Shown piece by piece: positions 1 to 43,289 of a stretch of 43,289 nucleotides of DNA. This DNA comes from Desulfobulbaceae bacterium. GTDB taxonomy: Bacteria > Desulfobacterota > Desulfobulbia > Desulfobulbales > Desulfobulbaceae. A model generated the notes under the pieces. It saw nothing but the letters and a program-made list of their open reading frames with translations. It searched no databases and was not told the DNA's origin. Position 1 is the first letter of the stretch. Each line of letters opens with the position of its first letter. The translations under genes were made by a program, and so were the position numbers. Location: positions 1 through 43,289 of the forward strand of contig JAAYIE010000080.1 of the NCBI GenBank assembly GCA_012744275.1, read 5' to 3'.

Positions 1-74
1 CTAAGCATGAACCGTATCATTGGCAGTACTTGGCACCAATGTATGAAATCCCGTTTATGGAAGGAGGAAAGGAG

Positions 75-1061
75 ATGAAAAATCAAAAATTACGCATACC
101 TGTCCTTGCCTGCACTGCACTGCTCTTAGCGATGCCAGCTTATGCTGAGATTGGGATGCATCCTGGTGACAGCAGGGAGGCGAGCATTGATGTGCAGCAA
201 AGCCCAGTGAATTTTTCTGCCCACATGGGGGTTGGCTATCTCAGTGGCGAGGCTAACGAACTGGTGTACGACGCGTTTACCGGCCACAAGATCAGTGAAT
301 TGCAATGGGATCTGGACGAGGTGTACATGTTCAACGCTGGTGCTTCGATTGCTCCACTCTCGTGGATCACTATTTCCGCAGACTTCTGGATCAATCTGAA
401 TAAGGGTAACGGTTCCATGGATGACTACGATTACATAGTCCCAGGCTATAGCGGTTACAGCCACTGGTCGCACCATGGTGATACGGATTTAAGCAGCGGC
501 TATATGTTCGACATCAATGTCGCTTTCACTTTTTACCGCGTGGGAGAAACCAGATTCAGCGGGCTGGTTGGCTACAAGCACGATAACTGGGAATGGGAAT
601 CCTATGGTGGCTCCTATGTGTATTCGAATACATTTCTGCACGATACTGTAGGCAGTTTTCCGGCAGGGGAGAAGGTCATCACCTACAACCAGTGGTTTGA
701 CGTGCCCTATATTGGCTTGGCCTTTGAGTCTGCCGCGGGCAGGGTCTTCTTCAAAGGCAGAGTCATTGCCTCACCCCTGGTTTCAGCTGGCGATGATGAC
801 ATACACCATCTCCGCAACCTGCGTTTTGAAGGCGATTTTGATTACTCCTCCATGTTTGGTATTGATATTGGTCTTGGCTACAGCTTAACTCCGAACCTCG
901 CCTTCACCGCGGCCTTCAAGTACCAAAAGTACGAAAAGGCGGACGGCGATACCGTGGTTACTGATCTGGTAACCGGTGCGAAGCAGTATTATGGCGGAGA
1001 TGTTGCCGGAGTGGATCATGCCTTATCCATGGTGTCCATCGGGCTGCAATACAATTTTTAG
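75..1061 (+). CDS. Omptin-family outer membrane protease
   Basis: Predicted 328-residue outer-membrane beta-barrel aspartyl-type endoprotease of the OmpT/Pla family, which cleaves peptides at the cell surface. Residues 1-24 form a signal peptide ending in AYA. The four catalytic residues of omptins can be placed: the Asp pair in SMDDYD (D117 and D119) and the Asp-His pair in DDIHH (D242 and H244). The protein ends in LQYNF, a terminal aromatic typical of barrels sorted by BAM. The ATG at 75 is preferred over upstream non-ATG starts because a strong AAGGAGG-rich ribosome binding site ends just before it and the signal peptide then sits at the N terminus. The gene stands alone; its upstream region is cut by the window edge. 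Family assignment is firm, substrate unknown. Confidence 0.9.
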   Translation: MKNQKLRIPVLACTALLLAMPAYAEIGMHPGDSREASIDVQQSPVNFSAHMGVGYLSGEANELVYDAFTGHKISELQWDLDEVYMFNAGASIAPLSWITISADFWINLNKGNGSMDDYDYIVPGYSGYSHWSHHGDTDLSSGYMFDINVAFTFYRVGETRFSGLVGYKHDNWEWESYGGSYVYSNTFLHDTVGSFPAGEKVITYNQWFDVPYIGLAFESAAGRVFFKGRVIASPLVSAGDDDIHHLRNLRFEGDFDYSSMFGIDIGLGYSLTPNLAFTAAFKYQKYEKADGDTVVTDLVTGAKQYYGGDVAGVDHALSMVSIGLQYNF

Positions 1062-1340
1062 CAGGTGTGGGATGCATGCGGGCAAGCCTCCAGCGGCGAA
1101 TCCTGCCCGTATACATTCCCCCAGATACTAGCCGCAATATTATATTTCATCCCCTTGCCCTTGCTTTGCAATTTTTACGGGACAAGTCACCGATTACCGC
1201 CAAATATTGGTGGAAACCAAGCAGTATTTGAGTGAAAAGGGCTTGCTGCAGCAAGCCCTTCTGTGAGCAGGCCGATAAACAAGTGCTGGGGAGGGCCTTT
1301 GATTCAGAAAAATCAAGCCGATGCGCGGGAGTGCGCTTCT
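1062..1340. other. Intergenic region with a perfect 24-bp palindrome
   Basis: This gap separates the convergent omptin (+) and plsC (-) genes. At 1237-1260 lies a perfect palindrome whose half is AAGGGCTTGCTG. No clear T-run follows on either strand, so it could be a weak bidirectional terminator or a protein-binding site. A weaker CGGGCA/TGCCCG inverted repeat lies near 1080-1110. I see no credible ORF. Confidence 0.5.
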
Positions 1341-2105
1341 CTACTCTTCTGTTTTTACGTCTTTATGATCAGGATTGGGCAATTGACTCTCGTGGAGGAG
1401 GCCTGCTACCGCCTGGTGCAAATCAATAGCGAGTTGCTGTTTGTCCTTGGCCTTGAAACCTTGGGTGGCTATAGGTGAACCGATGCGCAATACTATCTCT
1501 CCTGAGTTCGTCAGAATTTTTCCCTTGGGCAGCACCAAATGCGAGCCGTTGAAACCCACCGGCACAATCGGCACTCCAGCTTTAATGGCCAGGAGGATCG
1601 CTCCCGTTTTAAATTCTTTGAGACGACCATCGCTGCTGCGGGTACCCTCAGGAAAAATCAGTACTGACTTGCCGGCGGCAATCTTTGCAGCGGCATCATC
1701 CAGACTTTTCATGGCCTGACGGCCTTGGGATCGGTCGATGGCAATATAACCGACTTGCTGCATGGCCTGGCCGAACACCGGCAGCCTGAAAAGTTCCTTT
1801 TTGGCTATCCACCTGAAATCGTAAGGAAAATATCCCTGAAAAGCAAAGATGTCAAACTGGCTGGCGTGGTTACCGGCAAAAATATAAGTTTGCTTGGGAT
1901 CTATATTCTCCAGCCCCTCCATGCGTACCCGCACCTTGGCTAGCCTGCAGATGGATTTACCCCACCAGCGAGGAAACTGCTGAGCCTTCCATTCGGAGCG
2001 GCGCACCCACAGCATGTCGATCAAGGCAAAGAGGGAGACAAAAAAGGTGAGGATGGGCGCAAGGAGTAGCGTCAGCAAACCGCGCAGCGTCTGAAGTGGT
2101 GACAT
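1341..2105 (-). CDS. plsC: 1-acyl-sn-glycerol-3-phosphate acyltransferase (PlsC family)
   Basis: Predicted 254-residue membrane-associated acyltransferase that converts lysophosphatidic acid to phosphatidic acid in phospholipid synthesis. Residues 7-33 are a hydrophobic N-terminal segment. The acyltransferase block I, NHASQFD, supplies the catalytic HX4D pair (H80, D85). Block III is FPEGTRS (about 151-157), and block IV-like VPIVPVGFNGSH follows. Length is normal for the family. AGGG lies about 7 bases before the ATG. The gene is alone on this strand, divergent from the comF-like gene across a 400-bp gap. Some relatives act on other lysophospholipids or ornithine lipids, so the exact acceptor is inferred. 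Confidence 0.9.
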   Translation of the reverse strand: MSPLQTLRGLLTLLLAPILTFFVSLFALIDMLWVRRSEWKAQQFPRWWGKSICRLAKVRVRMEGLENIDPKQTYIFAGNHASQFDIFAFQGYFPYDFRWIAKKELFRLPVFGQAMQQVGYIAIDRSQGRQAMKSLDDAAAKIAAGKSVLIFPEGTRSSDGRLKEFKTGAILLAIKAGVPIVPVGFNGSHLVLPKGKILTNSGEIVLRIGSPIATQGFKAKDKQQLAIDLHQAVAGLLHESQLPNPDHKDVKTEE

Positions 2106-2507
2106 GATTTACCCTGAATTGAGATCTTTGGCCGTTTGCCGGCTATGGTAATATACAAGTTTTTGGGGGACAGATCCAAATTGGTTCTATCAGGAGCAGG
2201 GTTGAATGGCAAGAATGTCCTGACCAGGTACAGTATAACTGTATAGTAGTGTCCTGTGCGGTTAAATGGGTCTGTTATTACTCCGGTGGCTAAACAATAA
2301 AAGCGTCGAGCGCCTAAAAATTTTATCCTACTGTTTTATCGTCATCATTACATGACGGTTTGCAAGGTGCTTTAATTATTTAATCGTCGGAGCAATAACG
2401 AAACAGGTCTGCAGGCATACTCTTGATGGCTGAAGGAAGTTTATCAAAGTCGAACAAGGAGCGCGTTAACTGATTTGTTTACTGGGCAAGGAAGCTAAAA
2501 TAGCATC
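2106..2507. other. Divergent intergenic region with an inverted repeat
   Basis: This 402-bp gap lies between divergent plsC (-) and the comF-like gene (+), so it should hold promoters for both. At 2229-2243 there is a 15-bp inverted repeat, TACAGT-ATA-ACTGTA, which looks like an operator half-site pair; TATAGT at 2242-2247 overlaps it and could be a -10 element. I cannot place a convincing -35. No coding sequence is apparent. Confidence 0.4.
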
Positions 2508-3239
2508 ATGAGACGTTCTATTTCCGTTTGGCTGCATGCCTTGGCAGACCTTTTTTTCCCACCACAATGCCTTGGTTGCAGCACGGCATTGACTGCATCA
2601 ATCAGCCCGCTTGTTTGCCCGACATGTCAGGAATTTCTTCCCTGGATCAAAGCGCCGTTGTGCACCTGGTGTGGCGCACCCTTTCAAGTCGGTAGCAGCC
2701 ATTTATGCGGTGCATGTATGGCCCGGCCACCCGCATTTACATTGGCCCGCTCTCTGTTCCGCTACGAGGGTCTGATACGGGACGCCATTGTATCTTTGAA
2801 ATTCCAGGGAGATATGGCGCTGTTGCCCAGTCTGGAAGTACTATGCCGGCAATCCGCCCTTTATGCTGATTTCAGCGAGCCCGATTTCATCATCCCTGTT
2901 CCTCTGCACCCGCTTCGGCTGCAGGAACGTGGTTTTAATCAGGCTCTGCGTTTTGCTCAAGCTTGCTTTCCCCAGTGGCGGCGTAAACTGGCCCCATTTT
3001 TGCTTGTGCGTACAGTGCATACGCCACCGCAGACTTCCCTGGGGGGCAGCGCCCGGCGCTGCAACCTGCAAGGAGCTTTTACCATTGACGCCGACGTATG
3101 CCTCAACGGCAAGGCAATATTGCTCATTGATGATGTATTCACCACAGGTACCACGGTCGAGGTCTGCAGCCGGGAACTAAGCCGGGCAGGAGCCGCGCGG
3201 GTAGAAGTTTTTACCCTTGCCCGCAGTGTAGTAATGTAA
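2508..3239 (+). CDS. ComF family phosphoribosyltransferase-like protein
   Basis: Predicted 243-residue ComF/GntX-type protein. Four CxxC pairs in the N-terminal 70 residues (C21/C24, C37/C40, C52/C55, C67/C70) suggest zinc-binding sites. The C-terminal half is a type I phosphoribosyltransferase fold with the PRPP-binding loop ILLIDDVFTTGTT at about 204-216 and the conserved PVPLHPLRLQERGFNQ segment near 130-145. Relatives include ComFC, needed for DNA uptake in competent bacteria, and E. coli GntX; the reaction is unsettled. An AAGGAAG sequence lies about 15 bases upstream of the ATG, further than ideal. The gene stands alone, and an HhH protein resembling ComEA occurs elsewhere in the window (28041-28565). 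Confidence 0.88.
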   Translation: MRRSISVWLHALADLFFPPQCLGCSTALTASISPLVCPTCQEFLPWIKAPLCTWCGAPFQVGSSHLCGACMARPPAFTLARSLFRYEGLIRDAIVSLKFQGDMALLPSLEVLCRQSALYADFSEPDFIIPVPLHPLRLQERGFNQALRFAQACFPQWRRKLAPFLLVRTVHTPPQTSLGGSARRCNLQGAFTIDADVCLNGKAILLIDDVFTTGTTVEVCSRELSRAGAARVEVFTLARSVVM

Positions 3240-3264
3240 ACCCTCAATCCGCCTTATATATTGT

Positions 3265-4551
3265 TTACGCCTTGGTGGCTGCGCTAAGGGCCTGGTCAAA
3301 ATCGGCGATAATATCGTCTATGTGTTCCAAGCCAACAGAGACACGAATAAGCTCGGGGCGTATACCTGCTTGCATCTGCTGGGCAGCAGTCAACTGTCGA
3401 TGGGTCATGCTGGCCGGGTGAAGTACGCTGGTACGCACATCTGCCACATGCACCACCAGTCTTGCCAGTTTGAGGCTGTTCATGAAACGTTCACCCGCCT
3501 CAATTCCGCCCTGTACGCCAAAGGTGAGCACTCCACTTGCACCCTTTAGATAGCGTTGTGCAAGGGCGTAATTTGCATCGGTTTTCAGGCCGGGATATTT
3601 TACCCATTGAATGCGGGAGTCGGCAGCCAGCCATTCTGCCAGCCTGGTGGTATTGCTGCTGTGGCGCTCCATGCGTAGATGCAAGGTTTCCAGACCCAGG
3701 TTGGAAAGCCAGGCGTTCATGGGGGCCAAAACTGCCCCGATATCCCGGGTGAGTTGTACCCTCGCCTTGACGATGTAGGCGCTGTTTCCAAAACTCTCGC
3801 TATAGCTCAGACCGTGGTAGCTTGGATCTGGTTCGGTCATTTCCGGAAATTTACCATTGGTCCAATCAAACTGGCCCCCATCAATAATAACCCCGCCAAG
3901 GCTGGTGGCATGCCCATCAATATATTTGGAACTGGAATGCACCACGATATCTGCGCCGAACTCGATGGGACGGCAAAGATGCGGAGTGGGGAAGGTGTTG
4001 TCCACAATGAGCGGTATACCGGCCTCCCGGGCGATGGTGGTAAATTTGTCGAAATCAAGCACCTCGGTACCCGGGTTAGAAAGGGACTCCGCAAGGAGGC
4101 AGCGGGTGTTATCCTGAATGGCAGCAGCGATTTCAGTCGCTGGTGCGTGTTGATCCACAAAGGTGCAGGTGATGCCGAGTTTGGGCAGGGTTTGGGAAAG
4201 CAAGTTAAAGGTTCCGCCGTACAGGGCCTGGGTGGCAACGATGTGTTGACCGGCCTGGCAGATGTTCAACAGGGCATAGGTTATCGCTGCCTGTCCGGAG
4301 GCGCAGGCCAAAGCGCCAACCCCACTTTCCAGCATGGTCATTTTAGCTTCAAAGGCCGCAACCGTAGGGTTGCTGATACGAGTGTAAAAATGCCCGACTG
4401 CTTTCAAATCAAAAAAATCGGCGACGTTCTGGGCTGAATCGTAGGCATAGGTGGTGCTCTGCACTAATGGAACTACGCGCGGATCGCCGTTGGCAGGATC
4501 ATATCCGCCTTGAACAGCAATGGTTTCTAGTTTCCAATTTTTTGTCGCCAT
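3265..4551 (-). CDS. metY: O-acetylhomoserine aminocarboxypropyltransferase (sulfhydrylase)
   Basis: Predicted 428-residue PLP enzyme of the Cys/Met metabolism family. It would join sulfide to O-acetylhomoserine to give homocysteine for methionine synthesis. The N terminus carries the family blocks VVPLVQSTTYAY and FYTRISNPT. The PLP lysine lies in HSSSKYIDGH (K209), and the block GTEVLDF follows the SLSNP loop. Length matches MetY rather than the shorter MetB/MetC. A ribosome binding site AAGGA precedes the ATG by about 8 bases. The 128-bp gap upstream, after the L,D-transpeptidase gene, contains no recognisable SAM riboswitch. Related enzymes can use O-succinylhomoserine, so the acyl donor is inferred. 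Confidence 0.88.
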   Translation of the reverse strand: MATKNWKLETIAVQGGYDPANGDPRVVPLVQSTTYAYDSAQNVADFFDLKAVGHFYTRISNPTVAAFEAKMTMLESGVGALACASGQAAITYALLNICQAGQHIVATQALYGGTFNLLSQTLPKLGITCTFVDQHAPATEIAAAIQDNTRCLLAESLSNPGTEVLDFDKFTTIAREAGIPLIVDNTFPTPHLCRPIEFGADIVVHSSSKYIDGHATSLGGVIIDGGQFDWTNGKFPEMTEPDPSYHGLSYSESFGNSAYIVKARVQLTRDIGAVLAPMNAWLSNLGLETLHLRMERHSSNTTRLAEWLAADSRIQWVKYPGLKTDANYALAQRYLKGASGVLTFGVQGGIEAGERFMNSLKLARLVVHVADVRTSVLHPASMTHRQLTAAQQMQAGIRPELIRVSVGLEHIDDIIADFDQALSAATKA

Positions 4552-4679
4552 GGAATTATTCCTTGTATCAGTATGTATAAGATTACGTTGATAGAGCTGT
4601 TATGCCCATCCCATATTTATAAGTGCTCTCAGCGTCGAAACCTTGAAATCCTTGTGGCGCTCGCCGGGGCAGTATTGTG

Positions 4680-6446
4680 TTAGGGTGCAGGCGTATCGCT
4701 ACGTGTTTGATCAGATTGGGGCTGAGACACGGGTTGTTCAGGGACTTCTGCGGAAATCTCTTCAACGGGCTCAGTCGCAGGGTCAGGAATCAGCGCCTTT
4801 TGCAGCAGGGGCCGTGGCGGCAGGTTGAGCGCTTCAATCACAGCAGCATCTCGGCCATAGACGTCCGGGCTGAAGCTGACCCCGCCATCAGCATCTCCTT
4901 TGGCAGTGGTATAGAGCAGAAAGACTGGTAAAGGGTTTTTCAAAGAAATACCAGTGGTTTTTCCAGATTCGAGTATCAGATCAAAACGTTTGTCAGTGAC
5001 GCTATTACCAGGGTCATTGGCCAGAATCATGCGGCCCAAGTCCAGCGGTGACTGTACACGGATACAGCCATGGCTGAGGGCGCGGCTATTTCTGCCAAAG
5101 AGACTTTTACTCGGCGTGTCGTGCAGGTAGACATGGAAAGGGTTGGGAAACATGAACTTAATGCGTCCCAGGGCGTTGTCTGGGCCAGCGTCCTGGCGGA
5201 GAACATAGGGAAATCCCCTGGTGAGATAGCGGCTCCAATCAATGGTATTAGGGTTCACCGGGTTGTCCTGCAGGTCATAAACTTTCAAATTTTCCCTGTT
5301 TAAATATCCGGGATCTTTTAAAATTTTTGGAATGATTTCATTTTTCAACATGCCGGGTGGAATCGTCCAAGTCGGATTCAGCACCAGGTAGGTGATAGCT
5401 GAGCGAAACACCGGCGTCTGGTTGAACGGTTCGCCCACCATCACCCTGCTGCTCCAAAGCGTTTCGCCATTGTGACGGTAATGCAGTTGAAAGTCGGCTA
5501 TATCAACCAGCACTGCCGAAGCAGGCATGTCGTGCAAGGTCCAGCGAGTGCGCTCAAGATTGGCCCGAATTTGCTCAATGCGGTCTCCGATAGGCACGTT
5601 CATGGCCGCAATGGTGTTTTTTCCGGCCACCCCATCCATTTCCAGGCCATGGCGGCTCTGAAAACTCTGTACCGCCGAAGTGAGGGCCCCGTCGTAGAGT
5701 TTGCCAGCAGCTAGCTCTGGGGCAAGATCACCGCTAACAACAAGACGTTTTTTCAAGGCCTCCACGCGCTGACCGCTCATACCTGGCTTTAGGCTGAACC
5801 CGACCGGCACAGTTGGCATCTCACCTTGTTCGGCCCTTTTACTATACCGGGCAAGTCCTTGCTTCAGCAGCTGATAGCTGGGATGCTGCGGTGCACGTTC
5901 CCGCATGGCCTGCTCAACGTTGCCAGAGCGAATCAGGCCCAGGTAATAATCCACGTCAACTTCCGTGGACGGGCCAGCGGCGAGACCTTCCTTTTCCTCC
6001 ACATCGCGCCTGTCTACCTTGCCGTGTAGGATATGCTCACCCAAAAGGATCAGGGCATCGGAAAAGAGAATGTCTCTGTCCAGAGGCTGTTCCGTTCCGA
6101 TGGTCTCATCTGTTTCTGCCAGGGCGGCAGTGATGCTGTCCAGGTGATAATCGGCTGGATCAAGTCCTTCTTCGGCCGCGGCCATAACCGCCTTGTGCAG
6201 AGAAACAATTTTACCACGCTCGGACCACAGGGGTTGGAAGTCGTTTTTTCGGTACAGATCCAAAAGCGGCCCCATGGTGAACAGGGGCTCTGTACCCAAC
6301 TGCTGCGGTTCGTCAATATAGATATGCTCCAACCGCTGCTGGAGCGGAGAGACAGGATCGATTTGCGCCAAAGCCAATGAAGGCACGAGCAAAAGCAGAG
6401 CTAGAAAAAGTGCGTTTGCGGAGAAAGGTGTGGGTTGTTTATACAT
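4680..6446 (-). CDS. L,D-transpeptidase, YcbB/LdtD-like
   Basis: Predicted 588-residue periplasmic peptidoglycan cross-linking enzyme that forms 3-3 links between diaminopimelate residues. Residues 1-28 are a signal peptide. The middle holds a peptidoglycan-binding domain (about 220-285, with LKPGMSGQRVEALKKRL and the DGVAGKNTI motif). The YkuD catalytic domain follows (about 310-470), with nucleophile Cys461 in SHGCIRV. The reading frame extends upstream to 6602, but the ATG at 6446 is chosen because the signal peptide begins there; no strong ribosome binding site is seen. It lies downstream of the HlyD-like adaptor on the same strand and may share its transcript. The tail after residue 545 is proline- and glutamate-rich. 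Confidence 0.9.
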   Translation of the reverse strand: MYKQPTPFSANALFLALLLLVPSLALAQIDPVSPLQQRLEHIYIDEPQQLGTEPLFTMGPLLDLYRKNDFQPLWSERGKIVSLHKAVMAAAEEGLDPADYHLDSITAALAETDETIGTEQPLDRDILFSDALILLGEHILHGKVDRRDVEEKEGLAAGPSTEVDVDYYLGLIRSGNVEQAMRERAPQHPSYQLLKQGLARYSKRAEQGEMPTVPVGFSLKPGMSGQRVEALKKRLVVSGDLAPELAAGKLYDGALTSAVQSFQSRHGLEMDGVAGKNTIAAMNVPIGDRIEQIRANLERTRWTLHDMPASAVLVDIADFQLHYRHNGETLWSSRVMVGEPFNQTPVFRSAITYLVLNPTWTIPPGMLKNEIIPKILKDPGYLNRENLKVYDLQDNPVNPNTIDWSRYLTRGFPYVLRQDAGPDNALGRIKFMFPNPFHVYLHDTPSKSLFGRNSRALSHGCIRVQSPLDLGRMILANDPGNSVTDKRFDLILESGKTTGISLKNPLPVFLLYTTAKGDADGGVSFSPDVYGRDAAVIEALNLPPRPLLQKALIPDPATEPVEEISAEVPEQPVSQPQSDQTRSDTPAP

Positions 6447-6573
6447 GTGCCTGGATGGGTTCGATGGGGATTCGGAAAAATGTGGTTGGATCAGATTCAG
6501 CAGCATCAAGGATGTCGTACAATTTGCATGCTGTATTATATTGATATTGTTGGGAAAATTTCTAATGATGGTG

Positions 6574-7494
6574 TTATTGCCGGGTAAATTCCGTATAACC
6601 ACTCATACCGGGCAGCAGCTCCGGATGATCGCCAGAGATTTTTGCATAAATCTTTATTGTACGACTGACCGGATCAACCCGTGCACCCATGGAGGTCATT
6701 TCTGCCTGATAAATAGCGCCAGTTTCCTCAATCTGGGTTTGAAAGGTGGCACCGGGTTTGAGCCAGGTCATCCAAGTTGAGGGAACATGCACATGGGCCT
6801 CCAAATCGCGAGAATCCTGGATGAGCATGATGGGTGAGCCGGGTTGCAGGGTTTCATGAGCCTTGGCCTGTAGTTCCACCGCCTGGCCGTCAAAAGGGGC
6901 GGAGATTGCGCAGTTGGCCATTTTGGCTTCTGCTTCCGTAACCTTGGCCTGGGACAGGTCTTTTTCCAGGGATCCAATCATTTTTTCGGTGTAGAGCCCG
7001 GCATTAGCTTTGTTGGTGCCGTTGTACAGACGGAGTTTTGCCATGGCAACATCCCGTTCTGCAGCCAGTTCTCTGCAATCAAAACTGACCAGTAGCTGTC
7101 CTGCTTTGAAACGCTCGCCCTCCTTGACATGGATTTTGCTAATGGTGCCGTAGAGGCGGCTGGCAATGGAGGCCTCTTTGTTAGCAACCAGTAAAACCCG
7201 CATCCTTTGCTCAGCGGCTGGTTGACCCTGGCCCAAGCCGCCACCTGCAGCTGCTGGTTCGGTATGGGTATTACTACCGATATCTGTCTGGGCTTTTGCT
7301 GGCTCTGTGGCATTGTTTTTGTTGCTGAAGGCCTCTATCAAGGCATTCTGGGGCTTCTCAGGCCCAAGACCGATTGCGGCAGGAGGTTGTGCGTTCCCTT
7401 CTGTCGCCGACAGAACAGCCGGGGTCAGCAACAGAAAACAGGCCAAGGCGGCAAAGCACCATGGCGTTTGTCTTTTTTCAATGGGCATGTCCAT
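6574..7494 (-). CDS. HlyD/RND-type periplasmic adaptor protein
   Basis: Predicted 306-residue membrane-fusion (adaptor) protein. The N terminus (residues 1-30) is a signal peptide or membrane anchor, followed by a low-complexity Ala/Gly/Pro linker to about residue 95. A biotinyl-lipoyl-like half motif, GTISKIHVKEGERFKAGQLL, lies near 116-135, followed by a helical hairpin rich in Ala, Lys and Glu (about 140-195) and the second lipoyl half, ISAPFDGQAVE. Beta-barrel sequence follows to the end. No ABC, RND or MFS pump gene is adjacent, so the partner is unknown; it may work with an outer-membrane or envelope complex encoded elsewhere. A near-identical alternative start lies at 7488. Confidence 0.8.
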   Translation of the reverse strand: MDMPIEKRQTPWCFAALACFLLLTPAVLSATEGNAQPPAAIGLGPEKPQNALIEAFSNKNNATEPAKAQTDIGSNTHTEPAAAGGGLGQGQPAAEQRMRVLLVANKEASIASRLYGTISKIHVKEGERFKAGQLLVSFDCRELAAERDVAMAKLRLYNGTNKANAGLYTEKMIGSLEKDLSQAKVTEAEAKMANCAISAPFDGQAVELQAKAHETLQPGSPIMLIQDSRDLEAHVHVPSTWMTWLKPGATFQTQIEETGAIYQAEMTSMGARVDPVSRTIKIYAKISGDHPELLPGMSGYTEFTRQ

Positions 7495-7699
7495 TTCCAG
7501 AAGTTAAGATACGAAAACTTATCCTATTTTACGGAAAAGTGAAGGTGTGAGTGTCATTGCAGGCAATATTATAGGGTAGAAGTCGCTGTTTCGCCAGCCT
7601 GTGCCGGTTGCGAAGCGATTTCTTTGTCAAAAATTTACTCCGTCTGCTCTTCCCCGGTATTCCGACCAGCAGCACAGACAGTCACCTGCAGCCAAGGTC
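7495..7699. other. Divergent intergenic region before ydbH
   Basis: This 205-bp region lies between the divergent adaptor (-) and ydbH (+) genes and should contain both promoters. An AT-rich stretch, AATATTATAGGG, near 7565-7577 could supply a -10 element for the plus strand. I see no coding sequence or strong hairpin. The ydbH reading frame is open upstream to a GTG at 7601, so part of this interval could be coding if that start were used. Confidence 0.3.
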
Positions 7700-10174
7700 A
7701 TGATCCATAACGAATCTTCCCAATCTACAGCACGTTCAGCCCCACAACGTAAACATAAACGCAGCCGCCGATGGCGCCGTTTTGCAGTTGTAGTCTTCTT
7801 TATCCCAACCATACTGCTTGTCGTACTTGTCCTGTACCGCAGTTCCATCGTCAACCTGCTGGCCCCAGCCTTCCTCACTCGGGCAGGACTTGAGGAAGTG
7901 AGCTTCCACGTGCAGAAAATAGGTACCAACCGCGTGCAGATCGGCTATGCCTCTGGTCTGCTGCCGATACATGGCGGAGTTGTGCGAGTGCGACTCGAAC
8001 AGGTGGAGTATGATTTTAATTTCCGTCAACTGCTGCTGGGCAAGGCGGAACGCTTCAAAGTAGCCAAGGCTGAGTTGCATCTGCCGGCCTTACAGGCTGC
8101 AACTGCAGACACCCAGGGCAAACCGCAGCCACCAATTCTCACTGTGGAGTATCTGTTCCAATTCTTTCAGGGTCTACAGGTTATCCCAGTGGAAGCCTTG
8201 CGCATTGAAAATCTGGTTATACATGCAAACATTGCCGGCCAGGATCTGACCACACCACATCTGCTGCTTGATTACGCGATCACGGCAAAGGGTGGCCTGC
8301 TGCGCCTGCAACAGTTACCAAAAAAAGAAGAAGATCCGCTACTTGCCATCAATCTGCTGCTTACCGGTAAGGCCTTGCAGGCAGAAATTGATGCTGACAT
8401 GGCTGAGCTGCGCACCTGGTTGCCATCAAAGCTGCCATTCGACTTGCTCCTTGAGCGGGGCAGACTACAGGTACAAGGACGAATCGTTCAAAACGATCAG
8501 GAGCTGCGCTCTGTGCAACTCTCGTTTACAGGTACGGATGTAGGTAATGCCAACTGGCAGGCTGCATTTATCGGGCTCACCTTAAACGCAACCAGCCCTC
8601 CGGGCAGCGAAGATCTTATTTTGGGCAGCGGTTCCTGGCTCAGTTTACAGGGCTTGCGCAGTGGGCAAATGCAACTTGGCGAAGGGCAGGTGTATCTGCA
8701 GGGTAAGTTGCATGTTCATCCCGATGGCGTGCAGGTGGATTGGCAACCGCAACAGGATTTGAGTTTGAAAGGGCTGCGTATTGGTGGCACCCACATGACT
8801 GCAGTTACAGGAAAAAACTTTTCTGCCCAGGCCGTTTTCACCGGCTCAGTTTTGGTTGCACATCCGGACCAGCCAGCTGAGAAACAGGAGGCCTGGGGTC
8901 GTATTGCTCTAGGGCCTCAATCGCGCCTTGAAGTGCAGCGATTTCACTCGGCACCAGTACAGCTTGAGATTCTGCAGGTGCCACTTAATCTGCACATCGA
9001 ATTGTTAAAAGATCAACAAAGGCTCCAGTGGCAAACGCGGGTCCCTGTGCGTATGCAGGGGCTCAAGGCGGGCGATACCGCTTTCGTCCCCCTGAATTTT
9101 CATGATCTACGTCTGCAGTTTGAGAGAAAACAAACAGCGAGCAATTTGCTTGCAGACATGTCTGTACCCGAGGCAGGCGGTGATTTCCGTGTGCAGTGGC
9201 AGAGCAGAGCCGCAGGGGCAAACCAGCAGTTAACGGTGCAAACACCCAAGCCAATGCAGTTAAATGACACTACTTCCCCGTTACAGCTGCTTGCAAAACC
9301 GCCTGCAGCACTGGCTGATCTCCAGATTGAGCAGGGACAATTGCGTTCAGGACTGCATCTGAGCTGGGGAAAATCACCTCTTACCGCCCGCATGGAAGTG
9401 GATGTGCGTGAAGGGACTGTCATGTACAACGGGATGACCTTCAGCGGTATCAACCTGCAACAGCGGTTGCAGTTGCTACCACAACTGCGTTCAGTAAAAA
9501 ACGGTGCTGTTACAGTGACCACAATCAATGGTCCGATTTCACTGAACAATTTGACTGCCAGGCTGCAGCTGCTGCCACCCGGGAAAAAAGGAACTGCGCC
9601 GTCTCTTGTGATCGAAGATGGCAGCGTGCACATTTTTGATGGCAGAGTGCAGACGAACAATTGTCGCTATGATCCAGGTCGCAGCAGCAATACCTGTACT
9701 TTTAGCTTGCACAACCTTGATACTGCCGAAATTTTGGCTTTGCATCAGGTGGATGGGCTCACCGTTTCCGGCCGCATAGACGGCAATATTCCACTCAGCC
9801 TTGATAAGGTCGGTTTCAGTGTTACCGAGGGTTCTTTGCGTAACAGTGGTAAAGGTGGAGTGGTGCAGTATCAGCCCTCCAATGAGGCCTTGAAAAGTTC
9901 ACCCTACAGTGAATATGTGCTCAAGGCCCTGGAGGAATACCATTACCACAGCCTGAACGCCTCTCTCAGTTACCAGCCCGATGGCACCCTGGTTGCTGGT
10001 CTGCAGCTTGAGGGCCGAAGCCCAGGATTGGAAACAAACCGACCGGTGCACCTCAACCTGCGCGCCGAACAGAATCTTCTTTCCCTGCTTAAAAGTCTTC
10101 AGTATAGTCAAGGACTGACATCCGAGCTGAATCGCAGGATGCAGAAGCGCTTTCAACCGGATCAGACAAAATAA
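7700..10174 (+). CDS. ydbH: AsmA-like intermembrane lipid transport protein YdbH
   Basis: Predicted 824-residue YdbH-family protein. After a basic N terminus, one membrane span (about 28-46) anchors it in the inner membrane. The long periplasmic part is beta-rich and repetitive, as expected for the AsmA/TamB/YhdP groove proteins that carry phospholipids to the outer membrane. The identification rests on the fold pattern and on the next two genes, which match YnbE and YdbL exactly as in the E. coli ydbH-ynbE-ydbL operon. The ATG at 7700 follows an AAGG and places the basic segment just before the membrane span; a GTG start at 7601 has no ribosome binding site. In E. coli, YdbH acts redundantly with TamB and YhdP; the same role here is inferred. 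Confidence 0.82.
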   Translation: MIHNESSQSTARSAPQRKHKRSRRWRRFAVVVFFIPTILLVVLVLYRSSIVNLLAPAFLTRAGLEEVSFHVQKIGTNRVQIGYASGLLPIHGGVVRVRLEQVEYDFNFRQLLLGKAERFKVAKAELHLPALQAATADTQGKPQPPILTVEYLFQFFQGLQVIPVEALRIENLVIHANIAGQDLTTPHLLLDYAITAKGGLLRLQQLPKKEEDPLLAINLLLTGKALQAEIDADMAELRTWLPSKLPFDLLLERGRLQVQGRIVQNDQELRSVQLSFTGTDVGNANWQAAFIGLTLNATSPPGSEDLILGSGSWLSLQGLRSGQMQLGEGQVYLQGKLHVHPDGVQVDWQPQQDLSLKGLRIGGTHMTAVTGKNFSAQAVFTGSVLVAHPDQPAEKQEAWGRIALGPQSRLEVQRFHSAPVQLEILQVPLNLHIELLKDQQRLQWQTRVPVRMQGLKAGDTAFVPLNFHDLRLQFERKQTASNLLADMSVPEAGGDFRVQWQSRAAGANQQLTVQTPKPMQLNDTTSPLQLLAKPPAALADLQIEQGQLRSGLHLSWGKSPLTARMEVDVREGTVMYNGMTFSGINLQQRLQLLPQLRSVKNGAVTVTTINGPISLNNLTARLQLLPPGKKGTAPSLVIEDGSVHIFDGRVQTNNCRYDPGRSSNTCTFSLHNLDTAEILALHQVDGLTVSGRIDGNIPLSLDKVGFSVTEGSLRNSGKGGVVQYQPSNEALKSSPYSEYVLKALEEYHYHSLNASLSYQPDGTLVAGLQLEGRSPGLETNRPVHLNLRAEQNLLSLLKSLQYSQGLTSELNRRMQKRFQPDQTK

Positions 10175-10224
10175 CCAACAGTAATCAACGCGTTTCGCAC
10201 CATCTGGTGCGGGAGGAAGTATTC

Positions 10225-10416
10225 ATGCGAACAACCATGCTCATTGCCCTGGCGGCCTTGTATTTGCTTGGGGCAGGGTGTACGCCTAAGGTGCAGATCG
10301 AACCACCGGACAAGCCGATTACCATTAACCTGAACGTCAAAATTGAGCACGAGATCCGGGTCAAGGTGGAAAAGGAACTGGATGATGTGCTCAGCAAAGA
10401 CAGTGGCCTGTTTTAA
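10225..10416 (+). CDS. ynbE: YnbE-like outer-membrane lipoprotein
   Basis: Small 63-residue lipoprotein. The signal peptide ends in a lipobox LGAGC with Cys19 as the lipidated residue. The mature part contains PPDKPITINLNVKIEHEIRV, typical of YnbE. In E. coli, YnbE sits in the outer membrane and stacks on the C terminus of YdbH to complete the lipid bridge. The start at 10225 is set by GGGAGGAAG about 5 bases upstream; an in-frame GTG at 10207 overlaps that site and is less likely. It is 50 bases downstream of ydbH and 14 bases upstream of ydbL. Confidence 0.87.
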   Translation: MRTTMLIALAALYLLGAGCTPKVQIEPPDKPITINLNVKIEHEIRVKVEKELDDVLSKDSGLF

Positions 10417-10430
10417 CTCTGGAGATGACC

Positions 10431-10751
10431 ATGCTACGTTATATATTGTTTGGGGTGTTCGGCTTTTTTCTGCTCGCGTCCACAGCCTGGGCGCTGGATC
10501 TGTCATCGGCAAAGGGAAGTGGCCTGGTGGGTGAAACCCCGAGCGGCTATCTCGCCGTGGTACGGTCCAATCCGGAAGCTGCCAAGCTGGTGCAGTCCAT
10601 CAATGCCCAGCGCAAACAGGAGTATATGGATATTGCCAAGCGTAACGGTATTGACCTGAAGGCTGTGGAGCAGTTGGCCGGCAAAAAAGCCATTGAAAAA
10701 ACGCCTGCGGGTCAGTTTGTGCAGATGAACGGAGCCTGGGTGAAAAAATAG
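10431..10751 (+). CDS. ydbL: YdbL/DUF1318 family periplasmic protein
   Basis: Predicted 106-residue secreted protein of the DUF1318 family. Residues 1-22 form a signal peptide ending near TAWA. The mature protein carries the family segment GETPSGYLAVV followed by the NAQRKQEY helix and the C-terminal QMNGAWVKK. In E. coli, YdbL is a periplasmic partner of YdbH and YnbE, proposed to act as a chaperone limiting YnbE assembly. The ATG at 10431 is chosen because GGAG lies 6 bases before it; the ATG at 10425 directly abuts that GGAG. This is the last gene of the three-gene operon. Confidence 0.88.
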   Translation: MLRYILFGVFGFFLLASTAWALDLSSAKGSGLVGETPSGYLAVVRSNPEAAKLVQSINAQRKQEYMDIAKRNGIDLKAVEQLAGKKAIEKTPAGQFVQMNGAWVKK

Positions 10752-10803
10752 GACAGGGAACGAGATGTCCAGTGCAGGTTATCTTTTATCAACACTGGGC
10801 TTT

Positions 10804-10891
10804 ATTCCGGTTTCAGATCAAAGATGTAATCAAGGAGGCGAGGGAAATGCAACGCAGGCGTGCTGAGCGCACTCCGAGAAGCATTTTCTGA
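10804..10891 (+). repeat. Dispersed intergenic repeat, copy A
   Basis: This segment between ydbL (+) and the UbiB-like gene (-) resembles 15314-15404 and 21771-21824. The shared core is CAGATCAAAGA, then about 5 variable bases, then ATCAAGGAGGCGAG, followed by a GCAGGCG-like stretch and GAAGCATTTTC. Read from 10811 it encodes FQIKDVIKEAR and continues to a stop at 10889-10891. No start codon or ribosome binding site suits such a peptide, so I list it as a repeat. By-eye similarity to copy B is obvious over about 85 bases. Confidence 0.6.
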
Positions 10892-10939
10892 AGCCAATAT
10901 AAGCGCCAACATAGAGAGCGCTTTAATATGGTGCCGGAA

Positions 10940-12640
10940 TTACATTTTATTGTGGCGGATAATGGAGATGAGCAGGCCAAAACCCATGCATGCCGCCAGC
11001 ACAAAACCAATGAGACCGATCACCGGTATGTTGTACCAATGCGGTGGAATGCCCGACAGCACGATGAGCGAGCTGCCCACAATCAGGGCAGCCAGTACTA
11101 TGGAATAGGCAACCCGGTTGGAGATGCGTTCCAGGGTCAGTTGCAAGGGCTTGATGCCGCGGTGCTCAAAGCCTATGCGGAGCTGGCCGTTTTGTAATTG
11201 CAACAGCAGGGTTTGCAAGTCCTCCGGCAACATACGCAGCAGCCGCAGATAGTTGCTGCCAAATTCAGCTGCGTCCTCCAAGAGGCGCCTGGGCTGCATG
11301 CGCTCGTATTGCAGCCGTTGCATGAAAGGTTTGGCCAGGGAAAACAACTCCAGCTTGGGGTTGAGCATCATGCCCACGCCTTCAAGTGTGCTCAGGGCCT
11401 TCATCATCAGATACAGGCTCGGCTTGAAGGATAGATGGTGCCGTGTCACCAGACTAAGCAAATCCTGAAATATCTTGGCTGCTTCCAGCTTGTTCAACGG
11501 CTGGTAGAGGTAGCGATCCACAAAGAGCACCAGGTCGCGCTCCAGGCGCTCCTTGTTTACATCGCGCAATTGGATGGTGGTTCTCAGCACGCCATTGACC
11601 ATGTCGTGCTCGTTTTTTCTCACCAGGCTCAAAATAAGGGCAGTAAAGTCTTCCTTATCCTGGCGGGACAGGCGCCCCATTTGACCGAAATCAATAAAGC
11701 ACACCACATTATCAGGCAAAATGAACAGATTGCCCGGGTGCGGGTCGGCATGGAAAAACCCGTGCTGGAAGAGCTGTTCCATCACCAGGTTAACGCCGCG
11801 TTCCGCAATCAGCTTCAGGTTGTAGCCTTTGGCACGCAGCTGCGACAGGTCGGATGCCTTGATACCGTCAATGTACTCCATCACCAGAATACGGCTGCTG
11901 CTCAGTTCCGGATAGACTGCTGGTACATGAATGGTGCGGTTGCCACGGAACTGCAGCGTAAATCGCTGGATATTGGTTAGTTCAATGGAAAAATCGAGTT
12001 CACGGCTGAGACTGGAGGTAAATTCTTCCACCACAGCGGTTGGTGAATGATCGCGAAACTCCTCGAGATACTGCTCCATCAGGGCGGCAATGTGGCCAAA
12101 AATCTCCAGATCCACATTGACAAGTTGGGCAATGCCAGGCCGCCGCACCTTGACCACCACCTCCTGTCCGCTTTCCAGGCGGGCGCGATGCACCTGGCCA
12201 ATAGATGCCGCGGCCATGGATTCACGATCAAAAACGGGAAATATCTGGTGGGCCGAGGCACCAAACTCCCTTTGAATAACAGCGTCGATCTCTTCCCAGG
12301 AAACTGGAGGGATCTTATCCTGCAGGCGAGCAAGCTCCTCCAGGTAGGGGGGCGGCAGCAGATCCGGCCTGGAAGACAACAACTGCCCTAATTTGATGAA
12401 GGTGGGCCCAAGTTCCTCAAAGGCAAGCCGCAGCCGCTCGGGTCTGGAAACGCGCGACAAACGCTCTTCCGGCTGGCTGCTCTGGAGGCGCTGCCAGCCG
12501 AAATCCAGATACTGATCGATGTGCAGTCGATTGATAAGATCGCTGAAGCCGTACTTGAGCAATACCTGCAAAATGCGGTTGTAGCGTTGCAGATGCCGGT
12601 AGGTACGGCCAAAGGCTCCTAGTTTGCGCAGACTGAACAT
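10940..12640 (-). CDS. ABC1/UbiB-family atypical kinase
   Basis: Predicted 566-residue UbiB/AarF/Coq8-type protein-kinase-like protein. Hallmarks are the KxGQ motif (K83-G85-Q86 in [17 protein letters not shown]), the Ala-rich nucleotide loop [12 protein letters not shown] (about 142-153), the VKVRRPG lysine (K164), the catalytic-loop HADPHPGN (about 297-304) and the metal-binding FIDFG (D317). Two membrane spans close the C terminus (about 505-560). UbiB supports ubiquinone synthesis in aerobes; in an anaerobe the lipid substrate could be menaquinone-related or something else. It starts 14 bases after the phasin-like gene and probably belongs to the clc-rapZ-like-phasin transcript. Confidence 0.9.
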
Positions 12641-12654
12641 GGGCTTTTGCTGGC

Positions 12655-12969
12655 CTATTGACGGCCGCTTGTGTCCTTGTTGATAAGAACGTGGAGTTCA
12701 TCAATTTTTCGCTGCAGGTCGGCAATTTCATCGCGGGTGACCAAGTTGAGCTGACGCACACGCTCTTCCACCCGGCTGGTGACCCACAGGTCCAGCTGTT
12801 CACGTGCCCTTTCGGATTTCAGACGCAGTTCGTCCACAAACTGTTTACCTTCATCCTGGGACATCTTTCCCTTTTCAATTAGCTCCTGCTGCAGTTCTTC
12901 CAGTTTCTCCTTGGTAAGAAAGGCTGCGCCAAGGCCTGCATACATAATGTTTTTCAGCAGTTCCTTCAT
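12655..12969 (-). CDS. Phasin-like coiled-coil protein
   Basis: Small 104-residue helical protein. A short hydrophobic N-terminal patch (LLKNIMYAGLGAAFLT) is followed by a charged helix with heptad-like spacing through RKIDELHVLINK. It resembles the phasin superfamily (PhaF/PhaI-type proteins on polyester granules) and the small helical proteins often found before UbiB-like kinases. The start at 12969 is supported by GGAG 6 bases upstream, four codons inside the longest reading frame. It lies 55 bases after the RapZ-C-like gene and 14 bases before the UbiB-like gene. I see no polyhydroxyalkanoate synthase nearby, so a granule role is not established; it may regulate or anchor the kinase. Confidence 0.72.
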   Translation of the reverse strand: MKELLKNIMYAGLGAAFLTKEKLEELQQELIEKGKMSQDEGKQFVDELRLKSERAREQLDLWVTSRVEERVRQLNLVTRDEIADLQRKIDELHVLINKDTSGRQ

Positions 12970-13024
12970 AGGTATCTCCATGGGTTTTTAAAAAATGCGG
13001 GATGAAGCCTGTGCCTCTCCCTGT

Positions 13025-13402
13025 TCAGCCAGGCTCCCGCAGCATATCGCGGTGTTGGCAGGTAACCTGGTAGCCTTGTTGCCGGAGCCAGTCGGCCAAA
13101 TATTCACTGATCGCCACTGAGCGGTGTCTGCCTCCAGTGCAGCCCAAGGCGATGGAAATCTCTTCCTTTTGCCTGTTGGCCCAGGCACTGCAAAGAAAAA
13201 TAAGCAGTGGCCGGACTAAGGCAAGAAATTGGATGGTTTCAGGATGCTGCAGCACATAGCCAGCCACCCGTTGGTCTGTCCCTGGAAAAGGACGCAATTC
13301 CAGGTCCCAGTAGGGATTGGGCAGAAAGCGCAGATCAAGCACATAGTCTGCGTCGGCAAAACAACCGTGCTTGAAACCGAATGAAAAGAGGCTGATGTGC
13401 AT
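13025..13402 (-). CDS. Stand-alone RapZ C-terminal-domain protein
   Basis: Predicted 125-residue protein matching the C-terminal half of RapZ. Signature blocks are FSFGFKHGC, ADYVLDLRFLPNPYW and the phosphate-binding-type GCTGGRHRSVAISEYLA. RapZ itself has an N-terminal P-loop domain, and its C-terminal domain binds the small RNA GlmZ and senses glucosamine-6-phosphate. Here the N-terminal ATPase half is absent and no in-frame upstream extension is available, so this is a natural single-domain version rather than a truncation in this window. It begins 19 bases after the clc stop. RNA binding or metabolite sensing is inferred. Confidence 0.85.
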   Translation of the reverse strand: MHISLFSFGFKHGCFADADYVLDLRFLPNPYWDLELRPFPGTDQRVAGYVLQHPETIQFLALVRPLLIFLCSAWANRQKEEISIALGCTGGRHRSVAISEYLADWLRQQGYQVTCQHRDMLREPG

Positions 13403-13421
13403 GGGGGCGCTTTTTTCCGTC

Positions 13422-15203
13422 TTAATCGGCCGAGCAGATCATGCGGATGGATTCGGCCCGTTCGTTAATGCCCCGCTTGATCATTTCGTGGTTGTACGTG
13501 TTGATGACGTCCTGTCGCTTGAGCATGCCCAGAACCCAGGGCTTCTCTTGGCTCTCCACCACTGGAATTTCATCAATGCCTTTGACGTCAAAGAGGCGGA
13601 TGGCTTCGTAAAGGCTGTCATCCGGAGTGAGCATAATGACGTTGCGGGAACAGATGGCCCCAACCAGGTGGCAACTCCGCTCCTCTTCGTGCAAAAGTAC
13701 GGTTTTTACATCCTGCAGGGACACAACCCCTACCATCAGTCCTTTGTGGTTGATTACCGGAAAGTAAAAATGATTGCTGGTATCACGGAACAGTTCCAAA
13801 AGTTGATTAACATTGGCGGTTTCACTGATGAAACTGACATCCTCGCTTATGGCCTTGCCCACCTTGACCGACCGCATGATGGCGAGTTCCCGACCCTCAT
13901 GGATGTCGATGCCATCACGACTAAAGTCAACCGTGTCGATGGAGTCGTCGTAGAGCCATTTCGCAGTAATAGTACCAAGCACAGCCGTTATCATCACCGG
14001 AATAATAATCATGTAGTTGCCGGTCATCTCAAAGAGGAGAAAAATAGCGGTCAATGGCGCATGGGTTGAGGCAGCAAGAAAGGCGCCGATGCCCACAGTG
14101 GCGTAGGCCCCAGGCGTGGCTGTATAGCTGGGAAAGAGATGGTGCACAGCAATGCCGTAGGAGCCGCCTAGAACCGCACCGATGAAAAGCGAGGGTGCAA
14201 AAACGCCGCCAGCTCCTCCGGAACCCAGGGTGATGGCGGTGGCCACTGATTTCAGTACGACCAAAAGGGCCATGCGCCAGAGCAGGGTATCACCGGCTAG
14301 GGCCTTGGCGATATAGCTGTAGCCGTCGCCCATAATCTGTGGAAAGAAAATGGCAAAACTACCTACAATGAATGCACCCAGAATAGGTTTGAGTTGTGTG
14401 TGCAGGCGCAGGCTATTGAAGCGGTCACGCACCAGATAAAAAAAGCGGATATGGAGCACTGCTGCTATCCCCACCAGAACGGCCATGAGGGTGTACAGTG
14501 GTAATTCAACAAAGTAGTTGACGATCGTGTAGGGTGGAATAGAAAAGGCCGGAATTGCCCCGTAATAGGCGCGAGACACCACGGTTGACATGGCCGAGGA
14601 GATCACCAGAGCCGAGAATGAGGATATTTCGTAGGTGCCCAGAAGTACAATTTCCGCGGCAAAGAACATGCCTGCCAGGGGTGCATTAAAAATGCCGGCA
14701 ATGCCACCGGCGCAGCCTGCGGCAATATAAACCTTCATGCGGTTACCGGAAACGCGGAAGCGCTGCCCCACTTGAGAGCCAATCGCACCACCTATCTGGG
14801 CAATGGGGCCTTCGGTACCCGCTGAATTGCCGGAGCCAATGGTGAGAGCGGAGCCGATGATTTTGATGACAATGGTACGCGCCCTGAGCACGCCGTTTTC
14901 CAGGTTGACCCGGCGTAGGAACCTGGGGAAACCATAACCATTCACTTCACCTGGGAAGGCCAGGGAAAGGGGAATGAGCAGGGCCACGCCAAACATGGGA
15001 AGAAGCGGTAAAAGTGCGCGCCGCCACCCACCTTCTGAAATGCCGAGCAGGGCTGCACCGTGGTGGAGGATAAGGCTTTCCACCAATGCTACACTCTCGC
15101 GGAAAGCAATAATGGCAAGACCAGTCATTACGCCGATAAAGGCGGAAACGATCATCATGCGCGCCCGGTCGCCGGGCAGAAAAGTCTGCAGTTTTTTTAG
15201 CAT
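13422..15203 (-). CDS. ClC-family chloride transporter with C-terminal CBS domains
   Basis: Predicted 593-residue inner-membrane ClC protein. It has about ten hydrophobic helices in residues 15-415. The selectivity segments are NGYGFPRF (about 88-95, in place of GSGIP), GSGNSAGTEGP with the gating glutamate E131, and GSGGAGGVFAPS (about 328-338). A cytoplasmic pair of CBS domains follows (about 445-590), which in other ClCs binds adenine nucleotides. The gating glutamate is compatible with a chloride/proton antiporter. The Tyr at the central selectivity position in NGYGFP differs from the usual Ser, so another anion is possible. It heads a leftward group with the RapZ-C-like, phasin-like and UbiB-like genes. 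The ribosome binding site is weak. Confidence 0.9.
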   Translation of the reverse strand: MLKKLQTFLPGDRARMMIVSAFIGVMTGLAIIAFRESVALVESLILHHGAALLGISEGGWRRALLPLLPMFGVALLIPLSLAFPGEVNGYGFPRFLRRVNLENGVLRARTIVIKIIGSALTIGSGNSAGTEGPIAQIGGAIGSQVGQRFRVSGNRMKVYIAAGCAGGIAGIFNAPLAGMFFAAEIVLLGTYEISSFSALVISSAMSTVVSRAYYGAIPAFSIPPYTIVNYFVELPLYTLMAVLVGIAAVLHIRFFYLVRDRFNSLRLHTQLKPILGAFIVGSFAIFFPQIMGDGYSYIAKALAGDTLLWRMALLVVLKSVATAITLGSGGAGGVFAPSLFIGAVLGGSYGIAVHHLFPSYTATPGAYATVGIGAFLAASTHAPLTAIFLLFEMTGNYMIIIPVMITAVLGTITAKWLYDDSIDTVDFSRDGIDIHEGRELAIMRSVKVGKAISEDVSFISETANVNQLLELFRDTSNHFYFPVINHKGLMVGVVSLQDVKTVLLHEEERSCHLVGAICSRNVIMLTPDDSLYEAIRLFDVKGIDEIPVVESQEKPWVLGMLKRQDVINTYNHEMIKRGINERAESIRMICSAD

Positions 15204-15275
15204 GCGGTTACAAGCAGTGAGCAGTGCTCAAAGAGTGGCAGCCGGCAAACGTTTGTGGGGCAGCATCAAAGTACA

Positions 15276-15303
15276 TATATGGTCAATCCTATATGGTCAA
15301 TCC
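15276..15303. repeat. Tandem 14-bp direct repeat
   Basis: Two exact head-to-tail copies of TATATGGTCAATCC lie in the 235-bp gap upstream of the ClC gene and just before dispersed repeat copy B. They could be tandem binding sites in the clc promoter region or a recent slippage duplication. Confidence 0.85.
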
Positions 15304-15313
15304 CGAGCAAATA

Positions 15314-15404
15314 TTTTCCTGTACCAAATCAAAGAAACTATCAGGAAGGCGAGAAAAAAGCGATGCAGACGCACACCAGTAGCCTTTGGGAGCATTTTCC
15401 GCAG
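15314..15404 (+). repeat. Dispersed intergenic repeat, copy B
   Basis: Second copy of the element at 10804-10891, lying between the starts/ends of the leftward clc and EmrE-like genes. Read in frame from 15322 it encodes YQIKETIRKAR, close to FQIKDVIKEAR of copy A, and then GSIF where copy A has RSIF. The frame stays open to 15495, running antisense into the end of the EmrE-like gene. Orientation is given as that of the peptide-like frame. Confidence 0.6.
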
Positions 15405-15438
15405 TCGATTTAAGGAGCGTTTGATTATGAAATTTGCC

Positions 15439-15771
15439 TTAGTGAACCTGCACTTTAGAAAACTGGTTCAAGACCAGAACCCCGCCCACAATTAGGCTCA
15501 GCCCAACAAAACCCCACAAGTCCAGCTTTTGCCCATGGAAAAGCCAGGCAAGGATTGTGATCAAAACAATACCGAGCCCCGACCAGACGGCGTATGCAAT
15601 GCCCACCGGGATAGCCTTGAGGGTGAGGGCAAGAAAATAGAAGGAAGCACCATAACCGGTAATGACAACTGCAGTTGGCAAGAGCCTGGTGAAGCCATTG
15701 CTTGATTTGAGCGCAGTGGTTGCGACAACTTCGCAAACAATAGCAACCAACAATAAGAACCAGTATTTCAT
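15439..15771 (-). CDS. EmrE-type small multidrug resistance transporter
   Basis: Predicted 110-residue SMR protein with four membrane helices. The key glutamate of helix 1 is present in [21 protein letters not shown] (E13), and the [15 protein letters not shown] segment of helix 3 is diagnostic of the EmrE/QacE subtype. Such dimers exchange protons for cationic drugs or small quaternary amines. The frame extends upstream to 15888, but the ATG at 15771 begins directly before helix 1. No good ribosome binding site is seen, and I could not find ykkC or mini-ykkC guanidine riboswitch elements upstream, which would be expected for the related Gdx guanidine exporters. Confidence 0.9.
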
Positions 15772-16226
15772 GGTATGGGTGTCCGGCTTGTCTGCATCCT
15801 TAACAAGGAGGAGTTGAGCAGTGAGATACCGAAATTGTTGATAATCAGCCAAAGGGTGTCCTCTGAAAACGTGGCCAGCATAGTGCATCCACCACCGGAA
15901 AAACAGGATAAAATTGAGGATGCGGGCACTGAAAGATGAGTTGTACCGGGAAATACAGCTATAAAGCAGAGTAGAACAGGTGCGTTATGTTAATTTTGTC
16001 ATCTCTCAGCTTGGCTACCTTGTTTGAACTGGTTGTGGTTGGCCACAAGGGCGCTTCAATTATATAATAGGAAACCGCCTTCCTCTTCACCTGTACTTTT
16101 TGTACGGATGATAAGGAGGCGGTTTGTATCAGAACAACGAACGCCACGCCGGCCTTGGGGCTTGCACCGATCATTCGGTACAGCAGATGGCCACTCCCTT
16201 AGCCGACGCAGTGTACGTTTCTTTTA
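15772..16226. other. Intergenic region with a long hairpin
   Basis: This 455-bp gap lies between leftward aqpZ and the EmrE-like gene. It contains a 54-nt inverted repeat at 16072-16125: outer arms AAACCGCCT and AGGCGGTTT, with an inner GTAC-TTTTT-GTAC hairpin. The rest shows no convincing ORF, tRNA or known riboswitch. The upstream region of the EmrE-like gene should lie at 15772-15950. Confidence 0.5.
16072..16125. repeat. 54-nt two-tier inverted repeat
   Basis: Outer 9-bp arms AAACCGCCT (16072-16080) and AGGCGGTTT (16117-16125) enclose a second hairpin with GTAC arms and a five-T loop. There is no T-run suitable for an intrinsic terminator immediately after it on either strand. It may end aqpZ transcripts, act as an RNA structure or be a REP-like element. 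Confidence 0.6.
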
Positions 16227-16922
16227 TCAGTTGCTGCCCTCGCTCGTCCCGATAAAGCGGTATACTGCAGCGCCCAGAACCGCACCAATGATTGGGGCTG
16301 CCCAGAACAGCCAAAGCTGAGCAATGTAAGGAGCACCGGCATACAGGGCCACGCCCAGACTCCGGGCAGGGTTGACCGAGGTGTTGGTAACCGGAATACT
16401 AATCAGGTGAATAAGGGTAAGGCACAGGCCAATGGCGATGGGCGCCATGCCCTGGGGCGCCCGGGCATCGGTTGCGCCAAGAATAACCACCAAAAACATC
16501 ATGGTCATAACGATCTCACAGACCAGGGCAGCCAGCATGGAATATTTCCCCGGTGAAAGATCGCCATAGCCGTTGGAGGCAAATCCTGCGCTGACCTCGA
16601 AGCCGGTCTGGCCGCTGGCGATAACAAAGAGCACGCCACCGGCAACGACTGCGCCAGCCACCTGGGCCGCAATATACGGCAGCAGTTTGCCGGCAGGAAA
16701 ACGTCCGCCCGCCCACAAACCAATGGAAACCGCCGGGTTGAAATGCCCGCCGGAAATATGGCCGACCGCATAGGCCATGGTCAGTACGGTCAGACCAAAG
16801 GCCAAAGAAACACCGAGCAGACCGATACCCACATTGGGAAAAGCCGCCGCCAGCACCGCACTGCCGCAACCGCCCAACACCAGCCAAAAAGTCCCAAAAA
16901 ACTCAGCCCCCAATTGCTTCAT
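16227..16922 (-). CDS. aqpZ: Aquaporin Z
   Basis: Predicted 231-residue water channel of the inner membrane. Both pore motifs are present: HFNPAVS (NPA at 62-64) and SVNPARSLG (NPA at 184-186, with selectivity-filter Arg187). F43 and H172 fit the narrow aromatic/arginine filter of water-specific aquaporins rather than glycerol facilitators. Six membrane spans and two half-helices fit the family length. The ATG at 16922 is preceded by GGGAGAG, so the longer frame back to 17039 is not used. A good candidate promoter lies at 16969-16996. The gene appears monocistronic. Confidence 0.95.
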
Positions 16923-17434
16923 TATTGCTCTCCCTAGAAATGAAAAATAAAAAACGGATGATTGCGAGACTATAACTCGACTGCATACTGTATCAAAGTA
17001 AAGAAATGGTAAATTTTTATAGGCCTGCCTTAAACGCACCCATTCTTACTCTTCCTGATGGTCGGGAGCGAATCTCCCCAAACCGGCCAAAATACGCGGC
17101 ATGCAAAAAATGATAAGGCTTTTGGGGCTCTTGGTATTGCACAGCCATTCATTTTGCTAGAAGTTGGAGGGCAATAGCAGTACAGTACTGCCCCTGTTGC
17201 TATCAGTGTATTTGCATGGCAAAGCCTTTTCAGGGCATTGTTCCCATGGCCGGGTGCCTGTTTAATCTGACTGATCACAGCAAATGTCGCAGGGGCGGGA
17301 AGGGCGCGGAACAGGCATAGATACAGTGCGGCGGTACATCCTTTGAATATCCAACCAGGCTGACACCCGGGAGTGACACAGAGGGGCACTTAGATCTGCA
17401 ATGAGTTACGGTTTTGAATTTTCGACTTAATATC
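16923..17434. other. Divergent intergenic region before the PBP gene
   Basis: This 512-bp gap lies between divergent aqpZ and the penicillin-binding protein gene. It holds the candidate aqpZ promoter and an inverted repeat GCAGTA-CAG-TACTGC at 17177-17191. A nine-codon ORF (17401-17430) ends just before the PBP ATG but has no ribosome binding site. Nothing else is recognisable. Confidence 0.4.
16969..16996 (-). promoter_or_regulatory. Candidate sigma-70 promoter of aqpZ
   Basis: On the minus strand TTGATA (16996-16991) is followed after 16 bases by TATAGT (16974-16969). Both hexamers are close to consensus and lie about 50 bases before the aqpZ start. Confidence 0.55.
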
Positions 17435-20400
17435 ATGAAAATACTACGTTATATTCTATTGTCGTTTGTGGTCGCCAGTGTTGTGGCTGTCCTGGCAGGG
17501 GCTGGTTTTCTCTACTATCAGATCGCGATCGTACCTGCGCCGGAGATGTCGGAAGAGAACATCAATGAAATTCTGGGCAGGGAAAGTCCGGTCTTTTACA
17601 GCGATGGTGTTACCCAGTTTGGCGTGCTTTTCGAAGACATCCATCGACAGTACCTCAAGTATGAAGATATCCCCCAACACTTCATCAATGCCCTGATTGC
17701 TGCCGAAGATAGCCAGTATTTCAATCATTTCGGTATAGATATCCCTGGCATTGTCAGGGCTCTCATCGTCAACTTCAAAGCCGGCCGGATCGTCCAGGGC
17801 GGCAGTACCATCTCCCAGCAAACGGCAAAGAACCTGTTCAAGCGCGAAGCGCGCAGCATACCGGCAAAAATCAAGGAACTGTTACAGGCCTTTCGTTTGG
17901 AACATCGCTATTCCAAGGAAAAAATTCTCGAATTTTACTGCAACCAGTTCTATGTCAGTGGCAATGGCCACGGTCTTGGTGTAGCGGCGCGTTATTTTTT
18001 TGACAAAGAGCCGGCCGAACTGACGATGCTCGAGTCAGCCTTCATCGCGGGCAGTGTCAAGCGGCCCAACTATTACAATCCCTTTTTACAGAAAAATCGG
18101 GAAGATCCCATAGAAACCAAGAAGCGAGCCATGGAACGGGTGCGCTATGTTTTGCAGCAGATGCTTAAAGAAAGGATGATCAATCAGGAACAGTTCCTGT
18201 CAGCGCGAACAACCGAAATTGAGTTCAAGCAGGGTAAGATGTCGTATGAGCACAACGCAACCATGGACCTGGTCAGGGAGGGGGTCAGCTCGCCAATTAT
18301 TGACGAATATCTGGAAGAAAAGGGCATCTCCAACATCTCCACCTCTGGTGCGCGCGTTATTACCACCATTGACAAGGAACTGCAGCACAAGACCGTGCGC
18401 GCCCTGCGCAGCCAGCTTTCCCAACTGGATGTGGTGCTCAGGGGGTATAAGCGCGAGGAAGTGCAAAAGGAATATGCGGAACTGCACTACAGCGGAGATG
18501 AAGACATTGAACCAGGCGCCTTTGTCTTTGGTACCTTTACCGGCAAGGATGAGGCAAGCGGCCTTTTGCGAGTTCAGCTTGCACAGGATCGGCAGGGTTT
18601 CCTTGCCGCAGACAGTTTTGACAACCTGGCCGGCTCTCTGGCCATCCACAGACAGGGCCCCTGGGCCAAGGTTACGGCTGCAGACAAGAATGCCCTGCGC
18701 GCCCAGCTGCAACCTGGCGATCAGGTATATGTGAGCGTGCGCGAGGTTCCTGCAGCAAATAGCGAGCTACTGTTCCTTGATCTGGAACGCTACCCCAAGG
18801 TGGAAGGCGGTGCCATTGTACTGCAGCAGGGTGCAATTCGGGCGATAAGCGGCGGCATGTCCAACGTGCATTTCAACCGGGCCACCAGTGCGCGCCGCTT
18901 GATGGGTTCGGCCTTCAAACCCTTTCTCTATGCCGCGGCCCTGCAGCTTGGCTGGAGTCCGGTGGATATGCTTAACAATCGCCGCAATGTATTTGTCTTC
19001 ATGGATCAACCGTATTTTCCCCGGCCAGATCATACCAGCCCCAATAGTGAAGTCAGCCTGAGCTGGGCTGGAGTAACCTCTGAAAACCTGGCCACCGTAT
19101 GGCTCCTGTACCATCTCACCGACCATCTGGAACTGCCGGCCCTGCGTGAAATCGCCCAGCAGGTTGACATGGCCCCCAAAGTGGAAAACGGTCAGCAGGA
19201 AAGCTATGATCAGTACAAGCAGCGCATGCAGAACACCTTTGGCCTGTGGGTATCGAAGGGCATGGTGGAACAGGCAGCCTATGATGCTGCGGTGCGGGCC
19301 TTGAAAACAGACTTTCTCTTTGCCGGCAACCAGCAGGAGTATGAGCGGCTGACCCGATTGCCCTATGGTTATAACTACAACAAGTATGCAGGCATCGTAC
19401 GCGCCAACCGCTCTGGAAACAAGCCAGCTGATGTGCAGCGCAACCTGGGTCTGCTTTTCCCCTCCTTCCTCGGCATTCGTTCCCGCTTGCCACAGATGGT
19501 GGCGTACCGGCAGTATGTGCACAGCTACAGGCCCATTGTCGATCCGGATATGGCCTTTGACAACCCCGAGTTTGCCGCTGCCATAAGCGAGCGTGAACGG
19601 GCGTTGCGTGGGTCTGGTGATGGCGCCGGCGCGCAGGGTGCTTTGTATCGTACTGGTACCGGTTCGGTTATTTTCAGTTTGCGCACGAATGTACCCGACA
19701 ATTGGCTGCTGCTGTCTCCAAGTGATCTGCAAACCCAATTCACCATTATGGGTCCAGCCCAGGAGCATGCCTTCTGGCAGCGGGTGCTGCTGGAGGGGGT
19801 GATCAGTGCAGAATCCCTTGCCCAGGTAGAACAGCAGATGCAAAAAGAGAGCACACGCTTTGATATCAAGCATGCCTACACCCTGGATCTACTCAGCGAA
19901 TTGCGGGATTTTCGGGTTATGCTCAACCTGCAGTACCTTATCCACCTGGCCCGGGCCTGTGGGGTGGAGAGCAACATTGAACCGGTGCTGTCCCTGCCGC
20001 TCGGTTCTAATGTGGTTACCTTGTCGGAGCTGACCAGGGTGTATGAGACCATCGTTACCGGCAACCGCTACGATCCTGCCGATGCTGAGGCCATGAGCCG
20101 TACGGCAGGGGAAAGCCGGGTGGATCGCGATGGCCCGTCTTTGATCGACCGTATTGTTACCCCAGACGGTAAGGAAGTGTACAACCGCAGGGCCTATGCA
20201 ACCCGTGTTTTTGACGGCAGAACCTCTGCTGCAGTGAGCAACATCTTGCAAAACGTGGTGAGCTACGGCACGGGCAAATATGCCGCAGCCAATGTGGGCC
20301 TGCACAGTGCCAATCCGGAGACCGAGCAAAAACTGGCCCGGATCAAGCAGGCCCTGCCACTGCTGGGGAAAACCGGCACTGCCAACGAATACCGCAACGC

Positions 20401-20854
20401 CACCTTTATCGGCTATGTACCCGTGTTGGCCCAGGACGATCCTTCGGTCTTAAGCCTTGAAGGTGGGTATACGGTAGGGGTGTATACTGGCTACGACATC
20501 AACCTGCCCATGGTGCAGGGTGCAGCCCGTATTAGTGGCTCGCGGGGTGCTCTACCTGCCTGGAGTACCATAGCCCAGGCACTGATTGACTACGAACAGA
20601 TTGGCGACAGGGTGGATATGGCTGATCTGCAGTTCAATACCGGTCTGCCTTTACGCTATCCCGAGGTGGGACAAATATTTTTGCCGGTGAACCCCGGCCA
20701 GGGCGGCAGGGTGGTAAGCGGCAGCGCAGGTCTGCGCCAGCAGACGGCACCACCACAGGCGGCTAGCCTTGATGTGGGCAGCCAGGACAAAGGGGTGTTT
20801 GAACCTAAACGTGTATTTGCGCCGTTCTGGCGCAGCAACGGCGGAGAAAACTGA
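17435..20854 (+). CDS. Class A penicillin-binding protein (GT51 plus transpeptidase) with a large insertion
   Basis: Predicted 1139-residue bifunctional peptidoglycan synthase. A membrane anchor (about 7-30) precedes a GT51 glycosyltransferase domain (about 60-230) with catalytic Glu91 in AAEDSQYFNHFGID, the QGGSTISQQ motif and RLEHRYSKEKILEFYCN. The transpeptidase motifs are SAFK (Ser492), SEN (Ser549) and KTGT (K979). The 428 residues between SEN and KTGT are well above the usual span, so roughly 200-250 extra residues are inserted there. They contain Gln- and Tyr-rich helices and no motif I recognise. The ATG at 17435 is chosen over a TTG at 17414 because the membrane anchor starts there. 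It sits alone, facing the PHP gene. Confidence 0.88.
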   Translation: MKILRYILLSFVVASVVAVLAGAGFLYYQIAIVPAPEMSEENINEILGRESPVFYSDGVTQFGVLFEDIHRQYLKYEDIPQHFINALIAAEDSQYFNHFGIDIPGIVRALIVNFKAGRIVQGGSTISQQTAKNLFKREARSIPAKIKELLQAFRLEHRYSKEKILEFYCNQFYVSGNGHGLGVAARYFFDKEPAELTMLESAFIAGSVKRPNYYNPFLQKNREDPIETKKRAMERVRYVLQQMLKERMINQEQFLSARTTEIEFKQGKMSYEHNATMDLVREGVSSPIIDEYLEEKGISNISTSGARVITTIDKELQHKTVRALRSQLSQLDVVLRGYKREEVQKEYAELHYSGDEDIEPGAFVFGTFTGKDEASGLLRVQLAQDRQGFLAADSFDNLAGSLAIHRQGPWAKVTAADKNALRAQLQPGDQVYVSVREVPAANSELLFLDLERYPKVEGGAIVLQQGAIRAISGGMSNVHFNRATSARRLMGSAFKPFLYAAALQLGWSPVDMLNNRRNVFVFMDQPYFPRPDHTSPNSEVSLSWAGVTSENLATVWLLYHLTDHLELPALREIAQQVDMAPKVENGQQESYDQYKQRMQNTFGLWVSKGMVEQAAYDAAVRALKTDFLFAGNQQEYERLTRLPYGYNYNKYAGIVRANRSGNKPADVQRNLGLLFPSFLGIRSRLPQMVAYRQYVHSYRPIVDPDMAFDNPEFAAAISERERALRGSGDGAGAQGALYRTGTGSVIFSLRTNVPDNWLLLSPSDLQTQFTIMGPAQEHAFWQRVLLEGVISAESLAQVEQQMQKESTRFDIKHAYTLDLLSELRDFRVMLNLQYLIHLARACGVESNIEPVLSLPLGSNVVTLSELTRVYETIVTGNRYDPADAEAMSRTAGESRVDRDGPSLIDRIVTPDGKEVYNRRAYATRVFDGRTSAAVSNILQNVVSYGTGKYAAANVGLHSANPETEQKLARIKQALPLLGKTGTANEYRNATFIGYVPVLAQDDPSVLSLEGGYTVGVYTGYDINLPMVQGAARISGSRGALPAWSTIAQALIDYEQIGDRVDMADLQFNTGLPLRYPEVGQIFLPVNPGQGGRVVSGSAGLRQQTAPPQAASLDVGSQDKGVFEPKRVFAPFWRSNGGEN

Positions 20855-21085
20855 TATTTTCGCAGTCCAGACGAGGTGTTACGCGGTTGTCTGTTGCTTA
20901 AGACGCGGGGGTGTAATATGCCCGCTGCCGTATGGCTTGGTACGCTCTGTGGTGGCTCCCGGATGCCAACAAGTGAAAGCCGTTTAAATATGGGCATTGG
21001 AACCTGTTGCCGTACTGTGTTGAATGCAGGGGGTTGGACAATCGGCTGATCGGCCAAGTGACACGCCCCGATGCAAGCAGCCTGC
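20855..21085. other. Intergenic region between convergent genes
   Basis: This 231-bp gap separates the convergent PBP and PHP genes. I see no clear terminator with a T-run and no coding sequence. Confidence 0.3.
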
Positions 21086-21730
21086 CTACACTTTTTCGAC
21101 CAGGCTCCTCATATTCTTCCGGACCTGCAGGTACTCTTCCTTACTGAGCCCGGCTCCGAGCCCTACCTTTTCGGCCATTGCTGCGCTTAAAAAATCGCCA
21201 GGTGCATGGCCATCGGCGTTGATGGCCATGGGTGCACCGGCACGGCGCGCCATCTGGACCACATGTCCATTGGTCAAACTGTGGCCCTTGCGGCCAGAGA
21301 GTTCCACCAGAATATTTCTGCTGGCGGCAAGTTCTGCCTCCTCCAGGGTGATAAAACCAGGATGTGCAAGCAGATCAACATCCGCCTCCAAAGCGGCCCG
21401 GTTTGTCCCAGGAGCAACTGGTTCCACCGGGGTTTCACCATGTACAACGATTATCTGCGCCCCTAAAGCGCGGCATTCAGCCGCTAAATCCCGGATGTGC
21501 GGTGGCGGTACATGGGTCAGCTCCACGCCCACAATAAGTCTGGTGCTGTTCACCGCATTCAGCGTCTTGGCCACCTTGAGCAGATTAGGAATCAGGATAT
21601 GGATGTTGGATGCATCCGCATGGTCGGTAATGGCAACGGCTGTATAACCAAGTTGCTCAAAGCGGCGTACATGCTCTGATGGTACCAGGGCTCCGTCACT
21701 AAAAAAGGTATGGCTGTGCAGGTCGATCAT
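21086..21730 (-). CDS. PHP-domain metal-dependent phosphoesterase
   Basis: Predicted 214-residue PHP-family hydrolase. The metal-binding blocks are DLHSHTFFSDG at the N terminus, ITDHAD (about 35-40), GVELTH, VVHGET, LLAHPGF and INADGHAPGD near the C terminus, covering the usual four PHP motifs. Such short stand-alone PHP proteins include histidinol-phosphatase-like enzymes and nucleotide or RNA phosphodiesterases; the substrate cannot be read from sequence. No histidine biosynthesis gene is in the window. No strong ribosome binding site precedes the ATG. It lies downstream of miaB on the same strand, across 120 bp that carry dispersed repeat copy C. Confidence 0.82.
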   Translation of the reverse strand: MIDLHSHTFFSDGALVPSEHVRRFEQLGYTAVAITDHADASNIHILIPNLLKVAKTLNAVNSTRLIVGVELTHVPPPHIRDLAAECRALGAQIIVVHGETPVEPVAPGTNRAALEADVDLLAHPGFITLEEAELAASRNILVELSGRKGHSLTNGHVVQMARRAGAPMAINADGHAPGDFLSAAMAEKVGLGAGLSKEEYLQVRKNMRSLVEKV

Positions 21731-21770
21731 GGCAGTTATGGGGTTAAAATGAATAAGAATGCAGGCCTTG

Positions 21771-21824
21771 CTCCAGTTCCAGATTCAAGTTGCTCTCAGG
21801 GTGGCGAGAAAATACGAAGCTTAA
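21771..21824 (+). repeat. Dispersed intergenic repeat, copy C (partial)
   Basis: Shorter and more diverged copy of the element at 10804 and 15314. It shares CCAGATTCAAG, then CTCAGGGTGGCGAGAAAA. In the same frame as the other copies it reads FQIQVALRVARKYEA and then stops at 21822-21824. It sits between miaB and the PHP gene, both on the minus strand. Confidence 0.45.
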
Positions 21825-21850
21825 AAAGACCTGGTAATGTGAAATTGGAA

Positions 21851-23221
21851 TTACTGCGCTATGCCCCGCAGGGAATGCGGTCCGGCATGCTCTATCAGCA
21901 CGTGGGTGATGTCGCCGACAGCCGGCATGGATCGGCCAGGTTGAAGCTGGAAATGCACCACCTGGTTGGCTGCACTTCTGCCGCGGCCTGTTTGGGCGGA
22001 TATATGTTCAACCAATATCTCAACTTTCTTGTGCATCAACATGATATTCCATGCCAAACTAATTTCAGTCTGCTTTTGTTGCAGGCGTGCCAAACGTTCA
22101 CTTTTAATATCTTCAGCGATTTTATCGGCAAAGCCAGTTGAACGGGCCTGGGGTCTGTCGGAATACTTGAAGGAGAACGAACTGTGAAAACGGACGTCTT
22201 GCAAAAGTTGTATGGTTGCCACGAAATCCTGTTCTGATTCTCCTGGAAAACCAACAATAAAATCCGTAGCCAGGGCAATATCGGGCCGCATGCGTCGCAA
22301 TTCCTCCACCTTGGCAAGGTACTCTTCTGCGCTGTAGCCGCGATTCATCCGCGCCAGTACCTGATTTGAACCGGACTGCACAGGCAGGTGGAAATGCGGG
22401 CATAATACCTCAAGCTCGGCAAAGCAGCGTATCAGGCCCCTGTCCAGATCTTTGGGATGCGAGGTGGTGAAACGCAGGCGCTTCAGACCCTGCACCAGGG
22501 CAACCGCCCGCAGCAAATCCGGAAAGGTGATGGCCTGGTCTGCCACGCGGTTGGTCTTGCCATATGAATTGACATTTTGTCCGAGCAGGGTGATTTCGCG
22601 CACTCCCTGGGCAACCAGCAACTCCACCTCTTCCAGGATATCGGCAAGCGGTCTGCTGATTTCCCGCCCCCTGGTATAGGGCACCACGCAGTAGCTGCAA
22701 AAATTGTTACACCCTTGCATGATATTAACATAACGTTGCACAGGCCTGGCCACAGCGCTGGATTTTTGTGTGGGTGTCTCCCGGAGCAGTTGCTGAAAAG
22801 GAGGAATGGCAAAGTTGGCATCCAAATCAAGCGCCACCTTATGATGCAGCTCACCTTTCTCAAGCTGGTCAAGCAGGGCAGGGAGCTGGTAGAGCTGTTG
22901 GGTGCCCAGCACCAAATCCACATGGGGCATACGCTCAATAATCTTTCTGCCTTCCTGCTGGGCAACACAACCACAGACGCCAATACGGATCTGGCGGAAA
23001 TGTCTGTTTTTCTCCTTCAGCTCGCGCAGTTGCCCAAGGAGACTGTATACCTTCTGTTCGGCCTTGTCGCGGATACTGCAGGTGTTGACCAGGATGAGAT
23101 CCGCGGCCTCGGGCATATCACTGTAAACGTAGCCATTTTGGCTGAGCAGTTGCCCCATGATTTCGGAATCCCGCTCATTCATTTGGCAGCCAAATGTTTT
23201 TATATGAACAACTTTAGCCAT
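21851..23221 (-). CDS. miaB: tRNA-2-methylthio-N6-dimethylallyladenosine synthase MiaB
   Basis: Predicted 456-residue radical SAM methylthiotransferase that adds the methylthio group to i6A37 in tRNAs reading U-starting codons. The N-terminal UPF0004 domain supplies three cysteines for the auxiliary cluster (C12 in TFGCQMNERDS, C48 in NTCSIRD, C83 in GVCGCVAQQ). The radical SAM cluster is C171, C175 and C178 in QGCNNFCSYC, followed by VPYTRGREISRP. A TRAM domain lies at the C terminus (about 385-450). Length is typical. It begins 38 bases after the DUF4911-like gene. MiaA, which makes its substrate, is encoded at 27064-28044. Confidence 0.96.
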   Translation of the reverse strand: MAKVVHIKTFGCQMNERDSEIMGQLLSQNGYVYSDMPEAADLILVNTCSIRDKAEQKVYSLLGQLRELKEKNRHFRQIRIGVCGCVAQQEGRKIIERMPHVDLVLGTQQLYQLPALLDQLEKGELHHKVALDLDANFAIPPFQQLLRETPTQKSSAVARPVQRYVNIMQGCNNFCSYCVVPYTRGREISRPLADILEEVELLVAQGVREITLLGQNVNSYGKTNRVADQAITFPDLLRAVALVQGLKRLRFTTSHPKDLDRGLIRCFAELEVLCPHFHLPVQSGSNQVLARMNRGYSAEEYLAKVEELRRMRPDIALATDFIVGFPGESEQDFVATIQLLQDVRFHSSFSFKYSDRPQARSTGFADKIAEDIKSERLARLQQKQTEISLAWNIMLMHKKVEILVEHISAQTGRGRSAANQVVHFQLQPGRSMPAVGDITHVLIEHAGPHSLRGIAQ

Positions 23222-23259
23222 AACAACAGTATGATAACTAAAAAACCTAAAGATTTGCC

Positions 23260-23475
23260 TTAAGAAAAAGCAGGGTAGGGCGTCAAGCTCGGTGCAAGCG
23301 ACTCCATCAGTTGTATCAGCTCAACATAGGAGCAGGAGGGCGTTTGAATGCGAATCAGCCCTTTTTCCGCTGCAATGGTGCTCAACATGGCCAAACCGTC
23401 GTAGCCTTCCAGGATATGGCGCAGCCAACTGATGCGAGCTGGACGGATAACACAAAAGAGGGACACTATTTCCAT
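23260..23475 (-). CDS. Small DUF4911-like protein
   Basis: Predicted 71-residue cytoplasmic protein. Its pattern, an N-terminal beta strand, then ISWLRHILEGYDGLAML, a short strand and a C-terminal helix, matches the DUF4911 family seen next to miaB in Desulfobacterota. The function of that family is not known to me. It lies directly upstream of miaB and downstream of purB on the same strand, so co-expression with miaB is likely. No catalytic motif is visible. The ribosome binding site is poor. Confidence 0.68.
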   Translation of the reverse strand: MEIVSLFCVIRPARISWLRHILEGYDGLAMLSTIAAEKGLIRIQTPSCSYVELIQLMESLAPSLTPYPAFS

Positions 23476-23692
23476 GTCGTTTTTTACCGGGTTGCAGCGG
23501 TTCAGCTAAAGGAACTCATCCAAGGGGCTCCTAACACTGTTCCAATGTCATCTTCAAATTGTGCTTTCTATGGTGTCGGCATCGGTCGGCACCAGAAACC
23601 CTCGCCGGGCAGGCCAACTTTTAGGCCTGCGCCGCATTTTCTTTGCTTCTTTGCAAAAAAAGCAAAGCATAACTTGCAATCAGACACTGGTG
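23476..23692. other. Intergenic region with two hairpins
   Basis: This 217-bp gap lies between leftward purB and the DUF4911-like gene. It holds two inverted repeats: GCAGGCC and GGCCTGC with an 8-base loop near 23609-23630, and CTTTGCTT with AAGCAAAG at 23641-23667. Together they may end the purB transcript, though neither has the classic T-run on the minus strand. Confidence 0.45.
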
Positions 23693-25141
23693 CTACACGT
23701 GCAGGGAGGCATCTATATTGGTAAATTCACCGGAATGTCGATGTAGTACTGGCTCAACCTGTTCCTTAAGAAAATCCAAAGTTTGCGCCTCGGCCCGACC
23801 GGTAAAACTCTGGTAATCGGTTAGCAGTTCTTCCAGTTCACGGGTGGAGAAGGGGATAGCCGCATCATCTCCCAACCGCTTGAGCAGATCATTGCTGCCA
23901 CCATTTTGCTTAACCTCGTAGCCTGCAGCCACAGAGTGCCCGCGAATAACTTCATGCATGGTCTGGCGGCTTTCACCGTGTTCTACACAGGCCATGAGAA
24001 TTTTTTCCGTGGCCATAAAGGGTAGTTCTTCCTGCAGATGTTTTTCAATCTGCTTGGGATAGACCACTATGTTTTCACTGATATTCATATAGAGCCGCAA
24101 GACCGCATCGGTTAAGAGAAAGGCCTGGGCCATGTCCATACGACGAATGGCGGAATCGTCCAGGGTGCGCTCAAACCATTGATTGGCCGCAGTGGCGGCA
24201 AAATTGGTCGGCAGGCCCATAAGTTTACGGGCCAGTCCGGTCATGCGCTCAGAACGCATGGGATTTCGCTTATAGGCCATGGCTGAACTGCCAACCTGTT
24301 TTTCCTCAAAGGGCTCTTCCTGTACCTTCAAGTTGGCGAGCAGGCGCAGATCAACCGCGAATTTATGGGCGGATGCGCCAATGCCGGTCAGGGTTTCCAC
24401 AGTTTTCATATCCAGTTTGCGTGGATAGGTTTGGCCAGTTACAGCAAAGGTGCTGTCAAAGCCGAGTTTGCGCGCCACCCGCTGGTCCATTTCGCGTACC
24501 TTGGCATGATCACCCTCGAACAACTCCAGAAAGGTTGCCTGGGTACCGACCGTACCCTTGGCACCACGGGCCTTTAATTGAGCCTGCAGGGTGGTAATAT
24601 AATCTAAATCCATCAATAAATCCTGGATATAGAGAGTGGTGCGTTTGCCCACAGTCGTTGGTTGTGCAGGTTGATAGTGGGTATAGCCAAGGGTAGGCAG
24701 GTTAGCATGTTTGCGGGCAAAACGGGCCAGGTTGGCAATGGTGCGCAGCAGAGCTGCCTGAATCAGTTTCAAGGCCTCTTTTTGCACCACGAGATCGGTA
24801 TTACAGACAACAAACTGCGATGTTGCACCTAAATGGATAATAGGCTCGGCCAGGGGGCACTGTTGTCCATAGGCAAAGACATGGGCCATAACATCATGGC
24901 GGATTTCTTTCTCCTTTTCTTCGGCAACCTCGAAATTGATGTCTTCGGCATGCGCTTTGAGCTGGTCAATCATTTCGGAGGTGACGGCCTTCAAACCGAG
25001 TTCGTGTTGAGCCTCGGCCAGGGCGATCCAGCAACGCCGCCAGTGGGTAAATTTGTAACGTTCTGAAAATAAACGCTGCATCTCCGGACTGGTATAACGG
25101 GATACAAGCGGTTCCTGATAAATATCGCGGTTGGGTTGCAT
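23693..25141 (-). CDS. purB: Adenylosuccinate lyase
   Basis: Predicted 482-residue fumarase/aspartase superfamily enzyme. It releases fumarate from SAICAR and adenylosuccinate in purine synthesis. Visible motifs are LGATSQFVV (about 104-112), the TLGYTHYQPAQPTT histidine region (about 150-163) and the superfamily signature GSSAMAYKRNP (about 284-294). The frame extends to 25213, but the ATG at 25141 begins the conserved N terminus and follows AGGACA. The 167-bp region upstream is strongly AT-rich and probably carries its own promoter, separating purB from recJ. Confidence 0.95.
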   Translation of the reverse strand: MQPNRDIYQEPLVSRYTSPEMQRLFSERYKFTHWRRCWIALAEAQHELGLKAVTSEMIDQLKAHAEDINFEVAEEKEKEIRHDVMAHVFAYGQQCPLAEPIIHLGATSQFVVCNTDLVVQKEALKLIQAALLRTIANLARFARKHANLPTLGYTHYQPAQPTTVGKRTTLYIQDLLMDLDYITTLQAQLKARGAKGTVGTQATFLELFEGDHAKVREMDQRVARKLGFDSTFAVTGQTYPRKLDMKTVETLTGIGASAHKFAVDLRLLANLKVQEEPFEEKQVGSSAMAYKRNPMRSERMTGLARKLMGLPTNFAATAANQWFERTLDDSAIRRMDMAQAFLLTDAVLRLYMNISENIVVYPKQIEKHLQEELPFMATEKILMACVEHGESRQTMHEVIRGHSVAAGYEVKQNGGSNDLLKRLGDDAAIPFSTRELEELLTDYQSFTGRAEAQTLDFLKEQVEPVLHRHSGEFTNIDASLHV

Positions 25142-25308
25142 GGCTGTCCTGAAAGAAAGGAGTTGGAGGAAATCCGGCTTGGAGTAAGTGGCAAACTGCG
25201 CCTGCGTGCACATCCAGTACTATTTTTAAAGGTATATATACAATATGCACAATGTCGCATAATGTATATTATGTAAATTTATATATGCGCCTGGCTAACA
25301 CTGTGCCC
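25142..25308 (-). promoter_or_regulatory. AT-rich upstream region of purB
   Basis: The interval between recJ and purB contains long AT-rich runs such as TATATATAC and ATAATATACATTATG near 25235-25275, unlike the neighbouring coding DNA. This suggests a promoter for purB within the leftward gene run. Exact hexamers cannot be chosen with confidence. Confidence 0.4.
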
Positions 25309-27057
25309 TTAAACAGGCAGAAACTCGATCACCTGCATCTGGGTATGTTCCTTGCCGTTAAAGTAACGTTGTTTCAGCTTGAATACCAGAGAAGTTTCAT
25401 TGCCGGGAAAGCCCGAGTACTGCTGGGCCAGATTAAAGCCGACCCCCGACAGCGTGCGCCCCTGAACATGGATATGAAACACTACGTGTTCATCATTACC
25501 CACTGTGCGCACCTGCTTAAGTGGCTCTGCCTGCATAAGAAAAACCGGTTCCGGATTGCCCTCACCGCAGGGTTCCAGCAGCTGTACGGTTTGCAGAAAA
25601 TTGTGGTGCAGCAAGTGTTCCGCTGCCAGCTGGTAATCCACCAGTCTTCGTTGCTGATGCAGGGGCAGCGTCTTCTGCTGTTCCACGCTTTCATGGAAAA
25701 GCCTGGCAAACTCCTCAAAGGAGCTCAAGCTGATGGTCAGCCCGGCAGCCATGGGATGGCCACCAAATTGTTCGATTACTTCCTGGCAACTGCTCAGGGT
25801 TTCGTAAAGATTGATCTCAGGTACAGAACGGCCGGATCCCTTCAATATATGTTTACCTTGGGCATGCTGATCGTCTGTGAACAGGATAACAGGCCTGTTG
25901 AACTGTTCTGCCATGCGCGAAGCCAGTATCCCCAGGATGCCGGGATGACAATCGGCGCTGTACACGGCCAGGGCAGCCCTGCCCTCCTCTGTTTGTTTGC
26001 TGCATGCCGCACTTATTGCAGGCGTGATGTCGGCTTCAAGTACTTTGCGCTGGTTGTTGAGGTCTTCCAGCTGGGCTGCCAGCTGAACTGCCTCATCCTG
26101 ATTTTGTGCCAGTAATAGCTGCACGCCAAGCTCGGGTTGCCCCAATCTGCCACTGGCATTGATGCGCGGCGCCAGACGAAAGGCTACATCTTCGGCGGTA
26201 ATGGCAGTGGTCATGACATTACCGCATTCCGCCAAGGCGCGAACCCCTGGCCTGCTTCTGGTGGCAAGCACTTCAAGACCGGCCCGTACCAAAATGCGAT
26301 TAACGTCTACAAGTGGCACAACATCGGCAATGGTGCCCAATGCCACCAGATCAAGACTATGCTTCAGATTGGGCATGGTGTCTTTTTTCAGCACACCTGC
26401 TTCAACCAGGACGCGGCGCAGGGCAAGGACAAAAAAGAAAGCCACCCCTACTCCAGCCAGATAGGTAAAGGGAAAGCTGCAACCATCCTGTTTGGGATTG
26501 ACGATTGCCAACGCAGCCGGCAATTCAGGGCCTGGCAGATGATGATCAGTTACAATCACATCACAACCATAGTGCTGTTCTGCAAACGCGATCTCTGCAA
26601 AGGAGGAAATGCCGCAATCCACCGTAATCAGCACAGGCTTTGCAGAGGGTGAAACGGTGCCCAGCAACTTGCTGAGCGATGCCTCCGACAGGCCGTACTG
26701 CTCTTCCGTGCGCTTTGGGATATAGTAAAAGGAATGGATGCCCACCGTAGTAAAAAAAGCATGGAGGAGTGTGGTGGCGCTAATGCCGTCCACATCATAA
26801 TCACCATGGATATACACCGGATGGCCGGCCAGGCGGGCCTCTACCACCCTGGTAACCGCCTCTTTCATGCCGAGCATGGTGAAAGGATCGGGCAGGTTAG
26901 CCAACTGCGGATAGAGGTACTCGCGCAGGGCTTCGAGGCTGGTCATGCCCCGTTGATAGAGAATTTCCACAATAATCGGAGAGATGTGCAGCTTCCTGGC
27001 CAAATGGGCTGCCTTCTGTTTGTCCGTTTTTTTAAGCGGTATATAGGAGTAATCCAT
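25309..27057 (-). CDS. recJ: Single-stranded-DNA-specific exonuclease RecJ
   Basis: Predicted 582-residue 5'-3' single-strand DNA exonuclease used in recombination and mismatch repair. The DHH-family metal motifs are GDYDVDG (85-91), ITVDCG (about 144-149) and TDHHLPG (170-176). The RecJ core motif INASGRLGQPE and the DHHA1 motif GGHPMAAGL follow, then an OB-like C-terminal domain. Length fits the family. The start is 6 bases after the miaA stop, so it is probably cotranscribed with the lysC-cimA-HhH-miaA run. Confidence 0.95.
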   Translation of the reverse strand: MDYSYIPLKKTDKQKAAHLARKLHISPIIVEILYQRGMTSLEALREYLYPQLANLPDPFTMLGMKEAVTRVVEARLAGHPVYIHGDYDVDGISATTLLHAFFTTVGIHSFYYIPKRTEEQYGLSEASLSKLLGTVSPSAKPVLITVDCGISSFAEIAFAEQHYGCDVIVTDHHLPGPELPAALAIVNPKQDGCSFPFTYLAGVGVAFFFVLALRRVLVEAGVLKKDTMPNLKHSLDLVALGTIADVVPLVDVNRILVRAGLEVLATRSRPGVRALAECGNVMTTAITAEDVAFRLAPRINASGRLGQPELGVQLLLAQNQDEAVQLAAQLEDLNNQRKVLEADITPAISAACSKQTEEGRAALAVYSADCHPGILGILASRMAEQFNRPVILFTDDQHAQGKHILKGSGRSVPEINLYETLSSCQEVIEQFGGHPMAAGLTISLSSFEEFARLFHESVEQQKTLPLHQQRRLVDYQLAAEHLLHHNFLQTVQLLEPCGEGNPEPVFLMQAEPLKQVRTVGNDEHVVFHIHVQGRTLSGVGFNLAQQYSGFPGNETSLVFKLKQRYFNGKEHTQMQVIEFLPV

Positions 27058-27063
27058 ATCAGT

Positions 27064-28044
27064 TCAATGTCGGGGCATAGGTTTTGGCCTTTGAACGCTG
27101 TTGTGATGCAAAAAATGCTCGATCAGCGAGAACACAGCCTCGGTTTGGCTCCGGTCAAACCAATGTATTTCATCGTTAGCACGAAACCAAGTGAGCTGAC
27201 GTTTGGCATATCGCCTGGTATCGGTAACAAGTGCCTGGCAGGCGGTGAGCATATCCCAATCGCCGCGAATGTGCCTGACCATGTGGCGGTAGCCCAGGGA
27301 TTGCATGGACGGCAATGCAGCCTCGTACCCACGCGCCAGCAACATCTCCACTTCCCGTAGAAATGGGGCTTGCATCATCTCTTCTGTCCGCTGCCGGATA
27401 CGTTCGTACAGCAGGCTGCGCTCACAGTTCAGGCCGATTTGTAGTTGCATCTGCAGCGATGGGTGCAGCCGTGATTGCAACTGGTGGGCCTGTTGTCTGC
27501 GAATGTGCTCCGACCAAGGGATACCTGTGGCAGCATGCAATTCCAGGCCACGAAGCAGCCTTTGCGTATCATTGGGGTGGATTCTGGCAGCGCTTTCAGG
27601 GTCGCAGGCTGCCAATTCCCGAAAGAGCTCCGCCCTGCCCTCCAGTTCAAGGCGATCAAGTAAACGTTTTCTGACTGCAGGCGGAACTTGCACTACATCA
27701 AATAACCCCTTGTTTAAAGCAGACAAATACAGCCCGGTTCCACCGGTGATAAGGGGCAATTTACCACGGGCGCGAATCTCCTGCACAGCAGCCAGTGCAT
27801 CGCGAACAAAGGAGGCGGCATGGTACTGTTCGTCCGGATCGGCAATATCGATGAGATGGTGGCGAACCTGTGCCTGCTCTTCCCTGCTTGCCTTGGCCGT
27901 GCCGATGTCCATAAAGCGGTACACCTGCATGGAATCCATGGAGATGATTTCACAGCCAAATTTCGCAGCAATGGAGAGGGACAGTGCAGTTTTACCGATG
28001 GCGGTCGGTCCAACCAGAACAAGGACAGGGGCTGAGGTGGTCAT
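27064..28044 (-). CDS. miaA: tRNA dimethylallyltransferase MiaA
   Basis: Predicted 326-residue prenyltransferase that puts a dimethylallyl group on A37 of tRNAs. The P-loop is GPTAIGKT (12-19), followed by the acceptor-site DSMQVYR, the GGTGLYL motif, and a basic helical insertion that clamps the anticodon arm. The ATG at 28044 overlaps the stop of the HhH gene as ATGA, implying translational coupling; the frame also opens to a TTG at 28053. Its product is the substrate of MiaB, encoded at 21851-23221. Confidence 0.95.
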   Translation of the reverse strand: MTTSAPVLVLVGPTAIGKTALSLSIAAKFGCEIISMDSMQVYRFMDIGTAKASREEQAQVRHHLIDIADPDEQYHAASFVRDALAAVQEIRARGKLPLITGGTGLYLSALNKGLFDVVQVPPAVRKRLLDRLELEGRAELFRELAACDPESAARIHPNDTQRLLRGLELHAATGIPWSEHIRRQQAHQLQSRLHPSLQMQLQIGLNCERSLLYERIRQRTEEMMQAPFLREVEMLLARGYEAALPSMQSLGYRHMVRHIRGDWDMLTACQALVTDTRRYAKRQLTWFRANDEIHWFDRSQTEAVFSLIEHFLHHNSVQRPKPMPRH

Positions 28045-28565
28045 CTGGTGCAAACATGCGGCTGCAGGCCTGCCAGGATAACCGTGCCGATGCCGGTAAC
28101 CCGCAGTAGTTCGTCAGGGCTGCGATATGGGCCGTTTTTCTCTCGTTCAGCCACAATGCGCTGCCCAAGTACCTGGCCAATGCCCGGCAGCAGGGTCAGT
28201 TCCTTCGCCCTTGCCCGGTTGATATCCATGGCCAGGCCAAGGAAAGGGGCCAACTCAGCAGGTGTGCTGCAGTCATCTGGCATGGTTGCAGCAGCTGCGG
28301 TATCCGCCACCTTAAAGAGGGCCGCAGTTTTGTAGGGATACGGACCAGATCCAAGGGCGAAATTGGCCTGTGATACAGCTTCTTCCATACCCTGAAACAG
28401 GGCCAGTTCGGGTGCTGATTTCAGGACAAAGGATCGATAAAACGGTAAAAGATTAATAAAAACAAGAAAAAGAGCAAAAAACGACAGCAGAAGAACGCGT
28501 TTGCGCAGATTTTGTTCCGCAGGCCCGTTACTTTGCAGCTGGTCCTTTTTCCCTGCCCTGTTCAT
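28041..28565 (-). CDS. Membrane-anchored helix-hairpin-helix (ComEA-like) protein
   Basis: Predicted 174-residue protein. After a charged N terminus there is one membrane span (about 23-41), a periplasmic linker, and a C-terminal tandem HhH domain with LLPGIGQVLGQRIVAER and VTGIGTVILAGL (about 125-170). ComEA-type HhH proteins bind DNA without sequence preference and can take part in DNA uptake. It overlaps the end of cimA by 38 bases in another frame and the start of miaA by 4. A GAAGG lies immediately before the ATG, so translation may depend on cimA. A possible link to the ComF-like protein at 2508-3239 is only inference. Confidence 0.78.
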   Translation of the reverse strand: MNRAGKKDQLQSNGPAEQNLRKRVLLLSFFALFLVFINLLPFYRSFVLKSAPELALFQGMEEAVSQANFALGSGPYPYKTAALFKVADTAAAATMPDDCSTPAELAPFLGLAMDINRARAKELTLLPGIGQVLGQRIVAEREKNGPYRSPDELLRVTGIGTVILAGLQPHVCTR

Positions 28566-30141
28566 CCTTCATCAGCTTGTAGTTGATACTGTCCACCAAG
28601 GCCTGCCAGCTCGCTTCGATAATGCTCATTGAGACACCCACTGTTCCCCAGGAGCCGCTCGAATCCCGGCTCTCTATCAGTACCCGTACCTTGGCGCCGG
28701 TACCATGCTCACCTGAAAGTACCCGTACCTTATAGTCGACCAGTTCCATGTCTTCAAGGCTGGGATAGAATTGGGTGAGCGCCTTGCGCAGGGCCAGATC
28801 AAGCGCATTGACCGGGCCATCACCCATGGCCGCGGTATGGGCTTCGATGCCACCCACATTGAGCCGAACAGTCGCCTCGGTAAAGGGATCCTTGTTCATG
28901 CTGTACTTGTGGTTCATCACCCGAAAGGCTACCAGATTGAAAAACTTGCGCCGCAACCCCAAGGCGCTGCGCATGAGCAGTTCAAAACTGGCTTCCGCTG
29001 CCTCGTACTGATAACCCTGGTTTTCCATCTCCTTGAGTTCAGCAATAATAGAAGCCATGAGCGGGTCATCCGGACGCAGCGGCAAACCGTAGTGTTCGGC
29101 CTTAAGTACCACATTGGCCCGACCGGACTGGTCGGATATCAGGATGCGGCGTTCATTGCCCACCTTGTTCGGATCGATATGCTCATAGGTCACCGGGTTG
29201 CGCTGCACCGCACTTACATGCACCCCGCCCTTGTGAGCAAAGGCGGAATCGCCCACATAGGGCTGATACCTGTTGTGGGGCAGATTGGCCAGCTCGTTGA
29301 TAAGCCTAGTGGTGGCATAGAGCTGGTGCAGGCGTGTGCCGGCCTGGCTCTGCAGACCCAATTTCAACTCCAGTGCGGGGATAATGGAGGTCAGGTTGGC
29401 ATTGCCGCAGCGTTCGCCATAGCCGTTCATGGTACCTTGTACCTGCACTGCACCCAGGTGGAGTGCCATAAGTGAATTGGCCACCGCGCATTCAGCGTCA
29501 TTATGGGAATGAATACCCAGCTGCACTTCCTGGCCCTTTTGTTGAAAAAACTGCTGCACCGCTCGGATAATCTCGGCCAGCTCGTGGGTCAGAGTGCCTC
29601 CATTAGTGTCGCAAAGTACCAGGGTTTCGGCACCACCGGCAAGGGCCCGCTGCAAGGTGGCCAGGCAGTAATCCCGGTTGGCCTTGAAACCATCAAAAAA
29701 ATGTTCGGCATCGTAGAAAAGATGCTGCACCTGTGGCCGCAGGTAGGCAAGGGAATCTTCGATAATGGTGAGATTGTCTTCCAGGCCGATGCGGAGCGCA
29801 TCGGTCACATGGATATCCCAGCTCTTGCCAAAGATGGTAATTGCCTGGGTTTTGGCTGCCAAAAGCGCCAAAAGGTTGGCGTCTTTTTGTGGCGGATGCT
29901 GAAAATGCCTGGTGGAACCAAAGGCTGCCAGTTTGGCATGTCGCAGACCAACATCCTGCATGCGCTGAAAAAATTCAACCGCCAGCGGATTGGAACCCGG
30001 CCAGCCACCTTCGATATAATCTACGCCGAAACTGTCCAGCTCACGACATACCTTTATCTTATCTTCCAGGGAAAGGTTGAAATTCTCCGCCTGGGTGCCG
30101 TCGCGCAGGGTTGTATCGTATATTTCTACGGTGCGGGTCAT
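28528..30141 (-). CDS. cimA: (R)-citramalate synthase CimA
   Basis: Predicted 537-residue enzyme of the isopropylmalate/homocitrate synthase family. It condenses pyruvate and acetyl-CoA to citramalate, the threonine-independent entry to isoleucine. The TIM-barrel begins with IYDTTLRDGTQAE, the metal site HSHNDAECAVANS lies near 230-242, and NGYGERCGNANL follows. A C-terminal LeuA-type regulatory domain (about 395-515) probably binds isoleucine. Length and the DTTLRDGTQAEN block separate CimA from LeuA. The gene starts 7 bases after lysC. Confidence 0.93.
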   Translation of the reverse strand: MTRTVEIYDTTLRDGTQAENFNLSLEDKIKVCRELDSFGVDYIEGGWPGSNPLAVEFFQRMQDVGLRHAKLAAFGSTRHFQHPPQKDANLLALLAAKTQAITIFGKSWDIHVTDALRIGLEDNLTIIEDSLAYLRPQVQHLFYDAEHFFDGFKANRDYCLATLQRALAGGAETLVLCDTNGGTLTHELAEIIRAVQQFFQQKGQEVQLGIHSHNDAECAVANSLMALHLGAVQVQGTMNGYGERCGNANLTSIIPALELKLGLQSQAGTRLHQLYATTRLINELANLPHNRYQPYVGDSAFAHKGGVHVSAVQRNPVTYEHIDPNKVGNERRILISDQSGRANVVLKAEHYGLPLRPDDPLMASIIAELKEMENQGYQYEAAEASFELLMRSALGLRRKFFNLVAFRVMNHKYSMNKDPFTEATVRLNVGGIEAHTAAMGDGPVNALDLALRKALTQFYPSLEDMELVDYKVRVLSGEHGTGAKVRVLIESRDSSGSWGTVGVSMSIIEASWQALVDSINYKLMKDEQGREKGPAAK

Positions 30142-30148
30142 GTTGTTC

Positions 30149-31387
30149 TCAGTCTACTTCCAGGGGCATATTGTCCTTGTCCAGGGCAAAAGCATCGTGC
30201 AGGGCGCGGACAGCCAGTTCCGTATATTTCTCGGCTATAACAACAGACACCTTAATTTCCGAAGTGGAAACCATCATCATGTTTATGCCTTCTTTCGACA
30301 TGATCTGAAACATAGTTGAAGCAATGCCTGAATGATTGCGCATCCCTACGCCTACAATCGACACCTTGGTGATTTCCTGATCACCAGTGACGTCTTCGGC
30401 CCTGATGTCTGCTGCCACCTTGTGCAGTATTTGCATAGCCCGCTCATAGTCGCTGCGCGGCACAGTGAAGGTCATGTCGGTGAGGCCTCCATCCTGGGTG
30501 TTCTGGATGATCATGTCCACCAAGATACCGGCATCTGAAATGGGAAGGAATATTTTTGCCGCAACTCCAGGCTGATCCGGGACTTTCTTGACCGTGATTC
30601 GAGCTTCTTTCTTGCTGTAGGTAATACCGGAAACCAGCATGGATTCCATAATTTTCTCCTCGTCAACAACCCAGGTGCCGATGGTATTGGTAAAGGTTGA
30701 ACGAACATGCACCGGCACCTTGAAGCGCTTGGCCATGCTCACTGCACGGATATCCAGCACTTTTGCGCCCAAGCTGGCCAGTTCAAGCATTTCATCATAA
30801 CTGATGTAATCGATTTTACGGGCTTTTTTATAAACTCCCGGATCAGTGGTAAACACTCCTTCCACATCGGTAAATATCTCGCAGGCATCTGCCTTAAGAG
30901 CTGCAGCCAGGGCCACCGCCGTGGTATCGGAACCACCCCGGCCCAGGGTGGTGATATCACCTGCATCGGTAACACCCTGAAAGCCAGCAACAACCACAAT
31001 CTTGCCCTTTTCCAGATGGGTATTGATGCGTTCTACGTCAATAGCAGCAATACGGGCGCGAGTGTGCATCTGGTCGGTTCGAATGGCAACCTGATCACCC
31101 AAAAGCGATACCGCATCATAACCGGCCGCCTTTACCGCCATGGCAAAAAGGGCAATGCTCACCTGCTCTCCTGAGGAAATAAGCATGTCCATTTCGCGCA
31201 GGTCAGGGATGTGCTGCATGCTGTTGGCCATGCCGATAAGCCGGTCAGTTTCCCCAGCCATGGCAGACAGCACCACGACCATACGGTTGCCTTCCCGGTG
31301 TTTTTCAATCACTCGCTTGGCAACAGCTGCTATTTTCTCAGTGGAAGCCACCGAGGTGCCGCCGAATTTTTGCACGATTAGAGCCAT
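30149..31387 (-). CDS. lysC: Aspartate kinase
   Basis: Predicted 412-residue enzyme that phosphorylates aspartate, the first step to lysine, threonine and methionine. The amino acid kinase domain begins with VQKFGGTSVAS and contains the FTDVEGVFTTDP segment. Two ACT domains at the C terminus (about 265-400) give feedback control by lysine and/or threonine; SGITYSKKEARITV starts the first and IVGVGMRNHSGIA lies in the second. Length is that of a monofunctional Bacillus/Geobacter-type enzyme. It is the first gene of the lysC-cimA-HhH-miaA-recJ run. No L-box lysine riboswitch is evident in its leader, which does contain two short hairpins. Confidence 0.95.
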   Translation of the reverse strand: MALIVQKFGGTSVASTEKIAAVAKRVIEKHREGNRMVVVLSAMAGETDRLIGMANSMQHIPDLREMDMLISSGEQVSIALFAMAVKAAGYDAVSLLGDQVAIRTDQMHTRARIAAIDVERINTHLEKGKIVVVAGFQGVTDAGDITTLGRGGSDTTAVALAAALKADACEIFTDVEGVFTTDPGVYKKARKIDYISYDEMLELASLGAKVLDIRAVSMAKRFKVPVHVRSTFTNTIGTWVVDEEKIMESMLVSGITYSKKEARITVKKVPDQPGVAAKIFLPISDAGILVDMIIQNTQDGGLTDMTFTVPRSDYERAMQILHKVAADIRAEDVTGDQEITKVSIVGVGMRNHSGIASTMFQIMSKEGINMMMVSTSEIKVSVVIAEKYTELAVRALHDAFALDKDNMPLEVD

Positions 31388-31423
31388 AAATTCAAATCCC
31401 GTGCGCTTATGTTTTTATCATCC

Positions 31424-31462
31424 GGCACAACGTGCCAGCTCTCCCCGTGATAAACAGGGAGA
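31424..31462 (-). promoter_or_regulatory. Two hairpins in the lysC leader
   Basis: On the minus strand an inverted repeat TCTCCC/GGGAGA (31462-31440) is followed by GGCAC-GTT-GTGCC (31436-31424), both between the candidate promoter and the lysC start. Neither has a terminator T-run. They do not match the lysine riboswitch. Confidence 0.4.
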
Positions 31463-31478
31463 AACAATTGAACTGCAC

Positions 31479-31506
31479 ATACTAGAGCGTAAATGCGAAT
31501 TTGCAA
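31479..31506 (-). promoter_or_regulatory. Candidate lysC promoter
   Basis: On the minus strand TTGCAA (31506-31501) and TAGTAT (31484-31479) are separated by 16 bases, about 90 bases before the lysC start. The match is moderate and was chosen by eye. Confidence 0.35.
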
Positions 31507-31625
31507 ACTGATTTCTGTGGCCCTTCCCCAAACACATGGCAATTTGTGTCAGTCAGCTGAAATATATTGTCACCTCAGTTTTGTATTGATTTTGCTTTCA
31601 ATGACGAGCCGATTTTTCTCAGGTA

Positions 31626-31634
31626 TGGTATAAT
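31626..31634 (+). promoter_or_regulatory. Extended -10 promoter of ndk
   Basis: TGGTATAAT is a perfect extended -10 element (TGN plus TATAAT) about 50 bases before ndk. No good -35 lies at the right spacing, as expected when an extended -10 compensates. Confidence 0.5.
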
Positions 31635-31682
31635 TCAGAGTTTTCGTTCGTAGCCCATCCAATCATTCAAGGAGTTGTCATT

Positions 31683-32099
31683 ATGGAACGAACCTTTGCC
31701 ATTATCAAACCTAACGCCTTCCAGGCCGGCAATGCCGGGAAAATCCTCAGCCGCATCTATGCCGAGGGATTTACTGTGGTCGGCATGAAGAAACTGTATC
31801 TCAGCAAAAAAGAAGCAGAAGGTTTTTACCATGTACATAAAAGCCGCCCTTTTTTTGGTGAACTGACAGATTTCATGTCAAGCGGGCCCTGCATTGTCAT
31901 GGTGCTCGAAGCCGAAGGGGCGATCAAGAAATGGCGTGATTTAATGGGAGCAACCAATCCGGCCGATGCAGCCGAAGGCACTCTGCGCAAGGAATTTGGT
32001 GATTCACTGGAAGCCAATGCCACCCACGGCTCTGATGCGCCTGAAACAGCTGCCTTTGAAATCGGCTATTTCTTTTCAGGCCTGGAACTGCTTACCTAA
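31683..32099 (+). CDS. ndk: Nucleoside diphosphate kinase
   Basis: Predicted 138-residue enzyme that transfers the terminal phosphate of ATP to nucleoside diphosphates. The sequence opens with [13 protein letters not shown], and the phosphorylated histidine lies in [12 protein letters not shown] near the C terminus, preceded by [14 protein letters not shown]. Length and motifs are typical. The start follows AAGGAG by about 7 bases. It is divergent from lysC and followed by a 45-nt hairpin. Confidence 0.97.
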
Positions 32100-32144
32100 C
32101 TTACATAGCACCTCAAAACGCTATCCTATGCTGCTATAACTATA

Positions 32145-32189
32145 GGCGAATGCAGGCCCGCGCCATAGTATGGCTGCAGCCCATTCGCC
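32145..32189 (+). terminator. Nested hairpin downstream of ndk
   Basis: Outer arms GGCGAATG (32145-32152) and CATTCGCC (32182-32189) enclose a GGC/GCC stem and a tip formed by GCCATA (32162-32167) and TATGGC (32169-32174). The position, 45 bases after the ndk stop, suits a transcript end, but there is no T-run, so it may be Rho-dependent or a structured RNA element. Confidence 0.45.
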
Positions 32190-32284
32190 CAGCTCCAGCA
32201 GCTGTGATCTGCAATTAAAATAAAGGTATTACGCAGCAGGTATAAGCAGGTATAACGCGCCATGCACAACATTTGGAGGAAGCA

Positions 32285-33259
32285 ATGGACTGGAAAGGTC
32301 TACAAAAAACAACCTTCATTCTACTGTGCAGCATAGTACCGCTCAGCCTGCTCTTTGGAGTCGCAGCCTGCCGTGAAGCGACTCCACCGCAAAAGTCAGT
32401 CAACACAGGACATGTTATGGATCATGAAGATGTATTGCGGGTGATTTTTCATCCAAGAAAGGCCAGGAAAACAGAAGCTCCTCAGCAGGCAGTCAATATC
32501 GATGCGCCAGTTGCCGCAGGAGTGAAGATCGGCTGCCGACTTTTCACCCACAGCCCTGCAGCTAACACCATCATTTTTTTTCATGGCAACGGTGAAATTG
32601 TACCGGATTACGACGATATCGCCCCGTTTTACCTGGCCGAAGGCCTCAACTTCGCGGTGTGCGATTACCGGGGCTATGGCTGGAGTGACGGCGAACCCCT
32701 GGTCAGCACCTTTTTGGCCGATGCTGAAGCCTCTTTCCTTCATCTGCGCAGCTGGCTTACCGATAGCCAGTACACCGGTGAGCTTTTTGTCATGGGCCGC
32801 TCCCTGGGAAGCGCCTGCGCCATTGAGGTTGCGGCCAAGCATAGCGATGCGGTAGGCGGGTTGATTATTGAATCAGGTTTTGCCAAAACCCTGCCCCTGG
32901 CAAAGGTGCTTGGAATTGACCTGGAACAATTGGGCATCCGTGAAGAAGACACCTTCAACAACAGCGCAAAAATCGTCGACTTCACCAAACCTACCCTTAT
33001 ACTGCACGGTCAGTACGACCAGCTGATACCGCTGTGGCAGGCAGAAAGCTTGCATGCGGCCAGCGGCGCCAAGCAAAAAGAACTGCAGGTTGTACCCGGA
33101 GCTGATCATAATTCCCTGATCGCCACGGCAGGCAAACGCTACTTTACAGCTATCCGCATGTTCATCGAAAACGCTACTGGCACCGCCCCTGACTGGCGAC
33201 AGCGGCGCAAGGAATTCAAGGCCGCCCAGCAGGCAAAAGCAGAACAAAACCAGCAATGA
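32285..33259 (+). CDS. Alpha/beta hydrolase lipoprotein
   Basis: Predicted 324-residue lipid-anchored hydrolase. The signal peptide ends in the lipobox VAAC (Cys29). The alpha/beta fold starts with TIIFFHGNGE (oxyanion region). The nucleophile is Ser173 in GRSLGS, the acid is likely the Asp in LHGQYDQLIP, and the base His lies in GADHNSL. This resembles BEM46/ABHD13-like serine hydrolases of unknown substrate. The start follows GGAGG. The C-terminal 30 residues are Lys- and Gln-rich. Its stop overlaps the start of the dCMP deaminase gene as ATGA, so the two are probably cotranslated. Confidence 0.85.
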   Translation: MDWKGLQKTTFILLCSIVPLSLLFGVAACREATPPQKSVNTGHVMDHEDVLRVIFHPRKARKTEAPQQAVNIDAPVAAGVKIGCRLFTHSPAANTIIFFHGNGEIVPDYDDIAPFYLAEGLNFAVCDYRGYGWSDGEPLVSTFLADAEASFLHLRSWLTDSQYTGELFVMGRSLGSACAIEVAAKHSDAVGGLIIESGFAKTLPLAKVLGIDLEQLGIREEDTFNNSAKIVDFTKPTLILHGQYDQLIPLWQAESLHAASGAKQKELQVVPGADHNSLIATAGKRYFTAIRMFIENATGTAPDWRQRRKEFKAAQQAKAEQNQQ

Positions 33260-33750
33260 CCTTAAAACGCAGTGGTGTCCTCTCCTGGGATGAATACTTC
33301 ATGGCCGTTGCCCTGCTCTCGGCCGGGCGCTCCAAAGACCCAAACACCCAGGTGGGTGCCTGTGTGGCCAACAGCCAAAACAGGATTGTGGGCGTAGGGT
33401 ATAATGGTTTTCCCAGGGGCTGCTCAGATGACGAGCTGCCCTGGGCGCGCGAAGGTACCTACCTGGACACCAAATACCCCTACGTATGCCATGCGGAAGT
33501 AAACGCCATTCTCAACTCCATCACCCGAGACCTGCGCGGCTGCAGGATTTACGTAGGCCTTTTTCCTTGCAATGAATGCACCAAAGTCATTATTCAGGCC
33601 GGCATCAGCGAAATTGTCTATCTTTCCGACAAGTACCGCGATACAGATTCGGTGCGCGCCGCCAAGATCATGCTGGATAAATCCTACACCGGCTACCGGC
33701 AGTTCATCCCTGCGCGCCGACTTGTCACTCTTGATTTTCAGCTGGATTAA
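33256..33750 (+). CDS. dCMP deaminase family protein
   Basis: Predicted 164-residue zinc deaminase that converts dCMP to dUMP for thymidylate synthesis. The segment SKDPNTQVGACV is diagnostic of dCMP deaminases. Zinc ligands and catalytic glutamate are in CHAEVNAI (H79, E81) and PCNECTK (C105, C108). The ATG overlaps the upstream lipoprotein stop. Relatives in this group include the ComEB protein of competence operons, but nothing else nearby points to that role. Confidence 0.93.
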   Translation: MTLKRSGVLSWDEYFMAVALLSAGRSKDPNTQVGACVANSQNRIVGVGYNGFPRGCSDDELPWAREGTYLDTKYPYVCHAEVNAILNSITRDLRGCRIYVGLFPCNECTKVIIQAGISEIVYLSDKYRDTDSVRAAKIMLDKSYTGYRQFIPARRLVTLDFQLD

Positions 33751-33764
33751 GCCGGCAGCACACC

Positions 33765-34016
33765 ATGCATAACCTTCCATCTTCCAGCTTACCTGCTTCT
33801 ATAACCACTGATTTCATCGAGCTGGACAAACTGCTGAAACGCGAAAATATTGCAGCCAGTGGAGGAGAAGCACGTTGGATGGTCAGTGAAGGATTGGTGC
33901 AGGTGAATGGTGTGGTTGAACTGCGCAAACGGCGGAAACTCTACCCCGGTGACCTGGTGCAGGTGCAAGACAATATTCTGCGCATTGTTGCCGCAAGCAA
34001 CAGCTTGCCAGGTTGA
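33765..34016 (+). CDS. S4-domain RNA-binding protein (YbcJ-like)
   Basis: Predicted 83-residue protein made almost wholly of an S4 RNA-binding domain: FIELDKLLKRENI, then GGEARWMVSEGLVQVNG and RKRRKLYPGDLVQV. E. coli YbcJ has this size and fold and binds RNA, possibly ribosomal. It follows the dCMP deaminase gene by 14 bases and is probably the last gene of that transcript. There is no Shine-Dalgarno of note before its ATG. Function beyond RNA binding is unknown. Confidence 0.85.
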   Translation: MHNLPSSSLPASITTDFIELDKLLKRENIAASGGEARWMVSEGLVQVNGVVELRKRRKLYPGDLVQVQDNILRIVAASNSLPG

Positions 34017-34079
34017 GCGGGCTGAACACCAGTAAATCACCAGCAATCCCCAAGTCCCCCAATCACGCAACAAAGCTCT

Positions 34080-34312
34080 ATGGACAGCATTGCGCGCCTC
34101 ATCAGCACCATTGATGGCATTATCTGGGGCTGGCCTCTCCACTGATTCTCCCCATGGCAACTCACCTGTTCCTGACCATCTGCCTGCGTTTCATCCAGCG
34201 TTATATCCCCAGGGCGATCAAACTTTCCATTACCAGGGATGAGAACGCGGCGGGCGATGAGCGCGCCGTTCTCCGCAGCAGCGAACAAAAACAGACTCCA
34301 GCCGGGGGATGA
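34080..34312 (+). pseudogene. Degraded N-terminal fragment of an alanine/glycine:cation symporter (AGCS)
   Basis: Conceptual translation opens with MDSIARLISTIDGIIWGWPL, hits a stop, and after a frameshift near 34140 continues as LILPMATHLFLTICLRFIQ, then RYIPRAIKLSITRDENAAGD, matching the start of sodium:alanine/glycine symporters (family pattern roughly WGPPLLVLLVGTGLFLT-RLRFIQ). A second frameshift near 34250 restores SAPFSAAAN, as expected for the family GDISPFAAL segment. The rest of the roughly 450-residue gene is absent and the sequence runs directly into the convergent CPBP gene. The family match is from memory of conserved segments, so moderate confidence. Confidence 0.65.
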
Positions 34313-35107
34313 TCAGAAACGAAGCAATGCAGGCAGGCTGTTAATACCACCCAGGTAAAAAAAGCGGCCCAGGCCAATGGTAAAAATCAGGCAGCCGTAT
34401 AGGCTGTGTTCTACCGATGCGACCAGGGTTGAGCGGGTTCTCTGATAAGTACGGGCAAAAAGAAAGCTGCCGAAAAAGGTGAGCAGCACAGCAACCCAAT
34501 TACGGTAAATGACATGCGCCATGGCAAAGGCCAGCGCATTGGTCAACAGCAGTATCCCGGGTCGTTTGCAGATATCTTGGTATCGGTGGAGGAAAAATGT
34601 GCGGAAGATCAGCTCCTGCGGATACACGGACAAGAGTGGGTAGAGCAGCATCACGGCCAGCCACAGACCTGGATGCTGCCGCGGCAGAGCAAAAAGCGAG
34701 TCAGGCAACACCAGAAGCAGGAAGAGATACAGGATCAGAGCCACCACAGCCAGGCGCACGAGCATGGGGAGCAGTATGGACCGCCACCAGCTGCGACTAA
34801 GGCGGCCACAGTGATCAAAGCGGTCAATGCAACCCGCGGCTTGCAAGATCATGGCCTGGTTAAACCATAATTGTGCCCGGTCAAAACTCGCATCTGCCCG
34901 CAGCACAAGCCAAACGAGGCCCGCAGCCGGCCACAGCACCAGCCACAAAGGTATTGCAGGTGCAAGCACCAGCAACCAGGGCAGAGCAAAAAAGATCGCG
35001 ATCATCTCAAGCATCCGGGCCCTGGCTTTGGCGGCCACAGGGCTGTCTGCACCGAATGCCACCCCGCCCTGCTCCACTTGAGAGCGGCTGTTGCCTTCCG
35101 GCTTCAT
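34313..35107 (-). CDS. CPBP-type intramembrane protease
   Basis: Predicted 264-residue membrane protein with about seven hydrophobic helices, last gene of the RiPP cluster. It resembles the CPBP/Abi family: the usual EExxxR motif appears as QELIFR (Q164, E165, R169), the second motif His is in FAMAHV (H198), and a third lies in VEHSLYG (H234). CPBP proteases process or protect against peptides, and members occur in bacteriocin and other RiPP loci. The Gln in place of the first Glu could weaken catalysis. Its ATG overlaps the B2 stop as ATGA. Possible roles are maturation, export or self-immunity; none is shown by sequence alone. Confidence 0.75.
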   Translation of the reverse strand: MKPEGNSRSQVEQGGVAFGADSPVAAKARARMLEMIAIFFALPWLLVLAPAIPLWLVLWPAAGLVWLVLRADASFDRAQLWFNQAMILQAAGCIDRFDHCGRLSRSWWRSILLPMLVRLAVVALILYLFLLLVLPDSLFALPRQHPGLWLAVMLLYPLLSVYPQELIFRTFFLHRYQDICKRPGILLLTNALAFAMAHVIYRNWVAVLLTFFGSFLFARTYQRTRSTLVASVEHSLYGCLIFTIGLGRFFYLGGINSLPALLRF

Positions 35108-35547
35108 GATGCGCTCCTGCTGCGGACTGCTCCTTTCTGATCCACATTAACCCAATAGAGTACGCCCTCCCCACCCTGACCCAAAAATTCCGGATAACTT
35201 AGGCTGGAAGCTGCTTCCAACTCGTTGAACACCTTGCCCTTTGCGCTCAACCAGCAGTGTCCGCGCAGTTCCTGGTGCGGGCCAAGGCCCATCAGGCCAA
35301 TGTTGAGTTGCACTGGCACTCCTTTTTTTCTGAGCAGCACGGCCAATGGGTAGGAACGATAAAAGCAGGCATGCCGGCTTTTGCCGGCAAGCAGAGTGGT
35401 CAGCCGGTTCACCCGGGCAACGAGTTTATTCTGCTCTTCCAGGCTAGCCTGCACAGTGGCCACCGGCGGCAAACGCAAGGCTGTACCGCCACGCTTGCGC
35501 ACCAGCATGGCTTGAAGCAGTATCAGCAGGGTTTGCAGCGCAAGCAT
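35104..35547 (-). CDS. Lasso-type B2 leader peptidase (transglutaminase-like)
   Basis: Predicted 147-residue protein of the PF13471 'lasso peptide biosynthesis B2' family, a cysteine protease of transglutaminase fold that removes the leader peptide. The nucleophile block is HACFYRSYPLAVLLRKKGVP (C61 with the RSYPL segment), and the histidine block is GHCWLSAKGKVFNE (H97). The usual third-residue Asp may be replaced by Glu109. An N-terminal hydrophobic stretch precedes the core. It sits 35 bases after the radical SAM gene and overlaps the CPBP gene. It normally works with a PqqD-like B1 protein such as the one at 42723-43028. Confidence 0.85.
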   Translation of the reverse strand: MLALQTLLILLQAMLVRKRGGTALRLPPVATVQASLEEQNKLVARVNRLTTLLAGKSRHACFYRSYPLAVLLRKKGVPVQLNIGLMGLGPHQELRGHCWLSAKGKVFNELEAASSLSYPEFLGQGGEGVLYWVNVDQKGAVRSRSAS

Positions 35548-35582
35548 GGGAATAAGGTGTGGTAAGGCTGCCAGCAGAGCAT

Positions 35583-36563
35583 TCAGGATCCACTTTTGGC
35601 CAAATCATGGGTGCGGTTAAAGGACTGCATGGCATGGGCAAGACAACCACCAGTGCATTGCCCCCGCCGTAAATACACGCAGCGCATGCACTCGGGCATA
35701 CAGCCAAAACTTTTATAGGGCGCAGTCTTCTTTTGAAAATCACGCACCATTGCGTTGCGGTCGCTGTAATCTTCAAAAGGTACATTCAAAACATCAGACA
35801 GGGGGAAGCAGTGCCAGGCCTGCATGTCTGGCCCCAAATCCAGAACAGGCTGGCACACAGTCTTGAAACCTTCGCTGCAGCGCGCAAGGATGGCAAATTC
35901 CTCATCAGAAAACATGCACATGGTCAGGCCGCAGTCAAAACCGATCAAAATATCTTGCTGTTCACAGGCCATGGCCATGGCGGCCAGGGCACGCCCAGTG
36001 GCCCGGTACTCACCTGGATGCAGATAGGTGTTGTCGTGTCCAACAATGGGCTGGGCAATACCGATGCGAATACGACGGCGCAATCCATAGCGGTTGATCA
36101 GATTGACTAAATACTCGTAGCTAAAGTCAGGAGAAGTGACAGTGATACCCAGTTGCACCTTTGGGCCCAGAGCTGCCAGAGCATAGTTCACCCGCTCTTT
36201 TTGTTGTGGGGTGTCGTGCTCATTGAGAGATACATTGGCCAGCAGAGAAAGCTGTTCCTGAGGCAGGGCAGCCAAAAAATCCGCCACCTTTGCAGGCATC
36301 ATGCAGTTTGAGAAAAGATGCACATGAAATCCACGTGCAAATGCGCGTTGTACGATTGCTTCCAGTTGCGGATGCAGAGTTGGCTCACCACCGAGCAGCC
36401 GCAATTTTTTGTCGCCTGAACGTTCCAGAAAATCCATGATCCCGTCGAGCTGATCCAGGCTCATGTGCCGGGCCGTATTCACGTTCTCCTTCTGACCTAT
36501 TTTAGCGCGGGCAAAACAAAAGGCGCACTTGCGGGTGCAGTAGTTGGTAATAAGCAGATTCAT
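35583..36563 (-). CDS. Radical SAM/SPASM peptide maturase (first)
   Basis: Predicted 326-residue radical SAM enzyme. The [4Fe-4S] cysteines lie in NYCTRKCAFCF (CX3CX2C), close to the N terminus, and LRLLGGEPTLHP is the GGE motif. The C-terminal Cys-rich block CMPECMRCVYLRRGQCTGGC fits a SPASM-like auxiliary cluster domain, common in RiPP maturases that form C-C, C-S or C-O cross-links. The ATG at 36563 overlaps the stop of the preceding B12-type gene as ATGA; an in-frame TTG at 36569 is less likely. Substrate is presumed to be the precursor at 42637-42726. Confidence 0.88.
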   Translation of the reverse strand: MNLLITNYCTRKCAFCFARAKIGQKENVNTARHMSLDQLDGIMDFLERSGDKKLRLLGGEPTLHPQLEAIVQRAFARGFHVHLFSNCMMPAKVADFLAALPQEQLSLLANVSLNEHDTPQQKERVNYALAALGPKVQLGITVTSPDFSYEYLVNLINRYGLRRRIRIGIAQPIVGHDNTYLHPGEYRATGRALAAMAMACEQQDILIGFDCGLTMCMFSDEEFAILARCSEGFKTVCQPVLDLGPDMQAWHCFPLSDVLNVPFEDYSDRNAMVRDFQKKTAPYKSFGCMPECMRCVYLRRGQCTGGCLAHAMQSFNRTHDLAKSGS

Positions 36564-38851
36564 GAGCAAAAGGTTTTGGTATCTGGTGGTGTGCGGGTGA
36601 CAGAGGCGCTTTCATCTGCCATAAAACAGGGCGGCTGATTGGGCACAACTGCAACCGTACTGGTGGTTAAACCAAGTGCCTGCAGACTGGCGCTTATTTG
36701 TGCAGATGGGTTGCCGCCAGTAGGGGTGCCGTACGCAGGTGCAAGCGCCAGGTGCAATACAGGGTCAGGCAGGCGCAGCCAGCACAGCTGGGGCAGCAGG
36801 CGACAAAACTCGCGCGCCAGCTGTTCCTGCCACTGTTTGGGCATGTCAGCTGCTGCTGAGGGAAGGGTCAGCATGGTGAGGCCTGTATCTGCAAGCTTGC
36901 GCAGACTGGTGCAGCAGGCCTCGGCATCCGGTTCCTGGGGCAAAAGCAGGATGATCTCGCTGAAGGGGCGAATCAGGGCAAAACCGGTCAGGCGATAGTT
37001 TTGGCTGAGATGAAAAAATGCCCGACTGTTTGTGGCATCATGCTGCGCGTTAATCTCCGCGTTTATATGTGCATCTGTGCCTGCAGTGGTCTGCATTTTT
37101 GCATACATGGCAGTGGCAGCAAAACTGCGGTAATGCCAAACTCCCCGATGCACCAGGTGCTGCACCCATTCTGCTTCAGCAAAGAGCCCCGGCGGGGCAA
37201 CCAGGCGCAGACGCGCTGGTGCATAGAGCTGCAGGCGGCCGATCAGCTGCATCAGGCTTTGTTTGTCCACCCTGTCGCCCACCACCAGTTCCACATCATC
37301 ATCCTGCAGTTCAACCAGCATGCCAGTCAAATCATCCGGCAATGCGGTTGTCTGGGCGCTTGCCCTGGTGCAGCCCGGACATTTATATGAACAGGGGCTC
37401 TGCAGAACAATGCGGGTAAGGCCACCGTATTCAGGGGCATGGCCAGGCAGCCAGGGTGCTTTGGTGTGGATGGCGCGGGCAGTGAGATTGTATCGCTTTT
37501 CCACCACCTTGGAAGCGGCCTGGGCCAGGGCAAAATCAGCCTCTGTCATCCAGCGGTTTGACCAGGCCCGATAGGGTGGCTCTTGATCAAAATGGTAGCC
37601 ATATTCCAAAGCGCGGTGCCGCAACTCCGTACCGTTGAGCAGGCAGAGTTCGTTGCAGAAAATGCGGGTGGGCTGCTCAAGCATTATACTTACCAGCCCT
37701 TGCAGATACGTGGCCAGGGTTTCTTCGGGCAGGCCGCAAATCAAATAAATATTAAAGGGTACCTGGGCCTTGCGCAGGCGAGCCAGGCCTGCCCGAAAAC
37801 GCTCGGGTTGCCAGGCGCGGTGAATGGCGCGGGCTGTGGGCTCGTGGGTGCTTTGCAGGCCTACATCAACAATGGTGCAGCTCTTCAGGCATTCAGCCAG
37901 CTCTTCACTGACCTGATGCGCATAAATTTCAACCGAAATGACCGTACGCGGATTCTTGCGTTGCAACTCTGCCAGCACCTGCGCCAATTCCCTTAAGCGG
38001 GCCGGATTACTGTTACAGAGGATGGGGTCCAGAATATGGAAATAACCGGCTCCCCGGGCTGCCATAAAGGCTGCCTCCTCTGCCAGTCTGGCCACAGAAG
38101 CGCTGCGCACCCTGCCCCTGCGGCCCCCTTCAAAACAAAAGCTGCAGCGATTGGGGCAACCCCGGGAACCTTCCAGCATCACCCCCAGCAAGTTACGCTG
38201 ATCGGGCTGAATAAGCCCGGCAAGAATCACCGACGGCAAATCATCCAGGTTATGCACGGTTTCAGCCGGCCTGCTCAGAACCGAAACACCCCGGCTGCGA
38301 TGGCGCAGGCCTGAAACAGCAGAAGGGTCGATCAAACGGTCGCAGCCGCCTTGCAGCCAGGCACGTAAAAATTGAACAAAGGGGATTTCACCCTCCCCTT
38401 CGATGAGATAGTCCAGCTCGGTCAGGTGCTGCAAAAAATCAACTGCCGAATCGGTCACCTCCTGACCACCGAAAAGGAAAAGTGCTTGCGGCAACAAAGG
38501 CCTGAGATGAAGCAGCAGCTCTTCCACCGGCATCCGGTTCCAGATATTGAGTGTCCAGGCAATGCAATCGGGCTGCCAGGCTGCCAGGCGAACAGCCAAG
38601 TCAGCCATGTTTTCTGTGTTGTCCACTTCCACATAGCGAATACTCACCTGGCTTGCCAAATCGCCCGTTTGCGCTGCAACCAGGGCAAGAATGCGCACAG
38701 CCAGGCTGTAGTAGCCCGGCATGTTTATTGCCACCAGAAGCACGCGCCTGCGGCCGTCTTGCGGCCAGGAAATATTTGGGCCGGAAATATCCAGATATTG
38801 CCAGCTCCCTTGATGGTCAGGGCTGGATGGGCTGCAGGTGATGTCGGACAT
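36560..38851 (-). CDS. B12-binding radical SAM protein with a second CX3CX2C motif
   Basis: Predicted 763-residue protein. Residues 35-165 resemble the cobalamin-binding domain of class B radical SAM enzymes (RRVLLVAINMPG and the ALFLFGGQEVT strand), though no DxHxxG motif is seen. The first radical SAM core uses C232, C236 and C239 in GSRGCPNRCSFC. A second CX3CX2C, C487, C491 and C494 in SPCSYKCPGC, begins another unit in the C-terminal third. The second core lacks a clear GGE motif, so it may bind a cluster without full radical chemistry. B12 radical SAM enzymes methylate unactivated carbons. The gene overlaps its neighbours by 1 and 4 bases. Confidence 0.85.
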   Translation of the reverse strand: MSDITCSPSSPDHQGSWQYLDISGPNISWPQDGRRRVLLVAINMPGYYSLAVRILALVAAQTGDLASQVSIRYVEVDNTENMADLAVRLAAWQPDCIAWTLNIWNRMPVEELLLHLRPLLPQALFLFGGQEVTDSAVDFLQHLTELDYLIEGEGEIPFVQFLRAWLQGGCDRLIDPSAVSGLRHRSRGVSVLSRPAETVHNLDDLPSVILAGLIQPDQRNLLGVMLEGSRGCPNRCSFCFEGGRRGRVRSASVARLAEEAAFMAARGAGYFHILDPILCNSNPARLRELAQVLAELQRKNPRTVISVEIYAHQVSEELAECLKSCTIVDVGLQSTHEPTARAIHRAWQPERFRAGLARLRKAQVPFNIYLICGLPEETLATYLQGLVSIMLEQPTRIFCNELCLLNGTELRHRALEYGYHFDQEPPYRAWSNRWMTEADFALAQAASKVVEKRYNLTARAIHTKAPWLPGHAPEYGGLTRIVLQSPCSYKCPGCTRASAQTTALPDDLTGMLVELQDDDVELVVGDRVDKQSLMQLIGRLQLYAPARLRLVAPPGLFAEAEWVQHLVHRGVWHYRSFAATAMYAKMQTTAGTDAHINAEINAQHDATNSRAFFHLSQNYRLTGFALIRPFSEIILLLPQEPDAEACCTSLRKLADTGLTMLTLPSAAADMPKQWQEQLAREFCRLLPQLCWLRLPDPVLHLALAPAYGTPTGGNPSAQISASLQALGLTTSTVAVVPNQPPCFMADESASVTRTPPDTKTFCS

Positions 38852-39897
38852 CAGTTCTTGGTATAGTAACGTCTGCGCAGATCCCGCAGTTCAGAGGCGG
38901 AAAAAAAGCCGATCAGTTGCCTGAAGGCGCGCTCAGGAGTTTCAGCCGCGTAGAGCATGTTCGCCTTAAGCTGCACATAGTTGGCCAAATCTGTCTGGCC
39001 AAAAAAGGGCTGTATCCAGGCCTGCAGCCGCCGGTTTTCAGAATCTTCCAGGGGAAAGCAGCTGCACCAGGCCCCTGCTCCCAAAAAGAACAGACTGCCC
39101 ACCAGGTGCAGGGTCAGGGCAAACATTCTGGATACCCGGTTCTGGCGGCACCACTCGGCAATCCACGCCCAATCCAATTGTTCATCCACCATAAAAAGGG
39201 CGATATCCAGCAGCTGCTTGAAGATAGTCAACTCGTGGTGGATAAAAGCATGCAAAATCAGGCCAATAAGTTCATACTCTCTGGAAAGCACCTGCAGACA
39301 ACCATCCTGGGTATGCAAGGTGGAACGGCTTTGCAGCCACTGCTCTGCATCAACACAGTCGCGATAGCGTTTGGCAGTTAACAGCGACCAGTGCAATTCC
39401 AGCACCACGCCTTCTATCTGCACCACATCCTGGCTGCGCAACTGCTCGCAGGGTTTGTAACCGGCAAGAGCCAAAACATGCAAGGTGTGCTTACGTGCCT
39501 CTGGCAGCAACAAAATATCCACATCGCGCATGCTGCGTTCTACTGGCGAAGCATAGTCACGGTTGGCCAGCACTACCCCACGCATGGCCACCGCCTCTAT
39601 ACCCGCATTATCCAGCAAGCTAAAGAGCTGTACCGTGGCCTTTAGGGCACGCAGATTTGCCACCAGTTCAGCCATGGCCTTTTTATGCCAGCGTGGCACA
39701 GCTTCAAAGAGGTGCTGGTTTGCAGCCGTTGTCCGGTAAAAAAGCCCTTCCAAACCATGGGCCTCCACCCAGCGACATATCAGCTGCATATCCAGTTCTG
39801 CAGGGATGATCGCAGCCATCTCCCGCTGGCGGGCGTATTCACCCAGGCTATGGCGCAGCCAGAGATGGGTGTTTTCTTTGACGGTTGCGGCGGTCAT
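38851..39897 (-). CDS. NTP_transf_5 nucleotidyltransferase-like protein
   Basis: Predicted 348-residue protein of the 'uncharacterised nucleotidyltransferase' family (PF14907). The diagnostic segment is AVAMRGVVLANRDYASPVERSMRDVDILL, holding the metal-binding D-x-D (MRDVDIL, about 130-136), followed by LELHWSLL. Such proteins occur in lasso and other RiPP clusters and may transfer a nucleotide or sugar-like group to the peptide. The frame extends further upstream, but the ATG at 39897 overlaps the stop of the radical SAM gene as ATGA and is preferred. The protein is entirely cytoplasmic by appearance. Confidence 0.85.
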   Translation of the reverse strand: MTAATVKENTHLWLRHSLGEYARQREMAAIIPAELDMQLICRWVEAHGLEGLFYRTTAANQHLFEAVPRWHKKAMAELVANLRALKATVQLFSLLDNAGIEAVAMRGVVLANRDYASPVERSMRDVDILLLPEARKHTLHVLALAGYKPCEQLRSQDVVQIEGVVLELHWSLLTAKRYRDCVDAEQWLQSRSTLHTQDGCLQVLSREYELIGLILHAFIHHELTIFKQLLDIALFMVDEQLDWAWIAEWCRQNRVSRMFALTLHLVGSLFFLGAGAWCSCFPLEDSENRRLQAWIQPFFGQTDLANYVQLKANMLYAAETPERAFRQLIGFFSASELRDLRRRYYTKN

Positions 39898-41393
39898 GGC
39901 GCACCACCTGCAGTAAGCGGTGCCGGCAGTGCTGCCGAACGGTAGCTGAGGCATGCGCCAATGCACTGACCGCGCTGCCCCAGGGGGCAATCGCAGCACT
40001 GCACCATAACAGGACTGTGCATGCGCCTGCTGATGTTGTCGGCAAAAAGCCCGGCCGCATCTTCAGGCCCGGCGCAGGCAGTGATGGGTATGCTTGAGCG
40101 TTCATTCAAGCCCAGGCAGGCAGAGAAGCGCAAGTCTGGATAAACAACCAGGTTGTTAGAAAAACCAAGGAGATAACTTGGGCACACGCAGGCAAGCGAA
40201 CCGTTTTCAAGAAAATGCCGGCCCACTTCCTCCGGCATAAAGCACATGGGATAGGGCTTGGACAACTGAATTTGCATGCCTTCAATTTTAGCCCTGTGCA
40301 CCAGGGTCTGCAGCAGCGGAGCAAAAGCAGCCAACTGTTGCATAGCAACAAAATTGTTGCCACGCTGGCTGTTGGGCATGGGAATGGCAATGCGTAACTC
40401 ACTGATGTTGCAGTCTTGGGCTACTTGAAGATGTTGCAGAGCATCATCCGTGGGGCTGGCAAAGTTACAGCGCAAAATCGCGTAGATGCCTGCCTGTCGC
40501 ACCTGCTGTGCCGTGTTGATGAAGCGTGCCAACAGGTTAGAATGCAAAACTTCCGGGGTCAGGTGCAGGGTCAGGCACAGGGGCGGATTGGCTAATATGG
40601 CGTCAAGTGCGGCTGTATCCATCAGGCCATTACTGGCCATGTAGTATTCCAAACCTGCAGCGCGCACCTGTGCTAGCAAGGCCGGAAAACGACTGTATCT
40701 GGAAGGTTCACCACCGGTCAAGCCAAGTCGGCTAAGGCCGTGCTGCTGCATCCAAGTTACAAGCGCCTCCACCTGGCCGGCGCTCGCTTCCCTTTCGCCA
40801 GACTCGGATTTATCTGCCCCGGCTATGCAGTAGGAACAGTGCAACTGGCACTGCATGGTTGGTGAAAAGGAAACCTGCCCGGGATACTGCTGTTTTTCCA
40901 GAGCAGCAGCAGCACGTTGAAGTTTCAGCGCTTCATCAGTGAGCCCGGCAGCCATGAAAAATGCGGCCAGTTCATCCCGCACCCCGGCAAAAAGGGCCAG
41001 ACGTTTTACAAAAAGGCTCCGGCTGCGGGTATCCGGCAGGCAATGGATTTGCTCTACGCATAAGCGATGCAAACTCTGTTGAGCATCCGTATTGTACGGA
41101 TTGCCACTTATCCAGGCGGGAAGCTCAATGTTAAGCCCTGATCCATTCCTGACTACATCTGCATTGGCTGAAAAAGACCAATACGTACCCTTTTGCCAGC
41201 GGGTGGGCAAAGCAGCAGTGGGCAGCAAGCCAAAGAGTAAACGCATGGCTGCGCTGGCAAGCACTGGTTGAGCGCTGGCTGCATATTCCAGCAGGTGCGG
41301 CACAGCTGCAGTCCCCTTTTGAGCGAGGCGTTCCATGGCGACCAGGGTGGCCATGACCTCCATGTTGTGCTGCTCAACCTGCATTCCTGCCAT
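39894..41393 (-). CDS. Radical SAM/SPASM peptide maturase (second)
   Basis: Predicted 499-residue enzyme. An N-terminal region of about 170 residues resembles a helical repeat or recognition extension. The radical SAM core then starts with C182, C186 and C189 in MQCQLHCSYCIAG, with the GGE motif in LGLTGGEPS. The C-terminal part holds Cys-rich SPASM-like blocks (ACVCPSY, SACLGL and CCDCPLGQRGQCIGAC). Such enzymes install cross-links or epimerise residues in RiPP precursors. The start codon has no strong ribosome binding site; ATG codons inside at 41384 and 41354 are alternatives. It is 71 bases after the HprK-like gene. Confidence 0.87.
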   Translation of the reverse strand: MAGMQVEQHNMEVMATLVAMERLAQKGTAAVPHLLEYAASAQPVLASAAMRLLFGLLPTAALPTRWQKGTYWSFSANADVVRNGSGLNIELPAWISGNPYNTDAQQSLHRLCVEQIHCLPDTRSRSLFVKRLALFAGVRDELAAFFMAAGLTDEALKLQRAAAALEKQQYPGQVSFSPTMQCQLHCSYCIAGADKSESGEREASAGQVEALVTWMQQHGLSRLGLTGGEPSRYSRFPALLAQVRAAGLEYYMASNGLMDTAALDAILANPPLCLTLHLTPEVLHSNLLARFINTAQQVRQAGIYAILRCNFASPTDDALQHLQVAQDCNISELRIAIPMPNSQRGNNFVAMQQLAAFAPLLQTLVHRAKIEGMQIQLSKPYPMCFMPEEVGRHFLENGSLACVCPSYLLGFSNNLVVYPDLRFSACLGLNERSSIPITACAGPEDAAGLFADNISRRMHSPVMVQCCDCPLGQRGQCIGACLSYRSAALPAPLTAGGAP

Positions 41394-41464
41394 GATTAAC
41401 GGTGCGTTTAAATGTAATTAAATGGTGCAATGAAAAGCTGTGTTGGCCGTGCTTATCTTGTTCA

Positions 41465-42484
41465 TCAACAAACTTTCTTGAGCGGATGCAGGTTCTGCAG
41501 CGCATCCATAAGCCACGGCCCTAGGGCTTGCGGGTTTGGCCCGCTAAACAAAGTGTAGGCTGGCAGTGTTTCAAGCGCTGAACTGCATACAGCCATGGCT
41601 GCGTGCGAAGGCCTTTGCCCCCGGGCAAAGGTGTGGGCATGGAGCAGCAGACCAAAGGCATGCTGTACAGACAGCGGTTGCAGCAGCGGTTTATCTCTGT
41701 CGATCTGTAAAACGCAGATGGCGTGCAAGGGGCAGGGTTCGTGCGTATAGGCCTGGCCATACACTGCATCGGCCGCAAGTACCCGCTTGCCATTGGGCAA
41801 TACAGTTTGTGTGGGAAGAGCACGAACAGCGTTTTCCAGTTCGGGAAAAAATGCAATGGTTTGCGCGCTCAGGTTCAGGGCCTCGGCAATGCCTTGCATG
41901 TGCGTGGTATTGTCAACTGTCTGTAGAGTAACCAGATCATCTGCCAACAGGCGCGCACCGCTGCGAAGCAGGGAAAGTGCCGTAGTGGTTTTGCCGCCAC
42001 CACTTTCAGCTAAAAGAAGAACACCATGGCCTGACGGTGTTTGCAGGGCGGCCGCATGCAGTAAAACCTTGTCCTGCACGGCAAAAAATTCGCGCAGAAC
42101 CGGCACCAGCACCGAGGAAACCGAAAGGGGTGTCAGCCCAGCTGTCCTCTTTTGGGCCAGGTAGTGCAGGTGTTGTGTGCCCGCATCCATCCAGGCGCAG
42201 TAGCGCGTCAGTTCGTTGGCAGCCAGTGCGGCGCAGTTGCCGGTATCGCCATACACAAGCTGAACTTCATCACTTTCAGGCAGGTTTACAACGTGGGCAA
42301 GCAGCCAGGCAGGCAGGTACCTGTTTAACGATGTTTCCTGTTCAAGCTGGCGTACGCAAAGGGTTACACCTGGCGCAGCGTTTTGCCGGGGCAGGCAGCG
42401 AAACATTTCGGCAATGGCCGCATGCGCGGGCGAGGCCTCTCCTTGCAGCAGGAAAGGCACGCCGCAGATGTTGACACAATCCAT
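41465..42484 (-). CDS. HPr-kinase-like protein of RiPP clusters
   Basis: Predicted 339-residue kinase-like protein. The Walker A loop is LLLAESGGGKTTTALSLL (about 157-173, K165), preceded by LLHAAAL and followed by LLADDLV (about 179-185). The order is that of HprK-related kinases found beside PqqD-like chaperones, which NCBI names HPr-rel-A, and of the lasso kinases that phosphorylate a precursor residue. Here the candidate targets would be the Ser, Thr or Tyr residues near the precursor C terminus. It is the first gene after the terminator, 36 bases beyond the T-run. Confidence 0.82.
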   Translation of the reverse strand: MDCVNICGVPFLLQGEASPAHAAIAEMFRCLPRQNAAPGVTLCVRQLEQETSLNRYLPAWLLAHVVNLPESDEVQLVYGDTGNCAALAANELTRYCAWMDAGTQHLHYLAQKRTAGLTPLSVSSVLVPVLREFFAVQDKVLLHAAALQTPSGHGVLLLAESGGGKTTTALSLLRSGARLLADDLVTLQTVDNTTHMQGIAEALNLSAQTIAFFPELENAVRALPTQTVLPNGKRVLAADAVYGQAYTHEPCPLHAICVLQIDRDKPLLQPLSVQHAFGLLLHAHTFARGQRPSHAAMAVCSSALETLPAYTLFSGPNPQALGPWLMDALQNLHPLKKVC

Positions 42485-42512
42485 TACCGTTTGGTTAGGG
42501 GCAAAACGAACT

Positions 42513-42546
42513 AAAAAAAAGCAGGAGCCGACGAGCCGACCCCTGC
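42513..42546 (-). terminator. Intrinsic terminator after the precursor gene
   Basis: On the minus strand a 10-bp stem GCAGGGGTCG/CGGCTCCTGC with a six-base loop is followed immediately by eight T. It sits 91 bases after the precursor stop and 28 bases before the HprK-like start. Partial read-through would give more precursor than enzyme, as in many RiPP operons. Confidence 0.88.
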
Positions 42547-42590
42547 ATCAATACATAAATCTACTACCAGCATCTGAGTACATCCAGGCT

Positions 42591-42609
42591 CCGGAACTGT
42601 CGGTTCCGG
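42591..42609 (-). other. Hairpin between the precursor gene and terminator
   Basis: A CCGGAAC/GTTCCGG stem with a five-base loop lies 28 bases after the precursor stop. There is no T-run after it. It may stabilise the short precursor mRNA or pause polymerase before the terminator at 42513-42546. Confidence 0.55.
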
Positions 42610-42636
42610 CCCGGAGGGTGGCAGGAGTGGCCAGGA

Positions 42637-42726
42637 TTAATAGTAATAGTAGTAATAATAGGTGGAGCTGACAGATTCTAAGGGATTATGCTTAAAGAAC
42701 TGCGGTGCAACATAACTCTTTTTCAT
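42637..42726 (-). CDS. RiPP precursor peptide ending in seven tyrosines
   Basis: A 29-codon gene too short for routine gene finders. The peptide starts MKKSYVAPQFF, runs through KHNPLES, then VSST, and ends in seven Tyr encoded by four TAT and three TAC codons in mixed order. The leader contains Y5-x2-P8, the tyrosine-proline motif recognised by PqqD-like B1 proteins in lasso systems. A good ribosome binding site (CAGGAG, 42735-42740) lies 8 bases upstream. The ATG overlaps the stop of the PqqD-like gene as ATGA. The Thr at 22 is near the leader end; lasso B2 enzymes prefer Thr at position -2, which would leave six Tyr, while cleavage after Thr22 would leave seven. No lasso cyclase is present. 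The peptide is the likely substrate of the whole cluster. Confidence 0.85.
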   Translation of the reverse strand: MKKSYVAPQFFKHNPLESVSSTYYYYYYY

Positions 42727-43028
42727 GACTGAATCTCCTGAACCGGTTGTTGAGTTAGCAGTTTGTTGCTGAGCAAACCTTGTACAAACGCTACCACATC
42801 GGCTTCGGCCTGCGCAAGGGAAACATCATACTCGGCGGTAACAGCCTCGACCACCTGGGCAATGGTTTTGTGTTCTGCCAGAAACAACCAGGTTAATCTG
42901 CCGATTTCATTAAAAGAAAAATACTCGCCCGAGGCAAGCTGCAGCACAATCAATTCTCCCTTGATGTCTCGCCAGGAAATGCCCTCGGTCGGTTGAAACA
43001 GGCTATCCTTACTGATTTTTACTTCCAT
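42723..43028 (-). CDS. PqqD-like RiPP recognition protein (B1-type)
   Basis: Predicted 101-residue PqqD-family chaperone. The winged-helix pattern of a RiPP recognition element is clear: an N-terminal strand, GISWRDIKGELIVLQLASGEYFSFNEIG, then TWLFLAEHKTIAQVVEAV and a final helix FVQGLLSNKLL. Such proteins bind the leader of a precursor and present it to the modifying enzymes. The ATG at 43028 is chosen because AAGGAA lies 7 bases upstream; an in-frame ATG at 43043 would overlap that site. Its stop overlaps the precursor start, so the two are translationally coupled. Confidence 0.88.
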   Translation of the reverse strand: MEVKISKDSLFQPTEGISWRDIKGELIVLQLASGEYFSFNEIGRLTWLFLAEHKTIAQVVEAVTAEYDVSLAQAEADVVAFVQGLLSNKLLTQQPVQEIQS

Positions 43029-43049
43029 ATTGTATTCCTTCATAAGCTG

Positions 43050-43229
43050 CTACATTGAGTGGTCACCGTACAAGGCGCGTCGCCATTGTTCAAGAAAAAT
43101 GAGCACCATCCACTGTGCCTTGCCCAGTACCGGGAACAGGGCTAAGCTCATTCGGACAACCCCGCAATTTTGCCAAGCATGCTGCCCTGTTTCTTTATAC
43201 GGAGATTCGTGGAAGGAACCGGTACTCAT
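43050..43229 (-). CDS. Possible 59-residue ORF upstream of the PqqD-like gene
   Basis: An open frame from ATG (43229) to TAG (43050) encodes 59 residues. It begins MSTGSFHESPYKETG and later holds AWQNCGVVRMSL, a hydrophobic MVLIFLEQWRRAL and the end YGDHSM. GGGG lies just before the ATG. The stop is 21 bases before the preferred PqqD-like start and 6 bases before the alternative start. I do not recognise it. It could be a small cluster gene, a second substrate or a leader peptide, or a chance ORF. Confidence 0.4.
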   Translation of the reverse strand: MSTGSFHESPYKETGQHAWQNCGVVRMSLALFPVLGKAQWMVLIFLEQWRRALYGDHSM

Positions 43230-43289
43230 CCCCGCACAAACATGGTAGATGTACGAAGCTACTGCGTAAGGATAATTTATATGGAGGGA
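43230..43289. other. Right edge of window, cluster upstream region
   Basis: The last 60 bases may contain the promoter of the RiPP cluster. On the minus strand ATATAAATTATCC (near 43270-43282) could give a -10 element, but its -35 would lie outside the window. Genes further upstream cannot be excluded. Confidence 0.3.

Follow-up and report, generated by a model that had tools for sequence, protein, structure and literature searches.

Does the 29-codon reading frame that ends in seven tyrosine codons in the DNA of a Desulfobulbaceae bacterium encode a RiPP precursor, and what might that peptide become? To answer this question we analysed the whole 43,289-nt stretch of contig JAAYIE010000080.1 (GCA_012744275.1; positions 1 to 43,289), hereafter the window. 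Our best reading, which we consider likely (probability of about 0.75), is that the frame belongs to a new RiPP family whose product would be a phospho-tailored, C-methylated and perhaps cross-linked oligotyrosine, the chemistry and function being inferred. RiPP cores normally mix residues; a nearly all-tyrosine core that is kept across distant lineages is unexpected, and it makes an unusually clean substrate. No description of a poly-tyrosine RiPP was found in the open-access literature searched (subscription journals and bioRxiv being mostly outside coverage), and we are aware of no assay of the enzymes, and of no transcript or product, for a cluster of this kind.

The precursor gene is under purifying selection

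The precursor gene (42637..42726, minus strand) starts with ATG and encodes 29 amino acids (MKKSYVAPQFFKHNPLESVSSTYYYYYYY), the last seven of which are tyrosines specified by TAT TAT TAC TAC TAT TAC TAT, followed by TAA. Its ATG overlaps the TGA stop of a PqqD-like reading frame (ATGA), an AGGAG sequence lies 8 nt upstream of this ATG, and residues 5-8 form a Y-x2-P motif. The tyrosine run with its mixed codons, a ribosome binding site, the overlap and the motif had been pointed out in the earlier note, and all were confirmed in the sequence. The gene is the only one of the 678 window reading frames (of at least 20 amino acids) in which at least four tyrosines are consecutive, the tyrosine frequency being 0.026 in the window frames of at least 150 amino acids. 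No run of that length occurs in the 4216 reading frames from 42 other loci (294,940 bases, some loci overlapping).

Two same-genus genomes, G029 and G026, carry the gene at the same position, and their peptides are identical to that of the window at 29/29 and 28/29 residues, respectively. The corresponding identities are 84% and 82% for the PqqD-like protein, and 56% and 59% for the HprK-like protein. Over the whole precursor gene, the synonymous versus nonsynonymous codon changes relative to the window are 12:0 in G029 and 17:1 in G026; within the seven tyrosine codons they are 2:0 and 5:0. The frame is a real gene under purifying selection and, because the tyrosine codons of the two congeners change only synonymously, selection operates on the tyrosines, as opposed to a slippage of triplets. 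This claim, also made earlier, therefore held, with the additional support of the occurrence of the gene at 12/12 loci.

A terminator-like hairpin of the intrinsic type (42521..42546, minus strand; 11 pairs and then eight U) stands 3' of the precursor gene, between it and the HprK-like gene (z −2.4; 4/200 shuffles fold equally well). Both congeners have a hairpin with a T-run at the same place (z −4.5 in G029 and −3.5 in G026). This terminator is perhaps leaky, and it is possible, by inference only, that partial termination yields an excess of precursor. A scan of 42400-43289 revealed no sigma-70-like promoter; the contig stops 246 bases upstream of the PqqD-like frame, so that the promoter and further genes on that side may lie outside the sequence.

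Leader, core and homologous precursors

In lasso peptide precursors, YxxPxL occupies positions −17 to −12 of the leader and Thr (rarely Ile/Val) position −2 (PMC10368454). The window precursor fits this register, with Tyr5 at −17, Pro8 at −14, Phe10 at −12 (F, not the L of lasso leaders) and Ser20 at −2. As Ser20 corresponds to −2, Thr22 is core residue +1. We thus predict a lasso-type leader, Y(-17)xxP(-14)xF(-12)...S(-2), comprising residues 1-21 (42664..42726, minus strand), and a core comprising residues 22-29, TYYYYYYY (42640..42663, minus strand). The core had earlier been taken as the seven tyrosines; this is amended to T-Y7, an inference drawn from sequence alone.

After duplicates and weak relatives were dropped, the cluster was counted at 12 loci, namely the window; G029 (bacterium S5R_St_30); G026; G070 (Desulfobulbaceae B4-01); G086; L045 (Nitrospirae Dive96_bin4.192); L046 (Nitrospirota CSMAG_1946); L048 (Geobacter Bin_37_3); G542 (Desulfobacterales CSMAG_2398; L044, L079); G547 (Desulfamplus magnetovallimortis; L050, L080); G546 (Verrucomicrobia I2_bin-230; L049, L078); and G908 (L084). 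Those that are named belong to Desulfobulbaceae, Desulfobacterales, Desulfamplus, Geobacter, Nitrospirota and Verrucomicrobia. In G542 and G546 the cluster genes are distributed between two contigs; in G547 they sit on a single contig, as two halves separated by about 14 kb. These loci contain 13 precursors, and an oligotyrosine C-terminus is encoded beside a PqqD-like gene at 12/12 of them.

The predicted core is TYYYYYYY in the window, G029, G026 and the first copy of G070; TYYYYTYYYY in G086; WYYYYYYYWY in L045; VYYYYYYY in L046; AYYYYYYYYYYYY, with 12 tyrosines, in the Geobacter locus L048; TYYYYTYV in G542; TYYYYYYTYTYIW in G547; TYYYYTYTYYYVS in G546; and VTYYYYYY in G908, where the tyrosine run begins one residue later. 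The cores have 5 to 12 tyrosines, except the weakly tyrosine-rich second copy of G070, which has three (TYYSRYW). None of the 13 contains Asp or Glu, and three (L045, L046 and L048) have neither Ser nor Thr, two of which (L045 and L048) are accompanied by an HprK-like kinase. In the leaders, position −14 is P in 13/13 precursors, position −12 is F in 11/13 (C and Y in the other two) and position −2 is S in 10/13 (A, G and D in the other three). Counting from the Tyr of YxxP, the tyrosine run starts 18 residues further on in 12/13 precursors and 19 in G908, which was counted by hand.

The earlier note had asked whether the C-terminus is always tyrosine-rich, and had taken homologous loci lacking the frame, or with a broken one, as its refutation. 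Such a failure was looked for at the 12 loci and not met. The C-terminus is oligotyrosine at each of them and not always pure tyrosine, since Thr, Trp, Val, Ile or Ser interrupt or end the run at some loci; the second copy of G070 is the weak case.

That second copy (L020 6866-6955) directly follows the poly-tyrosine one and has a similar leader, in which Cys replaces the Tyr of YxxP. It is possibly a natural core variant that shares the same enzymes.

How the precursors were picked matters for these counts. The L045, L046, L048 and G908 loci were reached through radical SAM enzyme 2 (see below), and their frames were then chosen with a tyrosine-run or YxxP filter; the G542 and G547 precursors were retrieved by means of a profile in which the tyrosine run is included, and both lie directly between the PqqD-like and HprK-like genes. 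The cleanest test is the Verrucomicrobia genome G546. There, the contig with the radical SAM genes starts inside the HprK gene, and a genome search with Transglut_core3 only led to the end of a second contig, where the peptide that follows the PqqD-like gene in the unfiltered list of frames ends in TYYYYTYTYYYVS. Ten of the precursors were scanned against NCBIfam and Pfam, with no match at E 1 in the former and a single weak, chance-level match in the latter. The precursors now provide a search profile for the annotation of such clusters.

Enzymes, proposed pathway and rival explanations

The RiPP context of PqqD-like, HprK-like and radical SAM genes, to which the earlier note had referred, was confirmed by Pfam and synteny. 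The set further includes a nucleotidyltransferase, a leader peptidase resembling B2 and a B12 radical SAM enzyme, and the window and its two congeners have the hairpin in common. A short leader/core precursor gene beside an RRE and modifying enzymes, i.e., the layout of a RiPP cluster, is shown at 12/12 loci; the modification of the core is inferred.

The PqqD-like RiPP recognition element, or B1 (42723..43043, minus strand; PF05402, E 3.4e-16), whose homologues align from the ATG at 43028, was identified at 12/12 loci by profiles and Pfam. It scores below the NCBIfam lasso_PqqD_Bac cut-off (52.5 of 80 bits). The HprK-like kinase (41465..42484, minus strand; PF07475, E 1.5e-8) has the conserved His, a GGGKTT P-loop and DD. 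The His, GKTT and DD are kept in 12/12 aligned sequences from 11 loci, Desulfamplus having GHGKTT, not GGGKTT. A kinase gene occurs at 12/12 loci, HprK-like at 11 and Kdo/WaaP-like at one (L046), where no HprK was seen in the examined stretch and where the Kdo/WaaP-like kinase may replace it. In G542 and G908, a fusion of HprK and nucleotidyltransferase follows radical SAM enzyme 2.

The nucleotidyltransferase (38851..39897, minus strand; NTP_transf_5, PF14907, E 5.4e-35) has a DxD motif (D125/D127) that is invariant in 11/11 aligned sequences. Next to it is a B12-binding radical SAM enzyme of the KedN5/CysS/TokK kind (36560..38851, minus strand; PF04055, PF02310). It matches the KedN5 family NF033712 below the cut-off (E 2.2e-31; 108.8 of 700 bits), and its closest solved relatives are CysS (9n1b, E 9.7e-38) and TokK (E 1.3e-26). 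CysS and TokK act on small molecules and are not known to act on ribosomal peptides. Both the nucleotidyltransferase and the B12 enzyme occur at 12/12 loci (on another contig in two genomes and about 14 kb away in one), the B12 enzyme being partial in G026 and divergent in L048.

Radical SAM enzyme 1 (39894..41393, minus strand; PF04055, E 1.1e-9), with conserved SPASM-like cysteines at its C-terminus and a helical N-terminal region, was seen at 8/12 loci; its model (mean pLDDT 78) best matches the fold of SuiB (5v1s) with a TM-score of only 0.43-0.49. Radical SAM enzyme 2 (35583..36569, minus strand; PF04055, E 1.5e-15; homologues align from the ATG at 36563) is present at 11/11 loci where the contig allows, and served as the search marker for eight. 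Its model (pLDDT 80, pTM 0.81) also best matches SuiB, whose four best chains give TM-scores of 0.65-0.69 when scaled by query length. The identity to SuiB being only 14-16% for both enzymes, the fold match does not fix their reactions. SuiB makes one Lys-Trp cross-link in streptide, and its cluster is not known to contain a kinase, a nucleotidyltransferase or a B2.

The Transglut_core3, lasso B2-like leader peptidase (35104..35547, minus strand; PF13471, E 2.7e-12) has Cys61 and His97, which are invariant in 10/10 aligned sequences. Such a protein occurs at 11/12 loci, the G026 contig ending too early. An Rce1-like CAAX membrane protease (34313..35107, minus strand; PF02517, E 4.9e-11) is encoded directly downstream of B2, also in G029; it could possibly serve in immunity or as a second protease. 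ABC exporter domains were identified by Pfam beside the cluster genes in G086, L045, L046, G542 (L079), G547 (L080) and G546 (L078; membrane part only). An ABC-like gene of G908 is left out of this count, having been recognized only by eye. No exporter was identified at the window, G029, G026, G070 and L048, where not every gene was scanned. The Kdo/WaaP-like kinase genes adjoin the ABC exporter at L046 5833-6693 and L079 14-832.

From these families and motifs, and from characterized lasso systems, we propose the following pathway. The PqqD-like protein would bind the lasso-type leader and bring the modifying enzymes to the C-terminus of the precursor. The HprK-like kinase would then phosphorylate a hydroxyl of the core, most likely of tyrosine because three cores lack Ser and Thr; in L045 and L048, if the kinase acts on the core, it must use Tyr or a terminus for the same reason. 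The nucleotidyltransferase would add a sugar or a nucleotide to that phosphate, as in pseudomycoidin, where the corresponding enzyme adds hexoses to the phosphorylated peptide (PMC8498205). The CysS/TokK-like enzyme would C-methylate, and the other radical SAM enzymes would oxidize or cross-link the tyrosines, both steps being inferred from the enzyme families only. Finally, the B2-like protease would cut after residue 21 to liberate a modified TYYYYYYY, which the ABC exporter, present in some clusters, would secrete; the leaky terminator would keep the substrate in excess over the enzymes. The suggestion of the earlier note that the product is a cross-linked or phosphorylated oligotyrosine is, thus, compatible with the enzyme set and no more than that.

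Tyrosine phosphorylation is the least certain step. BsfK, the characterized HPr-kinase homologue of a lasso system, phosphorylates the third core residue with the aid of B1, which also aids leader removal by B2 (PMC10368454). Its activity covered Ser and Thr, whereas a Tyr introduced at the target position was not accepted (PMC10368454), and the kinases studied here would therefore require a change of specificity. Repeated action of one radical SAM enzyme along a peptide has a precedent in the poly-cyclopropylglycine RiPP of TvgB (PMC9062424). That product, in contrast, is cyclopropylglycine made from Val, the word kinase is absent from the main text of the paper, and B12 occurs only in its reference list.

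A bolder reading can be formulated, which we hold to be tentative and, taken as a whole, less likely than not. In it, the clusters define an undescribed RiPP class of secreted oligotyrosines that are decorated with phosphate or sugar and radically C-methylated or cross-linked, HprK-like kinases modify tyrosine residues of the peptide, and the radical SAM enzymes are processive along 5 to 12 tyrosines. If this is true, the hosts would gain an aromatic redox, metal-binding or signalling polymer from a 29-codon gene. The system opens three questions to direct experiment: can an HprK-like enzyme be a kinase for tyrosine, can a radical SAM enzyme work its way processively along a homopolymer, and do RiPPs other than lasso peptides also use the lasso leader/B1/B2 module?

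Four rival explanations were weighed against the oligotyrosine RiPP. First, the cluster could make a redox cofactor of the PQQ or mycofactocin type, with excision of one or two tyrosines to give a small intracellular quinone or amine. The combination of a PqqD-like protein, SPASM-type radical SAM enzymes and a tyrosine-containing peptide supports this view, as would the anaerobic life expected of most host lineages. Against it, the number of tyrosines varies and the run reaches the C-terminus or nearly so, neither of which is needed for an excised dipeptide; six clusters have ABC exporter domains; and no kinase or nucleotidyltransferase is known to us in the PQQ and mycofactocin routes. We regard it as unlikely.

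Second, and less likely still, the product could be a regulatory peptide, unmodified or only phosphorylated; the tyrosine tail would serve the kinase as a phosphorylation tag, and the radical SAM enzymes would have other targets. In its favour, tyrosines can be phosphorylated, and the kinase gene directly follows the precursor gene in the window and at several loci. But the B12 radical SAM enzyme accompanies the precursor at 12/12 loci, as does radical SAM enzyme 2 at 11/11 (eight loci having been found through it), and the B2-like protease implies the release of a core.

Third, the peptide could be a lasso variant with its cyclase encoded elsewhere, which is very unlikely. The likeness to the phosphorylated or phosphoglycosylated lasso peptides (paeninodin, bsf and pseudomycoidin; PMC10368454, PMC8498205) is real. 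They share with our clusters the leader register Y(-17)xxP(-14)xL(-12) with its position −2, the separate PqqD-like B1, the Transglut_core3 B2, the HPr-kinase homologue and the nucleotidyltransferase, so that the B1, B2, K and N genes match those of bsf-type clusters, and one locus (L048 of Geobacter) has a gene of the Asn_synthase family. However, the defining lactam cannot form, because none of the predicted cores, which are nearly all Tyr after residue 1, has an Asp or Glu acceptor; membership of the lasso peptides was rejected on this ground. Furthermore, no cyclase (Asn_synthase) was seen among the scanned cluster genes of the window (34.3-43.0 kb, a scan bounded by the contig end upstream and not extending to other parts of the genome); the clusters instead have two or three radical SAM enzymes, one of them B12-dependent. 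The leader module of lasso peptides thus seems, by inference, to operate here on a core that is not of the lasso type.

Fourth, a chance or slippage frame at the end of the PqqD gene, suggested by the short length and homopolymeric end, is all but excluded and was already refuted by the synonymous-only changes in the mixed TAT/TAC run, the presence of the frame at 12/12 loci and the absence of tyrosine runs among the background frames.

Besides these alternatives, the SynChlorMet cassette (ScmC/D/F, NCBIfam) also unites HprK-type, PqqD-related and radical SAM/SPASM proteins, ScmC being HprK-like. The window proteins score far under its cut-offs (ScmD 30.3 of 100, ScmC 16.4 of 125 and ScmF 25.7 of 400 bits).

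The Asn_synthase/GATase_7 family gene of the Geobacter locus (L048 6949-8856) lies inside the cluster, in which no gene for radical SAM enzyme 1 was identified. It could possibly amidate or cyclize the product.

Distribution and related loci

The cluster is rare, being found in 3/23 same-genus genomes. A search with the PqqD-like protein gave matches in 16/73 family genomes, and the cluster in the window, G029, G026 and G070. In the other 12 of these 16 genomes (at most 34% identity), no frame with four tyrosines occurs in the stretches examined. The same is true of the stretches examined around eight weaker relatives of radical SAM enzyme 2 (G032, G092, L051, G441, G348, G567, G569 and G767). 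All these are therefore treated as other systems, although some of the stretches in question (L056 and L077) are short and may miss a precursor.

The profile of radical SAM enzyme 2 matched in 6/257 order genomes, 4/297 genomes of a phylum sample, 3/23 and 2/277 around the Nitrospirae and Geobacter genomes, 2/232 around Desulfamplus and 1/203 around the Verrucomicrobium; these tallies overlap, and include query genomes and weak relatives. Its alignment, searched against genome contigs, gave nine loci, among which L043 and L047 duplicate G029 and G070, and L051 is a weak relative; a single HprK-like protein searched in the same way gave no match. The precursor profile matched in 6/257 order genomes, one weakly, and found only the three congeners in a phylum sample of 345 genomes. 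The weak precursor match in G184 (E 0.007; L038) has no run of four tyrosines, and that in G546 (L063) is not flanked by cluster genes. Most loci come from draft or metagenome-assembled genomes, and not every gene was scanned with Pfam.

This sporadic occurrence possibly reflects horizontal transfer or frequent loss, which is an inference only. Two further origins were considered and set aside: a mobile one, the HprK-like protein having no match in the plasmid collection, and a viral one, radical SAM enzyme 2 having no relative in the viral-contig scan.

Several neighbouring observations came from these searches. The loci L074 (8468-12660) and L075 (2590-6899) encode relatives of radical SAM enzyme 1, HprK and radical SAM enzyme 2, with no PqqD-like or poly-tyrosine gene seen, and are possibly a different orphan peptide system. 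In Lentisphaerae, L051 (9707-17670) has PqqD-like, B2-like, several radical SAM and two HprK-like genes without a poly-tyrosine frame, and may be another orphan RiPP cluster. Lastly, L041 (5341-14828) and L042 (5702-10414) encode adjacent long proteins (659 to 919 amino acids) with domains like radical SAM enzyme 2, some of which have a weak match to U32 peptidases.
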